DNA of 53,376 bases from positions 1 to 53,376 of the forward strand of contig CAMEYM010000021.1 of the NCBI GenBank assembly GCA_945947575.1, in the 5' to 3' direction. Shown here in pieces: positions 1 to 53,376 of the stretch. Source of the stretch: Rhizobium sp. Q54. Its GTDB lineage: Bacteria > Pseudomonadota > Alphaproteobacteria > UBA2966 > CAIVPW01. The stretch's first letter is position 1; each line of letters opens with the position of its first letter. The notes below the pieces were generated by a model. That model saw only the letters and a program-made list of their open reading frames with translations. It did no database searches and had not been told where the DNA came from. Both the position numbers and the translations under genes were made by a program.

Positions 1-685
1 TGGGCGGCACAGCTGCGCTGGCAGCGCTGCGCGGCACCAGGCGCGCGTTCGGGCCGGTGCCGACGTTGGCCTTGCCGTCGAACATGTAGAGGAAGCCCTT
101 GTGCGACGCCGGCAGCGGGTGCTCGAAGGTGACGGCCTTCGGCAGCGCGACGTCGAAGTAGGTCGGATCGGTGGCGATGCCGGAGATTGGACCGGTGGTG
201 CCGTCGAGGCTGCCGGCGATGATCTTGGCGCGCAAGCCGTCCGTCCGTGACACCTCCGGGATGCCGGTCGCCTTGATCTCCTGGTAGCGCGGCTTGGTCA
301 TCTTGTCCTTGGCGGGCAGGTTGACCCATAGCTGGAAGCCCCACATGAGGCCCTGCTCCTGCTCCGGCATTTCGGAATGGATGATGCCGCGGCCGGCGGT
401 CATCCACTGCACGTCACCGGGACGCAGGCGGCCTTCGTTGCCCTGGTTGTCGCGATGACGCATGGCGCCGGCGAGCATGTAGGTCACCGTCTCCATGCCG
501 CGATGCGGATGGTCGGGGAAGCCCGCCATGTAGCGCTTGGGATCGTCGTTCTTGAACTCGTCGAGCATCAGGAACGGATCGACGTCCGGCAGCAGCGGCG
601 TGCCGAGGGCGCGGTGCACCGTGACGCCGGCCCCTTCCTGGGTGGCCATGGCGGTGACGATCTGGGTGGGCTGACGGACTTGCAT
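1..685 (-). CDS. pirin family protein (3' end outside window)
   Basis: Partial bicupin of the pirin family, translated leftward from an ATG at 683-685 and still open at base 2. About 228 residues are visible of a usual 280-300. The N-terminal cupin carries the metal-site motifs HPHRG and, about 45 residues later, IIHSE within GRGIIHSEMPEQEQG, matching the three-His-one-Glu iron site of pirins. Bacterial pirins act as quercetin dioxygenase-like enzymes or redox-sensing regulators; the sequence does not tell which. No partner gene lies immediately upstream. The 3' end, with the second cupin's closing strands, is missing only because the window stops. Confidence 0.9.
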   Translation of the reverse strand, partial: MQVRQPTQIVTAMATQEGAGVTVHRALGTPLLPDVDPFLMLDEFKNDDPKRYMAGFPDHPHRGMETVTYMLAGAMRHRDNQGNEGRLRPGDVQWMTAGRGIIHSEMPEQEQGLMWGFQLWVNLPAKDKMTKPRYQEIKATGIPEVSRTDGLRAKIIAGSLDGTTGPISGIATDPTYFDVALPKAVTFEHPLPASHKGFLYMFDGKANVGTGPNARLVPRSAASAAVPP

Positions 686-1127
686 GGAGACGGCCTCTCT
701 CACTCCGCTCGCTGCCAAGCACAACCCGCGCCCCGAGTTGCCCCTTAGGCGAATCGACTAGCGTCTATATAGGGCGGGGAGTCGACTTTGGGGAGGGGTG
801 GGTGTAGCCCGCGCGCAGGCGCGTGCAGCCCATCGCGTGATCGGCGGCGTGCGTCGCGAGCCAGCCGTCTCGCCCCTGTTCGACAGATGTCGAAACCTGT
901 GGAGGGCGGGCGATCACCCAGCGCCCCCGGAAAGTTGAACCTCCCGGCGCGTTGCCGCGCCGGGAGTCGATCGCGGCCGCTTGTCACACCCAATGGCAAG
1001 TGGCGTGCGGTAGCGGAATCAGGGGATTTATGCGGTTTTTTTGTGCCGGCTGCGGGACGGGAGCGGAATTTCGGGCCGAGACAACGCGTGCTAGGATGGC
1101 GCGCCATCGCGTCTCGGGGGAGCAACC
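686..1127. other. 442-nt non-coding stretch with two palindromes
   Basis: Lies between the leftward pirin gene and the rightward small basic gene, so it must contain divergent promoters, but I see no convincing -35/-10 pair. It holds two clear inverted repeats. TTCGACA and TGTCGAA sit at 879-885 and 888-894, forming a 16-nt near-perfect palindrome. CTCCCGGCGCG and CGCGCCGGGAG sit at 941-951 and 956-966, forming an 11-bp stem with a 4-nt loop. Neither is followed by a U-tract, so they are not obvious terminators. A TATATAGGGC-like string occurs near 766. Longer reading frames here are chance GC-rich frames. Confidence 0.5.
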
Positions 1128-1292
1128 ATGGCCGAACTCGACAAGACAGGTCGTCCGCGCCGTGACCGCCGGCCACGCAAAGGGCCGTTCGCGTCGGGGC
1201 CCAAGAATCCAAAGAAGCTGGAGAAGGCGTTGAAGGCGCTGGAAGAGCATCGGCGCAAGCGTGCCGATGCTGCGTCTCGCTCGAGCCGCTAG
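1128..1292 (+). CDS. small basic protein of unknown function (54 aa)
   Basis: ATG at 1128 is preceded by a strong Shine-Dalgarno string GGGGGAG six bases upstream, and the frame closes with TAG at 1290. The 54-residue product is very rich in Arg and Lys (for example GRPRRDRRPRKGPF near the N-terminus). It has a predicted helical Lys/Glu/Leu stretch (KKLEKALKALEEHRRKR) in the second half. No signal peptide or membrane segment is seen. It ends 9 nt before the next start, which also has its own SD (AGGGGG), so the two are almost certainly one transcript. The composition would suit nucleic-acid or ribosome binding, but that is inference; I do not recognise the family. Confidence 0.65.
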   Translation: MAELDKTGRPRRDRRPRKGPFASGPKNPKKLEKALKALEEHRRKRADAASRSSR

Positions 1293-1301
1293 GGGGACCG
1301 C

Positions 1302-1946
1302 ATGCCTTGGACCGAGATGGAGTTCTGCCAGGTATGGCGTGACAACTCCGAAGCGGAGCGCGAGTTCGTCGATGAAGCGTGCTTCCAGCTGAACTACTGG
1401 AAGCCGGTAATTGAGGACTTCTTCGCCGCGCGCGGCGAGAGCGGCAGGACCTTCCTGCGCCACATCGACGGACGCACCAAGACCAAGATCCGGGTCAAAC
1501 CCGACATGCATACCGCAGTCGGCGATCCGCTCCTCGGCCGCCTCGGACGCATGACCACGGCGGGCCCGGGCATGCTGTTGCTCGATCAGAGCATGGTGGA
1601 CTGCTGCCGTGGCATCTATGACGGCACCATCCCGGCGTTCCAGCAGGGCGCCAACCTGGTGCCGTTTTCGATGGCGGACCGCTACTGGGCGCTGCTGGAG
1701 GTGTCCACCATCATCCTGCACGAGCTGAACCACGTGGTGTGGAAGCTCGGCGAGAAGCGCGCCTATTGCATGGAGGGGTTCTTCCGCCATCGCGTGCAGG
1801 CCGACCTCGGCATGGCAGCCCTGCCCTTGTGCGGACAGACGAACTGGGCTTGCGGGGCCTGCGTAGACACGGAATGCAGCACCTTCGAGATGGCCATGCA
1901 AATGGCCGATATCTCGGACTGGCCGACGATCCCCGGCTGCAGCTAG
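1302..1946 (+). CDS. putative zinc protein with HExxH motif and Cys cluster, unknown family
   Basis: 214 residues, starting at ATG 1302 behind AGGGGG. A helix around residues 133-150 contains HELNH (His140, Glu141, His144), the zincin metal/catalytic signature, with Glu151 (KLGEKRAY) in position to be a third ligand. A second possible metal site follows: Cys177, Cys184, Cys187 and Cys192 (spacing C-x6-C-x2-C-x4-C). Further cysteines are at 9, 27, 101, 102 and 156. There is no signal peptide or transmembrane segment. A cytoplasmic metallopeptidase-like fold is the simplest reading, but HExxH alone is weak evidence. It is paired with the 54-residue basic gene just upstream. I do not recognise the family. 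Confidence 0.75.
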   Translation: MPWTEMEFCQVWRDNSEAEREFVDEACFQLNYWKPVIEDFFAARGESGRTFLRHIDGRTKTKIRVKPDMHTAVGDPLLGRLGRMTTAGPGMLLLDQSMVDCCRGIYDGTIPAFQQGANLVPFSMADRYWALLEVSTIILHELNHVVWKLGEKRAYCMEGFFRHRVQADLGMAALPLCGQTNWACGACVDTECSTFEMAMQMADISDWPTIPGCS

Positions 1947-1956
1947 ACCACTTCGC

Positions 1957-3093
1957 CTAGTCGAGCGTCCGCCGGTATCGGGCCATCGCCACGATCATCG
2001 CGACGCCCATGAAGGCGAGCAGCGGCCAGACCTCGGGTTGAACCTCGGCCCAGGTCGAGCCCTTCAGCATCACGCCGCGGACGATGCGCAGGAAGTGGGT
2101 GAGCGGGAAGATCTCGCCGATCGCCTGCGCCCAGCCGGGCATGCCGCGGAACGGGAACATGAATCCCGACAGCAGGATCGACGGCAGGAAGAAGAAGAAC
2201 GTCATCTGCATCGCCTGCAGCTGATTCTTGGCGATGGTACTGAACGTAAAGCCGATGGTCAGGTTCGCGGCGATGAAGATCACCAAGATACCGGAGAGCA
2301 TCGTCAGGCTGCCGACGAGCGGCACGCCGAACAGGTAGCGGCCGACCACGATGATCACCGAGACCTGCACCAGGCCGACGAAGATATAGGGCACGATCTT
2401 GCCGAACATCACCTCCATCGGCCGCACGGGCATGGCGAGCAGGTTCTCGAAGGTGCCGCGCTCGCGTTCGCGCGTCATCGCGAGCGACGTCATCATCACC
2501 ATGGTCATGGTGAGGATGAGGCCGATGAGGCCCGGCACGATGTTGTACTGGGTGACGCCTTCGGGGTTGTAGAGGCGGTGGACGCGGACCTCGAAGGGGT
2601 CCGGCCCGCTTGCCAAGCGCGCCAGCGGGCCGGTGAGGTCGTGGGCGAGCGCCGTGTTGGCGGCCTGCACCACGGCGGCGAGCGCGCCACCGGTGGCGCC
2701 GGGATCCGTGGCGTCGGCCTCGACGAGCAGCGCTGGGCGTTCGCCGCGCTCGAGGGTGCGGGTGAAGTCGGACGGGATGGTGACGATGAACATCAACTCG
2801 CCGCGGGCGAGCTTCTCGCGCGCCTGCGCCGCGGTGTAGGCGGTGGGGTCGATGCGGAAGTAGCCGGAATGCTCCAGCGATGCGACGAGGGAGCGGCTGA
2901 AAGCCGTCGCCTCCGCGGCGACCACGGCGGCGGGGAGCGCGCGCGGGTCCTGGTTGATGGCGTAGCCGAACAGAATCAGCTGCATGATCGGCACGCCGAT
3001 CATCATCGCGAACGTCAGGCGGTCGCGGCGCATCTGGACGAATTCCTTCGCCAGGATGGCGGCGAAGCGCTTGACGAAGGTGGAGCGGTTCAT
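1957..3093 (-). CDS. ABC-2 type transporter permease (YbhR/YbhS-like)
   Basis: 378 residues from an ATG at 3091-3093. The frame is open further upstream, but that extension runs into an intergenic palindromic repeat, so the internal MNRSTFVKRF start is preferred. Layout is that of DrrB/YbhR-type permeases: an N-terminal membrane segment (about residues 25-47), a long extracytoplasmic domain (about 50-185), then five hydrophobic segments in the C-terminal half. The hallmark cytoplasmic motif RERERGTFENLLAMPVRP sits between them. With the ATPase and the HlyD-type adaptor upstream in the same operon it should form a drug or lipid exporter. It ends 11 nt from the convergent HExxH gene. Confidence 0.93.
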   Translation of the reverse strand: MNRSTFVKRFAAILAKEFVQMRRDRLTFAMMIGVPIMQLILFGYAINQDPRALPAAVVAAEATAFSRSLVASLEHSGYFRIDPTAYTAAQAREKLARGELMFIVTIPSDFTRTLERGERPALLVEADATDPGATGGALAAVVQAANTALAHDLTGPLARLASGPDPFEVRVHRLYNPEGVTQYNIVPGLIGLILTMTMVMMTSLAMTRERERGTFENLLAMPVRPMEVMFGKIVPYIFVGLVQVSVIIVVGRYLFGVPLVGSLTMLSGILVIFIAANLTIGFTFSTIAKNQLQAMQMTFFFFLPSILLSGFMFPFRGMPGWAQAIGEIFPLTHFLRIVRGVMLKGSTWAEVQPEVWPLLAFMGVAMIVAMARYRRTLD

Positions 3094-3118
3094 CGGATGT
3101 ACCGAGAGCGGAGCGACC

Positions 3119-3152
3119 GCCCACCCCAGCCCTCCCCCGCAAGGGGGGAGGG
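3119..3152. repeat. intergenic GC-rich palindromic repeat, copy 1
   Basis: CCACCCCAGC leads into CCCTCCCCC, a 4-nt loop, and GGGGGGAGGG, giving a 9-10 bp stem at 3130-3152. The same core recurs near 43178, 44692 and 46078. This copy lies inside the efflux operon, between the ATPase stop and the permease start, so it would be transcribed as a hairpin within the message. Confidence 0.75.
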
Positions 3153-3178
3153 AGCCCACGCTCGCAGTGACAACAAAC

Positions 3179-4126
3179 TCATGCGGCGACCGCTCCCGTG
3201 GCGCGGTTGCGTTCCATGAGGGCGATGAACGCGTCTTCGAGGCCCGGGTGCGATTCGGTCCAGCGCAGGGACGAGTCGCGGCGGTAGGGAGCGAGCGCGG
3301 TGCTCAGAGCAACCGAGTCGGGGCCGCTCACATGGAGCGTGCTGCCGAAGGCGGCGACCATCGCGATGCCGGCCTGACGCCGCAAGTCGGCGGCGAGGGC
3401 GATGGGATCGGGCGCATCGACGTGCCAGGTGGTGAGGCCCGACGTGCGGATGATGTCGCCGACCGAGCCGAACGCCAGCAGGCGGCCGGTGTCGAGGTAG
3501 GCGATGGTGTTGCAGCGCTCGGCTTCGTCCATGTAGTGGGTGCTGACGAGGACGGTGAGCCCCTCGCCCGCGAGCTGGTGAATCTGGTCCCAGAACTCGC
3601 GGCGCGCTTTCGGATCGACGCCGGCGGTGGGCTCGTCGAGCAGCAAGAGCTGCGGTTGGTGCAGGATGCAGGCGGCGAGCGCCATGCGCTGCTTCCAGCC
3701 ACCGGACAAGGTCCCAGCCAACTGCTTCTGGCGCTTGGTGAGGCCGAGGCGCTCCAGTGTCTCGTTGACGACGCGGCTGGGGCGCGGCACGCCGTACATG
3801 CGCGCGACGAAGCGCAGGTTCTCGCGGATGCTGAGGTCCTCGTAGAAGCTGAAGCGCTGGGTCATGTAGCCGACCTCGCGCTTGATCGCCGCCGACTCGC
3901 GCAGGATGTCGAAGCCGAGACAGTGGCCCTCGCCGGAGTCGGGCGTCAGCAACCCGCACAACAGGCGGATGGTGGTGGTCTTGCCGCTGCCGTTCGGGCC
4001 GAGGAACCCGCAGATCTGTCCGCGTCGCACCTCGATGGAGACGTCGCGCACGGCGTGCAGCGCGCCGAAGGACTTGTTGAGGCCGCGGACGGTAATGGCG
4101 GGATCGGCACGGAGGTCGGCGTTCAT
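3179..4126 (-). CDS. ABC transporter ATP-binding protein (YbhF-like)
   Basis: 315 residues from ATG 4124-4126, overlapping the adaptor's stop by 4 nt (ATGA). The same frame is open far upstream, but there it is antisense to nothing and in the wrong frame for the adaptor, so the domain start is used. Visible motifs are Walker A GPNGSGKTTT (about residues 43-52), signature LSGGWKQRMALA (about 147), Walker B LLLLDEPTAGVDP (about 167) and the H-loop STHYMDEAE. It is the energising subunit of the exporter encoded with the neighbouring HlyD-like and ABC-2 permease genes. Only one ATPase domain is present, whereas E. coli YbhF has two. Confidence 0.95.
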   Translation of the reverse strand: MNADLRADPAITVRGLNKSFGALHAVRDVSIEVRRGQICGFLGPNGSGKTTTIRLLCGLLTPDSGEGHCLGFDILRESAAIKREVGYMTQRFSFYEDLSIRENLRFVARMYGVPRPSRVVNETLERLGLTKRQKQLAGTLSGGWKQRMALAACILHQPQLLLLDEPTAGVDPKARREFWDQIHQLAGEGLTVLVSTHYMDEAERCNTIAYLDTGRLLAFGSVGDIIRTSGLTTWHVDAPDPIALAADLRRQAGIAMVAAFGSTLHVSGPDSVALSTALAPYRRDSSLRWTESHPGLEDAFIALMERNRATGAVAA

Positions 4127-5088
4127 GGCAGCACCACCTCGATGGGCAGGCCAGGATGCAGACCGGCGGGTTGTTCCGGCGTGGCCTCGACCAGGAACAC
4201 CAGCTTGGCGCGGTTGTCGCGGCTGTAGATGACCGGCGGCGTGAACTCCGCCTGGGTGGCGATGAACGAGATGCGCGCGGTAAGGCCGGGCGCGCAGCCG
4301 TCGCAGGCAACCGCGACGGACTGGCCGATGCGCAATCCGCTCATGGCCGGCTCCGGCACGAAGAAGCGCAGCTTCACCTTGCCCGCCGGCAGCAGCGTGA
4401 CGATGGGCGCGGCGGTGGGGACGAATTCGCCGAGCGCGTACAGCGTATCGACGACGCGTGCTTCGACCGGCGCGGTCAGGGTGCGTTGGGCGAGGCGGTA
4501 TTCGGCTTGCTCCTGGGACGCCCGCACCGCATTGACGAGCGCTTGTGCGGCGCGCACCACGTCGTCGCGGCCGCCAAGCTGGGCGTTCTCGATCTGCGCG
4601 TCGAGCTCGGCGATGCGGGCGCGGTCGCGGTCGTAGGCGGCGCGAGTCTCGTCCAAGCGCCCGATGGCGACGATGCCGCCGGCGGCAAGTTGCGACTGCC
4701 GGCGGAACTCGGCCTCGCTGAGCTTGAAGGCCGCTTCGGCCTGATTCCGCTGTGCCTGCAACGCCTCGATCTCTGGCGTGCGGCGGCCCTTGCCGAGGTC
4801 GGCGAGCTGCGCCTGGGCCTGAGCGACGCGGGCGCGCGCCTCGGCGACGACGGCGAGCTCTTGGGTCGCATCGAGCTGGGCGAGCAAGGCGCCGGCGGGG
4901 ACGACGTCGCCGCGCGACACCGCAAGAGCGGCGAGCGTGCCGGCAGCGGGCGCTGCGATGCGGGTGTACTCCGCCTCGACGTAGCCGGCGAAGGCGGTGT
5001 GCGAAGGCTCGTCCGCGGCAAACATGCCCAGCACCGCGAGTGTTGCGGCGCGCGTCCAAGCCCAGCCTTGTGCGATCCAGTCCATCAT
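4123..5088 (-). CDS. HlyD-family periplasmic adaptor (YbhG-like)
   Basis: 321 residues. The ATG at 5088 has GGAGG six bases upstream. A hydrophobic N-terminal anchor (about residues 13-24) is followed by a biotinyl-lipoyl-like half (VEAEYTRIAAPAAGTLAAL). Next comes a long Ala/Glu/Gln/Arg-rich helical hairpin (about 85-190, coiled coil), then the second lipoyl half and beta-barrel (LTAPVEARVVDTLYALGEF). This is the membrane-fusion adaptor of an ABC efflux system: it links the inner-membrane permease to an outer-membrane channel. It lies 36 nt after tetR and overlaps the ATPase start, so tetR-adaptor-ATPase-permease is one operon. Confidence 0.93.
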   Translation of the reverse strand: MMDWIAQGWAWTRAATLAVLGMFAADEPSHTAFAGYVEAEYTRIAAPAAGTLAALAVSRGDVVPAGALLAQLDATQELAVVAEARARVAQAQAQLADLGKGRRTPEIEALQAQRNQAEAAFKLSEAEFRRQSQLAAGGIVAIGRLDETRAAYDRDRARIAELDAQIENAQLGGRDDVVRAAQALVNAVRASQEQAEYRLAQRTLTAPVEARVVDTLYALGEFVPTAAPIVTLLPAGKVKLRFFVPEPAMSGLRIGQSVAVACDGCAPGLTARISFIATQAEFTPPVIYSRDNRAKLVFLVEATPEQPAGLHPGLPIEVVLP

Positions 5089-5124
5089 GGCGTTCCTCCA
5101 CCAGGGCAGCGGAACCGATCGGAA

Positions 5125-5760
5125 CTACGCTGACTCGCTGCGTTCGCCTCTTTGGCGCTTCGTTGGCGCAGCGGCATGGCCGTCGAGAAATCGGCGCACG
5201 TGCGCGACGGGGTCGATCTCGACCGTTACGACGTCCGGAGCAACCTGGCGCGCCATGGCCAGCAGGAGCAGCGGCGCCAGCAGCGGCGCGGCGATGGCGA
5301 GCGGATGCTCGCGCTGCAGCGCGCCGGACATCTGGTACTTGCCGATCAGCTCGGCGGCGGCGCCGAGAAAGCGCTTGGGCACCTCGCCGGCGGCCTTGAG
5401 CTCGGGGAAGCGCGGCACGTCGCTGAGCACGGTGACGACGAAGCGCGCGTGGGTGCGGGCGAACTCCTGATAGCCGCGCACAAGGCGGACGAGGTCCTCC
5501 TCCAGGTCGCCGGTGTGGCGAATGTTCGGATAGAAGATGCCCGCGGCGCTCGACATGGCCTCGACCAAGAGGTCGGCCTTGGCGCCGAAGTGACGGAAGA
5601 GGGTCACTTCGTTGACGCTAGCGCGCTGGGCGATGGCGCGGGTGGTGGTGGCGGCGTAGCCGTTCTCCGCGAATACCGCGGCCGCCGCTGCGAGGATGCG
5701 CGCGCGGGTGGCGGCGGCGTCGCGCGGGGCTTTCTTCGGTACCGCTGCGGCCTTGGTCAT
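5125..5760 (-). CDS. TetR-family transcriptional regulator of the efflux operon
   Basis: 211 residues if translation begins at ATG 5758-5760. An in-frame ATG 24 nt upstream exists but would place the operator palindrome inside the coding sequence, so I prefer the inner one. The N-terminal HTH is clear: RARILAAAAAVFAENGYAATTTRAIAQRASVNEVTLFRHF, described here in two pieces, AAAAVFAENGYAATTTRAI and AQRASVNEVTLFRHFG, at about residues 20-58. The C-terminal half is the variable ligand-binding domain. It heads the operon for adaptor, ATPase and permease, and a perfect 13-bp inverted repeat abuts its start codon, so autorepression relieved by a transported compound is the likely mode. The ligand is unknown. 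Confidence 0.93.
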   Translation of the reverse strand: MTKAAAVPKKAPRDAAATRARILAAAAAVFAENGYAATTTRAIAQRASVNEVTLFRHFGAKADLLVEAMSSAAGIFYPNIRHTGDLEEDLVRLVRGYQEFARTHARFVVTVLSDVPRFPELKAAGEVPKRFLGAAAELIGKYQMSGALQREHPLAIAAPLLAPLLLLAMARQVAPDVVTVEIDPVAHVRRFLDGHAAAPTKRQRGERSESA

Positions 5761-5788
5761 ATTAATGCAAGTACATACTTGCATTAAT
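5761..5788. promoter_or_regulatory. TetR operator: perfect 13-bp inverted repeat
   Basis: ATTAATGCAAGTA (5761-5773) and its exact reverse complement TACTTGCATTAAT (5776-5788), separated by two bases. This AT-rich palindrome stands out against GC-rich surroundings. It touches the tetR start codon and covers the -10 element of the predicted tetR promoter. Size and symmetry fit a TetR dimer site. Confidence 0.85.
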
Positions 5789-5800
5789 GCGGCAAGTCAA
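5772..5800 (-). promoter_or_regulatory. predicted sigma70 promoter of the tetR efflux operon
   Basis: On the minus strand a TTGACT -35 element (5795-5800) is followed after 17 bp by TATGTA (-10, 5772-5777). Transcription would begin around 5762-5766, only a few bases before the ATG at 5760. The message would then be leaderless or nearly so, and no Shine-Dalgarno is visible. The -10 lies inside the operator palindrome. Confidence 0.6.
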
Positions 5801-5823
5801 GGCGGCGGGCGGCCTCCCCGGCC

Positions 5824-6273
5824 CTAGCGCTGGACGGGTTCCGGTTCTTCGAGGGCGAGGCGGCCGGGGCTCGACAGGCCGGCGGCGTACGAGCCGGCGA
5901 CCATGGCGAGGACGAACACCAGCGACTGCGGCAGCAGAAACGCGAGCGAGGAGATCGCCGGGCCCGGACAGAAGCCGACCAGGCCCCAGCCGATGCCGAA
6001 CACCGCGGCGCCGCCGAATAGGCGGCCGTCCCAAACTCCGCCGGGCGCGGGCAAATGGAAGCGCGTGTCGAACAGGGGAACCTTGCGCGCGAGCGCGATG
6101 CGCCAGGCGACGAAGTAGACGACCACAGCCACGCCCATGACGAACATCAGGCTGGGGTCCCAGGTGCCGAACAGGTCAAGGAAGTTCAGCACCTTGGTCG
6201 GGTTGACCATCTGCGAGATGCCGAGGCCGACGCCGAAAAGGATGCCGCTGAGCGCTGCTACGACGTTCCGCAT
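5824..6273 (-). CDS. YeeE/YedE family membrane protein, second half (DUF6691-like)
   Basis: 149 residues, with four hydrophobic segments. The motif WGLVGFCPGPAI (about residues 96-107) is the cysteine-containing signature of the YeeE/YedE sulfur-compound transporter family. In thiosulfate transporters such as TsuA this half and the preceding gene's half are one polypeptide; here they are two proteins, as in the PmpA/PmpB type. Start ATG at 6271-6273 lies one base after the stop of the first-half gene. The substrate is likely a reduced sulfur species (family inference). Confidence 0.88.
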   Translation of the reverse strand: MRNVVAALSGILFGVGLGISQMVNPTKVLNFLDLFGTWDPSLMFVMGVAVVVYFVAWRIALARKVPLFDTRFHLPAPGGVWDGRLFGGAAVFGIGWGLVGFCPGPAISSLAFLLPQSLVFVLAMVAGSYAAGLSSPGRLALEEPEPVQR

Positions 6274-6274
6274 G

Positions 6275-6709
6275 TCAGCCTCCCACCAGGTGGCGGGTGA
6301 CGTAGACCGTCGCCATACCGGCGACCACGAAGGTCAGCGTCGCGGCGATGGAGCGCGGCGACAGACGGCCGATGCCGCACACGCCATGGCCCGAGGTGCA
6401 GCCGTTGCCGATGCGCGTGCCGGCGCCGACGAGCAGCCCGCCGAGGATCAGGACGGGCCAGGTCGCCTCGAAGACGATGTCGGCGGCGCTCTGGCCCGAG
6501 GCGAGACGCCAGACGATCGCACCAACGACGAGGCCGCCGAGGAAGTACAGGCGCCAAGCGGCGTCACCCGCTTGCGGCGGCAGCAGGCGCGACAGGATGC
6601 CGGCGACACCGGCGATGCGGCCGTTGAGCAGGAGCAGCATGGCTCCGGCGAGACCGATCAGCGCGCCACCGATCGCGGCGGGCACTGGCGTGAAGTTGAC
6701 GATTTCCAT
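6275..6709 (-). CDS. YeeE/YedE family membrane protein, first half
   Basis: 144 residues, ATG at 6707-6709, with four hydrophobic helices. It contains the family signature RIGNGCTSGHGVCGIGRLSP (about residues 97-116), with two cysteines that in this family relay thiosulfate or sulfane sulfur through the membrane. It is transcribed first, with the second-half gene starting one base after its stop, so the pair probably forms one pore. No persulfide dioxygenase or BigR-type repressor gene, often linked to such pairs, is next to it; tetR further on belongs to the efflux operon. Confidence 0.88.
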   Translation of the reverse strand: MEIVNFTPVPAAIGGALIGLAGAMLLLLNGRIAGVAGILSRLLPPQAGDAAWRLYFLGGLVVGAIVWRLASGQSAADIVFEATWPVLILGGLLVGAGTRIGNGCTSGHGVCGIGRLSPRSIAATLTFVVAGMATVYVTRHLVGG

Positions 6710-6728
6710 GCGGCGTTCCTAGCACCGA

Positions 6729-6752
6729 ACCTTGTACTGAGCTTGTCGAAAA
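6729..6752. repeat. fragment of a dispersed intergenic repeat (CTTCGACAAGCTCAG type)
   Basis: The string TTGTACTGAGCTTGTCGAAA is one arm of a very widespread proteobacterial intergenic repeat, read here in reverse complement. No second arm is found beside it, so it is a remnant. It lies in the short gap between the YeeE pair and uvrD. Confidence 0.4.
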
Positions 6753-6806
6753 GTGCCCATCGCGGCCCGCTACGCTCGCACCGGCGCGATGCTATATAGG
6801 GCATGG

Positions 6807-9176
6807 ATGGTCCCTGCCCCACCGTCTGATCCCTTCGAGCTTGCGGAAGCCGAGGCCGAGGTACCAGCCCTCCGGCCCGACGCTCCACCCTCGCCCGCAC
6901 CCTACCTGAGCAAGCTGAACGCTGCCCAGCGCGAGGCCGTGGAAACCACCGAAGGCCCCGTGCTGGTCCTGGCGGGCGCCGGCACCGGCAAGACGCGCGT
7001 ACTTACGACGCGTCTCGCCCATCTGTTGTTCCAGCGCCGGGCGCTTCCGGGCGAGATCCTGGCGGTGACCTTCACCAACAAGGCGGCGCGCGAGATGAAG
7101 GGGCGTGTGGAAGAGCTGATCCAGCGGCCCGTCGAGGGCATGTGGATCGGCACGTTCCACTCGATCGGCGCGCGCATGCTGCGCCAGCACGCCGAACTGG
7201 TCGGGCTGAAGCAGAACTTCACCATCCTCGACCAAGACGACCAGGTGCGGCTACTGAAGCAGCTCATCCAGGCGGCGGGCATCGACGAGAAGCGCTGGCC
7301 GGCGCGGATGCTGGCCGGCGTCATCAACGACTGGAAGGATCGCGGGCTGACCCCCGACAAGGTCGGCGACCAGCACGGCGACTACGCGCAGGGTAAGGGC
7401 CAGGGGCTGTACCGGCTGTACCAGGAGCGCCTGAAGCAGCTGAACGCCGCCGACTTCGGCGACCTGCTGCTGCACATTCTCATCCTGCTGCAGACCAACA
7501 AGGACGTGGCGGCGCGCTGGCAGCAGCTCTTCCGCTACATCCTGGTGGACGAGTACCAGGACACCAACGTCGGCCAGTACCTGTGGCTGCGGCTGCTGGC
7601 GCAGGTGCACAAGAACCTGTGCTGCGTCGGTGACGACGACCAGTCGATCTACTCCTGGCGCGGCGCCGAGGTGGGAAACATCCTGCGCTTCGAGAAGGAT
7701 TTTCCCGGCGCGCGCATCGTGCGCCTGGAGCAGAACTACCGCTCGACACCGAGCATCCTGGCGGCGGCGAGCGGTTTGATTGCTAAGAACCAAGGGCGCC
7801 TCGGCAAGACCCTGTGGACCGACCGGCCGGCCGGCGAGAAGGTGCTGGTTCGCGGCGCTTGGGACGCGGAAGAAGAAGCGCGTCTCGTGTGCGAGGAGAT
7901 CGAGTCCACCCATCGCGGCGGCGAGAAGCTGGGGGCGTACGCAATTCTCGTGCGCGCCAGCTTCCAGACGCGCGAGTTCGAGGAGCGGTTGCTGACGCTC
8001 GGCCTGCCATACCGAGTAATTGGCGGCCTGCGGTTCTACGAGCACAAGGAAGTGCGCGACGCGATCGCGTACCTGCGCGTCATCGCGCAGCCGGACGACG
8101 ATTTGGCGTTCGAGCGAATCTTGAATGTCCCGCGGCGCGGCATCGGCGAGGCGACCGAGCAGGCGATGCACCGCGTCGGGCGGGCGAAGTCGATTCCGCT
8201 GACTCAGGCGGCCGTCGAACTCGTCACCACCGACGAGATCAAGCCGCAGGCGCGGCGCGCGCTGAAGGATCTGCTCGACTCGCTCGAGCGCTGGCGCCGG
8301 CAGCTGACCGAGCTGCCGCACGCGGATGTGGTGGGCACCGTGCTGGACGAGTCCGGCTACACCGACATGCTGCAGAAGGACAAATCGCCGGACGCCCCGG
8401 GACGGCTCGAGAACCTGAAGGAGCTTGTGCGCGCGGTCGAGAACTTCGAGAACCTCGGCCAGTTCCTCGAGCACGTCTCTCTCGTCATGGAAAACGAGGA
8501 GATCACCAATGAGGAGAAGGTGAGCCTCATGACGCTGCACGGCGCCAAGGGGCTGGAGTTCGACATCGTCTACCTGCCCGGCTGGGAGGAAGAGTTGCTG
8601 CCGCACCCGCGCGCGCTGGAAGAGAGCGGCGAGAACGGGCTCGAAGAGGAGCGGCGCCTCGCCCACGTGGCGATCACGCGCGCCCGCAAGCGGCTGTCGA
8701 TCACGTTCGCGGCGAGCCGGCGCGTCTACAACCAGTGGCGCTCGACCTTGCCGTCGCGCTTCATCGACGAGCTGCCGAAGGAGCACATCGAGATCCAATC
8801 GGCGCCGGGCCTGTATCGCGGCCGCGGCAGCTTCGGCGCCGACGAGGACTCACCGGCGTTCGACGTGCCGGGGAACCGGCCGCCGGCGGGCAGCTGGCGC
8901 CAGGCGCGCACCGGCAGCGTGCGCACGCCGGGCTCGCAGGGCCCGCGCTCGGGCGTGACGTCCGGCGGCCTGGTGATCGACGGCCGCGTGGTGCCGGTGC
9001 AGCAGGTCGCCCCGGCCCGGCGCGAGAACGCCGGCGAGTTCCGCATCGGCGAGCGGGTGTTCCACCAGAAGTTCGGCTACGGCCGCGTGCGCACGGTGGA
9101 CGGCAACCGCCTGGAGATTGCCTTCGACAAGGCGGGGACGAAGAAGGTCATCGATAGCTTCGTCGCGAAGGCTTGA
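6807..9176 (+). CDS. uvrD: UvrD/PcrA-type ATP-dependent 3'-5' DNA helicase
   Basis: 789 residues from ATG 6807, which has AGGG five bases upstream; in-frame ATGs at 6753 and 6789 lack one. All superfamily 1A motifs are present: Walker A AGAGTGKTR (about residue 56), GTFHSIGARML, VDEYQDTN, GDDDQSIYSWRGA, LEQNYRSTPSIL, LMTLHGAKGLEFD and EERRLAHVAITRARKRL. The C-terminal 45 residues (FRIGERVFHQKFGYGRV) form the Tudor-like tail that in PcrA/UvrD binds RNA polymerase. Its role is nucleotide excision and mismatch repair and clearing RecA filaments or stalled polymerase. It is monocistronic. I see no LexA-type box in front. Confidence 0.96.
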   Translation: MVPAPPSDPFELAEAEAEVPALRPDAPPSPAPYLSKLNAAQREAVETTEGPVLVLAGAGTGKTRVLTTRLAHLLFQRRALPGEILAVTFTNKAAREMKGRVEELIQRPVEGMWIGTFHSIGARMLRQHAELVGLKQNFTILDQDDQVRLLKQLIQAAGIDEKRWPARMLAGVINDWKDRGLTPDKVGDQHGDYAQGKGQGLYRLYQERLKQLNAADFGDLLLHILILLQTNKDVAARWQQLFRYILVDEYQDTNVGQYLWLRLLAQVHKNLCCVGDDDQSIYSWRGAEVGNILRFEKDFPGARIVRLEQNYRSTPSILAAASGLIAKNQGRLGKTLWTDRPAGEKVLVRGAWDAEEEARLVCEEIESTHRGGEKLGAYAILVRASFQTREFEERLLTLGLPYRVIGGLRFYEHKEVRDAIAYLRVIAQPDDDLAFERILNVPRRGIGEATEQAMHRVGRAKSIPLTQAAVELVTTDEIKPQARRALKDLLDSLERWRRQLTELPHADVVGTVLDESGYTDMLQKDKSPDAPGRLENLKELVRAVENFENLGQFLEHVSLVMENEEITNEEKVSLMTLHGAKGLEFDIVYLPGWEEELLPHPRALEESGENGLEEERRLAHVAITRARKRLSITFAASRRVYNQWRSTLPSRFIDELPKEHIEIQSAPGLYRGRGSFGADEDSPAFDVPGNRPPAGSWRQARTGSVRTPGSQGPRSGVTSGGLVIDGRVVPVQQVAPARRENAGEFRIGERVFHQKFGYGRVRTVDGNRLEIAFDKAGTKKVIDSFVAKA

Positions 9177-9213
9177 CGCGGCGCTCTCTCCCCGAACGCT
9201 CGGCGATTCTGTT

Positions 9214-9228
9214 TGCCCCTCACCCTAC
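9214..9228. repeat. partial copy of the intergenic repeat lead sequence
   Basis: TTGCCCCTCACCCTAC matches the lead-in of the palindromic repeat copy near 46061 (TTGCCCCTCACCCTGC), but the hairpin itself is absent. It sits between the convergent uvrD and VOC genes. Confidence 0.4.
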
Positions 9229-9618
9229 CGCGTCGTACCCCGCCGCACTGAACTCGATGAGGCAGAAGCCGTTGCCGAAGGGGTCGCGCAGGAGGGCGAG
9301 CTTGCCCCAGGCGTGGTCGGTGATGTGGCCCTCGCGGCGGGCGCCGGCGGCTTCGGCGGTGCGGGTGGCGGCCTTGATGTCGGGCACCGAGAAGTCGAGG
9401 TGCACGGGCGTCCAGTGCGGGCCGAAGGTGCGCACGGAGGGGGCGTGCGGGAACGGCTCGCTGCCCTCCTCGCGCAGCAGCAGGTAGATCGGCACTTCGG
9501 CGCCGAGCATCTCTTGCGCGTCTCCGAGGCGGCGGCCGGGGCGCAGGCCGAGGGCATCCGCGTAGAAGCGCTGGGCGTCCGCCAAGTCGGAGACGTCGAT
9601 GTTGATGAGCAGGCTCAT
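9220..9618 (-). CDS. VOC (glyoxalase/dioxygenase) superfamily protein
   Basis: 132 residues from ATG 9616-9618, which overlaps the stop of the SMR gene by 4 nt. A longer open frame upstream is antisense to pepP and rejected. It shows two beta-alpha-beta-beta-beta modules: MSLLINIDVSDLADAQRFYADALG at the start (written here as MSLLINIDVSDLADAQRF), and LLRDPFGNGFCLIEF near the end with the terminal metal-ligand Glu. Members are metal-dependent lyases, dioxygenases or antibiotic-binding proteins. Coupling to a small multidrug exporter hints at detoxification, but that is inference. Confidence 0.85.
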   Translation of the reverse strand: MSLLINIDVSDLADAQRFYADALGLRPGRRLGDAQEMLGAEVPIYLLLREEGSEPFPHAPSVRTFGPHWTPVHLDFSVPDIKAATRTAEAAGARREGHITDHAWGKLALLRDPFGNGFCLIEFSAAGYDAVG

Positions 9619-9932
9619 TTGGTCACCCAGTAGAGCCCGGAGATGCCGATGAAGATGAGCGCGACGAAGCCGAGGCGCGCCGGGGCCATCGACTCGCCGT
9701 AGAGGGCGATGCCGAAGATCACCGAGCCGAGGGTGCCGATGCCGGTCCACACGGCGTAGGACGTGCCGAGCGGCAGGGTGCGCATGGCCAGCCACAGGAA
9801 GTAGAGGCTGGCGCCCATCGCTGCGACGACGGCGGTGGCGATCCAGGGGCGCGACATGGCGCCGGGGTGCTTCAGGCCGACGGCCCACGCGACCTCCATG
9901 GCACCCGCGATTGCCAGCCAAACCCAGGCCAT
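9615..9932 (-). CDS. SMR-family exporter of SugE/Gdx type (guanidinium exporter-like)
   Basis: 105 residues from ATG 9930-9932, the normal SMR length, with four transmembrane helices. The conserved membrane glutamate is in AGAMEVAWAVGLK (about residue 13). The string GTSYAVWTGIGTLGSV in helix 3 matches SugE/Gdx closely, and the WAVGLKH segment is characteristic of that subtype rather than of EmrE. Gdx proteins export guanidinium ion in exchange for protons. No guanidine riboswitch fits in the short 53-nt gap to pepP, so regulation is unknown. The VOC gene follows with a 4-nt overlap. Confidence 0.88.
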   Translation of the reverse strand: MAWVWLAIAGAMEVAWAVGLKHPGAMSRPWIATAVVAAMGASLYFLWLAMRTLPLGTSYAVWTGIGTLGSVIFGIALYGESMAPARLGFVALIFIGISGLYWVTK

Positions 9933-9985
9933 TTGTCCCTCCGTCCAGTTGTTCCGCGGCACGCGTCAGCGCATATACTCGGCGC

Positions 9986-12007
9986 ATGGATACCATTCGC
10001 AAGGGCTCGGTGGCGGACCCGGCGGTGCGCGCGGCGCTCGACGGCATTGCTGCGGCGCCCGAGCCGGGCGTCGGGCCGGACTTCACCGAAGAGGCGATCC
10101 GCAACGCCGTGGGCGAGCGCGACGCGAAGGCGCTCGCCGAGCTGAAGGCGTACGTCGAGGAGACGCGGGTGCGTTTCCGCGCCGAGCTCGCCGACCGCAG
10201 CAAGGCGCCCGTGCGCTTGGGCGCCCTGCGCCGCGAGCTGGAGCGACGGGGTCTCGCCGGCATGCTGGTGGCCCATTCGGACGAGTACCTCGGCGAGTAC
10301 GTGGCGCTGCGCTCGCAGCGGCTGACGTGGCTGACCGGCTTCACCGGTTCGGCGGGGCTCGCCGTGGTGACCCAGGGTGCAGCGACCATCCTGGTGGACG
10401 GGCGCTACACGCTGCAGGTGCGCGAGCAGGTGGACGGCGCGCTGTTCGCCTATCGCCACGTCACCGAGGAGCCGGCGAGTGACTGGATCGCGGCCAACCT
10501 ACCGAAGGGCGGCAAGCTCGGCTACGACCCGATGCATTTCACGGAGCGGCGCCTGGAGGGGTTCCGCACTGCCGCCACCAAGGCGGGCGGCGAACTGGTG
10601 GCGATGGACAGCAATCCCATCGACGCGGTGTGGAGCGGGCAGCCCCCTGCCCCGCTGGCGCCGATCGTGCCGCAGCCGATTCAATTCGCTGGCGAGAGCC
10701 ACGCCGACAAGCGCGCGCGCATCGCGGCCGCGCTGACCAAGGACGGCGTCGATGCGGCGGTGCTGACGCAGACGGACTCGATCGCCTGGATCCTCAACGT
10801 GCGCGGCAAGGACGTGCCCAACACGCCGCTGCCGCTGTCGTTCGCCATCCTGCACGCGGATGCGACGGTCGATTGGTTCGTCGATGGGCGCAAGCTCGGG
10901 GCCTCGACGCGCGAGCACCTCGGCGTCGCCCCGGAGGGGGCGCGCTCTCCGCGCGACAGCGTGCGGGTGCGCGACATCGCTGAGTTCGGGGTTGGGCTGG
11001 CCGCATTGGCGGGCAAGCGCGTGCAGGCCGACCCGGCGGCCACCAACGCTTGGGTGTTCGAGCAGCTGATCGATGCGGACGCGACCATCGTGCGGGCGCG
11101 CGACCCGGTGCAGATGCCGAAGGCGAAGAAGAACAAGGCCGAGCTCGACGGTACGCGCGCGGCGCACGTGCGCGATGGCGCGGCGTTGGCGAAGTTCTTC
11201 GCTTGGCTGGCGGTCGAGGCGCCCAAGGGCGGCCTCGACGAGATCGCGGCCAGCGACAGGCTCGCGGCGTTCCGCGCCGAGGGTCAGAATTTCCGCGGGC
11301 TGAGCTTCGATACGATTTCCGGCGCGGGACCGAACGGTGCCGTGGTGCATTACCGCGCCATGCCGGAGACCAAGCGCAGAATCGAGCGCAACTCGATGTA
11401 CCTGGTGGACTCGGGCGGGCAGTACCTGGACGGCACCACCGACGTGACGCGCGCGGTGGCGATCGGCACGCCGACGCCCGAGATGCGCGACCGCTTCACG
11501 CGCGTGCTCAAGGGCCACATCCAGCTCGCGATGGCGCGCTTCCCCGAAGGGACATCCGGTCCGCAACTCGACGTGCTGGCGCGCGCGGCGCTGTGGCAGG
11601 CGGGCGTGGACTACGACCACGGCACCGGCCACGGCGTTGGCAGCTACCTCGGCGTGCATGAGGGGCCGCAGGGCATTTCCGCGCGTGCGGAGACCGTGCC
11701 CCTGGCGCCGGGCATGATCGTTTCGAATGAGCCCGGCTACTACAAGACCGGCGCCTACGGCATCCGCATCGAGAACCTGGTGGTCGTGACCGAGGCGGCG
11801 GTGCCGGCCGGGGGCGAGAAGAAGATCCTCGGCTTCGAGACGCTGACGCTGGCGCCGATCGACCGCGCGCTGATCGAGCCCGCTCTGCTCACGGGAGATG
11901 AGCGGACGTGGCTCAACGACTATCATGCGCGCGTGCGCACCACGATCACGCCGCTGGTGGACGCCAATACCGCCGCGTGGCTCAAGGACGCCACCGCACC
12001 GATCTAG
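9986..12007 (+). CDS. pepP: aminopeptidase P family (Xaa-Pro aminopeptidase, M24B)
   Basis: 673 residues from ATG 9986. It has two creatinase-type N-terminal domains (about 75-210 and 225-390) and a C-terminal pita-bread catalytic domain (about 395-610). Dimetal ligands are visible: the two Asp in YLVDSGGQYLDGTTDVTRA, His in HGTGHGVGSYLGVHEGP, and the two Glu of SNEPGYYKTGAYGIRIENLV. It removes an N-terminal residue preceding proline. The first ~70 residues (Ala/Glu/Arg-rich, before VRLGALRRELERRG) are an extension not present in typical ~600-residue bacterial homologues. It could start internally, but no better start codon with an SD is apparent. Confidence 0.92.
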   Translation: MDTIRKGSVADPAVRAALDGIAAAPEPGVGPDFTEEAIRNAVGERDAKALAELKAYVEETRVRFRAELADRSKAPVRLGALRRELERRGLAGMLVAHSDEYLGEYVALRSQRLTWLTGFTGSAGLAVVTQGAATILVDGRYTLQVREQVDGALFAYRHVTEEPASDWIAANLPKGGKLGYDPMHFTERRLEGFRTAATKAGGELVAMDSNPIDAVWSGQPPAPLAPIVPQPIQFAGESHADKRARIAAALTKDGVDAAVLTQTDSIAWILNVRGKDVPNTPLPLSFAILHADATVDWFVDGRKLGASTREHLGVAPEGARSPRDSVRVRDIAEFGVGLAALAGKRVQADPAATNAWVFEQLIDADATIVRARDPVQMPKAKKNKAELDGTRAAHVRDGAALAKFFAWLAVEAPKGGLDEIAASDRLAAFRAEGQNFRGLSFDTISGAGPNGAVVHYRAMPETKRRIERNSMYLVDSGGQYLDGTTDVTRAVAIGTPTPEMRDRFTRVLKGHIQLAMARFPEGTSGPQLDVLARAALWQAGVDYDHGTGHGVGSYLGVHEGPQGISARAETVPLAPGMIVSNEPGYYKTGAYGIRIENLVVVTEAAVPAGGEKKILGFETLTLAPIDRALIEPALLTGDERTWLNDYHARVRTTITPLVDANTAAWLKDATAPI

Positions 12008-12034
12008 ACAATTCGCCCGGAGAAGACGAACCGT

Positions 12035-12463
12035 ATGGAACAGCGCATCTCCATCATCACGCTCGGCGTCGCGGACCTGAAGAAGGCGCGCAAGTTCTAC
12101 GTCGACGGCCTCGGCTTCAAGCCGTCGTCGGCAAGCCAGGAAGGCATCGTCTTCATCCAGATGGGCGGCATTGGCCTCGCGCTGTTCAACCACGACGCGC
12201 TCGCCGAGGACGCGACCGTGCCGCCAAGCGGCGGCGGCTTCCGCGGCGTGACGCTCGCCTACAACACGCGCACGAAAGAAGAGGTCGACCAGGTGATGAA
12301 GCTCGCCGTGAAGGCCGGCGGCCGCGCCATGCGCCCCGCTGCCAACGCGAACTGGGGCGGCTACTGCGGCTACTTCGCCGACCCGGACGGGCACCTGTGG
12401 GAAGTCGCGTGGAACCCGAGCTTTGGCCTCGCGGCGAACGGCGATCTGGAGTTGCCTAAGTAG
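12035..12463 (+). CDS. VOC family (glyoxalase-like) protein
   Basis: 142 residues, ATG at 12035 behind GGAGAAG. It opens with ISIITLGVADLKKARKFYVD and ends with CGYFADPDGHLWEVAWNP, the paired VOC modules with the terminal Glu metal ligand. This subfamily is widespread and uncharacterised. It is 27 nt downstream of pepP on the same strand. Its stop overlaps by a few bases the stop of the convergent ORF of the TIR patch, so it marks the conserved-core border of that patch. Confidence 0.85.
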   Translation: MEQRISIITLGVADLKKARKFYVDGLGFKPSSASQEGIVFIQMGGIGLALFNHDALAEDATVPPSGGGFRGVTLAYNTRTKEEVDQVMKLAVKAGGRAMRPAANANWGGYCGYFADPDGHLWEVAWNPSFGLAANGDLELPK

Positions 12464-12881
12464 GGGGCTTCACTTTCGCCTTGTCGGGAGCGCCGGCCTT
12501 CGCGGCGGGTGATCTCTTCGCCTTGCCCTTGCGTTCAGCGAAATCGATCAGTCGGTTCTCGTAGTCGTGCGCTCGTGCCAGTCCGGAAAACAGTGAATCC
12601 TCCACTGACACAGGTGATCCAAGAGCGTAGCGACGAATCTCGACCATGTTATTGCGAATGACGTCAGTGTCGCCGCGATACGCAGCCTTCGCGGTGCGCC
12701 GCAGCAATGCCTTAACTGGAGTTCCCATCCTTTCTTTCGCATTGGCATACGCCAACAGCGCCTCAGGGCTGCCTTCCGCCATTAGCGTACCCAGCGTTCT
12801 TCCTAGGTGTTCTCCGTTCGGCTGAGTCGGTTCGTTTGGAGGTGCCGATCCCGGTGCGTCGTCGGCTTCGGTGAGGTCCAC
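12456..12881 (-). CDS. uncharacterised ORF in frame with the TIR gene (possible C-terminal part)
   Basis: Open frame of 141 residues from a GTG at 12879-12881, with no convincing SD. It lies in exactly the same frame as the TIR gene upstream and is separated from its TAG by only six sense codons. Reading through would give one 338-codon protein. The predicted product has a Pro/Asp/Glu-rich linker (about 8-22), a helical core (ALLAYANAKERMGTPVKALL, RRTAKAAYRGDTDVIRNN) and a Lys/Ala/Pro-rich tail. No known domain is recognised. It is either a separate coupled gene or the cut-off C-terminal domain of the TIR protein; I lean slightly to the latter. Base composition is less GC-rich than in the flanks. 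Confidence 0.5.
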   Translation of the reverse strand: MDLTEADDAPGSAPPNEPTQPNGEHLGRTLGTLMAEGSPEALLAYANAKERMGTPVKALLRRTAKAAYRGDTDVIRNNMVEIRRYALGSPVSVEDSLFSGLARAHDYENRLIDFAERKGKAKRSPAAKAGAPDKAKVKPPT

Positions 12882-12899
12882 GGTACTGGAGACGAGGCC

Positions 12900-13472
12900 C
12901 TACATCGAGCGCAAGCGATTGTCCAACTGACGCACGCCGGCGACGAGTTCCTCGAGCACCTCGTCGGTCGAGCGAGTCGCCTTGGATGCGCCGGGCGGCT
13001 TCGGAATGCGCCCAATTGCCTCCTCTAGCTGCGGCCAAAGCGCCTCAAATAGCTGCTTAGTGCGAGACTCAGGAATCCTTGCATCCACGCCGGAGTTGAT
13101 TGAATTGATGACCTCCTCGATACCGCCTCGATCCGCTTTCTTTGCCTGAAACTGGGCGAGAGGGCCGCTCAAGTCCTTGAAGTCAAGATCCAGCAAGAGC
13201 GGGGTAACCCGTCCAATAGACAGGGACTTTGCTAGGGAACCAGCCTCGAAGTGAATCCAGGGTGACGTCATGTTTTGCCGCGTCACACCGATGATCCCGA
13301 AGTTCGATCCTTCAAGTTCCTTGCCGATGGCATCCTCCCATCGAGTACCGGCGGCGATATCGGTATCGGACATCCACGGTCGAGCGTAGTGCAGCACGAG
13401 CGGAATCCACTCCCTCAGCGCGAGCGCCAAGGCCCGGCTGCGGTCACCACTCCATCCGAGGAACACCTTCAT
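12900..13472 (-). CDS. TIR-domain protein (candidate NADase / phage defence)
   Basis: 190 residues from ATG 13470-13472. The TIR domain spans about residues 1-130: beta-A KVFLGWSGDRSRALALALRE, the box-2-like SDTDIAAGTRW, then NFGIIGVTRQNM and SPWIHFEAGSLAKS. Glu76 of HFEAGS sits where TIR NADases have their catalytic glutamate. Residues 165-190 (TDEVLEELVAGVRQLDNRLR) look like a coiled coil that stops abruptly at a TAG. Bacterial TIR proteins cleave NAD+ or make signalling nucleotides in anti-phage immunity; that role here is by family. Lower GC and its place behind a decayed ligA fragment suggest acquisition by transfer. Confidence 0.85.
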   Translation of the reverse strand: MKVFLGWSGDRSRALALALREWIPLVLHYARPWMSDTDIAAGTRWEDAIGKELEGSNFGIIGVTRQNMTSPWIHFEAGSLAKSLSIGRVTPLLLDLDFKDLSGPLAQFQAKKADRGGIEEVINSINSGVDARIPESRTKQLFEALWPQLEEAIGRIPKPPGASKATRSTDEVLEELVAGVRQLDNRLRSM

Positions 13473-13542
13473 CAGTCCGCTCCGCTGGTGACGACTGCCG
13501 GGTTCTCCCGAGCGCTCTCAACCCCTGCGAAACCTCCTTCTA

Positions 13543-13840
13543 CTACTTCCCCGCCAGCTTCAGCCACTCGTGCTCGTCGATGGTCTTGATGCCGAGGCGT
13601 TCGGCGTCTTTGGCTTTGGAGCCGGCGCCGCGGCCGAGCACCACCCGGACCGCCTTCTTGGAGACCGAGCCGGCGACCTTGGCGCCACGCTGCTGAGCGC
13701 TGGCCTTGGCTTCGTCGCGGGTCACTTTCTTCAACGTGCCGGTGAAGATGACGGTCTTGCCGGAGATGGCGGACGTCGAGACGGGCCTGGCGAGTCTTCG
13801 ACGGTGACGATCTGGACGAGGTCGTCGATGAGCTTCGTGT
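13543..13840 (-). pseudogene. decayed duplicate of the ligA 3' end (BRCT domain)
   Basis: From 13543 the sequence aligns without gaps to the true ligA end at exactly +600 (13543 to 14143 and onward). By hand count it matches at roughly 88% over about 250 nt, including the stop codon. It encodes the BRCT piece [19 protein letters not shown] through [10 protein letters not shown]. Near 13793-13796 one base is missing relative to ligA. Upstream of this the homology continues in another frame ([14 protein letters not shown] versus [13 protein letters not shown]) and then is lost near 13840. There is no credible start codon. It is a non-functional fragment left by duplication or by integration of related DNA. 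Confidence 0.85.
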
Positions 13841-14142
13841 TTTCCCGCTCGTGAGTTGAGCGACGCCACGTGGCCGATGACGTCGCAACTCAACGTGACT
13901 TGACGTAGTTCGTCAGCGATTTCCGCTGTCAAGCGGCGCGCCAAGAATCCTTCCGCGCCCTAGCGCGCGATTATCTCACGCACCAACTCTGCCGGATGCC
14001 CGGCCTCGCACACCGGAGGTTGCTGTCGCAACACGCGGCCGCCTACGCGCGCCGCGCTGGCACCACTAGCGCTAGAGGACACGCCCGTACATCGACCGTA
14101 GTACCGGCGCGCACCACTAGATGTAGGAACCGGCCAGCGTCC
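13841..14142. other. 302-nt stretch between ligA and its duplicate, no gene seen
   Basis: The minus strand carries a short open stretch ([20 protein letters not shown]) that reads like a coding remnant but has no start codon other than TTG and no SD, and it leads into the out-of-frame ligA fragment. Closer to ligA (14040-14130) the sequence has short repeats of GCACCACTAG (about 14060 and 14111). No terminator with a U-tract was found behind ligA. Confidence 0.4.
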
Positions 14143-17927
<3,785 letters not shown>

Positions 17928-17940
17928 CGGACGGGCAGAG

Positions 17941-18768
17941 CTAGCCGCGCGTCATCGCGGTCATCATGCGCCGCCACCACGAGCGCACTTCTGCCGCCGG
18001 GTTGTCGTCTTCGAGGGCCGGCGCGACACCCGCCTGGGCGAGCAGGCGATAGGAGTCGAGGTACCAGTCGCTGCCCGGGAAGTTGTAGCCGAGCACCGCC
18101 GCGGCAGCCTGGGCCTCCGGCACCACGCCCAGCGCCAGATAGCACTCGGTGAGGCGGTGTAGCGCTTCCGGCACGTGCGACGTGGTCTGGTGGTTGGCGA
18201 CGACGGTGCGGAAGCGGGCGATGGCGGCGACGTGTTCGCCGCGCTCCAGGTAGAAGCGGCCGATCGTCATTTCCTTGCCGGCCAGGTGCTCGCGCACCAG
18301 CTCGACCTTGAGCTCTGCGTCGCGGGCGTACTCGGTATCGGGGTAGCGCGTGGCGACGAGCTGCAACGCGGCGAGTGCCGCCGCCGTGGTGGCCTGGTCG
18401 CGGCGCACGTCGACGATCTGCTCATAGTGGCTGATGGCGATGAGGTAGTTCGCGTACGGCGCGTCCTCGTTGCCGGGGTGCAGCTGGATGTAGCGCTGGG
18501 CGGCCAGGATCGAGGCGTCGAAGTCGCCGACCCGATAGTAGGCGTAGGCACCCTGCAGCTCGGCGCGCGTCGCCCACTGCGAGTACGGATGCTGGCGTTC
18601 GACCTCGTCGAAGGCGGCGGCGGCGTCGGCCCAGCGGCCGGCCTGCAGGTGGTCCATCGCCTCGTTGTAAAGCTCCTCGACGGAGCGCTCGACGTACTCG
18701 GGCTCGCGGGTGGCGCAGGCAGCGAGCAGGCAAAGGCCGGCGACGGCCAACAGGCGGCGGAACTTCAT
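17941..18768 (-). CDS. bamD: outer membrane assembly lipoprotein BamD
   Basis: 275 residues from ATG 18766-18768; a longer frame upstream would run through the lpxC terminator hairpin and is rejected. The N-terminus MKFRRLLAVAGLCLLAACA has a lipobox (LAAC, acylated Cys18). It is followed by five TPR-like helical pairs beginning EELYNEAMDHLQAGRWADAA, and the family hallmark YANYLIAISHYEQI. BamD is the essential lipoprotein partner of BamA in inserting outer-membrane beta-barrels. It sits between lpxC and recN, a common alphaproteobacterial order. Confidence 0.96.
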   Translation of the reverse strand: MKFRRLLAVAGLCLLAACATREPEYVERSVEELYNEAMDHLQAGRWADAAAAFDEVERQHPYSQWATRAELQGAYAYYRVGDFDASILAAQRYIQLHPGNEDAPYANYLIAISHYEQIVDVRRDQATTAAALAALQLVATRYPDTEYARDAELKVELVREHLAGKEMTIGRFYLERGEHVAAIARFRTVVANHQTTSHVPEALHRLTECYLALGVVPEAQAAAAVLGYNFPGSDWYLDSYRLLAQAGVAPALEDDNPAAEVRSWWRRMMTAMTRG

Positions 18769-18775
18769 GCGCGGG

Positions 18776-18813
18776 ATAATAAACAAAGAGCGGCGTCCGA
18801 GGGACACCGCTCT
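18776..18813 (-). terminator. intrinsic terminator after lpxC
   Basis: On the minus strand AGAGCGG and CCGCTCT (18807-18813 and 18787-18793) pair, extended by an inner GTCC/GGAC pair, followed by TTGTTTATTAT. It lies 36 nt beyond the lpxC stop and just in front of bamD, separating the two transcripts at least partly. Confidence 0.75.
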
Positions 18814-18848
18814 ATAGCATGGCCCGAAGGCCGCAGACCGCCGGAAAA

Positions 18849-19784
18849 CTAGGCCGTGGCGACAGCGGCCGTGGCGAGCGGCGTGGTCTCGCGGACGATA
18901 TCGGACACCACCGGCTCGAAGCGCCAGGCCGACTTGTCGGCGAAAAGGGCGCGCAGGAGCATGTGGGTCACAGCATGGCCGGAGCGCAGGCCGACGACGT
19001 GGGCGACCATGGGCGCGCCGGCGAGGTAGAGGTCGCCGATGCAGTCCAGGATCTTGTGGCGCACGAACTCGTCGTCGTAGCGCAGGCCGCCGGCGTTCAG
19101 AACCTTGTCGCCGTCGACGACGACGGCGTTGTCGAGGGAGCCGCCGCGGGCAAAGCCCTTGGCGCGCATGGCCTCGACCTCATGAGCGAAGCCGAACGTG
19201 CGGGCGCGGCCGATCTCTTCCTTGAAGGCCGACGCACTGCCGCGGAAAGCGCGGCGCTGGTGCACGCCCGCCGATCCCTTGGGCGCGCCCTTGGTGCCGT
19301 CGAAGTCGATCTCGAAGTCGATGCGGAATTCGTGAGCCGGGCGCAGCGCAGCGCGGCGATCGCCGTCCACCACCTCGACCGGATGCAGCACGCGCAGCAC
19401 GCGGCGCGGCGATTCTTGGGCGATGGTGCCGGCGCATTCCATCAGCAGCACGAACGGATGCGCGCTGCCGTCCATGGCGGGAACCTCGGGGCCGTTCAGC
19501 TCGACGATGGCGTTGTCGATGCCGCAACCGGCGAACGCGGCCATCAAGTGCTCGATGGTCATCACCGATGTGCCGAACTCGTTGCCGATGGTGGTGCACA
19601 GCACGCTGGCGCGCACGCGATCCCAGCGCGCTTGCACACGCGCGATGCCGGGGGCGACGTCGGAGCGCAAGAACACGATGCCGGTGTCGGCCGCCGCAGG
19701 GTGCAGCGTCAGGCTGACCTGCACGCCGGTATGGAGACCGACGCCGGTGCAGCTGATTCGGTTCTTGAGAGTCCGTTGCAACAT
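18849..19784 (-). CDS. lpxC: UDP-3-O-acyl-N-acetylglucosamine deacetylase
   Basis: 311 residues, ATG at 19782-19784 preceded by GGGGAAC. It has two-fold LpxC architecture: ISCTGVGLHTGVQVSLTLHP at the N-terminus and zinc ligands in TIEHLMAAFAG (His), HKILDCIGDLYLAG (His and Asp). The general-base region AMDGSA and the catalytic-His segment SGHAVTHMLLRAL are also present. It performs the committed step of lipid A synthesis, with zinc, in the cytoplasm. It is transcribed as its own unit: the ftsZ terminator precedes its promoter and another terminator follows it. Confidence 0.97.
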   Translation of the reverse strand: MLQRTLKNRISCTGVGLHTGVQVSLTLHPAAADTGIVFLRSDVAPGIARVQARWDRVRASVLCTTIGNEFGTSVMTIEHLMAAFAGCGIDNAIVELNGPEVPAMDGSAHPFVLLMECAGTIAQESPRRVLRVLHPVEVVDGDRRAALRPAHEFRIDFEIDFDGTKGAPKGSAGVHQRRAFRGSASAFKEEIGRARTFGFAHEVEAMRAKGFARGGSLDNAVVVDGDKVLNAGGLRYDDEFVRHKILDCIGDLYLAGAPMVAHVVGLRSGHAVTHMLLRALFADKSAWRFEPVVSDIVRETTPLATAAVATA

Positions 19785-19857
19785 GTTCCCCCGCTACTCT
19801 AGCGCGGCCGCGCGGGCCGCCAACCAAGGCGAAAGTGAGGTAGCTTCTTGAAGTGAA

Positions 19858-19886
19858 TTCTTAACTGGAGCCCCCAAGTCGCTCAA
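19858..19886 (-). promoter_or_regulatory. lpxC: predicted lpxC promoter
   Basis: On the minus strand TTGAGC (-35, 19881-19886) and TAAGAA (-10, 19858-19863) are separated by 17 bp. The stretch is AT-rich compared with its surroundings, lies between the ftsZ terminator and lpxC, and leaves a leader of about 65 nt. Confidence 0.5.
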
Positions 19887-19950
19887 TTCACTGTTTCCTA
19901 CGAATTGTTACGACCTGGCCCAAGCCGGCCGCAATAAAGAGGGTCTTCCG

Positions 19951-19987
19951 AAGAGAAAAGCGGCGAGCCGGTGATCCGGCCCGCCGC
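19951..19987 (-). terminator. intrinsic terminator after ftsZ
   Basis: Read on the minus strand, GCGGCGGGCCGG and CCGGCTCGCCGC (19976-19987 and 19960-19971) form a 12-bp stem with one G-U pair and a 4-nt loop, followed at once by TTTTCTCTT. It sits 16 nt after the ftsZ stop and closes the dcw transcript. Confidence 0.88.
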
Positions 19988-20003
19988 TCCCGGTGTCTTC
20001 TCT

Positions 20004-21956
20004 CTAGTTGGTCTGCCGGCGCAGGAAGGCCGGGATCTCCAACAAGTCGTCGTCACGCTGGGCCGCCGGACGCGCCGGTGCATCGACCTTAAGTTGCGGC
20101 GCCGCCTCGATTTTTGGCGCCTCCGGAGCTGCCGCGACCGGGGCCGGAAGCGGCTCCGGAGCGGCCATGACCGGGGCAGCCGCGGGTGCGGCCGGCGCCG
20201 GCAAGGGCGCGCGGGCGATCGGTGCGGACGGCTGGGTCAGGCGGGCCGCGGCGGGGGCCGGACGCGCCGGCTCCTTGATTGCCTCCTCGACCTTGGCCGT
20301 CGGCTCCTTGCCCTTGCGGGCGAGGCCGGTCATCCGCTCGAGCAGGCTGCGCTGCTCGGTGCGGCGCGGACCACCATTGGTGAGGGCCGCCTCGGCGAAC
20401 GGGTCGGGCGAACGGCGGGGCGCGACCGCCGCCTTCGCTTCGACCGCCGGGGGCGGGATGTAGTGGTCCATCGCCGGCTGGGCGGAAGTCACCGTGCGCA
20501 GCATGGGAGCGCTGACCGGACGGCTGGTGGCCGTGTTCATGCGCGGCGCCTCCGGCGCCCGCATCTCCGGTTGGCGAATCTCCGGCTGACGTACTTCCGG
20601 CTGACGCATCTCGGGCGCGCGTACTTCTGCGTGACGCGCCTCTGGCGGCTGCCGGGTCATCTGCTGACGCAGCTCGGCCGGGTCGGGAATACGCGTGGAC
20701 TCGAGCTCGGCCATGATGCGCTGGGCCATCGCCAAGGACTCCGGCGGACGGCGCATTTCCGGCTCGGCCTGACGCAGCGCAGTCGCGGCGCCCGAATCGT
20801 AGGCGCGCGGCTGCATGCGATCGACGCCGTCGAGCGAACGCAACGACGCCGCTGGAATCCGCGCCGGAGCGGAGAACGCGGGCTCCGGAGCGCTGTCACG
20901 GACTTCTTGGGCCGCATACGGACCGCGGCTGCCACCGCCGGCGACAGCCGAGACGACCTGCAGCTGCGGCCTGCGCTCGCGCGCGTCTACCGCAACGTCG
21001 ATGCCCGTTGCGACGATGGAGATGCGGATGCGCCCCTCCATGCGGTCGTCGAAGGTCGAACCGAAGATGATGTTGGCGTTGTCGGCCACTTCATCCTTGA
21101 TGCGCTTCACGGCCTCATCGACCTCGAACAGGGTCATGTCGGGGCCGCCGGTGATGTTGATGAGCACGCCGCGCGCGCCGCGCACGCAGGTGTCCTCGAG
21201 CAGCGGATTGGAGATGGCGGCTTCGGCGGCTTCGAGAGCGCGCTTGTCGCCCTCCGCCTCGCCGGTGCCCATCATCGCCTTGCCCATCTCCTCCATCACC
21301 GCCTTGACGTCGGCGAAGTCGAGGTTGATGAGGCCGGGCATGACCATCAGGTCGGTGACGCCACGCACGCCGGCGTGGAGCACATCGTCGGCCATCTTGA
21401 AGGCGTCGGCGAAGGTCGTGCGCTCGTTCGCCACCCGGAACAGGTTCTGGTTCGGGATGATGAGCAGGGTATCGACATAGTTCTGCAGCTCGGCGATGCC
21501 GGCCTCCGCGATGTTCATGCGGTGGTGGCCTTCGAACTCGAACGGCTTGGTGATGACGCCGACGGTGAGAATGCCGGCGTCGCGCGCAAGCTGGGCGATG
21601 ACCGGCGCCGCACCGGTGCCTGTGCCGCCGCCCATGCCGGCGGTGACGAACGCCATGTGGCTGCCGGCGAGGTGGTCGAGGATCTCATCCTTGGCCTCGG
21701 TCGCGGCAGCGCGGCCGATTTCCGGCTTGGAGCCGGAACCCAGGCCCTGGGTCAGGTTGATGCCGAGCTGAACCTTGCGCGTCGCCTTCGAGAAGCCGAG
21801 CGCCTGGGCGTCGGTGTTGCACGCGACGAACTCGACGCCTTCCAGGTTCGAGCTGATCATGTTGTTGACGGCGTTGCCGCCGGCGCCGCCCACACCGATC
21901 ACGGTGATCCTGGGCTTAAGCTCCGTCGGCCGGGCAGTACCGAGATTGATCGTCAT
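20004..21956 (-). CDS. ftsZ: cell division GTPase FtsZ
   Basis: 650 residues from ATG 21954-21956. GAGGAG lies eight bases upstream, which favours this start over a GTG nine bases earlier. The GTPase domain (about 14-205) has the tubulin signature GGGTGTG (109-115) and the T7 loop [11 protein letters not shown]. The C-terminal domain ends near 325. A Pro/Ala/Glu-rich disordered linker of roughly 300 residues follows, much longer than in E. coli. It contains five pentapeptide repeats R-[A/Q]-P-E-x at about 446-470. The final [13 protein letters not shown] is the conserved C-terminal peptide that binds FtsA and other partners. It forms the Z-ring; last gene of the dcw transcript. Confidence 0.98.
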
Positions 21957-22088
21957 AGCCTCCACTCCTCAAAACAGCATCTTGATTCCGGCTCTCCGCC
22001 GGACCGCGGGTGTCGCGTGGTCTTGCCGCCACGTTGTCTTCCCCTCCCGATCAGCTCCCCCGCCAGATGCCCGTCCGGCGGTTCCTCG

Positions 22089-23375
22089 TTACAAGTTGGC
22101 GCGCAGCCATCGCCCGACGCGGGCGAAGGGGCTGCCTCCCTTTTCAGCGGGGCCGAGTGACCCCACGTCGGCGTCGGCGAGACCGCTAGCCGCGTACAGC
22201 AGCATCCCGGCTGCCGTCGCGAAGGCGGGTCCCGCAGTCGATTCCGCCAAGCCTTCCACGCCCAGTGGTCGGCCCGGCCGGATCTGCTTTTCCAAGATGC
22301 GTGCGGCAACTTCCGCAACGCCGTCGAGCTGACTGGCGCCGCCGGTCAGCACGACGCGGCGGCCGGCGACTTCGTCGCAGCCGGACGCCGAAAGACGTTC
22401 GCGCACGTGCTCGAACAATTCCTCGATGCGCGGGCGCACGATACGCACGAGCTCGGCGCGCGGCACCGGATTGCCGCCAAGTCGCGGCGCCTCGCCGATC
22501 AGCGGCACGTCGATGAGCTCGCGGTCGTCGCCCGGGTTCTCGACGGCGCTGCCGTAGAGCGTCTTGAGGCGCTCGGCGTGCTGCATGCTGGTGCCGAGGC
22601 CGCGCGCAATGTCGTTGGTGACGTGCTGGCCGCCGAGGCCGACCGAGTCGACGAGGACCGGACCGCCTTCGGAGAACACGGCGATGGTGGTGAGGCCGCC
22701 GCCCATGTCGATCACCGTGGCGCCGAGATCGCGCTCGTCGTCGACGAGGGTCGCAAGGCCGGCCGCATAGGCGGACGAGACGGGGCCCTGGACCTCGAGG
22801 TCGCCGCGCCCGACGCAGATGGCGAGGTTGCGCGCCTGGCTGGCGTCGGCGGTGACGACGTGCAGGTGGACGCCGAGGCGCGCGCCGAACATGCCGCGCG
22901 GCTCGCGGATGCCGGTGGCGCCGTCGATGGAATACTGCAGCGGGATGGCGTGGATGACCTCGCGGCCGTGCACGTCGGCGCGGATCATCGCTTGCTCGAT
23001 GGCGCGATGGACGTCGGCGTCGGTGACCTTGGTGCCGGTGACCGCGACCTCGACGCCGATGGTCTGCGAATGCTGGTGGCCGGCCGACAGGTTTACGTAG
23101 GCCTGTGCAAGCCCGTCGCCCGCCATCTTCTCGGCGGAATGGACGGCGGCGCGGATCGAATCCTCGATGGCGTCCATGTCCACGACCGCGCCGGCCTTGA
23201 TGCCGCGCGCGAGGTGGTGGCCGATGCCGGTCACCTTGACCGAGCCCCCAGGGGCGTCCCTTGGGCCGACCTTGGCGATCAGGCAGCAGACCTTGGTGGT
23301 GCCGACGTCGAGGGCGGCGATGGTGCCGTTCGGCGTATTGGAGCGCGGGCGCTGGGCGCGCGTGAACATCAACAT
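22089..23375 (-). CDS. ftsA: cell division protein FtsA (actin-like)
   Basis: 428 residues, ATG 23373-23375 with AGAGG ten bases upstream (a second in-frame ATG lies 6 nt later). It has an actin/HSP70-type ATPase fold: phosphate-1 IAALDVGTTKVCCLIAK near residue 18, the FtsA-specific 1C domain after about residue 95 (DADVHRAIEQAMIRADVHGR), phosphate-2 ATVIDMGGGLTTIAVF and adenosine motif RVVLTGGASQLDG. The terminal VGRWLRANL suits the membrane-binding amphipathic helix that tethers FtsZ. It sits 15 nt after ftsQ and 130 nt before ftsZ, which may house an extra promoter, though I see none clearly. Confidence 0.97.
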   Translation of the reverse strand: MLMFTRAQRPRSNTPNGTIAALDVGTTKVCCLIAKVGPRDAPGGSVKVTGIGHHLARGIKAGAVVDMDAIEDSIRAAVHSAEKMAGDGLAQAYVNLSAGHQHSQTIGVEVAVTGTKVTDADVHRAIEQAMIRADVHGREVIHAIPLQYSIDGATGIREPRGMFGARLGVHLHVVTADASQARNLAICVGRGDLEVQGPVSSAYAAGLATLVDDERDLGATVIDMGGGLTTIAVFSEGGPVLVDSVGLGGQHVTNDIARGLGTSMQHAERLKTLYGSAVENPGDDRELIDVPLIGEAPRLGGNPVPRAELVRIVRPRIEELFEHVRERLSASGCDEVAGRRVVLTGGASQLDGVAEVAARILEKQIRPGRPLGVEGLAESTAGPAFATAAGMLLYAASGLADADVGSLGPAEKGGSPFARVGRWLRANL

Positions 23376-23390
23376 GTTAGGCGGGCCTCT

Positions 23391-24278
23391 TCATGCGGGC
23401 CTTTGGGGTGCTTTGGGTTTGACGCCGGGCGGCCGCGGCGGCGCCGGCGGCTCGAGGCGAAGGACGAGCCGGTCGCCGAGGCGCAGGTCGATGACGTGCA
23501 CGGCGCGGTCGAGGATGCGGTACTGGGAGTCGAGCTCGGCGAGCCGCGACCACGCTCCGGCCGCGCCCTCCTCCGGCAGCTTGGCGACGACGCCGTTGTC
23601 GAAATGGATGTCCCAGCGGCGGCCGCCAACGCGCACAGCGGCGCGCACGCGGGTGTGCAGGCCGGGGACCAGGGCGAGCATGTCCATCAGGGCACCGGCA
23701 TGCGGCGCCGCGTCGGTGCCGACGATCATCGGCAAGTTCGAGAACTGGCCGAGGCCGCGGTCGGTGATGACGGCGCCTTCGCGATCGATGAGCAGGAGAC
23801 GGCGGTCGCTCTGCCACAGGGCGAACGGGATGCGTTCGGTGACCTCGACGTGGATGCGATCCGGCAGGCGGCGCGACACCATGGCGGAGCGAATCCATCC
23901 GAGGCCTTCGATGCGGGCGCGCGCCGCGTCGGCATCGAAGCCAAGCAGCAGGTCGCCACGTCCCACGCCGAGGGCGCCGAGCAAGTCCGCGCCGGCGGTC
24001 TCGACGCGGCCTTCGACGGTCACTTCGTTGACGACGAGGCCGGCGGTCACCTGGGTCGCGATGAGAGCGTCGTTGGCGAACTGAGCGGCGAACACTTGCG
24101 CGTCGCCGACCTTGCCGGCGTGCCACGCCCACGCGCTGCCGCCGGTGGTGGCGATCAACAGAGCGCCCACGGCAATCGCGCGCTTGTGGAAGCCGACGAC
24201 GCGCAGCCAGCGCGGCGCCGTGAAGCGCGGCGTGCGCTTCGCCGACCTGGCGACATCGCGTGACCTCAGCGACGGCAT
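23391..24278 (-). CDS. ftsQ: cell division protein FtsQ
   Basis: 295 residues from ATG 24276-24278, overlapping the ddl end by 13 nt. A basic cytoplasmic tail (about 1-30) precedes one transmembrane helix (AIAVGALLIATTGGSAWAW, about 34-52). A periplasmic POTRA domain follows (TVEGRVETAGADLLGALGV), then the FtsQ beta domain with RLPDRIHVEVTERIPFALWQ. It bridges early and late divisome proteins through FtsB/FtsL. The C-terminus is an extra Pro-rich tail. Confidence 0.95.
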   Translation of the reverse strand: MPSLRSRDVARSAKRTPRFTAPRWLRVVGFHKRAIAVGALLIATTGGSAWAWHAGKVGDAQVFAAQFANDALIATQVTAGLVVNEVTVEGRVETAGADLLGALGVGRGDLLLGFDADAARARIEGLGWIRSAMVSRRLPDRIHVEVTERIPFALWQSDRRLLLIDREGAVITDRGLGQFSNLPMIVGTDAAPHAGALMDMLALVPGLHTRVRAAVRVGGRRWDIHFDNGVVAKLPEEGAAGAWSRLAELDSQYRILDRAVHVIDLRLGDRLVLRLEPPAPPRPPGVKPKAPQRPA

Positions 24279-25186
24279 CCGGCGTCCTCCACCATCCACT
24301 CGACGAGGTCGCCGAAGTTGATGCCGTTGTAGTTGGCAATCTCCGGCACCAGCGACGTCGGCGTCATGCCTGGCTGAGTGTTGATCTCGAGCACGTTGAG
24401 GCCATCGATCTCGCCGGCGGAGTCGTCGTAGCGCAGATCGACACGCGTCACTCCGCGGCAGCGCAGAACCCGGTGCGCCTCCTCGGAGATGCGCAGGCAG
24501 GCGTCCGTGGTGGCGCGCGAAAGCTTGGCCGGCATCTCGTGGACGGAGCCGCCCGGGCGGTACTTGGCGTCGTAGTCGTAGAAGCCGTTGCCGGTGACCT
24601 TGATCTCGACGACGCCGAGGGCCTTGCCGTTCATCACGGCGACAGCGAGCTCGCGGCCGCGCACGTAGCGCTCGACGAGGACGTGGCTGTCGCGGTACTC
24701 CCAGGAGCCGTCGGCGAACGGGTTCTCGTCCTTGTCCATGACGATGACGACGCCGACGCTGGAGCCTTCGTTGGTCGGCTTCACCACGTACGGCGGTTCC
24801 ATCACCGACCCGGCGATGACCTCGTCGCGATGGGCGATGCGGCCCTCGGGGCAGCGGATGCCGGCGTCGCGGAACGCGGCGAGAGCCGAGGGCTTGTCCA
24901 TCGCCAACGCGGATGCGAGCACGCCGGAATGCGTATAGGGCAGGCCCATCATCTCGAGCACGCCCTGGATGCAGCCGTCCTCGCCGAAGCGTCCGTGCAG
25001 GGCGTTGAAGACGACTTCGGGCTGCAGCTCGGCGAGCTTGATGCCGACGTACGGGCCGACATCGACGGGCGTCACGTCGTGCTTGCGCTCGCGCAGCGCT
25101 TTGACGACGGCATTGCCGGAGACGAGCGAAACTTCGCGCTCGGCCGACCAGCCGCCCATCAGCACCGCGATGCGCTTGCCCGCCAT
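24266..25186 (-). CDS. ddl: D-alanine--D-alanine ligase
   Basis: 306 residues from ATG 25184-25186, in a TGATG overlap with the murB stop. It is an ATP-grasp enzyme: RIAVLMGGWSAEREVSLVSG at the N-terminus (Glu of the first D-Ala site), VVFNALHGRFGEDG, VVKPTNEGSSVGV (ATP site), GVTRVDLRYD and LEINTQPGMTPTSLVPE (Mg and phosphate ligands). It makes the D-Ala-D-Ala dipeptide used by MurF. This is the DdlB position in the dcw cluster. Confidence 0.97.
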   Translation of the reverse strand: MAGKRIAVLMGGWSAEREVSLVSGNAVVKALRERKHDVTPVDVGPYVGIKLAELQPEVVFNALHGRFGEDGCIQGVLEMMGLPYTHSGVLASALAMDKPSALAAFRDAGIRCPEGRIAHRDEVIAGSVMEPPYVVKPTNEGSSVGVVIVMDKDENPFADGSWEYRDSHVLVERYVRGRELAVAVMNGKALGVVEIKVTGNGFYDYDAKYRPGGSVHEMPAKLSRATTDACLRISEEAHRVLRCRGVTRVDLRYDDSAGEIDGLNVLEINTQPGMTPTSLVPEIANYNGINFGDLVEWMVEDAGCRR

Positions 25187-26142
25187 CAGGAGCTGACTCC
25201 CGCACAGTCGGGACCGCTGCCGGGAACCGCGCCGATGCGCTGGATTTCCCACTGCAGGGTGATGCCGGTGGCGCCACGCACGCGCTCGATGAGGTCGTCG
25301 CCGAGGCCTTCGATATCGGCCGCGGTGGCACCGCCCTCGTTGATGAGGAAGTTGCAATGCTGCTGCGAGACGCGCGCGCCGCCGCGGGCCAGGCCGCGGC
25401 CGCCGACGCCGTCGATCAGCTTCCAGGCGCTGTTGCCCGGCGGATTCTTGAAGGTGCTGCCGCCGGTACGGGCGCGCACCGGCTGCGTGGATTCGCGCTT
25501 TTCGCGGATTTCGCGCATGCGCGCGGCGATGGTTTCCGCCTCGGCCGGCGCGGCACGCAGCACGGCGCTGGTGAAGATCCAGTCGTCGGGCGCAGCGCAA
25601 TGACGGTAGGTGAGGCCGAGGTCCTTGGCGGACACCGAGTGCGCGGCGCCCTTGGCATCCACGGCCTCGGCGCGGATTAGGACGTCGGCGAACTCGGCGC
25701 CGTAGGCGCCGGCATTCATGCGGAGGCCGCCGCCGACCGTGCCGGGAATGCCGCTCAGGAACTCCAGTCCGCCGAGGCCGAGCTGCAGCGCCGTCATCGC
25801 GACGTTGGCGTCGAGGGCGCCGGCCCCGACATGCAGGCCGTCGTCCTTCAAGGTGATCTCGGACAGACCGCGGCCGAGGCGCACGACGACGCCGGAAATG
25901 CCACCGTCGCGCACCAGGAGATTCGAGCCGACGCCGATGACCGTGAGCGGCACGTCCGACGGCTTGTGGCGCAGGAAATGGGCGAGGTCGTCGCGGTCGG
26001 CGGGGCGGAACACGACTTCCGCCGGCCCGCCGACGCGGAACCAGACGAGCTCGGACACCGCCACGCACGCGCGGTAGCGGCCGCGCACGGTGGGCAGCCG
26101 GTCGACGAGCGAGTCGTTGCGGGCGATCGACGCGGCCATCAT
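25186..26142 (-). CDS. murB: UDP-N-acetylenolpyruvoylglucosamine reductase
   Basis: 318 residues from ATG 26140-26142, overlapping the murC stop by 4 nt; upstream frame extension is antisense noise. FAD-binding motifs [19 protein letters not shown] and [19 protein letters not shown] are clear. The catalytic Ser is in [12 protein letters not shown] and the C-terminal Glu region is [20 protein letters not shown]. This matches type II MurB enzymes, in which the lid loop is short. It reduces enolpyruvyl-UDP-GlcNAc to UDP-MurNAc with NADPH, before MurC acts. MurA is not in the window. Confidence 0.96.
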
Positions 26143-27569
26143 GCGCGTGCCTCGCGTGCCCCGCCGCGCGCCTCGGCGAGCTGCAGGGGCAAGAGCTGCG
26201 CCCAATTGGTGATGCTACCGGCGCCCAGGCAGACGACGAGGTCGCCGGGGCGGCCGATCTCCAGCACCACCGACGAGAGGTGGTCGGGCGATTCGAGAGT
26301 CACGACGTGGCGATGGCCGCGGCTGCGCAGGGCCGTTGCGAGCGCATCGCGATGGATGCCGGCGATGGGCTGCTCGCCCGCCGGATAGACATCGGCGACG
26401 ACGACGGTATCGGCGTCGTTGAAGCAGGAGCAGAACTCCTCGAACAGGTCGCGCAGGCGCGTGAAGCGGTGCGGCTGCACCACGGCGATGACGCGGCCGC
26501 TGTAGGCGGAGCGCGCCGCGGCGAGCACCGCGGCGATCTCGACCGGATGGTGGCCGTAGTCGTCGATGACGGTGATGCCAGCGCCCTCTCCCACGCGCGT
26601 GAAGCGGCGGCGCACGCCTTTGAACTCGGCGAGAGCGCGGCGCAGGACCTTCACGTCCATGCCCATCTCGCGCGCGGCGGCAACAGCGACCAGCGAGTTC
26701 TGCACGTTGTGCTGGCCGAGCATCGGCAGCTTGAGCTTTTCGATGGTCTCGCTGGCGCCGGTGATGCGGTCGCTGATGACGACGTCGTACTCGGAGCCGG
26801 ACGGCGAGAGCTTGATGTTGATGGCGCGCACGTCGGCCTGGGCGCTGACGCCGTAGGTGACGATGCGGCGATCGGAGATGCGGCCGACGAGGGCCTGCAC
26901 CTCGGGGTGATCGATGCACAGGATGGCCGAGCCGTAGAACGGGATGTTCTCGACGAACGCCTGGAAGGCGCGGCGTGCGTTGTCGAAGGTGCCGTAGAAA
27001 TCGAGATGCTCGGGATCCATGTTGGTGACGACGGCGATGGTCGCCGGCAGGCGCACGAACGTGCCGTCGCTCTCGTCGGCCTCGACCACCATCCACTCGC
27101 CGGAACCCAGCCGCGCGTTGGTGCCCCACGCGTTGAGAATGCCGCCGTTGATGACGGTGGGGTCGTACTGGCCGGCGTCGAGCAGCGCCGCGAGCATCGA
27201 GGTCGTTGTCGTCTTGCCGTGGGTGCCGCCGACGGCGATGCACCACTTCAGGCGCATCAGCTCGGCCAGCATCTCGGCGCGGCGCACGACCGGGATGAAC
27301 CGCTCGCGGGCCGCGACGATCTCGGGATTGTCGGACTTGATCGCCGACGACATGACAACCACCGCCGCGTCGGCGAGGTTCGCTGCAGCGTGACCGACCG
27401 CCACGGTGATGCCGAGATCGCGCAGGCGTTTGACGTTGGCGCTCTCGGATTGGTCCGAGCCGCGTACGACGTAGCCGAGGTTGTGCATGACCTCGGCGAT
27501 ACCGCTCATGCCGATGCCGCCGATGCCAACGAAATGGATGGTGCCGATGTCGAGGGGCATCTGCCTCAT
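26139..27569 (-). CDS. murC: UDP-N-acetylmuramate--L-alanine ligase
   Basis: 476 residues, ATG at 27567-27569 overlapping the murG stop by 4 nt. The N-terminal Rossmann domain has [18 protein letters not shown]. The central ATPase has the P-loop [15 protein letters not shown] (about 110-124) and [12 protein letters not shown]. The C-terminal domain has [20 protein letters not shown]. It adds the first amino acid, L-Ala, to UDP-MurNAc in the cytoplasm. Confidence 0.97.
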
Positions 27570-28726
27570 GCGGCGTCTCCCCCGTTGGCGCGCGGCGTGC
27601 CGCCGGTCTGCACGAGTTGCACCGGCGCGGTGCGCGCGATGATCTCCTCGACGTGGGTGGCGAGGCTGCGCGCGGCGTCCGGGCGGCCGAGCGAGCGTGC
27701 TGCGGCGGCGGCGGCGGCGAGCTCGTTAGGATTGGCCATCAGGCGCGCCACTTCGGCGCGCAGCAACTCGGGCGACAAGGCACGCTGCGGATAGGTCCAG
27801 CCAGCGCCGTTGTCGACGAGGGCGTGGGCATTGGCAGTCTGGTGATCGTCGGCGGCGTGCGGGAACGGCACCAGGATGGCGGGGCGGCCCGCGACCGAGA
27901 TCTCGCCGACGGTAGATGCACCGGCGCGGCAGATCATCAGGTGGGCCACGGCCATGCGCCGCGGCACGTCGGTGAAGAACGCGGCGAGCTCGGCAGCGAT
28001 TCCGGCGCTGCGGTAGCGCTGCTCGGCGAGGCCGAGGTCCTCGGGGCGGCATTGCTGCACGACGCGGATGCGGGCGCGCGCCTCGGCAGGCAGGCCTGCG
28101 AGCGCCTCTGGGATTAGAGTGGCGAAGACGGAGGCGCCCTGGCTGCCGCCGACCACGAGGATCTGGAACGGTCCGCCGGCCGCCGGCGGCACGTATTCCT
28201 GGGCGCGCAGGGCGCGAATGTCGACGCGCACCGGATTGCCGACGATCTCGACCTTGGTGTGGTCGTTGGTGCGCACGCGCTGGGTGGCGGCAAACGTCAG
28301 CGCCAGCGACGTGACGCGCGGCGCCAGCAGGCGATTGGCGCGGCCGAGCACCGCGTTCTGCTCGTGCAGCAGCGTGGCGACATTCTTGGTCGTGGCGGCG
28401 AGCATGGTCGGCAGGGACGCGTAGCCGCCGAAGCCCACGACGATCGACGGATGCAGCCAATCGAGCATGCGGCGCGCCTGCAGCGTGCCGTTGATGGTGG
28501 ACAGGATGCCGCGCGCGCGCGCCAGCATGCTGCCTTGGGACGGAGTACCGGCCGCGACCTTGTAGGTCGGCAGGCGGCCGAGGGCGCCGCCGAAGTTGGC
28601 GCCCCGCACGTCGGTGACAAGCACGAGATTGCGGCCGCGACCCAACAGCTCCGAGGCGAGCGCCTCGGCCGGGAAGACATGGCCGCCGGTGCCGCCGGTG
28701 GCGAGGACGATCGGGCGGCGCTTCAT
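27566..28726 (-). CDS. murG: UDP-GlcNAc:lipid I GlcNAc transferase MurG
   Basis: 386 residues from ATG 28724-28726, overlapping ftsW by 4 nt. GT-B fold: the N-terminal glycine-rich loop [45 protein letters not shown], the second loop [18 protein letters not shown], and the donor site [21 protein letters not shown]. It makes lipid II at the inner face of the membrane, using lipid I from MraY. The C-terminus has a short Ala/Pro-rich tail beyond the catalytic domain. Confidence 0.97.
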
Positions 28727-29871
28727 GCCGACGCGTTCCCGATCAGCCAGCGCGCTTCGAGATCGCTGACCCGGCGGCGGGTCAACGCGAGCAGGAGGCC
28801 CATGCCGAGAGCAAGGGCGAGCAGCGACGAGCCGCCGTAGGAGATGAACGGCAACGTCATCCCCTTGGCCGGCAGCAGGCGCAAGTTGACGCCCATGTTG
28901 ACGGCAGCCTGCAGGCCGAACTGGACCAGCAGGCCCGAACCAGCGAGGAGAACGAAGTAGTCGGGCTCGCGCAGCAGGCGCAGCAAGCCGCGCAGCACGA
29001 CGAACGCAAACGTCGCGGCGATCAGGATGCAAGCGACCATGCCGAACTCCTCGCCGACGACGGCGAAGATGAAATCGGTGTGCGCGTCCGGGAGCACGCT
29101 CTTCACGACGCCCTCGCCGGGGCCACGGCCGAACGGACCGCCGGCGGAAAACGCATTGAGCGCGGTCTCGACCTGGAAGTTCTCGCCGGAGGCCGGATAG
29201 AGGAAGCGATCGATGCGCTCGGTGACGTGCGGCACGAAGGTGTAGGCAGCCGACAGCGCCGCGGCGCCGGCGACAACGGCCATGCCGACCCACAGCAGCG
29301 GCAGGCCGGCGAGGAACGCCTGGCCAAACCAAACGGAGGCGACGACCGCGGCCATGCCGAAGTCCGGCTGCAAGGCGAGCAACGCCAGTACCCAGCAGAG
29401 CAATGCACCTGCCAGCGCGCCGAAGCGCCAGTCTGCGTGGCGCTGCTGCAGCGCCAGAAGCCAGGCGGTGACGATGGCGAAGGCCGGCTTGGCGAGCTCG
29501 GACGGTTGGAACTGGACGCCTTCGATGACGATCCAGCGGTGCGCGCCGTTCAGCTGCGGACCCCACAACAGCGCGGCGAACATGAGCGCAGCGGCAACGA
29601 CGAAGGCGGCCACGCCGATGCGGCGCACGCCGATGGGTGACAGCAGCGACGCCGCCAACAGGACGAACACCGCAGGCGCCAGGAACAGGGCTTGGCGCTC
29701 GACGAAGTGGAACGACTCGATGCCGATGCGCTCGGCTACTGCCGGGCTCGCGGCAGCCACCAGGATCATGCCGACGGCCATGAGCACGCCGATGGCGCCG
29801 AGGGTGAGGCGGTCGACCGTCCACCACCAGCGGCCGATGATCGAATTGTCGGTGCGGGCCGGGCCGATCAT
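28723..29871 (-). CDS. ftsW: SEDS peptidoglycan glycosyltransferase FtsW
   Basis: 382 residues, ATG at 29869-29871 with 4-nt overlap to murD. About ten transmembrane helices are readable from hydrophobic stretches. Family motifs are GVQFQPSELAKPAFAIVTAW, the ALNAFSAGGPFGRGPGEGV loop, DAHTDFIFAVVGEEFG and MTLPFISYGGSSLLALALG. It polymerises lipid II at the septum together with FtsI, encoded six genes upstream in the same transcript. Confidence 0.96.
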   Translation of the reverse strand: MIGPARTDNSIIGRWWWTVDRLTLGAIGVLMAVGMILVAAASPAVAERIGIESFHFVERQALFLAPAVFVLLAASLLSPIGVRRIGVAAFVVAAALMFAALLWGPQLNGAHRWIVIEGVQFQPSELAKPAFAIVTAWLLALQQRHADWRFGALAGALLCWVLALLALQPDFGMAAVVASVWFGQAFLAGLPLLWVGMAVVAGAAALSAAYTFVPHVTERIDRFLYPASGENFQVETALNAFSAGGPFGRGPGEGVVKSVLPDAHTDFIFAVVGEEFGMVACILIAATFAFVVLRGLLRLLREPDYFVLLAGSGLLVQFGLQAAVNMGVNLRLLPAKGMTLPFISYGGSSLLALALGMGLLLALTRRRVSDLEARWLIGNASA

Positions 29872-31271
29872 GGGCGTGCCTCGGCGCGGAGTTCGGCAAC
29901 GAGCTGCCGGAACGCGTCGCCGCGCTCCTCGAAGTTCTTGAACTGGTCGAACGACGCGCAGGCCGGCGACAGCAGCACGACCGGGTCGTCGATATCGTCA
30001 CGGCCGGCCGCCGCGAAGGCGTCGCGCACGGCGCGCGCCAGCGTGCCGGAGCGCGTGACGTCGATGTCGTCGCCAATGGTGCGGGCGAAGGCATCCGCGG
30101 CCTCGCCGATCAGGAAGGCGTTGCGGACGCGGGGGAAGAACGAGCGCAGGGATTCGATGCCGCCTTCCTTGGGGCGGCCGCCGGCGATCCAGTAGATGTT
30201 CGCGAAGCAGGCAAGCGCGCGGGCCGCAGCATCGGCGTTGGTCGCCTTGGAATCGTTGACGAAACGCACGCCGTCGATGGTGCCGACGTCTTCGATCCGA
30301 TGAGCGAGGCCCGGGAAGGTGAGCAGCGCCGCAGCGACCGCATGTGGCGCGCAGCCAAGACTGACGGCCGCGGCGTAGGCGACCGCCATGTTCTGCCAAT
30401 TGTGGACGCCGACCAGGCGAGCGGTGCGCAAATCGACAATGCGTTGCCCCGCACCATGACGCGCGTCGTGCAGGATGCCATCGCGGACGAACACGCCGCC
30501 GCGCAATTCCCGGCCGACGCTGACCGGAATGACGTTCTTGCGGCGGGCGGTGCTGGCACGCTCGAACATCGCGGCGGAGTCCGCGTCGTCCACGCCGATC
30601 ACGGCGACCTGGTCGTCACGCTGCTGATGGAACAGGCGTTCCTTGGCGGCGATGTAACCGGCCATGCTTCCGTGGCGATCGATGTGGTCGGGCGTGATGT
30701 TCAAGAGCACCGCGACATCGGCAGCGAAGGTGCGGGTGAGGTCGATCTGGTAGCTCGACAGCTCGAGCACGTAGGTGCCGCCCTGCCCAAGCTTGGGCAA
30801 CTCCAGCACCGGGGTGCCAAGGTTGCCGCCCTCGATAGCATCGCGCCCGCAGGCGCGCAGGACGTAGGCGAGCAGCGCCGTGGTTGTGGACTTGCCGTTG
30901 GTGCCGGTAATGGCGGCGACGCGCGCGCCGGTACCAGCGTCGCGACACTGGCGGGCGAACAGCTCCATGTCGCCGATGACTTCGCAGCCGGCAGCGCGGG
31001 CGAGCAGTACCGCTTCGTGGGGCATCGGCGCCTGCAGCGGCACGCCCGGGCTCGGCACCAGGGCGGCGACGCCGCGCCAGTCCATCGAATAGAAGTCGGC
31101 GACGGCCGTGCCATCGGCTTCGGCCGAGGCGCGCCGGGCAGGCGCGTCGTCCCAGGCGATCACCTTGGCGCCACCGGCGCGCAATGCACGCGCAGACGCG
31201 CTGCCGCTCTTGGCCAAACCAAGGACGGCGACCGTGCGGCCCGCGAACGTGGTGATCGGAATCATCTCCAT
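29868..31271 (-). CDS. murD: UDP-N-acetylmuramoylalanine--D-glutamate ligase
   Basis: 467 residues from ATG 31269-31271, sharing one base with the mraY stop (TGATG). The N-terminal domain begins TVAVLGLAKSGSASARAL. The P-loop is AAITGTNGKSTTTALLAYV, then LELSSYQIDLTRTF, LLNITPDHIDRHGSM with the carbamylated-lysine neighbourhood, and FVNDSKATNADAAARAL in the C-terminal domain. It adds D-Glu to UDP-MurNAc-L-Ala. The upstream extension of the frame is antisense noise. Confidence 0.97.
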   Translation of the reverse strand: MEMIPITTFAGRTVAVLGLAKSGSASARALRAGGAKVIAWDDAPARRASAEADGTAVADFYSMDWRGVAALVPSPGVPLQAPMPHEAVLLARAAGCEVIGDMELFARQCRDAGTGARVAAITGTNGKSTTTALLAYVLRACGRDAIEGGNLGTPVLELPKLGQGGTYVLELSSYQIDLTRTFAADVAVLLNITPDHIDRHGSMAGYIAAKERLFHQQRDDQVAVIGVDDADSAAMFERASTARRKNVIPVSVGRELRGGVFVRDGILHDARHGAGQRIVDLRTARLVGVHNWQNMAVAYAAAVSLGCAPHAVAAALLTFPGLAHRIEDVGTIDGVRFVNDSKATNADAAARALACFANIYWIAGGRPKEGGIESLRSFFPRVRNAFLIGEAADAFARTIGDDIDVTRSGTLARAVRDAFAAAGRDDIDDPVVLLSPACASFDQFKNFEERGDAFRQLVAELRAEARP

Positions 31272-32359
31272 CACCGGAGCTTCAGCGTCGAGAGGCCGAC
31301 GAGCGCGAGCACAACGGCGATGATCCAGAAGCGGATGACGATGGTCGCCTCCGCCCAGCCCTTTTCCTCGTAGTGGTGATGCAACGGCGCCATGCGGAAG
31401 ACACGCTTGCCGGTGAGCTTGAACGAGACGACCTGAACGAACACCGACACCGTCTCGAGCACGAACAAGCCGCCGATGATGGCGAGCACCAGTTCGTGCT
31501 TGGTGATGACGCTGACCGCGCCGAGCGCGCCGCCCATCGACAGAGAACCAGTGTCGCCCATGAACAGCATGGCGGGTGGTGCGTTGAACCAAAGGAAGCC
31601 GAGACCGGCCCCCACCAGCGCCCCGCAGAACACGGCGAGCTCGCCGGCGCCAGGCACGAGGTTGATCTGCAGGTAGTTGGCGAACAGCACGTTGCCGGCG
31701 AGGTAGGCGATGAGGGCGAAGCTCGCCGCGGCGATCATCACCGGCACGATCGCCAAGCCGTCGAGGCCGTCCGTTAGGTTCACGGCGTTGGAGGCGCCCA
31801 CCATGATGAGGGCGGCGATCGGAATGAAGAAGACGCCGAGCGGCACCAGCACGTTCTTGAAGAACGGCACGGCGAGGCCGCTGTCGAGATTGTCGGGCGC
31901 GACGGACACGATCCATGTCGTCGCCACCGCAGCAATGAGGATCTCGAACACGAGCTTCGTGCGCCCCGACACGCCGCGGTGATTGGCGCGCGTGACCTTG
32001 AGGTAGTCGTCGGCAAACCCGACCGCGCCGAAACCAATGGTGACGAGCAGCGCGGCCCACACGTATCCGTTGCGCAGATCGGCCCACAGCAGGGTGGCGA
32101 TGCCGAACGCCAGCAGGATGAGCACACCGCCCATGGTGGGGGTGCCGGCCTTGGAGACGATGTGAGTCTGCGGACCGTCCGGGCGGATCGGCTGGCCGGT
32201 GCGCTGCTTCGACTTCAACCAGCGGATGATCGGCGGTCCGAGGAAGAAGCTCAGCACGAGCGCGGTCAGCACGGCGCCGCCGGTGCGGAACGTCAGGTAG
32301 CGCAGCACGTTGAGGGCGGCGAACTGATCGGCGAACGGAAACAGCAGGTGGTAAAGCAT
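31271..32359 (-). CDS. mraY: phospho-N-acetylmuramoyl-pentapeptide-transferase
   Basis: 362 residues, ATG at 32357-32359 (1-nt overlap with the murF stop). Ten transmembrane helices. Conserved cytoplasmic loops are [36 protein letters not shown] with the Mg-binding Asp pair, [30 protein letters not shown] and the histidine motif [19 protein letters not shown]. It transfers phospho-MurNAc-pentapeptide to undecaprenyl phosphate, forming lipid I. It sits in the standard position between murF and murD. Confidence 0.98.
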
Positions 32360-33777
32360 CAGAGGCCTCCCCTGCCCACGCGGCCATTGCCGATCGACAG
32401 GCCCGACAGCGCGCGCGTCACCGCGGCCATGCCGGTGGCCTGGGAACCTTTGACGAGGATGACGTCGCCGGGGCGCACGACCTCGGCAAGCATCGCCGCC
32501 GCTTCGGACGGCTGCGCCGCGTGACCGCCGCGGCGCGACGGCGACAAGGCGTGGTCGAGCTCCTCGATGTCCTCGCCGACCGTGTAGACCAGGTCGACGC
32601 CGCTCTCCTCGGCGATGCGCGCCAGGTCGGCGTGCAAGCGGCCGGAGCGCGTGCCGAGCTCGCGCATGTCGCCGAGCACGGCGATGCGGCGGCCGCGGCC
32701 CTTCACTTGGGCGCGCCCCAACACCTCGAGCGCCGCGCGCATCGAGGCCGGATTGGCGTTGTAGCTTTCGTCGATGACTTCGAACGGCCCGCCGGCGAGG
32801 GTGACACGCAGGCGGCGGCCGCGGCCGGGGCCCGGATCGACGCGCGCCATGGCCAGCGCAGCGAGGCCGAGATCGGCGCCGAGGGTATGCACCGCGGCGA
32901 GCACGGCGAGGCTGTTCATGACCCAGTGGTGGCCGGGCGCGCCGACCTTGTAGGTCGTGGGCTCGCCGCAGATGTTGGCGGCAACGGTCGAGCAGTCGTC
33001 GAGCAGCGCATGCTTGTGCACGCGCGCATCGGCGTCGGCGTGTTCCCCGAAGCTGATGACTTGGAGGCCGCGGCCGCGCGCCTTGGCGGCGAGGCGGCCA
33101 AAATGGGCGTTGTCGCGATTGAGGATCGCGACGGCGCCCGGCGCCATGCCGTCGAAGATCTCCGCCTTGGCGTCGGCGATGGCTTCGACGGACGGAAAGA
33201 ACTCGAGGTGCGCGACCTCCACCGTCGTGATGATCGCGACGTGTGGCCGCGCCAACGACGATAGGTCGTGGATCTCGCCGGCATGATTCATGCCGATCTC
33301 GAAGACGCCGTACTCGCTGTCGGCCGGCATGCGCGCGAGCGACAGCGGCACGCCCCAGTGGTTGTTGAAGCTGGCGGCGGACGCGTGCGTCGCGCCCGAC
33401 TCGGATAGAGCGAGCTTGAGAGCTTCCTTGGTGCCGGTCTTGCCGGCGCTGCCGGTGACGCCGACGATGCGCGCGTCCGAGCGGGCGCGCGCGGCGGCGC
33501 CCAGCGCGGTCAGCGCAGCCATGGTGTCATCGACGACGAGAAGCGGCGTCGCGTCGCCGGCGTTGGGCGGGCGGTGCGAGACCATCGCGGCGGCGGCACC
33601 CCCGCGCACGGCGGCCTCGGCAAAATCGTGACCGTCGAAACGTGGGCCGGACAGCGCCACGAACAAGTCGCCGGCGCCGACCGAACGGCTGTCGATCGAG
33701 ATGCCGGACGCGGCAAAGGCGTGCGTAGCTTGGCCACGGGTCGCGGCGGCCGCCTCGGCGGAGGTCCACAGGGTCAT
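32359..33777 (-). CDS. murF: UDP-MurNAc-tripeptide--D-alanyl-D-alanine ligase
   Basis: 472 residues, ATG at 33775-33777 overlapping murE by 4 nt. N-terminal [21 protein letters not shown] binds the uridine part. The P-loop is [19 protein letters not shown], with Ser-Ala in place of the more common Thr-Asn. [15 protein letters not shown] and [15 protein letters not shown] follow, and the C-terminal domain includes [20 protein letters not shown]. It joins the Ddl product D-Ala-D-Ala to the tripeptide, completing the pentapeptide. Confidence 0.97.
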
Positions 33778-35240
33778 GGCGTCGCCCCCGTCGCCTCGCG
33801 CACCGCGGCGCGCGCATGCTCGGCGTCGTCGAAGGGAAGCACCTGGGTGCCGACGATCTGACCGCTCTCGTGGCCCTTGCCGGCGATGACGAGGACGTCG
33901 CCCTCGTCGAGTCCGGCGATGGCGGTGCGGATGGCCTCGGCGCGATCGCCGATCTCGGTGGCGCGCTCGCAGCCGGCAAGCACCTGGGCGCGGATCTTGG
34001 CCGCGTCCTCGGTGCGCGGGTTGTCGTCGGTGATGATGACGCGATCAGCGAGCTTGCAGGCGATGCTGCCCATCACCGGGCGCTTGCCCGAATCGCGATC
34101 GCCGCCGCAGCCGAACACGATGGACAGGCGGTGGCGCGCATGCGGGCGCAACGCGCGCAGAACCTTTTCGATGGCGTCGGGTGTGTGCGCATAGTCAACG
34201 AAGACGCGCGCGTCGTTGATCTCGGCGACCTCCTGCATGCGGCCGGGCACGCCCTTGAGGGCCGTGATGGCGCGCACGGCGGCGTCAATCGATCCGCCGG
34301 AACCGACGACAAGGCCGAGAGCGCACAGCGCGTTCCACAGCTGGAAGTCGCCGACCAGCGGCACGCGAATGGTCTCGACGCGGCCATCGAACGCCAACTC
34401 GACGTAGGTGCCGCTGCCGTTCGGGCGGAAATTGGCGACGCGCAGCTCGTGGCCGGCGCGGCCGTAGGAAATCACCTGCTGGCGGCGGGCGCGGCATGCA
34501 GCGACGAGCGCCGGATACTCAGGCGCGTCGGCATTGAGCACGGCGACGCCGCCGCGCGGCAGCACGGTCGTGAACAGACTGAGCTTGGCGGCGAAGTACG
34601 CCTCGGTCGAGGCGTGGTAGTCCATGTGATCGCGGCTGAGGTTGGTGAATGCCGCAGCGTCGAGGCTCACGCCGGCGAGGCGTTGCTGATCCAGCCCGTG
34701 GCTGGAGGCTTCCAGAGCGACATGGCTGACGCCGGCCGCCGAAAGCTCCGCGAGCAGGCGATGCAGCTGGATCGGATCGGGCGTCGTGTGCTTGAGCGGC
34801 GTGTGATGCGCACCGGCGAGCACGCCGAGGGTGCCGAGGCTGGCGGCCTGCAGTCCTGCCGCCTCCCACATCTGGCGCACGAAGTTCACCACGGACGTCT
34901 TGCCGTTGGTGCCGGTGACCGCGACGAGGACCTCGGGCTCCTGACCAAAGAAGCGCGCGGCCGCCTTGGCGAGGGTGCGGCGCGCATCGTTCACGCCGAT
35001 GAGACGCGCGGAACCGGCATCGGCGCGTACGCCGCGATCGATGAGCACCGCGACCGCGCCGCGCTTCACCGCATCGGCGACGTACTGGCTGCCGTCGTTT
35101 TTCGAGCCCTTGAGGGCGGCGAACAGGTAGCCGGGCTTTACGTCGGTGGAATGGGCTGCAATGCCCGCAATGTCGATATCGCCCGCGGCGCCCTTGTCGG
35201 CGCCGGTCCACTCACCGCCGACCAGGTCAGAAAGCAGCAC
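33774..35240 (-). CDS. murE: UDP-MurNAc-L-Ala-D-Glu--meso-DAP ligase
   Basis: 488 residues taking the GTG at 35238-35240 as start: GGAGG stands seven bases before it, whereas the ATG at 35258 has no SD. Visible motifs are SRD-type uridine site IAAHSTDVKPGYLFAALKG, P-loop VTGTNGKTSVVNFVRQMW, ALEASSHGLDQQRLAG, FTNLSRDHMDYH, VFVDYAHTPDAIEKVLRAL and FGCGGDRDSGKRPVMG. DNPR in ITDDNPRTED is the signature of enzymes that add meso-diaminopimelate, so the wall is Gram-negative DAP type. The start overlaps the ftsI end by 14 nt. Confidence 0.96.
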   Translation of the reverse strand: MLLSDLVGGEWTGADKGAAGDIDIAGIAAHSTDVKPGYLFAALKGSKNDGSQYVADAVKRGAVAVLIDRGVRADAGSARLIGVNDARRTLAKAAARFFGQEPEVLVAVTGTNGKTSVVNFVRQMWEAAGLQAASLGTLGVLAGAHHTPLKHTTPDPIQLHRLLAELSAAGVSHVALEASSHGLDQQRLAGVSLDAAAFTNLSRDHMDYHASTEAYFAAKLSLFTTVLPRGGVAVLNADAPEYPALVAACRARRQQVISYGRAGHELRVANFRPNGSGTYVELAFDGRVETIRVPLVGDFQLWNALCALGLVVGSGGSIDAAVRAITALKGVPGRMQEVAEINDARVFVDYAHTPDAIEKVLRALRPHARHRLSIVFGCGGDRDSGKRPVMGSIACKLADRVIITDDNPRTEDAAKIRAQVLAGCERATEIGDRAEAIRTAIAGLDEGDVLVIAGKGHESGQIVGTQVLPFDDAEHARAAVREATGATP

Positions 35241-36993
35241 TCGGCGACCTCCGCCCATCGAGCGAGACGAACAACGCGCGTCGAACGTCGGTGGACTTGT
35301 CGTCCACCGGGGCAACTCCCAGCATCGGCCCGGCGCGCCCAACGATGCGCGAAACTATCGGGGCAGCGGTCCAGCCGCCTGTGGCAAATCCTTGCGTGGA
35401 CGCGGTGCCGGTCGGCTCGTCGAGCATGACCAGCACGACGTACTCGGGATCGTTCATCGGGAAGGCTGCGGCAAAAGACGACACCAGCGCGTTCTTCTTG
35501 TATCCACCCGCAACCGCCTTCTCGGCAGTGCCCGTCTTGCCGCCGACCAGATAGCCCAGGCTGTCGGCCTGCCGCCCCGTGCCTTCCTCGACGTTGAGGC
35601 GCAGCAGGCGGCGCATCACGTCCGAGGTGTCCTGGGACAGGACGCGTTCCCGTGCTCCCGGCCGCCCGCCCGCCAGCAGCGTGGGCGCGACCTTGAAGCC
35701 GCCGTTCACCGCCGCTGCAAAGCCGGCGGCATACTGCAGGGGACTCATGGCGATTCCGTGGCCGAAGGCGATGGTGATGGTGTTGATGTCGCGCCAGATC
35801 TCGGGCACCAGCGGGGCGCCCGCTTCGGGCAGTTCGATGGGCAGCCGATCGAGCATGCCGAGCTTGGCAAGGAAGCCGCGCTGACGCTCGCTGCCGACCT
35901 CCATGGCCATGCGCGCCGCCCCAATGTTGGAGGAGTAGACAAACACCTCCGGTACGGTCAGCCAGCGGTTCTTGGCGTGGTCGTCGTGAATGGTGAAGCG
36001 CGAGATGCGCAACGGCTTGGTCGCGTCGAAGCGCTCGTCCAGGCGCGCCGTGCCGTAGTCGAGGGCCATCGCCACGGTCATGACCTTCATGGTCGAGCCG
36101 GGCTCGAACACGCCGAGGGTGGCGCGATTGAAGCGCGAATCGGCGGAAGCTTCGCCGACGCGGTTCGGGTCGAAGTCCGGTACCGAAACGAGCGCGATGA
36201 GCTCGCCGGTGTGGGCGTCCATGACGATGCCCGCAGCGCCCTTGGCGTTGAAGTCCACCATGGCGCGCAGGAGCTCCTCGCGCACCGCGTATTGCACGCG
36301 CGTATCCAGGCTGAGCTTGAGCGGAGCGGCGAGCCCGCTTTGCGGGAACGCGCGCAGGGCGTTGTCGAAGAACTGCTCGACGCCGGCGATGCCCTTGTTG
36401 TCGATGTCCGAGTAGCCGACGACGTGGGCGGTGAGCGCGCCGACCGGATACATCCGGCGCTGCTCCCGCTGGAAGCCGATGCCGGGCAGACCGAGGCGAT
36501 TGACGTCGGCCTGCTCCTTGGGCGTCAGGTGACGCTTGAGCCAGGCGAAGGTGCGGCCGGATTCGAGCTTGGTACGCAACTCTGCCGCGGGCAGATCCGT
36601 CAGCACGGCAGCGAGCGCCATCGCAGTGCGCGCCGGGTCTTGAACCAATTTCGGCTCGGCATAGAGCGACGCGACGGAAAGGTCGGTGGCAAGGACGACG
36701 CCGTTGCGATCGGTGATGTCGGCGCGCGCGCGCACCACCGCTGGCCACGCGTCGGCCGTGCGTGTGCTGGCTTCGGGCTTCGACGCGGCAAGATCGACGA
36801 GGCGGCCGCCGATGACCGAGAAGCACAGGGCGAACAGCGCCGCTACCGCGATGACGCGGCGATGCGCCATCGCCAGGGCGTCGTTGCCGGAACGGGGATC
36901 GGATTTCGAAGAGGCGCTGACGCGGACCCGCCCGTCGGGAGGAGATCGGGTCGGATCCGCGTCATGCCTAGCCATGAACGTGGGCGCGTTCAT
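35227..36993 (-). CDS. ftsI: septal transpeptidase FtsI (PBP3)
   Basis: 588 residues, ATG at 36991-36993, overlapping the ftsL stop by 4 nt. A basic/Ser-rich cytoplasmic tail leads to one transmembrane segment (about 46-64), then the pedestal domain (RADITDRNGVVLATDL, REQRRMYPVGALTAHVVGY). The transpeptidase domain has active-site Ser300 in EPGSTMKV (SxxK), SSN at 354-356 and KTGTAEK at 486-488. It cross-links septal peptidoglycan and works with FtsW. It is a class B enzyme without a transglycosylase domain. Confidence 0.97.
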   Translation of the reverse strand: MNAPTFMARHDADPTRSPPDGRVRVSASSKSDPRSGNDALAMAHRRVIAVAALFALCFSVIGGRLVDLAASKPEASTRTADAWPAVVRARADITDRNGVVLATDLSVASLYAEPKLVQDPARTAMALAAVLTDLPAAELRTKLESGRTFAWLKRHLTPKEQADVNRLGLPGIGFQREQRRMYPVGALTAHVVGYSDIDNKGIAGVEQFFDNALRAFPQSGLAAPLKLSLDTRVQYAVREELLRAMVDFNAKGAAGIVMDAHTGELIALVSVPDFDPNRVGEASADSRFNRATLGVFEPGSTMKVMTVAMALDYGTARLDERFDATKPLRISRFTIHDDHAKNRWLTVPEVFVYSSNIGAARMAMEVGSERQRGFLAKLGMLDRLPIELPEAGAPLVPEIWRDINTITIAFGHGIAMSPLQYAAGFAAAVNGGFKVAPTLLAGGRPGARERVLSQDTSDVMRRLLRLNVEEGTGRQADSLGYLVGGKTGTAEKAVAGGYKKNALVSSFAAAFPMNDPEYVVLVMLDEPTGTASTQGFATGGWTAAPIVSRIVGRAGPMLGVAPVDDKSTDVRRALFVSLDGRRSPSAAF

Positions 36994-37388
36994 GGTGCCT
37001 CCCTCTTGCCGGCCGGGGTCGCTTGGGCGGGCGAAACGGCCGGTGTAAGCCGGAGGGGAGGTTCCCGGCTTTGGGTAGCAGCGAGTGCAGCTTGGCTACG
37101 AAGGCTGTTGCGAAGCGGTATGGATTCGAGCGCGCCGAGTTGGCGCACAGCGACGGGCTTCAGTTCGAGGTGGCGCGCGGTCAGCTCGGAGAGACGGTCC
37201 GGCCGGTTGAGGAAGCTCCACTCCGCTTCCAGAACCTGCAGCGTCTCCTCCTGGCGCGCGAGCGTGCGCGTCAGCGCGGTCACTTCCGCGTCGAGACGCT
37301 CGACCTCGTACTTCATGGCGTAGACGCCTATCGAGAGCAGCGAGCTCAGCAGCACGGCGGCGCCGAAGATGATGCCGGCGCGGGTCAT
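36990..37388 (-). CDS. ftsL: cell division protein FtsL
   Basis: 132 residues from ATG 37386-37388, overlapping rsmH by 4 nt. A single transmembrane helix (IIFGAAVLLSSLLSIGVYAM, about 5-24) is followed by a coiled coil (YEVERLDAEVTALTRTLARQ). FLNRPDRLSELTARHLELKP then follows, the conserved alphaproteobacterial FtsL end. A Pro/Ala-rich tail of about 30 residues follows. It joins FtsB and FtsQ in activating FtsWI. The sequence is weakly conserved in general, so the call relies on topology, motif and position. Confidence 0.9.
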   Translation of the reverse strand: MTRAGIIFGAAVLLSSLLSIGVYAMKYEVERLDAEVTALTRTLARQEETLQVLEAEWSFLNRPDRLSELTARHLELKPVAVRQLGALESIPLRNSLRSQAALAATQSREPPLRLTPAVSPAQATPAGKREAP

Positions 37389-38350
37389 GCGGCCGTCGCC
37401 CAACTCGGTGCGTCGGTACGGATCGCGGCGCGCAGACGCGCCGAACGCGAGCGCGGATTGTCGATGATCTCGGCTGCCGTGGGCTTCTCGGCGCCGCGAT
37501 GCAGGAGGCGGAACGTCGGGGCGCGCTGGGCCACGGCGGGCGGCGCGTGGCGGCTCGGATTGGGCACATTGCCGGAGCGCTCGGTGAGGAACTGCTTCAC
37601 CGTGCGGTCTTCGAGGGAATGGAAGGCGACGACGGCGAGGCGGCCGTCGGGCGCGAGCAACTCTTCGGCTGCGTCGAGACCGCGCTCGAGCTCGCCGAGC
37701 TCGTCGTTCACCAACATGCGCAGCGCCTGGAAGGTGCGCGTGGCGGGGTGGATCGTGCCGCCTTCGCGGCGGCGCTCCGCCGGCGCCGCGTGCGCGACGA
37801 TCTCCGCAAGATCGCGCGTACGGTCTATGCGCCGGCGGCCCCGCATCTCGACGACGGCACGCGCAATACGCCGCGCGTGACGCTCTTCGCCCAGCTTGAA
37901 GAGCGTGTCGGCGAGATCAACCTCCGACATGGTGTTGACGAGATCCTCGGCGCTCGGGCCATCGGTGCCCATGCGCATGTCGAGCGGACCGTCCTTGGAA
38001 AACGAGAACCCGCGCTCGGCCTGGTCGAGCTGCTGGGAGGAGACGCCGAGGTCCATGACGACACCGGCCACGTGCGTGACCCCTTCGCTGCGCAGGACCT
38101 TGGCGGCTTCGCTGAAACGCGCCAGCACGACGCGCAGGCGGCCGCGGTAGTGCGCGACGAGGGTTTGCGCTCGGGCGATGGCGTCGGGATCGCGATCGAT
38201 GGCCCACACGTGCACAGCCGCCGATTCCAACAGCGCGCGGGTGTAGCCACCGTCGCCGTAGGTCATGTCGACGTGCACGCTGCCGTCCTGAGGGCTAAGC
38301 GCGGCGATCGCCTCGCGCAGCATGACGGGGATGTGACCCGAGCTATGCAC
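37385..38350 (-). CDS. rsmH: 16S rRNA (cytosine(1402)-N(4))-methyltransferase
   Basis: 321 residues, ATG at 38348-38350 overlapping the mraZ end by 8 nt. It begins HIPVMLREAIAALSPQDGSV. The SAM motif is VDMTYGDGGYTRALLES, then VWAIDRDPDAIARAQ, VAGVVMDLGVSSQQLDQAERGFSF (shortened here to VMDLGVSSQQLDQAERGF), RAVVEMRGRRRIDRT and a C-terminal AFHSLEDRTVKQFL. It methylates N4 of C1402 in the ribosomal P site; formerly mraW. Confidence 0.97.
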   Translation of the reverse strand: MHSSGHIPVMLREAIAALSPQDGSVHVDMTYGDGGYTRALLESAAVHVWAIDRDPDAIARAQTLVAHYRGRLRVVLARFSEAAKVLRSEGVTHVAGVVMDLGVSSQQLDQAERGFSFSKDGPLDMRMGTDGPSAEDLVNTMSEVDLADTLFKLGEERHARRIARAVVEMRGRRRIDRTRDLAEIVAHAAPAERRREGGTIHPATRTFQALRMLVNDELGELERGLDAAEELLAPDGRLAVVAFHSLEDRTVKQFLTERSGNVPNPSRHAPPAVAQRAPTFRLLHRGAEKPTAAEIIDNPRSRSARLRAAIRTDAPSWATAA

Positions 38351-38822
38351 TCGTGCCTCCCCCGCCGCCGGTCGGCAGCTTGAGGTCTTGGCGCCCTTGC
38401 GCGGCGCGCTGACGCGCCTTCTCTTGCAGCGCCTCGAAGGTAGCCGGCTCCCAGATCTGGAAGCTCTTGCCGCGGCCGACGAACGCTGCCGTCTCGGTGA
38501 TCTTGGCGTGGGCGAGCAGCTTGTCGGGAACGACGATGCGGCCCTCGGGATCGCAGGGCAGCTGCACCGAGTCCGACAGAAAGGAGAACGCGAAGTTGTC
38601 GCGCTCGTCGCTGAACGGGTTGTACTGCTGCTCGATGCCGCTGGTGAGCTTCTCCATCTGCTCGAGGCCCCAACCTTCGATGGCGGGGTGATGGATGGAG
38701 CGGAACAGGACGACGCCGTTGAAGCCCTGCTCGTTGAGGGCAGCGCGAAACGATGCGGGGACGGAAACCCGCCCTTTCTTGTCGACCTTGTTTACGGTCG
38801 TTGAAAGAAATAGTGCCGCCAT
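38343..38822 (-). CDS. mraZ: transcriptional regulator MraZ
   Basis: 159 residues, ATG at 38820-38822. Two SpoVT/AbrB-like halves carry the repeated DxxGR signature: NKVDKKGRVSVPASFRAAL (about 11-29) and LPCDPEGRIVVPDKLLAHA. MraZ forms ring-shaped oligomers that bind TGGGN direct repeats upstream of its own gene and control the dcw operon. Such repeats are found about 90-130 nt upstream here. The C-terminus has a Gly-rich tail. It is the first gene of the dcw transcript. Confidence 0.97.
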   Translation of the reverse strand: MAALFLSTTVNKVDKKGRVSVPASFRAALNEQGFNGVVLFRSIHHPAIEGWGLEQMEKLTSGIEQQYNPFSDERDNFAFSFLSDSVQLPCDPEGRIVVPDKLLAHAKITETAAFVGRGKSFQIWEPATFEALQEKARQRAAQGRQDLKLPTGGGGGTSA

Positions 38823-38900
38823 CCGCGCCCATCCCTCGGACTGACTGGCGGCCGCGCCGGCCGCCCCCGTCCGCGCGCCCCGTGGAGCCCAGCCGCCGGG

Positions 38901-38954
38901 TGGGCGGGGTGGGCTCTTATGGGACTATCTGGGCTATCATGGGATTGCATGGGA
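38901..38954. promoter_or_regulatory. MraZ operator: five TGGGN repeats at 10-bp period
   Basis: TGGGC/A occurs at 38910, 38920, 38930, 38940 and 38950, each copy exactly 10 bp from the next, with an additional TGGGC at 38901 (9 bp off). The repeats read TGGGN on the plus strand, opposite to mraZ. MraZ is known to bind TGGGN repeats separated by 5 bp. They lie just downstream of a minus-strand TTGACG (38955-38960), so bound MraZ would cover the -10 region and start site. Confidence 0.85.
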
Positions 38955-39068
38955 CGTCAATCGAAGCGGGACCTGAGGCGCGTCGATTTGGAGAATTCGT
39001 CTAGTCCTTGTGAAGTCCAAACAATCCTGGACTTTGGGGCCTTCAGTCTGGCCTCCAGCCGTGACTTC

Positions 39069-39083
39069 GTTCCCTCTATGTTC
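39069..39083 (+). promoter_or_regulatory. LexA-type SOS box (GTTC-N7-GTTC)
   Basis: GTTCCCTCTATGTTC is a perfect match to the alphaproteobacterial LexA consensus GTTC-N7-GTTC. It differs from the dinB box at 44754 by one base over the whole 15 bp. It lies 103 nt before rnpB and about 245 nt before mraZ on the other strand. Which transcript it controls is unclear. Confidence 0.6.
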
Positions 39084-39115
39084 TACTTCCATCCACAGGC
39101 AGATGCGGTGCGTCA

Positions 39116-39130
39116 TGGGACCGCATGGGT
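39116..39130 (+). promoter_or_regulatory. second TGGGN pair (possible extra MraZ site)
   Basis: TGGGA at 39116-39120 and TGGGT at 39126-39130 keep the 10-bp period of the main MraZ operator 165 bp away. The pair ends 19 bp before the rnpB -35 element. A two-copy match could be chance in GC-rich DNA. Confidence 0.3.
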
Positions 39131-39149
39131 CGCGGCGGCACGGGCAGCG

Positions 39150-39178
39150 TTGACGGGACCCTCGCCCACCCCTAGCTA
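39150..39178 (+). promoter_or_regulatory. rnpB: predicted rnpB promoter
   Basis: TTGACG (-35, 39150-39155) and TAGCTA (-10, 39173-39178) are separated by exactly 17 bp. The expected start, about 7 nt later, coincides with the first base pairs of the P1 helix of RNase P RNA. Confidence 0.75.
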
Positions 39179-39185
39179 TGCGCCT

Positions 39186-39572
39186 GCGCCAGAGGGCCAG
39201 GTGGCTGCTCTGCCCAGGTTTCCTGCGGCAGGGAGGAAAGTCCGGGCTCCACGGAGACACGGTGCCGGGTAACAACCGGCGGGGGCGACCCCAGGGAAAG
39301 TGCCACAGAAAACAGACCGCCCATCTTCGGATGGGTAAGGGTGAAACGGGGCGGTAAGAGCGCACCGCGCGACTGGCAACAGGAGCGGCACGGCAAACCC
39401 CACCGGGAGCAAGACCGAATAGGAGTGCCACGTCCGGGCGCAAGTCCGGGCAAGCCCGTCTCAGGGCTGAGCATTCGGGTTGGTCGCGCGAGGCGTCCAG
39501 CAATGGACGTCCCAGAGGAATGGCCATCGCCTCGCAAGAGGTACAGAACCCGGCTTATCGGCCCTCTGGCGC
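39186..39572 (+). ncRNA. rnpB: RNase P RNA, bacterial class A
   Basis: The ends pair perfectly as helix P1: GCGCCAGAGGGCC at 39186-39198 with its complement GGCCCTCTGGCGC at 39560-39572. The universal core is present: GAGGAAAGTCCGGGCTCC (39233-39250), the AACCGGCGGGGGCGACCCC region, AGGGTGAAACGG..GGTAAGAGC, and ACAGAACCCGGCTTA (39543-39557). Length, about 387 nt, is normal for class A. It is the catalytic RNA that matures tRNA 5' ends. It diverges from mraZ and converges with the djlA-like gene, whose stop lies 8 nt beyond P1. No U-tract terminator is seen between them. Confidence 0.97.
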
Positions 39573-39579
39573 ACAGCTA

Positions 39580-40320
39580 CTAGACCGGCGCTCCGACGCG
39601 CTCGAGGCCGCGCTCCTTGGAGATGCGGTCGTAGGCGGCGTTGATGGCGGCGACCTTCACCGTCGCCAGTTCGACGAACTCTTGCGGCACACCGCGCGCC
39701 ATCATGGCGTCGGGATGGTGCTCGCGCACGAGAGCGCGCCAGCGCTTCTTGATCTGGTCGGCGCTGGCGTCGCGGGCGACACCGAGGATCGTGTACGGAT
39801 CGGACTGATCGGGCCCGATGTGCGCCTCGCGGATGCGGGCGAACTCGGCTTCCGAGAATCCGAACAGCGATGCGACGCGGCGCAGGTACTCGTCCTCGTC
39901 GGAGACGAAGCGGCCGTCGGCGCGGGCGATGTGGAACAGGCCGTCGAGCAGGTTCTCGAGCACCTTCGGCTGGGTGCGGAACATGCCGCCGATCTGGCTG
40001 GCGTAGGCCTCGAAGCCGGCGACGTCCTTGCGCGCCTGATTGAAGACGCGCGCGACGTTCTTCACCTCGGATTCCGGAACCTGGAAGACCTGGCGGAACG
40101 CGGCGACCTCATCCGCCGTCACGACGCCATCGGCCTTGGCCATCTTGGCGCCGAGGGCGATGACCGCGATGGTGAAGGCGATGGAGTGGACGTCACCCAC
40201 CGTCGTCTCGTCGCGGGCGCGATCGACCGCGTGGCCGGCGATGCCGCCCAAGAGCGCGCCCAATGGGCCGCCGACGGCGAAGCCGGCAGCTCCGCCGACG
40301 ATCTTTCCCCAGATGCTCAT
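39580..40320 (-). CDS. DjlA-like TerB/J-domain co-chaperone
   Basis: 246 residues, ATG at 40318-40320. A Gly/Ala-rich hydrophobic start (IVGGAAGFAVGGPLGALLGGIAGHAVD) resembles a glycine-zipper membrane segment; quoted in part as GGAAGFAVGGPLGALLGGIA. Next is a TerB domain (about 45-165) with acidic DGVVTADEVAAFR and DGRFVSDEDEYLRR motifs. The C-terminal J domain (DPYTILGVARDASADQIKKR) has the HPD tripeptide in REHHPDAMMARG, so it should stimulate an Hsp70 ATPase. Membrane-proximal DnaK co-chaperone is the likely role. Confidence 0.92.
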   Translation of the reverse strand: MSIWGKIVGGAAGFAVGGPLGALLGGIAGHAVDRARDETTVGDVHSIAFTIAVIALGAKMAKADGVVTADEVAAFRQVFQVPESEVKNVARVFNQARKDVAGFEAYASQIGGMFRTQPKVLENLLDGLFHIARADGRFVSDEDEYLRRVASLFGFSEAEFARIREAHIGPDQSDPYTILGVARDASADQIKKRWRALVREHHPDAMMARGVPQEFVELATVKVAAINAAYDRISKERGLERVGAPV

Positions 40321-40358
40321 GGCTTAGCCTGCGCCGCTGCTCGCACTGGCAACATAGG

Positions 40359-40886
40359 TCAGCGTTTGTACAGCGACAGGTGCTCGTCCAGGTAATCCAT
40401 CATGCGGATCACCCTGCTGGAGTTGGAGCCGAAATCGCCGACCGAGTAGACCGAGCGGCTGAAGATCGCCACCGAGCCGCGCGTCTCGCCGTTCGGGAAG
40501 ATCTGCACCGTCACCAGGTCGGGCAGCTGGAAGAAGGCGCGGCGCTGCAGGTAGGTGTACTGGCGGATCGTGTCGTCGGACTGCACGAGTTCGAGTTGCG
40601 GGAACAGCTCGCCGAGCATGCGGTCCCACGTGCGCTTGATGCTGTTGACGTCGTTGTCATAGATCGGCGTGCGGTCGTCGAGCTCGACGCACATGTCGTA
40701 GCCGGGGCACGCCAGCCACTGCGCCGGACCGCGCAGGGACGCCATCTTGGTGAAGTCGATCTTCTCGATCGGCCCGACGGCGAACATCGCCTGGAAGGGA
40801 CCGCGGCCCAGGGGCGTGACGCCAAGGATGACGAACACCACCGCGCCCACAACCACGAGCCCGATCAGCCAGGAGAGAACACGCAT
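40359..40886 (-). CDS. DUF1499-type membrane-anchored protein
   Basis: 175 residues, ATG at 40884-40886. One N-terminal transmembrane helix (LSWLIGLVVVGAVVFVILGV, about 4-23) is followed by an extracytoplasmic domain. TRGSVAIFSRSVYSVGDFGS and NSSRVIRMMDYLDEHL near the end are typical of DUF1499 proteins. The molecular function of the family is unknown. It lies 29 nt downstream of the pterin dehydratase gene on the same strand and could be co-transcribed. Confidence 0.75.
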   Translation of the reverse strand: MRVLSWLIGLVVVGAVVFVILGVTPLGRGPFQAMFAVGPIEKIDFTKMASLRGPAQWLACPGYDMCVELDDRTPIYDNDVNSIKRTWDRMLGELFPQLELVQSDDTIRQYTYLQRRAFFQLPDLVTVQIFPNGETRGSVAIFSRSVYSVGDFGSNSSRVIRMMDYLDEHLSLYKR

Positions 40887-40915
40887 CGCCGGATTTCCTT
40901 GAGGATCGAGAGAGA

Positions 40916-41254
40916 CTAGGCCGCGCCGGGAGCCAGCTTGTTGATCTTGGCCGCCAGGATGAAGTCGTTCTGATGCAGGCCGTGGATCTTGTGGGTGTAG
41001 AGCACGACCTTGGCGTAGCCCCAGCCGAACGTAATGTCGGGATGATGGCCTTCGTCCTCGGCGAGGTCACCGACCTTGGTGACGAACGCCATCGACGCCT
41101 TGAAGTCGGGGAACTTGAAGGTGCGCTCGATCCAGACGTCGTCCGCGGACATGGTCCAGCCCGGCGTCTCCTTGAGCATCGGAGCCGCCTCGAAGCGGGA
41201 CAGCGGCGGAATGCCGCCGCGGCAGGGGACGCAGGACTGCTGGTCGAGACCCAT
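40916..41254 (-). CDS. phhB: 4a-hydroxytetrahydrobiopterin dehydratase (pterin-4a-carbinolamine dehydratase)
   Basis: 112 residues from ATG 41252-41254. The active-site block DLAEDEGHHPDITFGWGYAK carries the catalytic His pair, followed by VVLYTHKIHGLHQNDFILAA, the family's end. The N-terminal CVPCRGGIPPL is a common extension in alphaproteobacterial members. It dehydrates the carbinolamine formed by aromatic amino-acid hydroxylases, regenerating the pterin cofactor. No hydroxylase gene is in the window. Confidence 0.93.
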   Translation of the reverse strand: MGLDQQSCVPCRGGIPPLSRFEAAPMLKETPGWTMSADDVWIERTFKFPDFKASMAFVTKVGDLAEDEGHHPDITFGWGYAKVVLYTHKIHGLHQNDFILAAKINKLAPGAA

Positions 41255-41383
41255 GGGGGACAATGTAGTCGGGTTGCCTATCGGCGCAAATCCGTTTAAG
41301 GGGCCGCGCGTGCAGCGCGAGGCCGGCCGCCTAGGGGATCGCCTGGGCTTTGCTGGGGCGGGCGCAGCCGCTAGCGTGCCTGC

Positions 41384-42088
41384 ATGAATGCAGTCCTGAT
41401 CACCGGCGCCAACCGCGGCATCGGCCTCGCCTTCGCGCAGTCGTATGCCAAGGACGGCTGGCGCGTGTTCGCCACCTGCCGCACGCCGGCCAAGGCCAAG
41501 GAGCTGGAGAAGCTCGCGGCGGGGTCGGGAGCCAAGGGACAAGGAGTCGTCAGCGTGCATGCGCTCGACGTCGCCGATGGTACGGCGATCGCCGCGCTCG
41601 GCAAGTCGTTGGCAGCCGAGTCGATCGATGTGCTCCTCAACAACGCCGGCGTCTACGACCCCTCCCCTTCGTTCGGACGCACCGACTATGACGCCTGGGA
41701 GCAGGTGTTCCGCGTCAACACCATGGCAGCGTTGCGCATGGCGGAAGCATTCGTCGAGCAGGTGGCGCGCAGCCAGAAGAAGCTGATGGCCGGCATCTCG
41801 AGCGGCATGGGCTCGATCGCCGACAACGGCTCGGGCGGCTACTACGCCTACCGCACGTCGAAATCGGCGCTGCAGATGGTGATGCGCTCGCTGGCCATGG
41901 ATCTGCGCGGGCGCGGCATCATCGCCGTGGCGATGAACCCCGGCTGGGTGAAGACCGACATGGGCGGGCCGGGCGGCACCCTCAGCGCGGACGAAAGCGC
42001 ACGGCGCATGCGCGCGGTGTTCGACAAGCTGACGCCCAACGACTCGGGAAAATTCTGGCATCACACCGGCAAGGAGTTCCCATGGTGA
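41384..42088 (+). CDS. short-chain dehydrogenase/reductase (C-factor-like)
   Basis: 234 residues, ATG 41384, with no clear SD. NAD(P)-binding VLITGANRGIGLAFAQSY (about 4-21), LLNNAGVYDPSPSF, catalytic Ser in AGISSGMGSIADN and the Tyr/Lys pair in YYAYRTSKSAL. PGWVKTDMGG near the end is typical of the CsgA/C-factor sub-branch. The substrate cannot be read. The stop overlaps the start of the Kelch gene by 7 nt, so the two are translationally coupled. Confidence 0.92.
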   Translation: MNAVLITGANRGIGLAFAQSYAKDGWRVFATCRTPAKAKELEKLAAGSGAKGQGVVSVHALDVADGTAIAALGKSLAAESIDVLLNNAGVYDPSPSFGRTDYDAWEQVFRVNTMAALRMAEAFVEQVARSQKKLMAGISSGMGSIADNGSGGYYAYRTSKSALQMVMRSLAMDLRGRGIIAVAMNPGWVKTDMGGPGGTLSADESARRMRAVFDKLTPNDSGKFWHHTGKEFPW

Positions 42089-43053
42089 CGTCTGTGGTTC
42101 GCGCGCGTAACCGCGCGGCCCTCGCACTTCTGTTGGCGCTGTGGCCGGGCGTTGCGCTTGCGCAGCCGCGCACCATCGACGGGACGTGGGAGACCAAGGC
42201 GCCGATGCCGACGGCGCGCTCGGAAATTGCCGCAGCGACAATCGACACGCGCGTCTACGTGGTCGGCGGCCTGATCCAGAGCGGCGGTATCGCCACCTTC
42301 GAGATGTACGACACGGTCGCCAACCGCTGGCAGGCGCTGGCGCCGATCCCGGAAGCGCGCCACCACACCGCCGCGGCCGGACACGACGGCCGCGTCTATG
42401 TGAGCGGCGGCTACCGCGCCTCGTTCAACGAGCCGCTGCGCACGTTGTGGATGTTCGACCCGGCCGCCAACACCTGGACGCGCCGCGCCGACATGCCGGG
42501 CGAGCGCGCCGCGCACGCCATGGTCGCGGTCGCCGGCAAGCTGTACGTCGTCGGCGGCGTCGGCGACTTCCCCCAACGCATGTGGGCCTATGACCCCGCC
42601 ACCGACCGTTGGGCCACCAACGTCGCGGCGTTGCCGACGGTGCGCGAGCACACGTCCGCGGCGGCGCTCGACGGCAAGCTGTACCTGATGGGCGGGCGCT
42701 GGAGCGGGCGCAACCAGACCACCGCCGAGGTCTACGACCCCGCCACCGACCGCTGGAGCAAGCTCGCCGACATGCCGACGGCGCGCGGCGGACTTACGGC
42801 GGCGGCGATCCAGGGCCGCATCCACGTCGCCGGCGGCGAGGAACTCGGCGGCGACAAGACGTTCAACCAGAACGAGGCGTACGACCCGGCGACGAACACG
42901 TGGGCCGCCGCAACGCTCATGCCGACGGCGCGCCATGGACTGACGAGCGCGGGCATCGACGGCGTCCTCTACGTGATTGGTGGCGCGACGCGCGCCGGTG
43001 GCGGGACGTACACGTCGCTCTCGAATCTCGTCGAGGCGTTTCGGGCGCGCTAA
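42082..43053 (+). CDS. secreted Kelch-repeat beta-propeller protein
   Basis: 323 residues. An Arg-containing N-region and hydrophobic core (AALALLLALWPGVALA) end with AQ, a plausible signal peptidase I site, so export to the periplasm is likely. The mature part has six Kelch repeats, each with a double-Gly strand end and a spaced Tyr/Trp. Examples are RVYVVGGL, RVYVSGGY, KLYVVGGV, KLYLMGGR, RIHVAGGEE and VLYVIGGA, with YDPATDRW-type turns. A six-bladed propeller is expected; such proteins bind ligands or act as sialate mutarotase-like enzymes, but no catalytic residues are recognisable. The start overlaps the SDR stop. Confidence 0.9.
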   Translation: MVTSVVRARNRAALALLLALWPGVALAQPRTIDGTWETKAPMPTARSEIAAATIDTRVYVVGGLIQSGGIATFEMYDTVANRWQALAPIPEARHHTAAAGHDGRVYVSGGYRASFNEPLRTLWMFDPAANTWTRRADMPGERAAHAMVAVAGKLYVVGGVGDFPQRMWAYDPATDRWATNVAALPTVREHTSAAALDGKLYLMGGRWSGRNQTTAEVYDPATDRWSKLADMPTARGGLTAAAIQGRIHVAGGEELGGDKTFNQNEAYDPATNTWAAATLMPTARHGLTSAGIDGVLYVIGGATRAGGGTYTSLSNLVEAFRAR

Positions 43054-43453
43054 CCAGATTCGTGGCCGCAACAACGGTGGTTGCGGGCCGTCTGCGGGCG
43101 TCAACGGCACCGGACCCCGGGCCAGATCAGCATGGGATGGCGGCGTGGTCGCGAGAGTCTCTTGACCCTCACCCCGGCCCTCCCCCTTTGCAGGGGGAGG
43201 GAGGTGCTGGCGCGCGCGCGTTCTTGGGGCGCCGGCGCGACGCGGTCCACCCGGTTCGCCCCGCGCAAAATGCGCGGGCTTGCGCGGGCCAAGGGCGCGG
43301 TGCGCCTGCCCGGCAGATACGAATCGTGCTGATGGGAGATCGAGGTCTTGGGGCGTGTCCATTGTGCGCTGGGCTCTCGAGTTCCGCGCACCATATACTA
43401 ATCGTATCGTATTGTCAACCCATTACGTATTTGGCGGCGCCCCCGCCGGCGCG
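43054..43453. other. 400-nt intergenic stretch with repeat and an orphan promoter-like sequence
   Basis: Lies between two convergent units (Kelch gene and the ArsR operon). It contains the palindromic repeat copy 2 and, at about 43391-43421, an AT-rich patch (ATACTAATCGTATCGTATTG). On the minus strand this offers a perfect TTGACA with TATATG/TATGGT 15-17 bp further on. No gene in reach fits that promoter. The longer frames over this stretch are chance. Confidence 0.5.
43153..43201. repeat. intergenic GC-rich palindromic repeat, copy 2
   Basis: TCTCTTGACCCTCACCCCGG leads into CCCTCCCCC, a short loop and GGGGGAGGG (hairpin 43178-43201). The lead-in is nearly identical to copy 3 near 44669. It is located between convergent genes, where the stem could act as a bidirectional transcription stop. 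Confidence 0.8.
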
Positions 43454-43642
43454 TCAACTGCCGCGCCGGTTCAGGTACGGCAACACGAACAAGTACCGGC
43501 CGCTGAACAGCAGCAGGAAGAGCGGCAACAGCGTGAGCGCGCCGACGTAGAGCGCGATCGGCTCGCGGCCGATGACGGCGAAGTTGGCCAGCACCGCCAG
43601 CGTGAAGGTGACGGCGAGCCCGCGTGCATCTGGCGAATCCAT
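43454..43642 (-). CDS. small membrane protein (62 aa), unknown function
   Basis: Start ATG 43640-43642, with AGGAAC about ten bases upstream. Two hydrophobic helices are clear (GLAVTFTLAVLANFAVIG, about 8-25, and ALYVGALTLLPLFLLLFSG, about 30-48) with a short basic tail, so it is an integral inner-membrane hairpin. It is 27 nt downstream of the DUF1801 gene and is probably the third gene of the ArsR operon. The overlapping longer frame on the same strand has no such pattern. I do not recognise the family. Confidence 0.65.
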   Translation of the reverse strand: MDSPDARGLAVTFTLAVLANFAVIGREPIALYVGALTLLPLFLLLFSGRYLFVLPYLNRRGS

Positions 43643-43669
43643 TTGTTCCAGTTCCTGGGGACCTCCCTC

Positions 43670-44239
43670 CTACTTCTTCGATGACGCGCCGTTGCCGGCC
43701 ACAGCGGCTTTCACCAGCGCCTGGAATGCGCGCGCGTCGATCGTCTCGCCTTCGCGGATGTCGATGGCGCGGCGCGTGGCGCCTTCCAGACTGGAATTGA
43801 ACAGGCGCTGCGGGTCGGGGACAGCGGCGCCGCGCATAAAGGTGAGCTTGACGACCTGGGTGTAGACCTCGCCGGTGCAGACGATGCCGTTGTTCGACCA
43901 GACCGGGACGCCCCACTTCCACTCCTCGGTCGTGCCGGGAGCGGCATCGAGGATCAGCGCGCGCAAGCGCGAGAGCGTCTCGCCACGCCAACCGCCGGCG
44001 TCGCCGATGCGCTGATCGATGAGCTCGGACGCGGTCTTCCCGGCGGGAATCTTCTCGCCCTTCTTCACGTGCAGCGCGCGCGCGGGTGCGGAGGCTTTCT
44101 TCGGCGCGGGCTTCGCTTTGGTCGCCTTCGCGGGCTTGGCGATCGCGGACCTCTTGGCCCGCGCGCCCTTTGCCGCGGCCTTTTTTTCCTTAGCTTTCCG
44201 TATCGCGGGACGCCCTTTGGGCTTCGCCTTCGCTTTCAT
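43670..44239 (-). CDS. DUF1801 (YdhG-like) protein with Lys/Ala-rich N-terminal tail
   Basis: 189 residues from ATG 44237-44239, overlapping the arsR stop by 4 nt. The first 60 residues are almost only Lys, Ala, Arg and Pro (for example KAKAKPKGRPAIRKAKEKK), a histone-H1-like disordered tail that could bind DNA. The rest is a DUF1801 domain: TEEWKWGVPVWSNNGIVCTG and KLTFMRGAAVPDPQRLFNSS. DUF1801 proteins are small, of unclear biochemical role, and often sit beside ArsR regulators, as here. Confidence 0.85.
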   Translation of the reverse strand: MKAKAKPKGRPAIRKAKEKKAAAKGARAKRSAIAKPAKATKAKPAPKKASAPARALHVKKGEKIPAGKTASELIDQRIGDAGGWRGETLSRLRALILDAAPGTTEEWKWGVPVWSNNGIVCTGEVYTQVVKLTFMRGAAVPDPQRLFNSSLEGATRRAIDIREGETIDARAFQALVKAAVAGNGASSKK

Positions 44240-44559
44240 TGGTCCATCCTTTTGAGAAGGTCTTCGAGGTCGTCGAACCGGCTTTGCCAATAGCCGGTCA
44301 TCTGGCTGGTCCAGTCGATGAGCGGCGCGAGCGCGCCGAGATGCGCGCTGTAGTGCGTGTGGCGGCCCTCGTGGCGGTCGCGCACGAGTCCGGCCTGCTT
44401 CAGCTGCGCCAGGTGCTTGGAGACGACGGGTTGGGAGACGCCGGCGCGCGCGGTGAGCGCCGCGACGGTCTTCTCCCCCTCCGCGCACAGGCGCTCGAAG
44501 AGCGCGCGCCGGGTGGGATCGGCGAGGGTGCGGAAGAGTGCGTCGTGGGTGGCCGGCAC
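44236..44559 (-). CDS. ArsR-family winged-helix regulator
   Basis: 107 residues, ATG at 44557-44559. Winged HTH: LFRTLADPTRRALFERLCAE at the start, ARAGVSQPVVSKHLAQLKQA as recognition helix, RDRHEGRHTHYSAHL as the wing. It lacks the CxC metal motif of ArsR/SmtB metal sensors, so it belongs to the metal-independent subgroup that usually controls a downstream enzyme or SRPBCC gene. The following DUF1801 and small membrane genes are probably its targets. An inverted repeat lies just upstream of its start. Confidence 0.9.
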   Translation of the reverse strand: MPATHDALFRTLADPTRRALFERLCAEGEKTVAALTARAGVSQPVVSKHLAQLKQAGLVRDRHEGRHTHYSAHLGALAPLIDWTSQMTGYWQSRFDDLEDLLKRMDQ

Positions 44560-44564
44560 TGTTG

Positions 44565-44588
44565 ACCCATATGCAAATGGCTATGGGT
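44565..44588. promoter_or_regulatory. inverted repeat upstream of arsR-type gene (candidate operator)
   Basis: ACCCATA (44565-44571) and TATGGGT (44582-44588), 10 bp apart, in an AT-rich patch directly in front of the regulator's start codon. Spacing and position fit an ArsR dimer site. Overlapping ATGCA motifs in the spacer make the exact core uncertain. Confidence 0.45.
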
Positions 44589-44668
44589 AATGCATAGCTA
44601 CGGAGCTATTGGTTCGTCAAGCGGTCTGGCGCTCCGACGAGCGGAGGGGAGCGCCGGCGAAGCGGCGC

Positions 44669-44715
44669 GACTCTCTTTGACCCTCACCCTGCCCTCCCCC
44701 TGTGCAGGGAGAGGG
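44669..44715. repeat. intergenic GC-rich palindromic repeat, copy 3
   Basis: CTCTCTTTGACCCTCACCCT is followed by CCCTCCCCC, a loop and AGGGAGAGGG (hairpin 44692-44715). It is almost identical to copy 2 over its first 25 nt. It lies 23 nt upstream of the dinB promoter. Confidence 0.8.
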
Positions 44716-44737
44716 TGTCCAGGTCGGCAGGGCGGCG

Positions 44738-44768
44738 TTGACGCGAGCACCGTGTTCCCTTTATGTTC
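44738..44768 (+). promoter_or_regulatory. dinB: dinB promoter with overlapping LexA box
   Basis: TTGACG (-35, 44738-44743) with TATGTT (-10, 44762-44767) 18 bp on. Overlapping the -10 is GTTCCCTTTATGTTC (44754-44768), a perfect GTTC-N7-GTTC LexA box of the alphaproteobacterial type. Twenty bases separate it from the dinB ATG. LexA bound here would block polymerase, so dinB should be SOS-induced. Confidence 0.85.
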
Positions 44769-44787
44769 TCGTTCCAACGAGGCCCTC

Positions 44788-46032
44788 ATGCAGACCGCCG
44801 CCGCGATCCTTCATGCGGATCTGGACGCCTTCTACGCCTCGGTCGAGCAGCTGTTGGATCCGTCGTTGCGGGGCAAGCCGATCGCGGTCGGCGGGGGGAT
44901 CGTGCTGGCGGCTTCCTATGAAGCGAAGGCGTTCGGCGTGCGGAGCCCGATGCCTGCGTGGCAGGCGCGCAAGCTTTGTCCGGAGCTCACCTTCGTCGGC
45001 GGGCACTTCGGCGAATACCAGCGGCTGGGCGACGCTGCCATCGACGTGTTGCGCGACTACACGCCAGAAGTCGAGCGCATCTCGATCGACGAGGCATTTG
45101 CGGACGTCGCGGGATCGACCCGACTGTTCGGCGAGCCCGCGGCGATCGCGCAGACGGTGCGCGCCCGCGTGCGCGCCGAGCTCGGCTTGGCGATTTCGAT
45201 CGGCGTGGCGCGCACGAAGCACTTGGCGAAGATCGCCTCCCAGGTCGCCAAGCCCGATGGCCTTCTGGTGGTCGACCCCGCTACCGAAGTCGAATTCCTG
45301 CATGGCCTGCCCGTCGAGCTGATGTGGGGCGTGGGGCCCGTCACCAAGGAGCGGCTCGCCCGCGCGGGCGTGACGACGATCGGACAGCTGGCCGTGCGCT
45401 CGCCCGAGTCGATGGAGAAGCTGCTCGGGCGCGCTGCCGGACAAAAGCTGCTTGGCCTCTCCTGGAATCGTGACGTCCGGGAAGTCCAAACCCATCGCCG
45501 CGCCCGCACGATCGGGGCGCAATCGGCGCTGGGCAGGCAGCCTGCGACCGAACGCGTTTTCCGGCCGGCGCTCCAGCATCTCGCCGAGCGCATCGCCAGC
45601 CGGCTGCGCGCCAAGGACCGCCCCTGCCGCACGGTGACCGTGCGCGTGCGCTTCGCCGACCTGCGCTCGGTCACCCGCGCCGTGACGCTCGGTGCGCCGA
45701 TCTCGGCGACGGCGACGCTGACAGAGGTCGCGCTCGACCTGGTCCGCGGTCTCCTGCGGGATCACCCGGAAGAGAGGAGCATCTCGCTGGTGGCGATCTC
45801 CGCCTCGCACCTGGGCCAGTCGACGTTGCAGCTGGAGCTGCCGTTCAAGCTGCGGGACGATGGCGGCCGGCCTGGCACCCGCAAAGGGGTCGCGCGCGAA
45901 CGCGCCGACCGCGCCGTCGATGCGATCCGGGCACGCTTTGGCTGGGACGCGGTGGGGTACGCGTCCGCGACGGCGGGCGGCGCCCGCTCGGTGCCGGATG
46001 CGTTTCGGAGTCTGGCGGAGAAGGACCTCTAG
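44788..46032 (+). CDS. dinB: DNA polymerase IV (Y family)
   Basis: 414 residues from ATG 44788; the frame is open further upstream through the promoter and repeat, so that extension is rejected. Catalytic motifs are ILHADLDAFYASVEQ (first Asp) and EVERISIDEAFADVAGSTRLF (Asp-Glu pair). ISIGVARTKHLAKIASQVAK follows, then the HhH thumb (GVGPVTKERLARAGVTTIGQ) and the little-finger domain (about 240-345). The C-terminus is longer than E. coli Pol IV and does not end in an obvious clamp-binding pentapeptide, though STLQLELPF near residue 350 could serve. It performs translesion synthesis under SOS control. Confidence 0.95.
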   Translation: MQTAAAILHADLDAFYASVEQLLDPSLRGKPIAVGGGIVLAASYEAKAFGVRSPMPAWQARKLCPELTFVGGHFGEYQRLGDAAIDVLRDYTPEVERISIDEAFADVAGSTRLFGEPAAIAQTVRARVRAELGLAISIGVARTKHLAKIASQVAKPDGLLVVDPATEVEFLHGLPVELMWGVGPVTKERLARAGVTTIGQLAVRSPESMEKLLGRAAGQKLLGLSWNRDVREVQTHRRARTIGAQSALGRQPATERVFRPALQHLAERIASRLRAKDRPCRTVTVRVRFADLRSVTRAVTLGAPISATATLTEVALDLVRGLLRDHPEERSISLVAISASHLGQSTLQLELPFKLRDDGGRPGTRKGVARERADRAVDAIRARFGWDAVGYASATAGGARSVPDAFRSLAEKDL

Positions 46033-46060
46033 ACGACGTAAGGAGGCTGCGGAGGGATTC

Positions 46061-46101
46061 GCTTGCCCCTCACCCTGCCCTCCCCCCGTCCGGGGGGAGG
46101 G
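46061..46101. repeat. intergenic GC-rich palindromic repeat, copy 4
   Basis: TTGCCCCTCACCCTG leads into CCCTCCCCCC, GTC and CGGGGGGAGGG (hairpin 46078-46101, the longest stem of the four). It lies between convergent dinB and metH, where it could stop transcription from both sides. Confidence 0.8.
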
Positions 46102-46115
46102 TTGGGGGTGCGCGG

Positions 46116-49100
46116 CTATACCGAGAAGTACTTCGCCTGCGGGTGCAGGATGACGAGGGCGCTCGTCGACTGCTCGGGGTGGAGCTGGTCGCCTTCGCCT
46201 AGGCTGACGCCGATGCGTTCGGCGCCCAACAGCTCCAACAGCTTGCGCTGGTCCCCGAGGTTCGGGCACGCGGGGTAGCCGAACGAATAGCGGCTGCCGC
46301 GGTAGTTCTGCTTCAAGAGGTCGTGCATGTTCGGCGCGTCCTCGGCGCCGTGCCCAAGTTCGTGGCGGATGCGCTTGTGGACGTACTCGGCCAGCGCCTC
46401 GGTGATCTCGACGCCGAAGCCGTGCAGGTACAGGTAGTCCTGGTAGCGGTCCTTGGCGAACCACTCGCGTGCGACTTCGGACGCGTGCTGTCCCACCGTC
46501 GCCAACTGCAAGCCGACGACGTCGCGCTGGCCGGACTTCACGTCGCGGACGAAGTCGGCGATGCACAGGCCGTTCGGCACATTCTGGCGCGGCAGGGTGA
46601 AGCGGCCGACCTCGGCCTTGTTCTCACCGTAGAGGATCAGGTCGTTGCCTTCGGCGGCAGCGTGCCAGTAGCCGTAGATCGCCTGCGGCTTGAGGATCTC
46701 TTCGCGCATGCACTGCTCGGCGATGCGCGCGATGATCGGCTTGAGCTCCTTCTGCGCCCAGGCGTCGAACTCTTCCTTCTTCTTGCCCTGCTTCCGGTAC
46801 CCCCAGTGGAACTGGAACAGCATCGTCTCGTTCAGGTAGGGCATCAGCGCCTTGAGGTTGACGCTCTCGATCATGCGCGGTCCGAAGAACGGCGGGGTGG
46901 GCACCGGCAGATCGCGATTCAACTCGTCGCGCCGGACCTTGGTTTCCTCGATGTCGACCGGACGCAGGTCGGCGGTCGCCGCCTGACCAAGCTTCTTGGT
47001 GCTCTTCGGCTTGGCGGCGCGCTTGGCGCGCTGCTCCTGCAAGACGTCGTCGAACTTGCCCTCCATCACCTGCGCCATCATGCCGAGGCCGTCGAACGCG
47101 TCCTGGGCGTAGGCGACGCGGCCGGGGCCGTACGCCTTGGTGCAGTCGTCCTCGACGTAGGAGCGCGTCAGCGCGGCGCCGCCCAACAGGACCGGCATGC
47201 CGAAGCCCTGGCGCGTCATCTCTTCCAGGTTCTCGCGCATGATGACGGTGGACTTCACAAGCAAGCCCGACATGCCGACGGCGTCGGCGGCGTGGGTCTT
47301 GGCGGCGTCCATGATGGTCTGGATCGGCTGCTTGATGCCGAGGTTGACCACCTTGTAGCCGTTGTTGGTCAGGATGATGTCGACCAGGTTCTTGCCGATG
47401 TCGTGCACGTCGCCGCGCACCGTGGCGAGCACGATGGTGCCGCGCGCCGGGCCTGACGCCTTCTCCATGAATGGCTGCAGGTAGGCGACGGCCGCCTTCA
47501 TCGTTTCGGCGGAGGCGAGCACGAAGGGGAGCTGCATCTTGCCGGCGCCGAACAGCTCGCCCACCACCTTCATGCCGTCCAAGAGGAACGTGTTGATGAT
47601 GTCGAGGGGCTTGTGCTTGGTCAGCGCCTCGGTGAGGTCGGCGTCCATGCCCTGGCGGTTGCCGTCGATGATGCGCTCCTTCAGGCGCTCCTCGACGTGC
47701 TCGGAGCGGACCTTCTTGGTCGTCTCGACCTTGCGGTCGCCGAACAGGGCGATGAACGCCTGCAGCGGGTCGTAGCCCTCGCGGCGGCGGTCGTAGATCA
47801 GGTCCTCGGCGGCGATGCGCTCGTCTTCCGGAATCTTGTGCAGCGGCATGATGCGCGCGACGTGCACGATGGCGCCGGTGAGGCCGCGCTTCAGGGCGTG
47901 GTCCAAGTACACGGAATTGAGAACGTGCCTGGCCGCGGGGTTGAGGCCGAACGAGATGTTGGAAAGTCCCAGAATGATCTGGCACTCGGGCAGCTCTTTG
48001 GCGATGCGCTCGATGCCTTCGAGCGTCCACAGGCCGAGCTTGCGATCGTCCTCGTTGCCCGTGCAGATGGTGAAGGTGAGCGGATCGAACAGCAGGTCCG
48101 ACGCGGGCAGGCCGTGCTTGTTCACCGCGAAGTCGTAGAGACGCTTCGCCACCGCGACCTTCTGGTCGACGGTCTTGGCCATGCCCTCTTCGTCGATGGT
48201 GAGGGCGATGACCGCGGCGCCGAACTTCTTCGCGAGCACGAGGCGCTTGTGCGCGGGCTCCTCGCCGTCCTCGAAGTTGATCGAGTTGAGGATGGCCTTG
48301 CCGCCGTAGAGGGCGAGCGAGCTTTCCAGCACCGGCAGCTCGGTCGAGTCGATGACGAGGGGCGCGCGCACGGCGCCGCGCATGCGCGTGATGACCTCGC
48401 CCATCTCTTTGACTTCGTCGTGGCCGACGTAGGCGCAGCAGAGATCGAGGGCGTGGGAGCCCTCCTTCTCCTGGTCCTTGCCCATGTCGACGCAGCCGTC
48501 CCAGTTCTCGGCGTCCTGCAGCTCGCGGAACTTCTTGGAGCCGTTGGCGTTGCAGCGCTCGCCGATGGAGAGGTACGCGTTCTCCTGGCGCAGCTCGACC
48601 TGGCCGTAGAGCGAGGCGATCGACGGCACGTAGTGGACGCTGCGCTTGACCGGCGTCGGGCGCGCCGCGGACGCTTTGCCGCCGGTCTTGGAGCCGACGC
48701 GCTTCAGCATGTTGTCGATGGCGGCGATGTGCGGGCCGACGGTGCCGCAGCAGCCGCCGACGATGGAGACGCCCTCCTCCACCACGAAGCGCTCCTGCCA
48801 GCGCGCGATCTCTTCGGGCCCGAGCGGATAGTGGGTCTTGCCCTCGATCAGCTCGGGCAGGCCGGCGTTCGGCTGCACCGAGATGTGGCGGCGCCAGTTG
48901 CGCGACAGCCAGCGCACGTGGTCCGCCATCTCCTGCGGACCGGTGGCGCAGTTGAGGCCCATGGAGTCCGCGCCAAGCGCGTCGACGATGGTGGCGGCCG
49001 CGGCGATGTCGGCGCCGACCAGCAGAGTGCCGGTGGTCTCGACCGTCACCTGGACGAGAATCGGAATGTCTTTCTTCGCCTCGTTGCGCGCGCGCTTGGC

Positions 49101-49616
49101 GCCGTTGATGGCGGCCTTGATCTGCAGCGGGTCCTGGCAGGTTTCGATGAGAATCGCGGAAACCCCGCCGGCGATGAGGCCGGCGCACTGGATGGTGAGG
49201 GCGTCCTCGAGCTCCTGGTACTGGATGTGGCCGAGGGTGGGGAGGCGCGTGCCGGGGCCGACGGAGCCCAGCACGAAGCGCGTGCGGCCGTCGCCCTTGA
49301 ACTGGTCGATCGCCTCGTTGGCAAGCTCGGCGGCGCGCTGGTTGATGGCGAACGCCTCATCGCGCAGGCCAAACTCGCCCAGCGTGATGGGCGAGCCGCC
49401 GAACGAATTGGTCTGCACCATGTCGGAGCCCGCGGCGAGGTACGTCGCGTGGATCTCGCGCACGAGGTCGGGGCGCGACTTGTTCAGGATCTCGGTGCAG
49501 TTCTCCTGACCGAGATAGTCGCGGTTGAGGTCGAGGTTGCGCGACTGCACCTGGGTGCCCATGGCGCCGTCGCACAGCAGAACTCGTTGCGAGAGATGGT
49601 CGAGAAAATTGCTCAT
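46116..49616 (-). CDS. metH: cobalamin-dependent methionine synthase
   Basis: 1166 residues (E. coli about 1227), ATG 49614-49616. All modules are present in order. The homocysteine domain has VLLCDGAMGTQVQSR, with zinc cysteines in GLNCATG and VGGCCGT. The methyltetrahydrofolate (pterin) domain follows from about 355 (YLSIGERCNANGSKKFRELQ). The cobalamin cap and binding domain has TVRGDVHDIGKNLVDIIL, where the His ligates cobalt. The activation domain (from about 900) ends RYSFGYPACPNLGDQ with the SAM site. It methylates homocysteine. It follows metF by 49 nt in the arsR/methyltransferase-metF-metH operon. No B12 riboswitch is visible. Confidence 0.98.
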   Translation of the reverse strand: MSNFLDHLSQRVLLCDGAMGTQVQSRNLDLNRDYLGQENCTEILNKSRPDLVREIHATYLAAGSDMVQTNSFGGSPITLGEFGLRDEAFAINQRAAELANEAIDQFKGDGRTRFVLGSVGPGTRLPTLGHIQYQELEDALTIQCAGLIAGGVSAILIETCQDPLQIKAAINGAKRARNEAKKDIPILVQVTVETTGTLLVGADIAAAATIVDALGADSMGLNCATGPQEMADHVRWLSRNWRRHISVQPNAGLPELIEGKTHYPLGPEEIARWQERFVVEEGVSIVGGCCGTVGPHIAAIDNMLKRVGSKTGGKASAARPTPVKRSVHYVPSIASLYGQVELRQENAYLSIGERCNANGSKKFRELQDAENWDGCVDMGKDQEKEGSHALDLCCAYVGHDEVKEMGEVITRMRGAVRAPLVIDSTELPVLESSLALYGGKAILNSINFEDGEEPAHKRLVLAKKFGAAVIALTIDEEGMAKTVDQKVAVAKRLYDFAVNKHGLPASDLLFDPLTFTICTGNEDDRKLGLWTLEGIERIAKELPECQIILGLSNISFGLNPAARHVLNSVYLDHALKRGLTGAIVHVARIMPLHKIPEDERIAAEDLIYDRRREGYDPLQAFIALFGDRKVETTKKVRSEHVEERLKERIIDGNRQGMDADLTEALTKHKPLDIINTFLLDGMKVVGELFGAGKMQLPFVLASAETMKAAVAYLQPFMEKASGPARGTIVLATVRGDVHDIGKNLVDIILTNNGYKVVNLGIKQPIQTIMDAAKTHAADAVGMSGLLVKSTVIMRENLEEMTRQGFGMPVLLGGAALTRSYVEDDCTKAYGPGRVAYAQDAFDGLGMMAQVMEGKFDDVLQEQRAKRAAKPKSTKKLGQAATADLRPVDIEETKVRRDELNRDLPVPTPPFFGPRMIESVNLKALMPYLNETMLFQFHWGYRKQGKKKEEFDAWAQKELKPIIARIAEQCMREEILKPQAIYGYWHAAAEGNDLILYGENKAEVGRFTLPRQNVPNGLCIADFVRDVKSGQRDVVGLQLATVGQHASEVAREWFAKDRYQDYLYLHGFGVEITEALAEYVHKRIRHELGHGAEDAPNMHDLLKQNYRGSRYSFGYPACPNLGDQRKLLELLGAERIGVSLGEGDQLHPEQSTSALVILHPQAKYFSV

Positions 49617-49665
49617 GCGTACCCGTTACGCTTCCGATCGCACTGATATGGGTGAAGAGGAGAAG

Positions 49666-51530
<1,865 letters not shown>

Positions 51531-51537
51531 GTTGATA

Positions 51538-51555
51538 CATAAACATATCCTTATG
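51538..51555. promoter_or_regulatory. candidate SahR operator upstream of the metF-metH operon
   Basis: CATAAACATATCCTTATG is an AT-rich imperfect palindrome (outer arms ACATAA and TTATGT, 51537-51542 and 51551-51556). It lies 7 nt before the start codon of the ArsR-methyltransferase gene. It resembles, from memory, the SahR-type motif with CATAAA...TTTATG arms. It is the only AT-rich palindrome between the two divergent units. Confidence 0.6.
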
Positions 51556-51813
51556 TTTGTGTCGAGGGCGATCAAACGGCCGGGCTTGCCGCGCCTTCGG
51601 CTCGGCCGCACCACTGTGGCGTTCGCGCAACTCCGGTGTTTCTTTCGCGCCAGCAAGTGACGGCGCGTACTGACGAACCCCAGGGCCTATGGTACCCAGC
51701 AGACTTGTTTCTGCGACTTGTCTGCCACGGGGGCGGCGGCGATCGGGTGCGTACCCGGCAGCTGCCGACGGCGCGGTCGCCTGGAGGCGGGACCTCCCGC
51801 AAGTAGTTGGGCG

Positions 51814-52551
51814 ATGATTGTCAGGCTGTCTCTCTTTGCCGCCGCAGTATTCCTGACGGCGTGCGCGAGCGTCCCTTCCGACCCAGTAGCGCGGGCTGCC
51901 TACGACGAGGCCAATGACCCGCTGGAGCCGCTGAACCGCGCGGTTTTCGCCTTCAACATGGAGGTCGACCGCTACGTGCTGGAGCCGGTGGCACGCGGCT
52001 ACCGCAAGTCGGTGCCGGTGGGCGGGCGGGTTGCCGTGCGCAACTTCCTCCATAACTTGCGCGCGCCGGTAACTTTCGCCAACGACCTGCTGCAGGGCGA
52101 AGTCCGGCGCGCCGCCGAAACTTCGTGGGACTTCGTCTTCAACTCCACGGTCGGCATCCTCGGCTTCTTCGACGTGACCGGCAACGACTGGGAGCCGCAC
52201 GAAGAGGACCTCGGCCAGACGCTGGCCACCTGGGGCGTGAAAGAAGGCCCCTACCTGGTGCTGCCCTTCCACGGCCCCACCAACTTGCGCGACACGGCCG
52301 GCATGTTCGGCGACCGCACCCTCGACCCGTTCGAGTACGGCATCAACCAGCCGGATGACACCTGGTTCTTCACCGGCCGCACGGTGGCCGGCGCCGTCGA
52401 TGCCCGCGAGCGCACCCTGGAGGAGTTCAACGACCTTCGGCGTACCTCGTTGAATTTCTACGTCACCGCACGCAGCCTTTACCGGCAGGCCCGGAACAAC
52501 CAGATAAGGAACGGCGCGCCGGCACCGTTCGGCGATTTCAACTTCGAATAA
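51814..52551 (+). CDS. mlaA: outer-membrane lipoprotein MlaA (VacJ)
   Basis: 245 residues from ATG 51814; the in-frame extension to 51718 lacks signal character and is rejected. MIVRLSLFAAAVFLTACAS is a lipoprotein signal with acylated Cys17. Family motifs are ANDPLEPLNRAVFAFNMEVD (about 29-48), FLHNLRAPVTFANDLLQGE, FDVTGNDWEPHEEDLGQTLA and GPYLVLPFHGPTNLRDTAGM. MlaA removes misplaced phospholipids from the outer leaflet and passes them to MlaC, encoded 13 nt downstream. Confidence 0.96.
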   Translation: MIVRLSLFAAAVFLTACASVPSDPVARAAYDEANDPLEPLNRAVFAFNMEVDRYVLEPVARGYRKSVPVGGRVAVRNFLHNLRAPVTFANDLLQGEVRRAAETSWDFVFNSTVGILGFFDVTGNDWEPHEEDLGQTLATWGVKEGPYLVLPFHGPTNLRDTAGMFGDRTLDPFEYGINQPDDTWFFTGRTVAGAVDARERTLEEFNDLRRTSLNFYVTARSLYRQARNNQIRNGAPAPFGDFNFE

Positions 52552-52564
52552 GCGGGGTTTGCCT

Positions 52565-53206
52565 ATGCGCACATCCTTGTTCCCACCCGCACGACTTCTC
52601 GCCGCCGCTGCCGTGGTGGCCTCGCTGACGCTGATCTTGGGCTTCTCCAGCATCGAGGCCGTTGCCGCTCCCAAAGACGCCGAGAACTTCGTGCGCGAAC
52701 GCGGCGCCGAAGCCATCGCCGTGCTCAGCAAGCCCGGTCTCACCGACCAGGAGTACGCGCGCGAGTTCGTCGCCTTCGTCGATCGCTCCTTCGACGCACC
52801 GGCGATGGCGCAGTTCGCCCTCGGCATCTACTGGCGCCAGGCGAACGAAACGCAGCGCGCCGAGTTCGTGAAGCTCTACAGGGACTACTTCATCAACACG
52901 TACTCCCAGCGCTTCCGCCAGTTCTCCGGCGAGCGTTTCGACGTGCTCGGGGTGCGCGCCGTGAACGCCACCGAGAATCTGGTGCAGTCGCGCATCGTGC
53001 GCCCGGCGCAGGCGCAGCCGATCAACATCGAGTGGCACGTGCGCGAAGCCGCGGGCCAGCAGCGCGTCGTGGACCTCATCATCGAGGGCCTGCGCCTCGG
53101 GATCACGTTGCGCGACGAGTTCAGCGCCGTCGTCCAACAGGGCGGCCTCGACGGGCTGTTCAAGGCCCTGCGCGACAAGAACCTGACGTTCAATCGCGGC
53201 GCGTAA
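52565..53206 (+). CDS. mlaC: phospholipid-binding periplasmic protein MlaC
   Basis: 213 residues from ATG 52565 (a TTG six bases earlier is unlikely). The signal peptide LAAAAVVASLTLILGFSSIE (about 13-32) ends near VAAPKDAE. The mature domain has FVAFVDRSFDAPAMAQFALG, FVKLYRDYFINTYSQRFRQF and VVDLIIEGLRLGITLRDEF, the typical MlaC core. It shuttles phospholipids between MlaA and the inner-membrane MlaFEDB complex, whose genes are not in the window. The pairing mlaA-mlaC is common in Alphaproteobacteria. Confidence 0.95.
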   Translation: MRTSLFPPARLLAAAAVVASLTLILGFSSIEAVAAPKDAENFVRERGAEAIAVLSKPGLTDQEYAREFVAFVDRSFDAPAMAQFALGIYWRQANETQRAEFVKLYRDYFINTYSQRFRQFSGERFDVLGVRAVNATENLVQSRIVRPAQAQPINIEWHVREAAGQQRVVDLIIEGLRLGITLRDEFSAVVQQGGLDGLFKALRDKNLTFNRGA

Positions 53207-53239
53207 GTTCGCGCTAGTTCGTCATGCCCGGGCCTGACC

Positions 53240-53376
53240 CACTGCTGTCCGGTTAGCGGTGCAGTGGACGAGGTGCATGGCTTGGATTCAACTGGGTTTG
53301 CTGAGAACTCGGTTGAATTGAAGCTCGGAGAGCCCAAGCCATGCGCTACCAATCTACGGTGTTCGGTCAGTTGCTC
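53240..53376 (+). mobile_element. left end of an IS4-type insertion sequence (truncated by window)
   Basis: From about 53240 (CACTGCTGTCCGGTTAG) the sequence changes character and leads to a transposase start at 53341. The left terminal repeat probably begins at or just before CACTGCTGTCCGG; the exact edge and target duplication cannot be set without the right end. Confidence 0.6.
53341..53376 (+). CDS. IS4-family transposase, first 12 codons only
   Basis: ATG 53341 preceded by GGAGAG. The visible residues MRYQSTVFGQLL match the conserved opening of IS4-family transposases of the DUF4372 group (typically M-R-x-x-x-T-V-F-x-Q-L-L). The rest, with the DDE catalytic core, lies outside the window. 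Confidence 0.65.
   Translation, partial: MRYQSTVFGQLL

Follow-up and report, generated by a model that had tools for sequence, protein, structure and literature searches.

A conserved LexA box upstream of mraZ in Alphaproteobacteria: a candidate promoter-distal operator of the division gene cluster

SOS control of cell division is normally explained by inhibitor proteins such as SulA, YneA and SidA, the last of these, in Caulobacter, being encoded by an inhibitor peptide gene under LexA control. The locus described here resembles the SidA system in that LexA is tied to cell division, and differs from it in that the LexA box is accompanied by no such ORF: its neighbour is the own promoter of the division and cell-wall (dcw) cluster, in front of mraZ, the gene for a regulator of dcw. 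LexA is usually expected to act by overlapping promoters, and SOS regulation by action at a distance has, to our knowledge, not been described for it. The autoregulatory operator of alphaproteobacterial lexA has a GAAC-N7-GAACA core that is found in the mraZ box as well, but this operator sits between −35 and −10, whereas the mraZ box overlaps no recognisable promoter.

LexA has been met upstream of mraZ elsewhere: purified B. subtilis LexA binds such a site from the human gut SOS meta-regulon in gel shifts (PMC3998124). The likeness is limited to a LexA site upstream of mraZ, since both the LexA type and the site are different and the excerpted text of that paper gives no conserved promoter-distal geometry; the gut-metagenome and alphaproteobacterial sites are probably of independent origin. 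In R. sphaeroides, the mraZ region comprises a leader and the small RNA UpsM (PMC5089854) and is bound by NtrX and CenR (PMC7240162, PMC9275681), i.e., regulatory inputs occur in the same mraZ upstream region. NtrX and CenR, unlike LexA, are response regulators, and UpsM is described without mention of LexA or DNA damage. In the main text of a study of SOS timing in Caulobacter, mraZ goes unmentioned (PMC12700426). Among the main texts of openly available papers we found no report of LexA at mraZ in Alphaproteobacteria; an earlier listing in supplements or in the alphaproteobacterial and Caulobacter LexA regulon papers of 2004–2008 is possible.

The LexA box and its conservation

The elements on which the argument turns are listed below by their positions in the window, the whole stretch of 53,376 nucleotides that was analysed.

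38343–38822, minus strand: mraZ, first gene of the dcw cluster (Pfam MraZ PF02381, 6.2e-20; ORFs)
38910–38953, plus strand: MraZ-type boxes, five TGGG repeats (CCCA when read on the mraZ strand) set exactly 10 bp apart (from the sequence and the class-wide consensus)
38931–38960, minus strand: predicted mraZ promoter, −35 TTGACG (38955–38960) and extended −10 TGATAGCCC (TAGCCC, 38931–38936), from a promoter matrix
39069–39083, plus strand: LexA box GTTCCCTCTATGTTC (GAACATAGAGGGAAC read on the mraZ strand), exact match, conserved upstream of mraZ
39150–39178, plus strand: probable rnpB promoter TTGACG-N17-TAGCTA, 66 bp beyond the box and without overlap (sequence inspection)
39189–39573, plus strand: rnpB, RNase P RNA class A, here divergent from mraZ (Rfam RF00010, 297 bits)
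44754–44768, plus strand: dinB LexA box GTTCCCTTTATGTTC, the comparison site, overlapping a −10 (TATGTT) with TTGACG upstream (from the sequence and the dinB domains)

The first-pass annotation had reported the box at 39069–39083 as differing by one base from that of dinB, and its coordinates and sequence are exact; dinB itself was identified by its IMS domains in a domain search. The same annotation called the box a “perfect” LexA site, which is correct for the two GTTC cores, present as an exact GTTC-N7-GTTC direct repeat of the kind found in LexA operators, but not for the first half, which reads CGTTC instead of TGTTC. The Caulobacter LexA consensus, (T/A)TGTTC-N6-TGTTC, has TGTTC in both halves (PMC13384398). 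Taken on its own, a single site of this kind is not improbable, because the pattern counts are near chance both in the window (three GTTCN7GTTC against 1.38 expected, three being reached by 19 of 100 shuffles) and genome-wide (57 against 55 for the reversed control). With the bare pattern at chance level, the case for the box therefore rests on conservation.

The genome encodes a LexA (ORF L183) with both the DNA-binding domain PF01726 and the S24 peptidase PF00717 according to Pfam, and this lexA is preceded by its own box, GAACCAAACTAGAAC. Similar boxes are found before dinB and before an imuA-like ORF, the latter reading being made by eye, with no Pfam match. A two-domain LexA together with boxes at lexA, dinB and the imuA-like ORF means that an SOS system with this site type is present. 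Separately, LexA-type boxes were seen at 1501–1515 in each of two further loci of this genome (L009 and L030), shortly before ribonucleotide reductase and radical SAM genes, which are possibly additional SOS genes.

Regions upstream of mraZ were drawn from the genus, from public genome contigs and from a class-wide draw. GTTC-N7-GTTC was found at most 600 bp upstream of mraZ in 49 of the 106 alphaproteobacterial loci with a located mraZ start, in comparison with only 1–6 of 106 for control spacers of 3–6 and 8–13; the core on the mraZ strand is AGAACAtAaaaaGAACAaa. Counted by genome, 34 of the 76 with a LexA domain match (LexA+) have the box and 42 lack an exact copy near mraZ, whereas none of the 16 LexA− genomes has it (Fisher p = 3.5e-4, phylogeny ignored). 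The site is kept before the same gene and only in genomes with LexA, as a LexA operator should be. Furthermore, where LexA+ genomes lack an exact box, the one-mismatch boxes on the mraZ strand are mostly found 100–180 bp from the mraZ −35, while 15 LexA− genomes have zero one-mismatch boxes on that strand. Conservation in close relatives had been proposed at the outset as a check, and the four remaining genomes of the genus do all have the box (5/5 in total). In several close pairs it forms a conserved island amid diverged sequence, and the spacer between box and promoter has likewise diverged among close relatives.

That the box arose by chance, or serves a different regulator with the same direct repeat as its target, would agree with the genome-wide count given above, but is highly improbable: the enrichment upstream of mraZ is specific to spacer 7, the box is confined to genomes with LexA, and the mraZ box has its core in common with the lexA operator. 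Judged by its sequence and conservation, 39069–39083 is very probably a real LexA site.

Candidate targets of the box

Behind mraZ on the minus strand are ORFs read as rsmH, ftsL and ftsI. The promoter matrix recognised the mraZ promoter in 111 of 115 loci as TTGACgCCCATataATCCCATGATATCCCA, sigma-70-like and interleaved with MraZ-type repeats, and the TGGG repeats of the window are interleaved with its mraZ promoter in the same way. The first-pass annotation had named three candidates for damage control through the box: the division cluster, rnpB, and an undetected small RNA or peptide. It is most likely the division cluster that is concerned, given the preferred distance of the box from the mraZ promoter across genomes (see below), and an operator that belongs to the mraZ promoter belongs therefore to the dcw operon behind mraZ.

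Control of rnpB, or of an unannotated small RNA or peptide in the mraZ–rnpB gap, is suggested by the window itself, where rnpB is divergent and its probable promoter starts so close to the box, but we consider it quite improbable in light of the other genomes. Most box-bearing genomes have rnpB upstream of mraZ and codirectional with it, placing the box behind the rnpB 3′ end (at 24 to 322 bp across genomes); several have no rnpB signature within about 850 bp, and in one (G007), where ≈ 1.6 kb separate rnpB from mraZ, it is mraZ that the box accompanies. An inverted rnpB was seen, in the loci examined, in no genus but that of the window (G000, G001, G002, and G004), a further member of which (G003) has it codirectional with mraZ, as in most of the class. 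The conserved target is not rnpB, because its orientation and distance vary while the box keeps to the mraZ promoter.

A hidden small gene fares no better. ORFs behind the box on the mraZ strand hardly exceed the length reached in shuffled sequence (26 aa vs. 22 aa) and share no conserved peptide, those on the other strand are not longer, and a SidA-type small hydrophobic ORF was not found. Folding of the gap between the box and the promoter is no better than that of shuffled sequence (z = −0.28), and no terminator-like site is present in 38800–39300, so that the window differs in this respect from an UpsM-like leader with its Rho-independent terminator. The divergence of the spacer between close relatives also argues against both a small RNA and a peptide.

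Position of the box relative to promoters

The GAAC-N7-GAACA core was found in 37 of 41 lexA upstream regions, and in nearly every genome the lexA box lies between −35 and −10, with TTGAC 14 bp ahead of it. As an observation in its own right, the second GAAC is followed after ≈ 20 bp, in most of 36 lexA upstream regions, by an inverted half-site that is conserved, TTTTGTTC (L190–L229, and L183 near 1148–1190). At mraZ, the arrangement is not that of a classical promoter-occluding operator, as the box overlaps neither the −35 nor the −10 of a recognisable promoter. Over 37 mraZ boxes, promoter-like pairs did not on average rise above the shuffled level on either strand (4.3 and 5.3, in comparison with 4.85 for shuffled sequence), and no conserved flanking column was found around the box. 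The lexA control gave 9.8 against 5.6 for shuffled sequence.

These values bear on one of the two main rivals to our reading: a classical SOS promoter at the box itself, missed because it is too weak or resembles sigma-70 promoters too little, which LexA would cover and from which, upon damage, a longer mraZ/dcw transcript or a short RNA would start. Such a promoter would correspond to the normal mode of LexA, as at lexA and dinB, an A/T-rich stretch in the conserved core could act as its −10, and at one mraZ locus (G071) the box does coincide with a promoter-like pair. We nonetheless believe it to be unlikely, as the 37 sites have on average no pair above the shuffled level on either strand and no conserved flank, the lexA control is unmistakable in the same test, and a promoter at the box would not account for the preferred spacing between the box and the mraZ promoter.

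Preferred distance and possible action from upstream

In the window, the box is centred 117 bp ahead of the mraZ −35. Class-wide, most boxes lie 75–210 bp ahead of the −35, and their distances peak sharply at 147–151 bp; 17 genomes fall at 145–151 bp (box centre to −35), or 24 with further genomes added. Taking one entry per family, 16 of 37 distances lie within a single 7-bp window, whereas the highest count among 5000 uniform draws was 10; the thinning goes no further than the family, and spacing inherited from a common ancestor could make the peak too high. In the peak group, the distance from promoter to start has an SD of 33 bp; as this group was chosen by box distance, the SDs of the two distances do not compare fairly. 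In a separate pattern search of 289 genomes, a set that overlaps the first sample, spacers of 122–152, 91–121, and 153–183 bp were found in 24, 9, and 1 genomes, respectively, and the reversed control gave zero matches; of the 14 genomes that were new in the 122–152 bp window, seven were at 147–150 bp. The peak distance is thus replicated although the spacer sequence is not conserved.

Smaller distance groups are found near 117, 127, 138, and 158 bp. The window's clade is off the main peak (117, 106–107, 104, and 81 bp), and boxes of opposite orientation are mainly at 74–87 bp. The best helical period is 10.5 bp in the combined set, and the phase outside the main peak (V-test p = 0.054) is only suggestive of helical phasing.

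Our preferred reading, with a probability of roughly 0.6, is that LexA acts from a distance on the mraZ/dcw promoter, with the box as its conserved, promoter-distal operator. LexA would bind well upstream of the mraZ promoter rather than covering it as at lexA and dinB, and would act from there, the simplest means being a loop or bend of the DNA toward that promoter and its MraZ boxes; upon RecA-triggered cleavage of LexA the input would be lost, and transcription of mraZ and the genes downstream would shift. The sequence itself shows the site, its conservation, its co-occurrence with LexA and its link to the mraZ promoter, as well as the preferred distance and the lack of any recognisable promoter across the box; LexA binding at the mraZ box, the loop and the sign of regulation are what we infer. 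More specifically, the operator may be ancestral, set ≈ 148 bp (≈ 14 helical turns) from the mraZ promoter, with LexA controlling the alphaproteobacterial dcw cluster by looping with that promoter; this version we put forward tentatively.

As to the sign, LexA may modestly repress the mraZ promoter, in which case damage would raise MraZ. Repression is slightly favoured over activation because box-bearing promoters match the consensus no worse than box-less ones, but the match quality is equal at mraZ loci with and without the box and is by itself uninformative on the sign. The second main rival keeps the distant operator of our reading and reverses the sign: in undamaged cells LexA would be an upstream activator of the mraZ promoter, and damage would lower dcw transcription. 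An upstream, promoter-distal position suits an activator, and activation by an alphaproteobacterial LexA is known from R. sphaeroides recA. Activation is doubtful in our view: contact activation does not usually reach as far as the ≈ 180 bp that separate the box centre from the start, and, as a mild point, mraZ promoters are no weaker where the box is present. Control of rnpB, a small RNA and a chance match are less likely than these two rivals.

The same arrangement of box and mraZ recurs in many families of Alphaproteobacteria, and on this account a DNA damage input to division-gene transcription is probable. A LexA input to dcw transcription conserved over many families would, if true, be a second and possibly older route beside the inhibitor proteins. 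The preferred promoter-distal position also calls into question whether covering promoters is the only way in which LexA works, as is assumed, and distal sites may be overlooked by SOS regulon predictions limited to promoter-proximal boxes.

Several other elements were seen in the region. A second MraZ-type pair, ATGGGACCGCATGGG, with a 10-bp spacing lies at 39115–39129, between the LexA box and the probable rnpB promoter, and similar pairs were seen in G002, G003, and G004; as a general loop partner such a pair was rejected, being found on the mraZ strand in only 4 of 55 loci. Between the box and the mraZ promoter, an inverted repeat AAGTCC-N10-GGACTT (39007–39042), not a terminator, is largely kept in G002 and G003 and not in G001 or G004. 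NtrX-type GCA-N9-TGC is not enriched in mraZ upstream regions (5/105, like other spacers). Nine of 105 loci, G015, G166, G170, G187, and G121 among them, have CtrA-like TTAA-N7-TTAA immediately ahead of the mraZ promoter, whereas other spacers give 0–4. Finally, a near-palindrome, GAATTACTTGYAATTC, lies shortly before the mraZ promoter in G043, G163, and G169 (L096, L098, and L121), amid surrounding sequence that has diverged.
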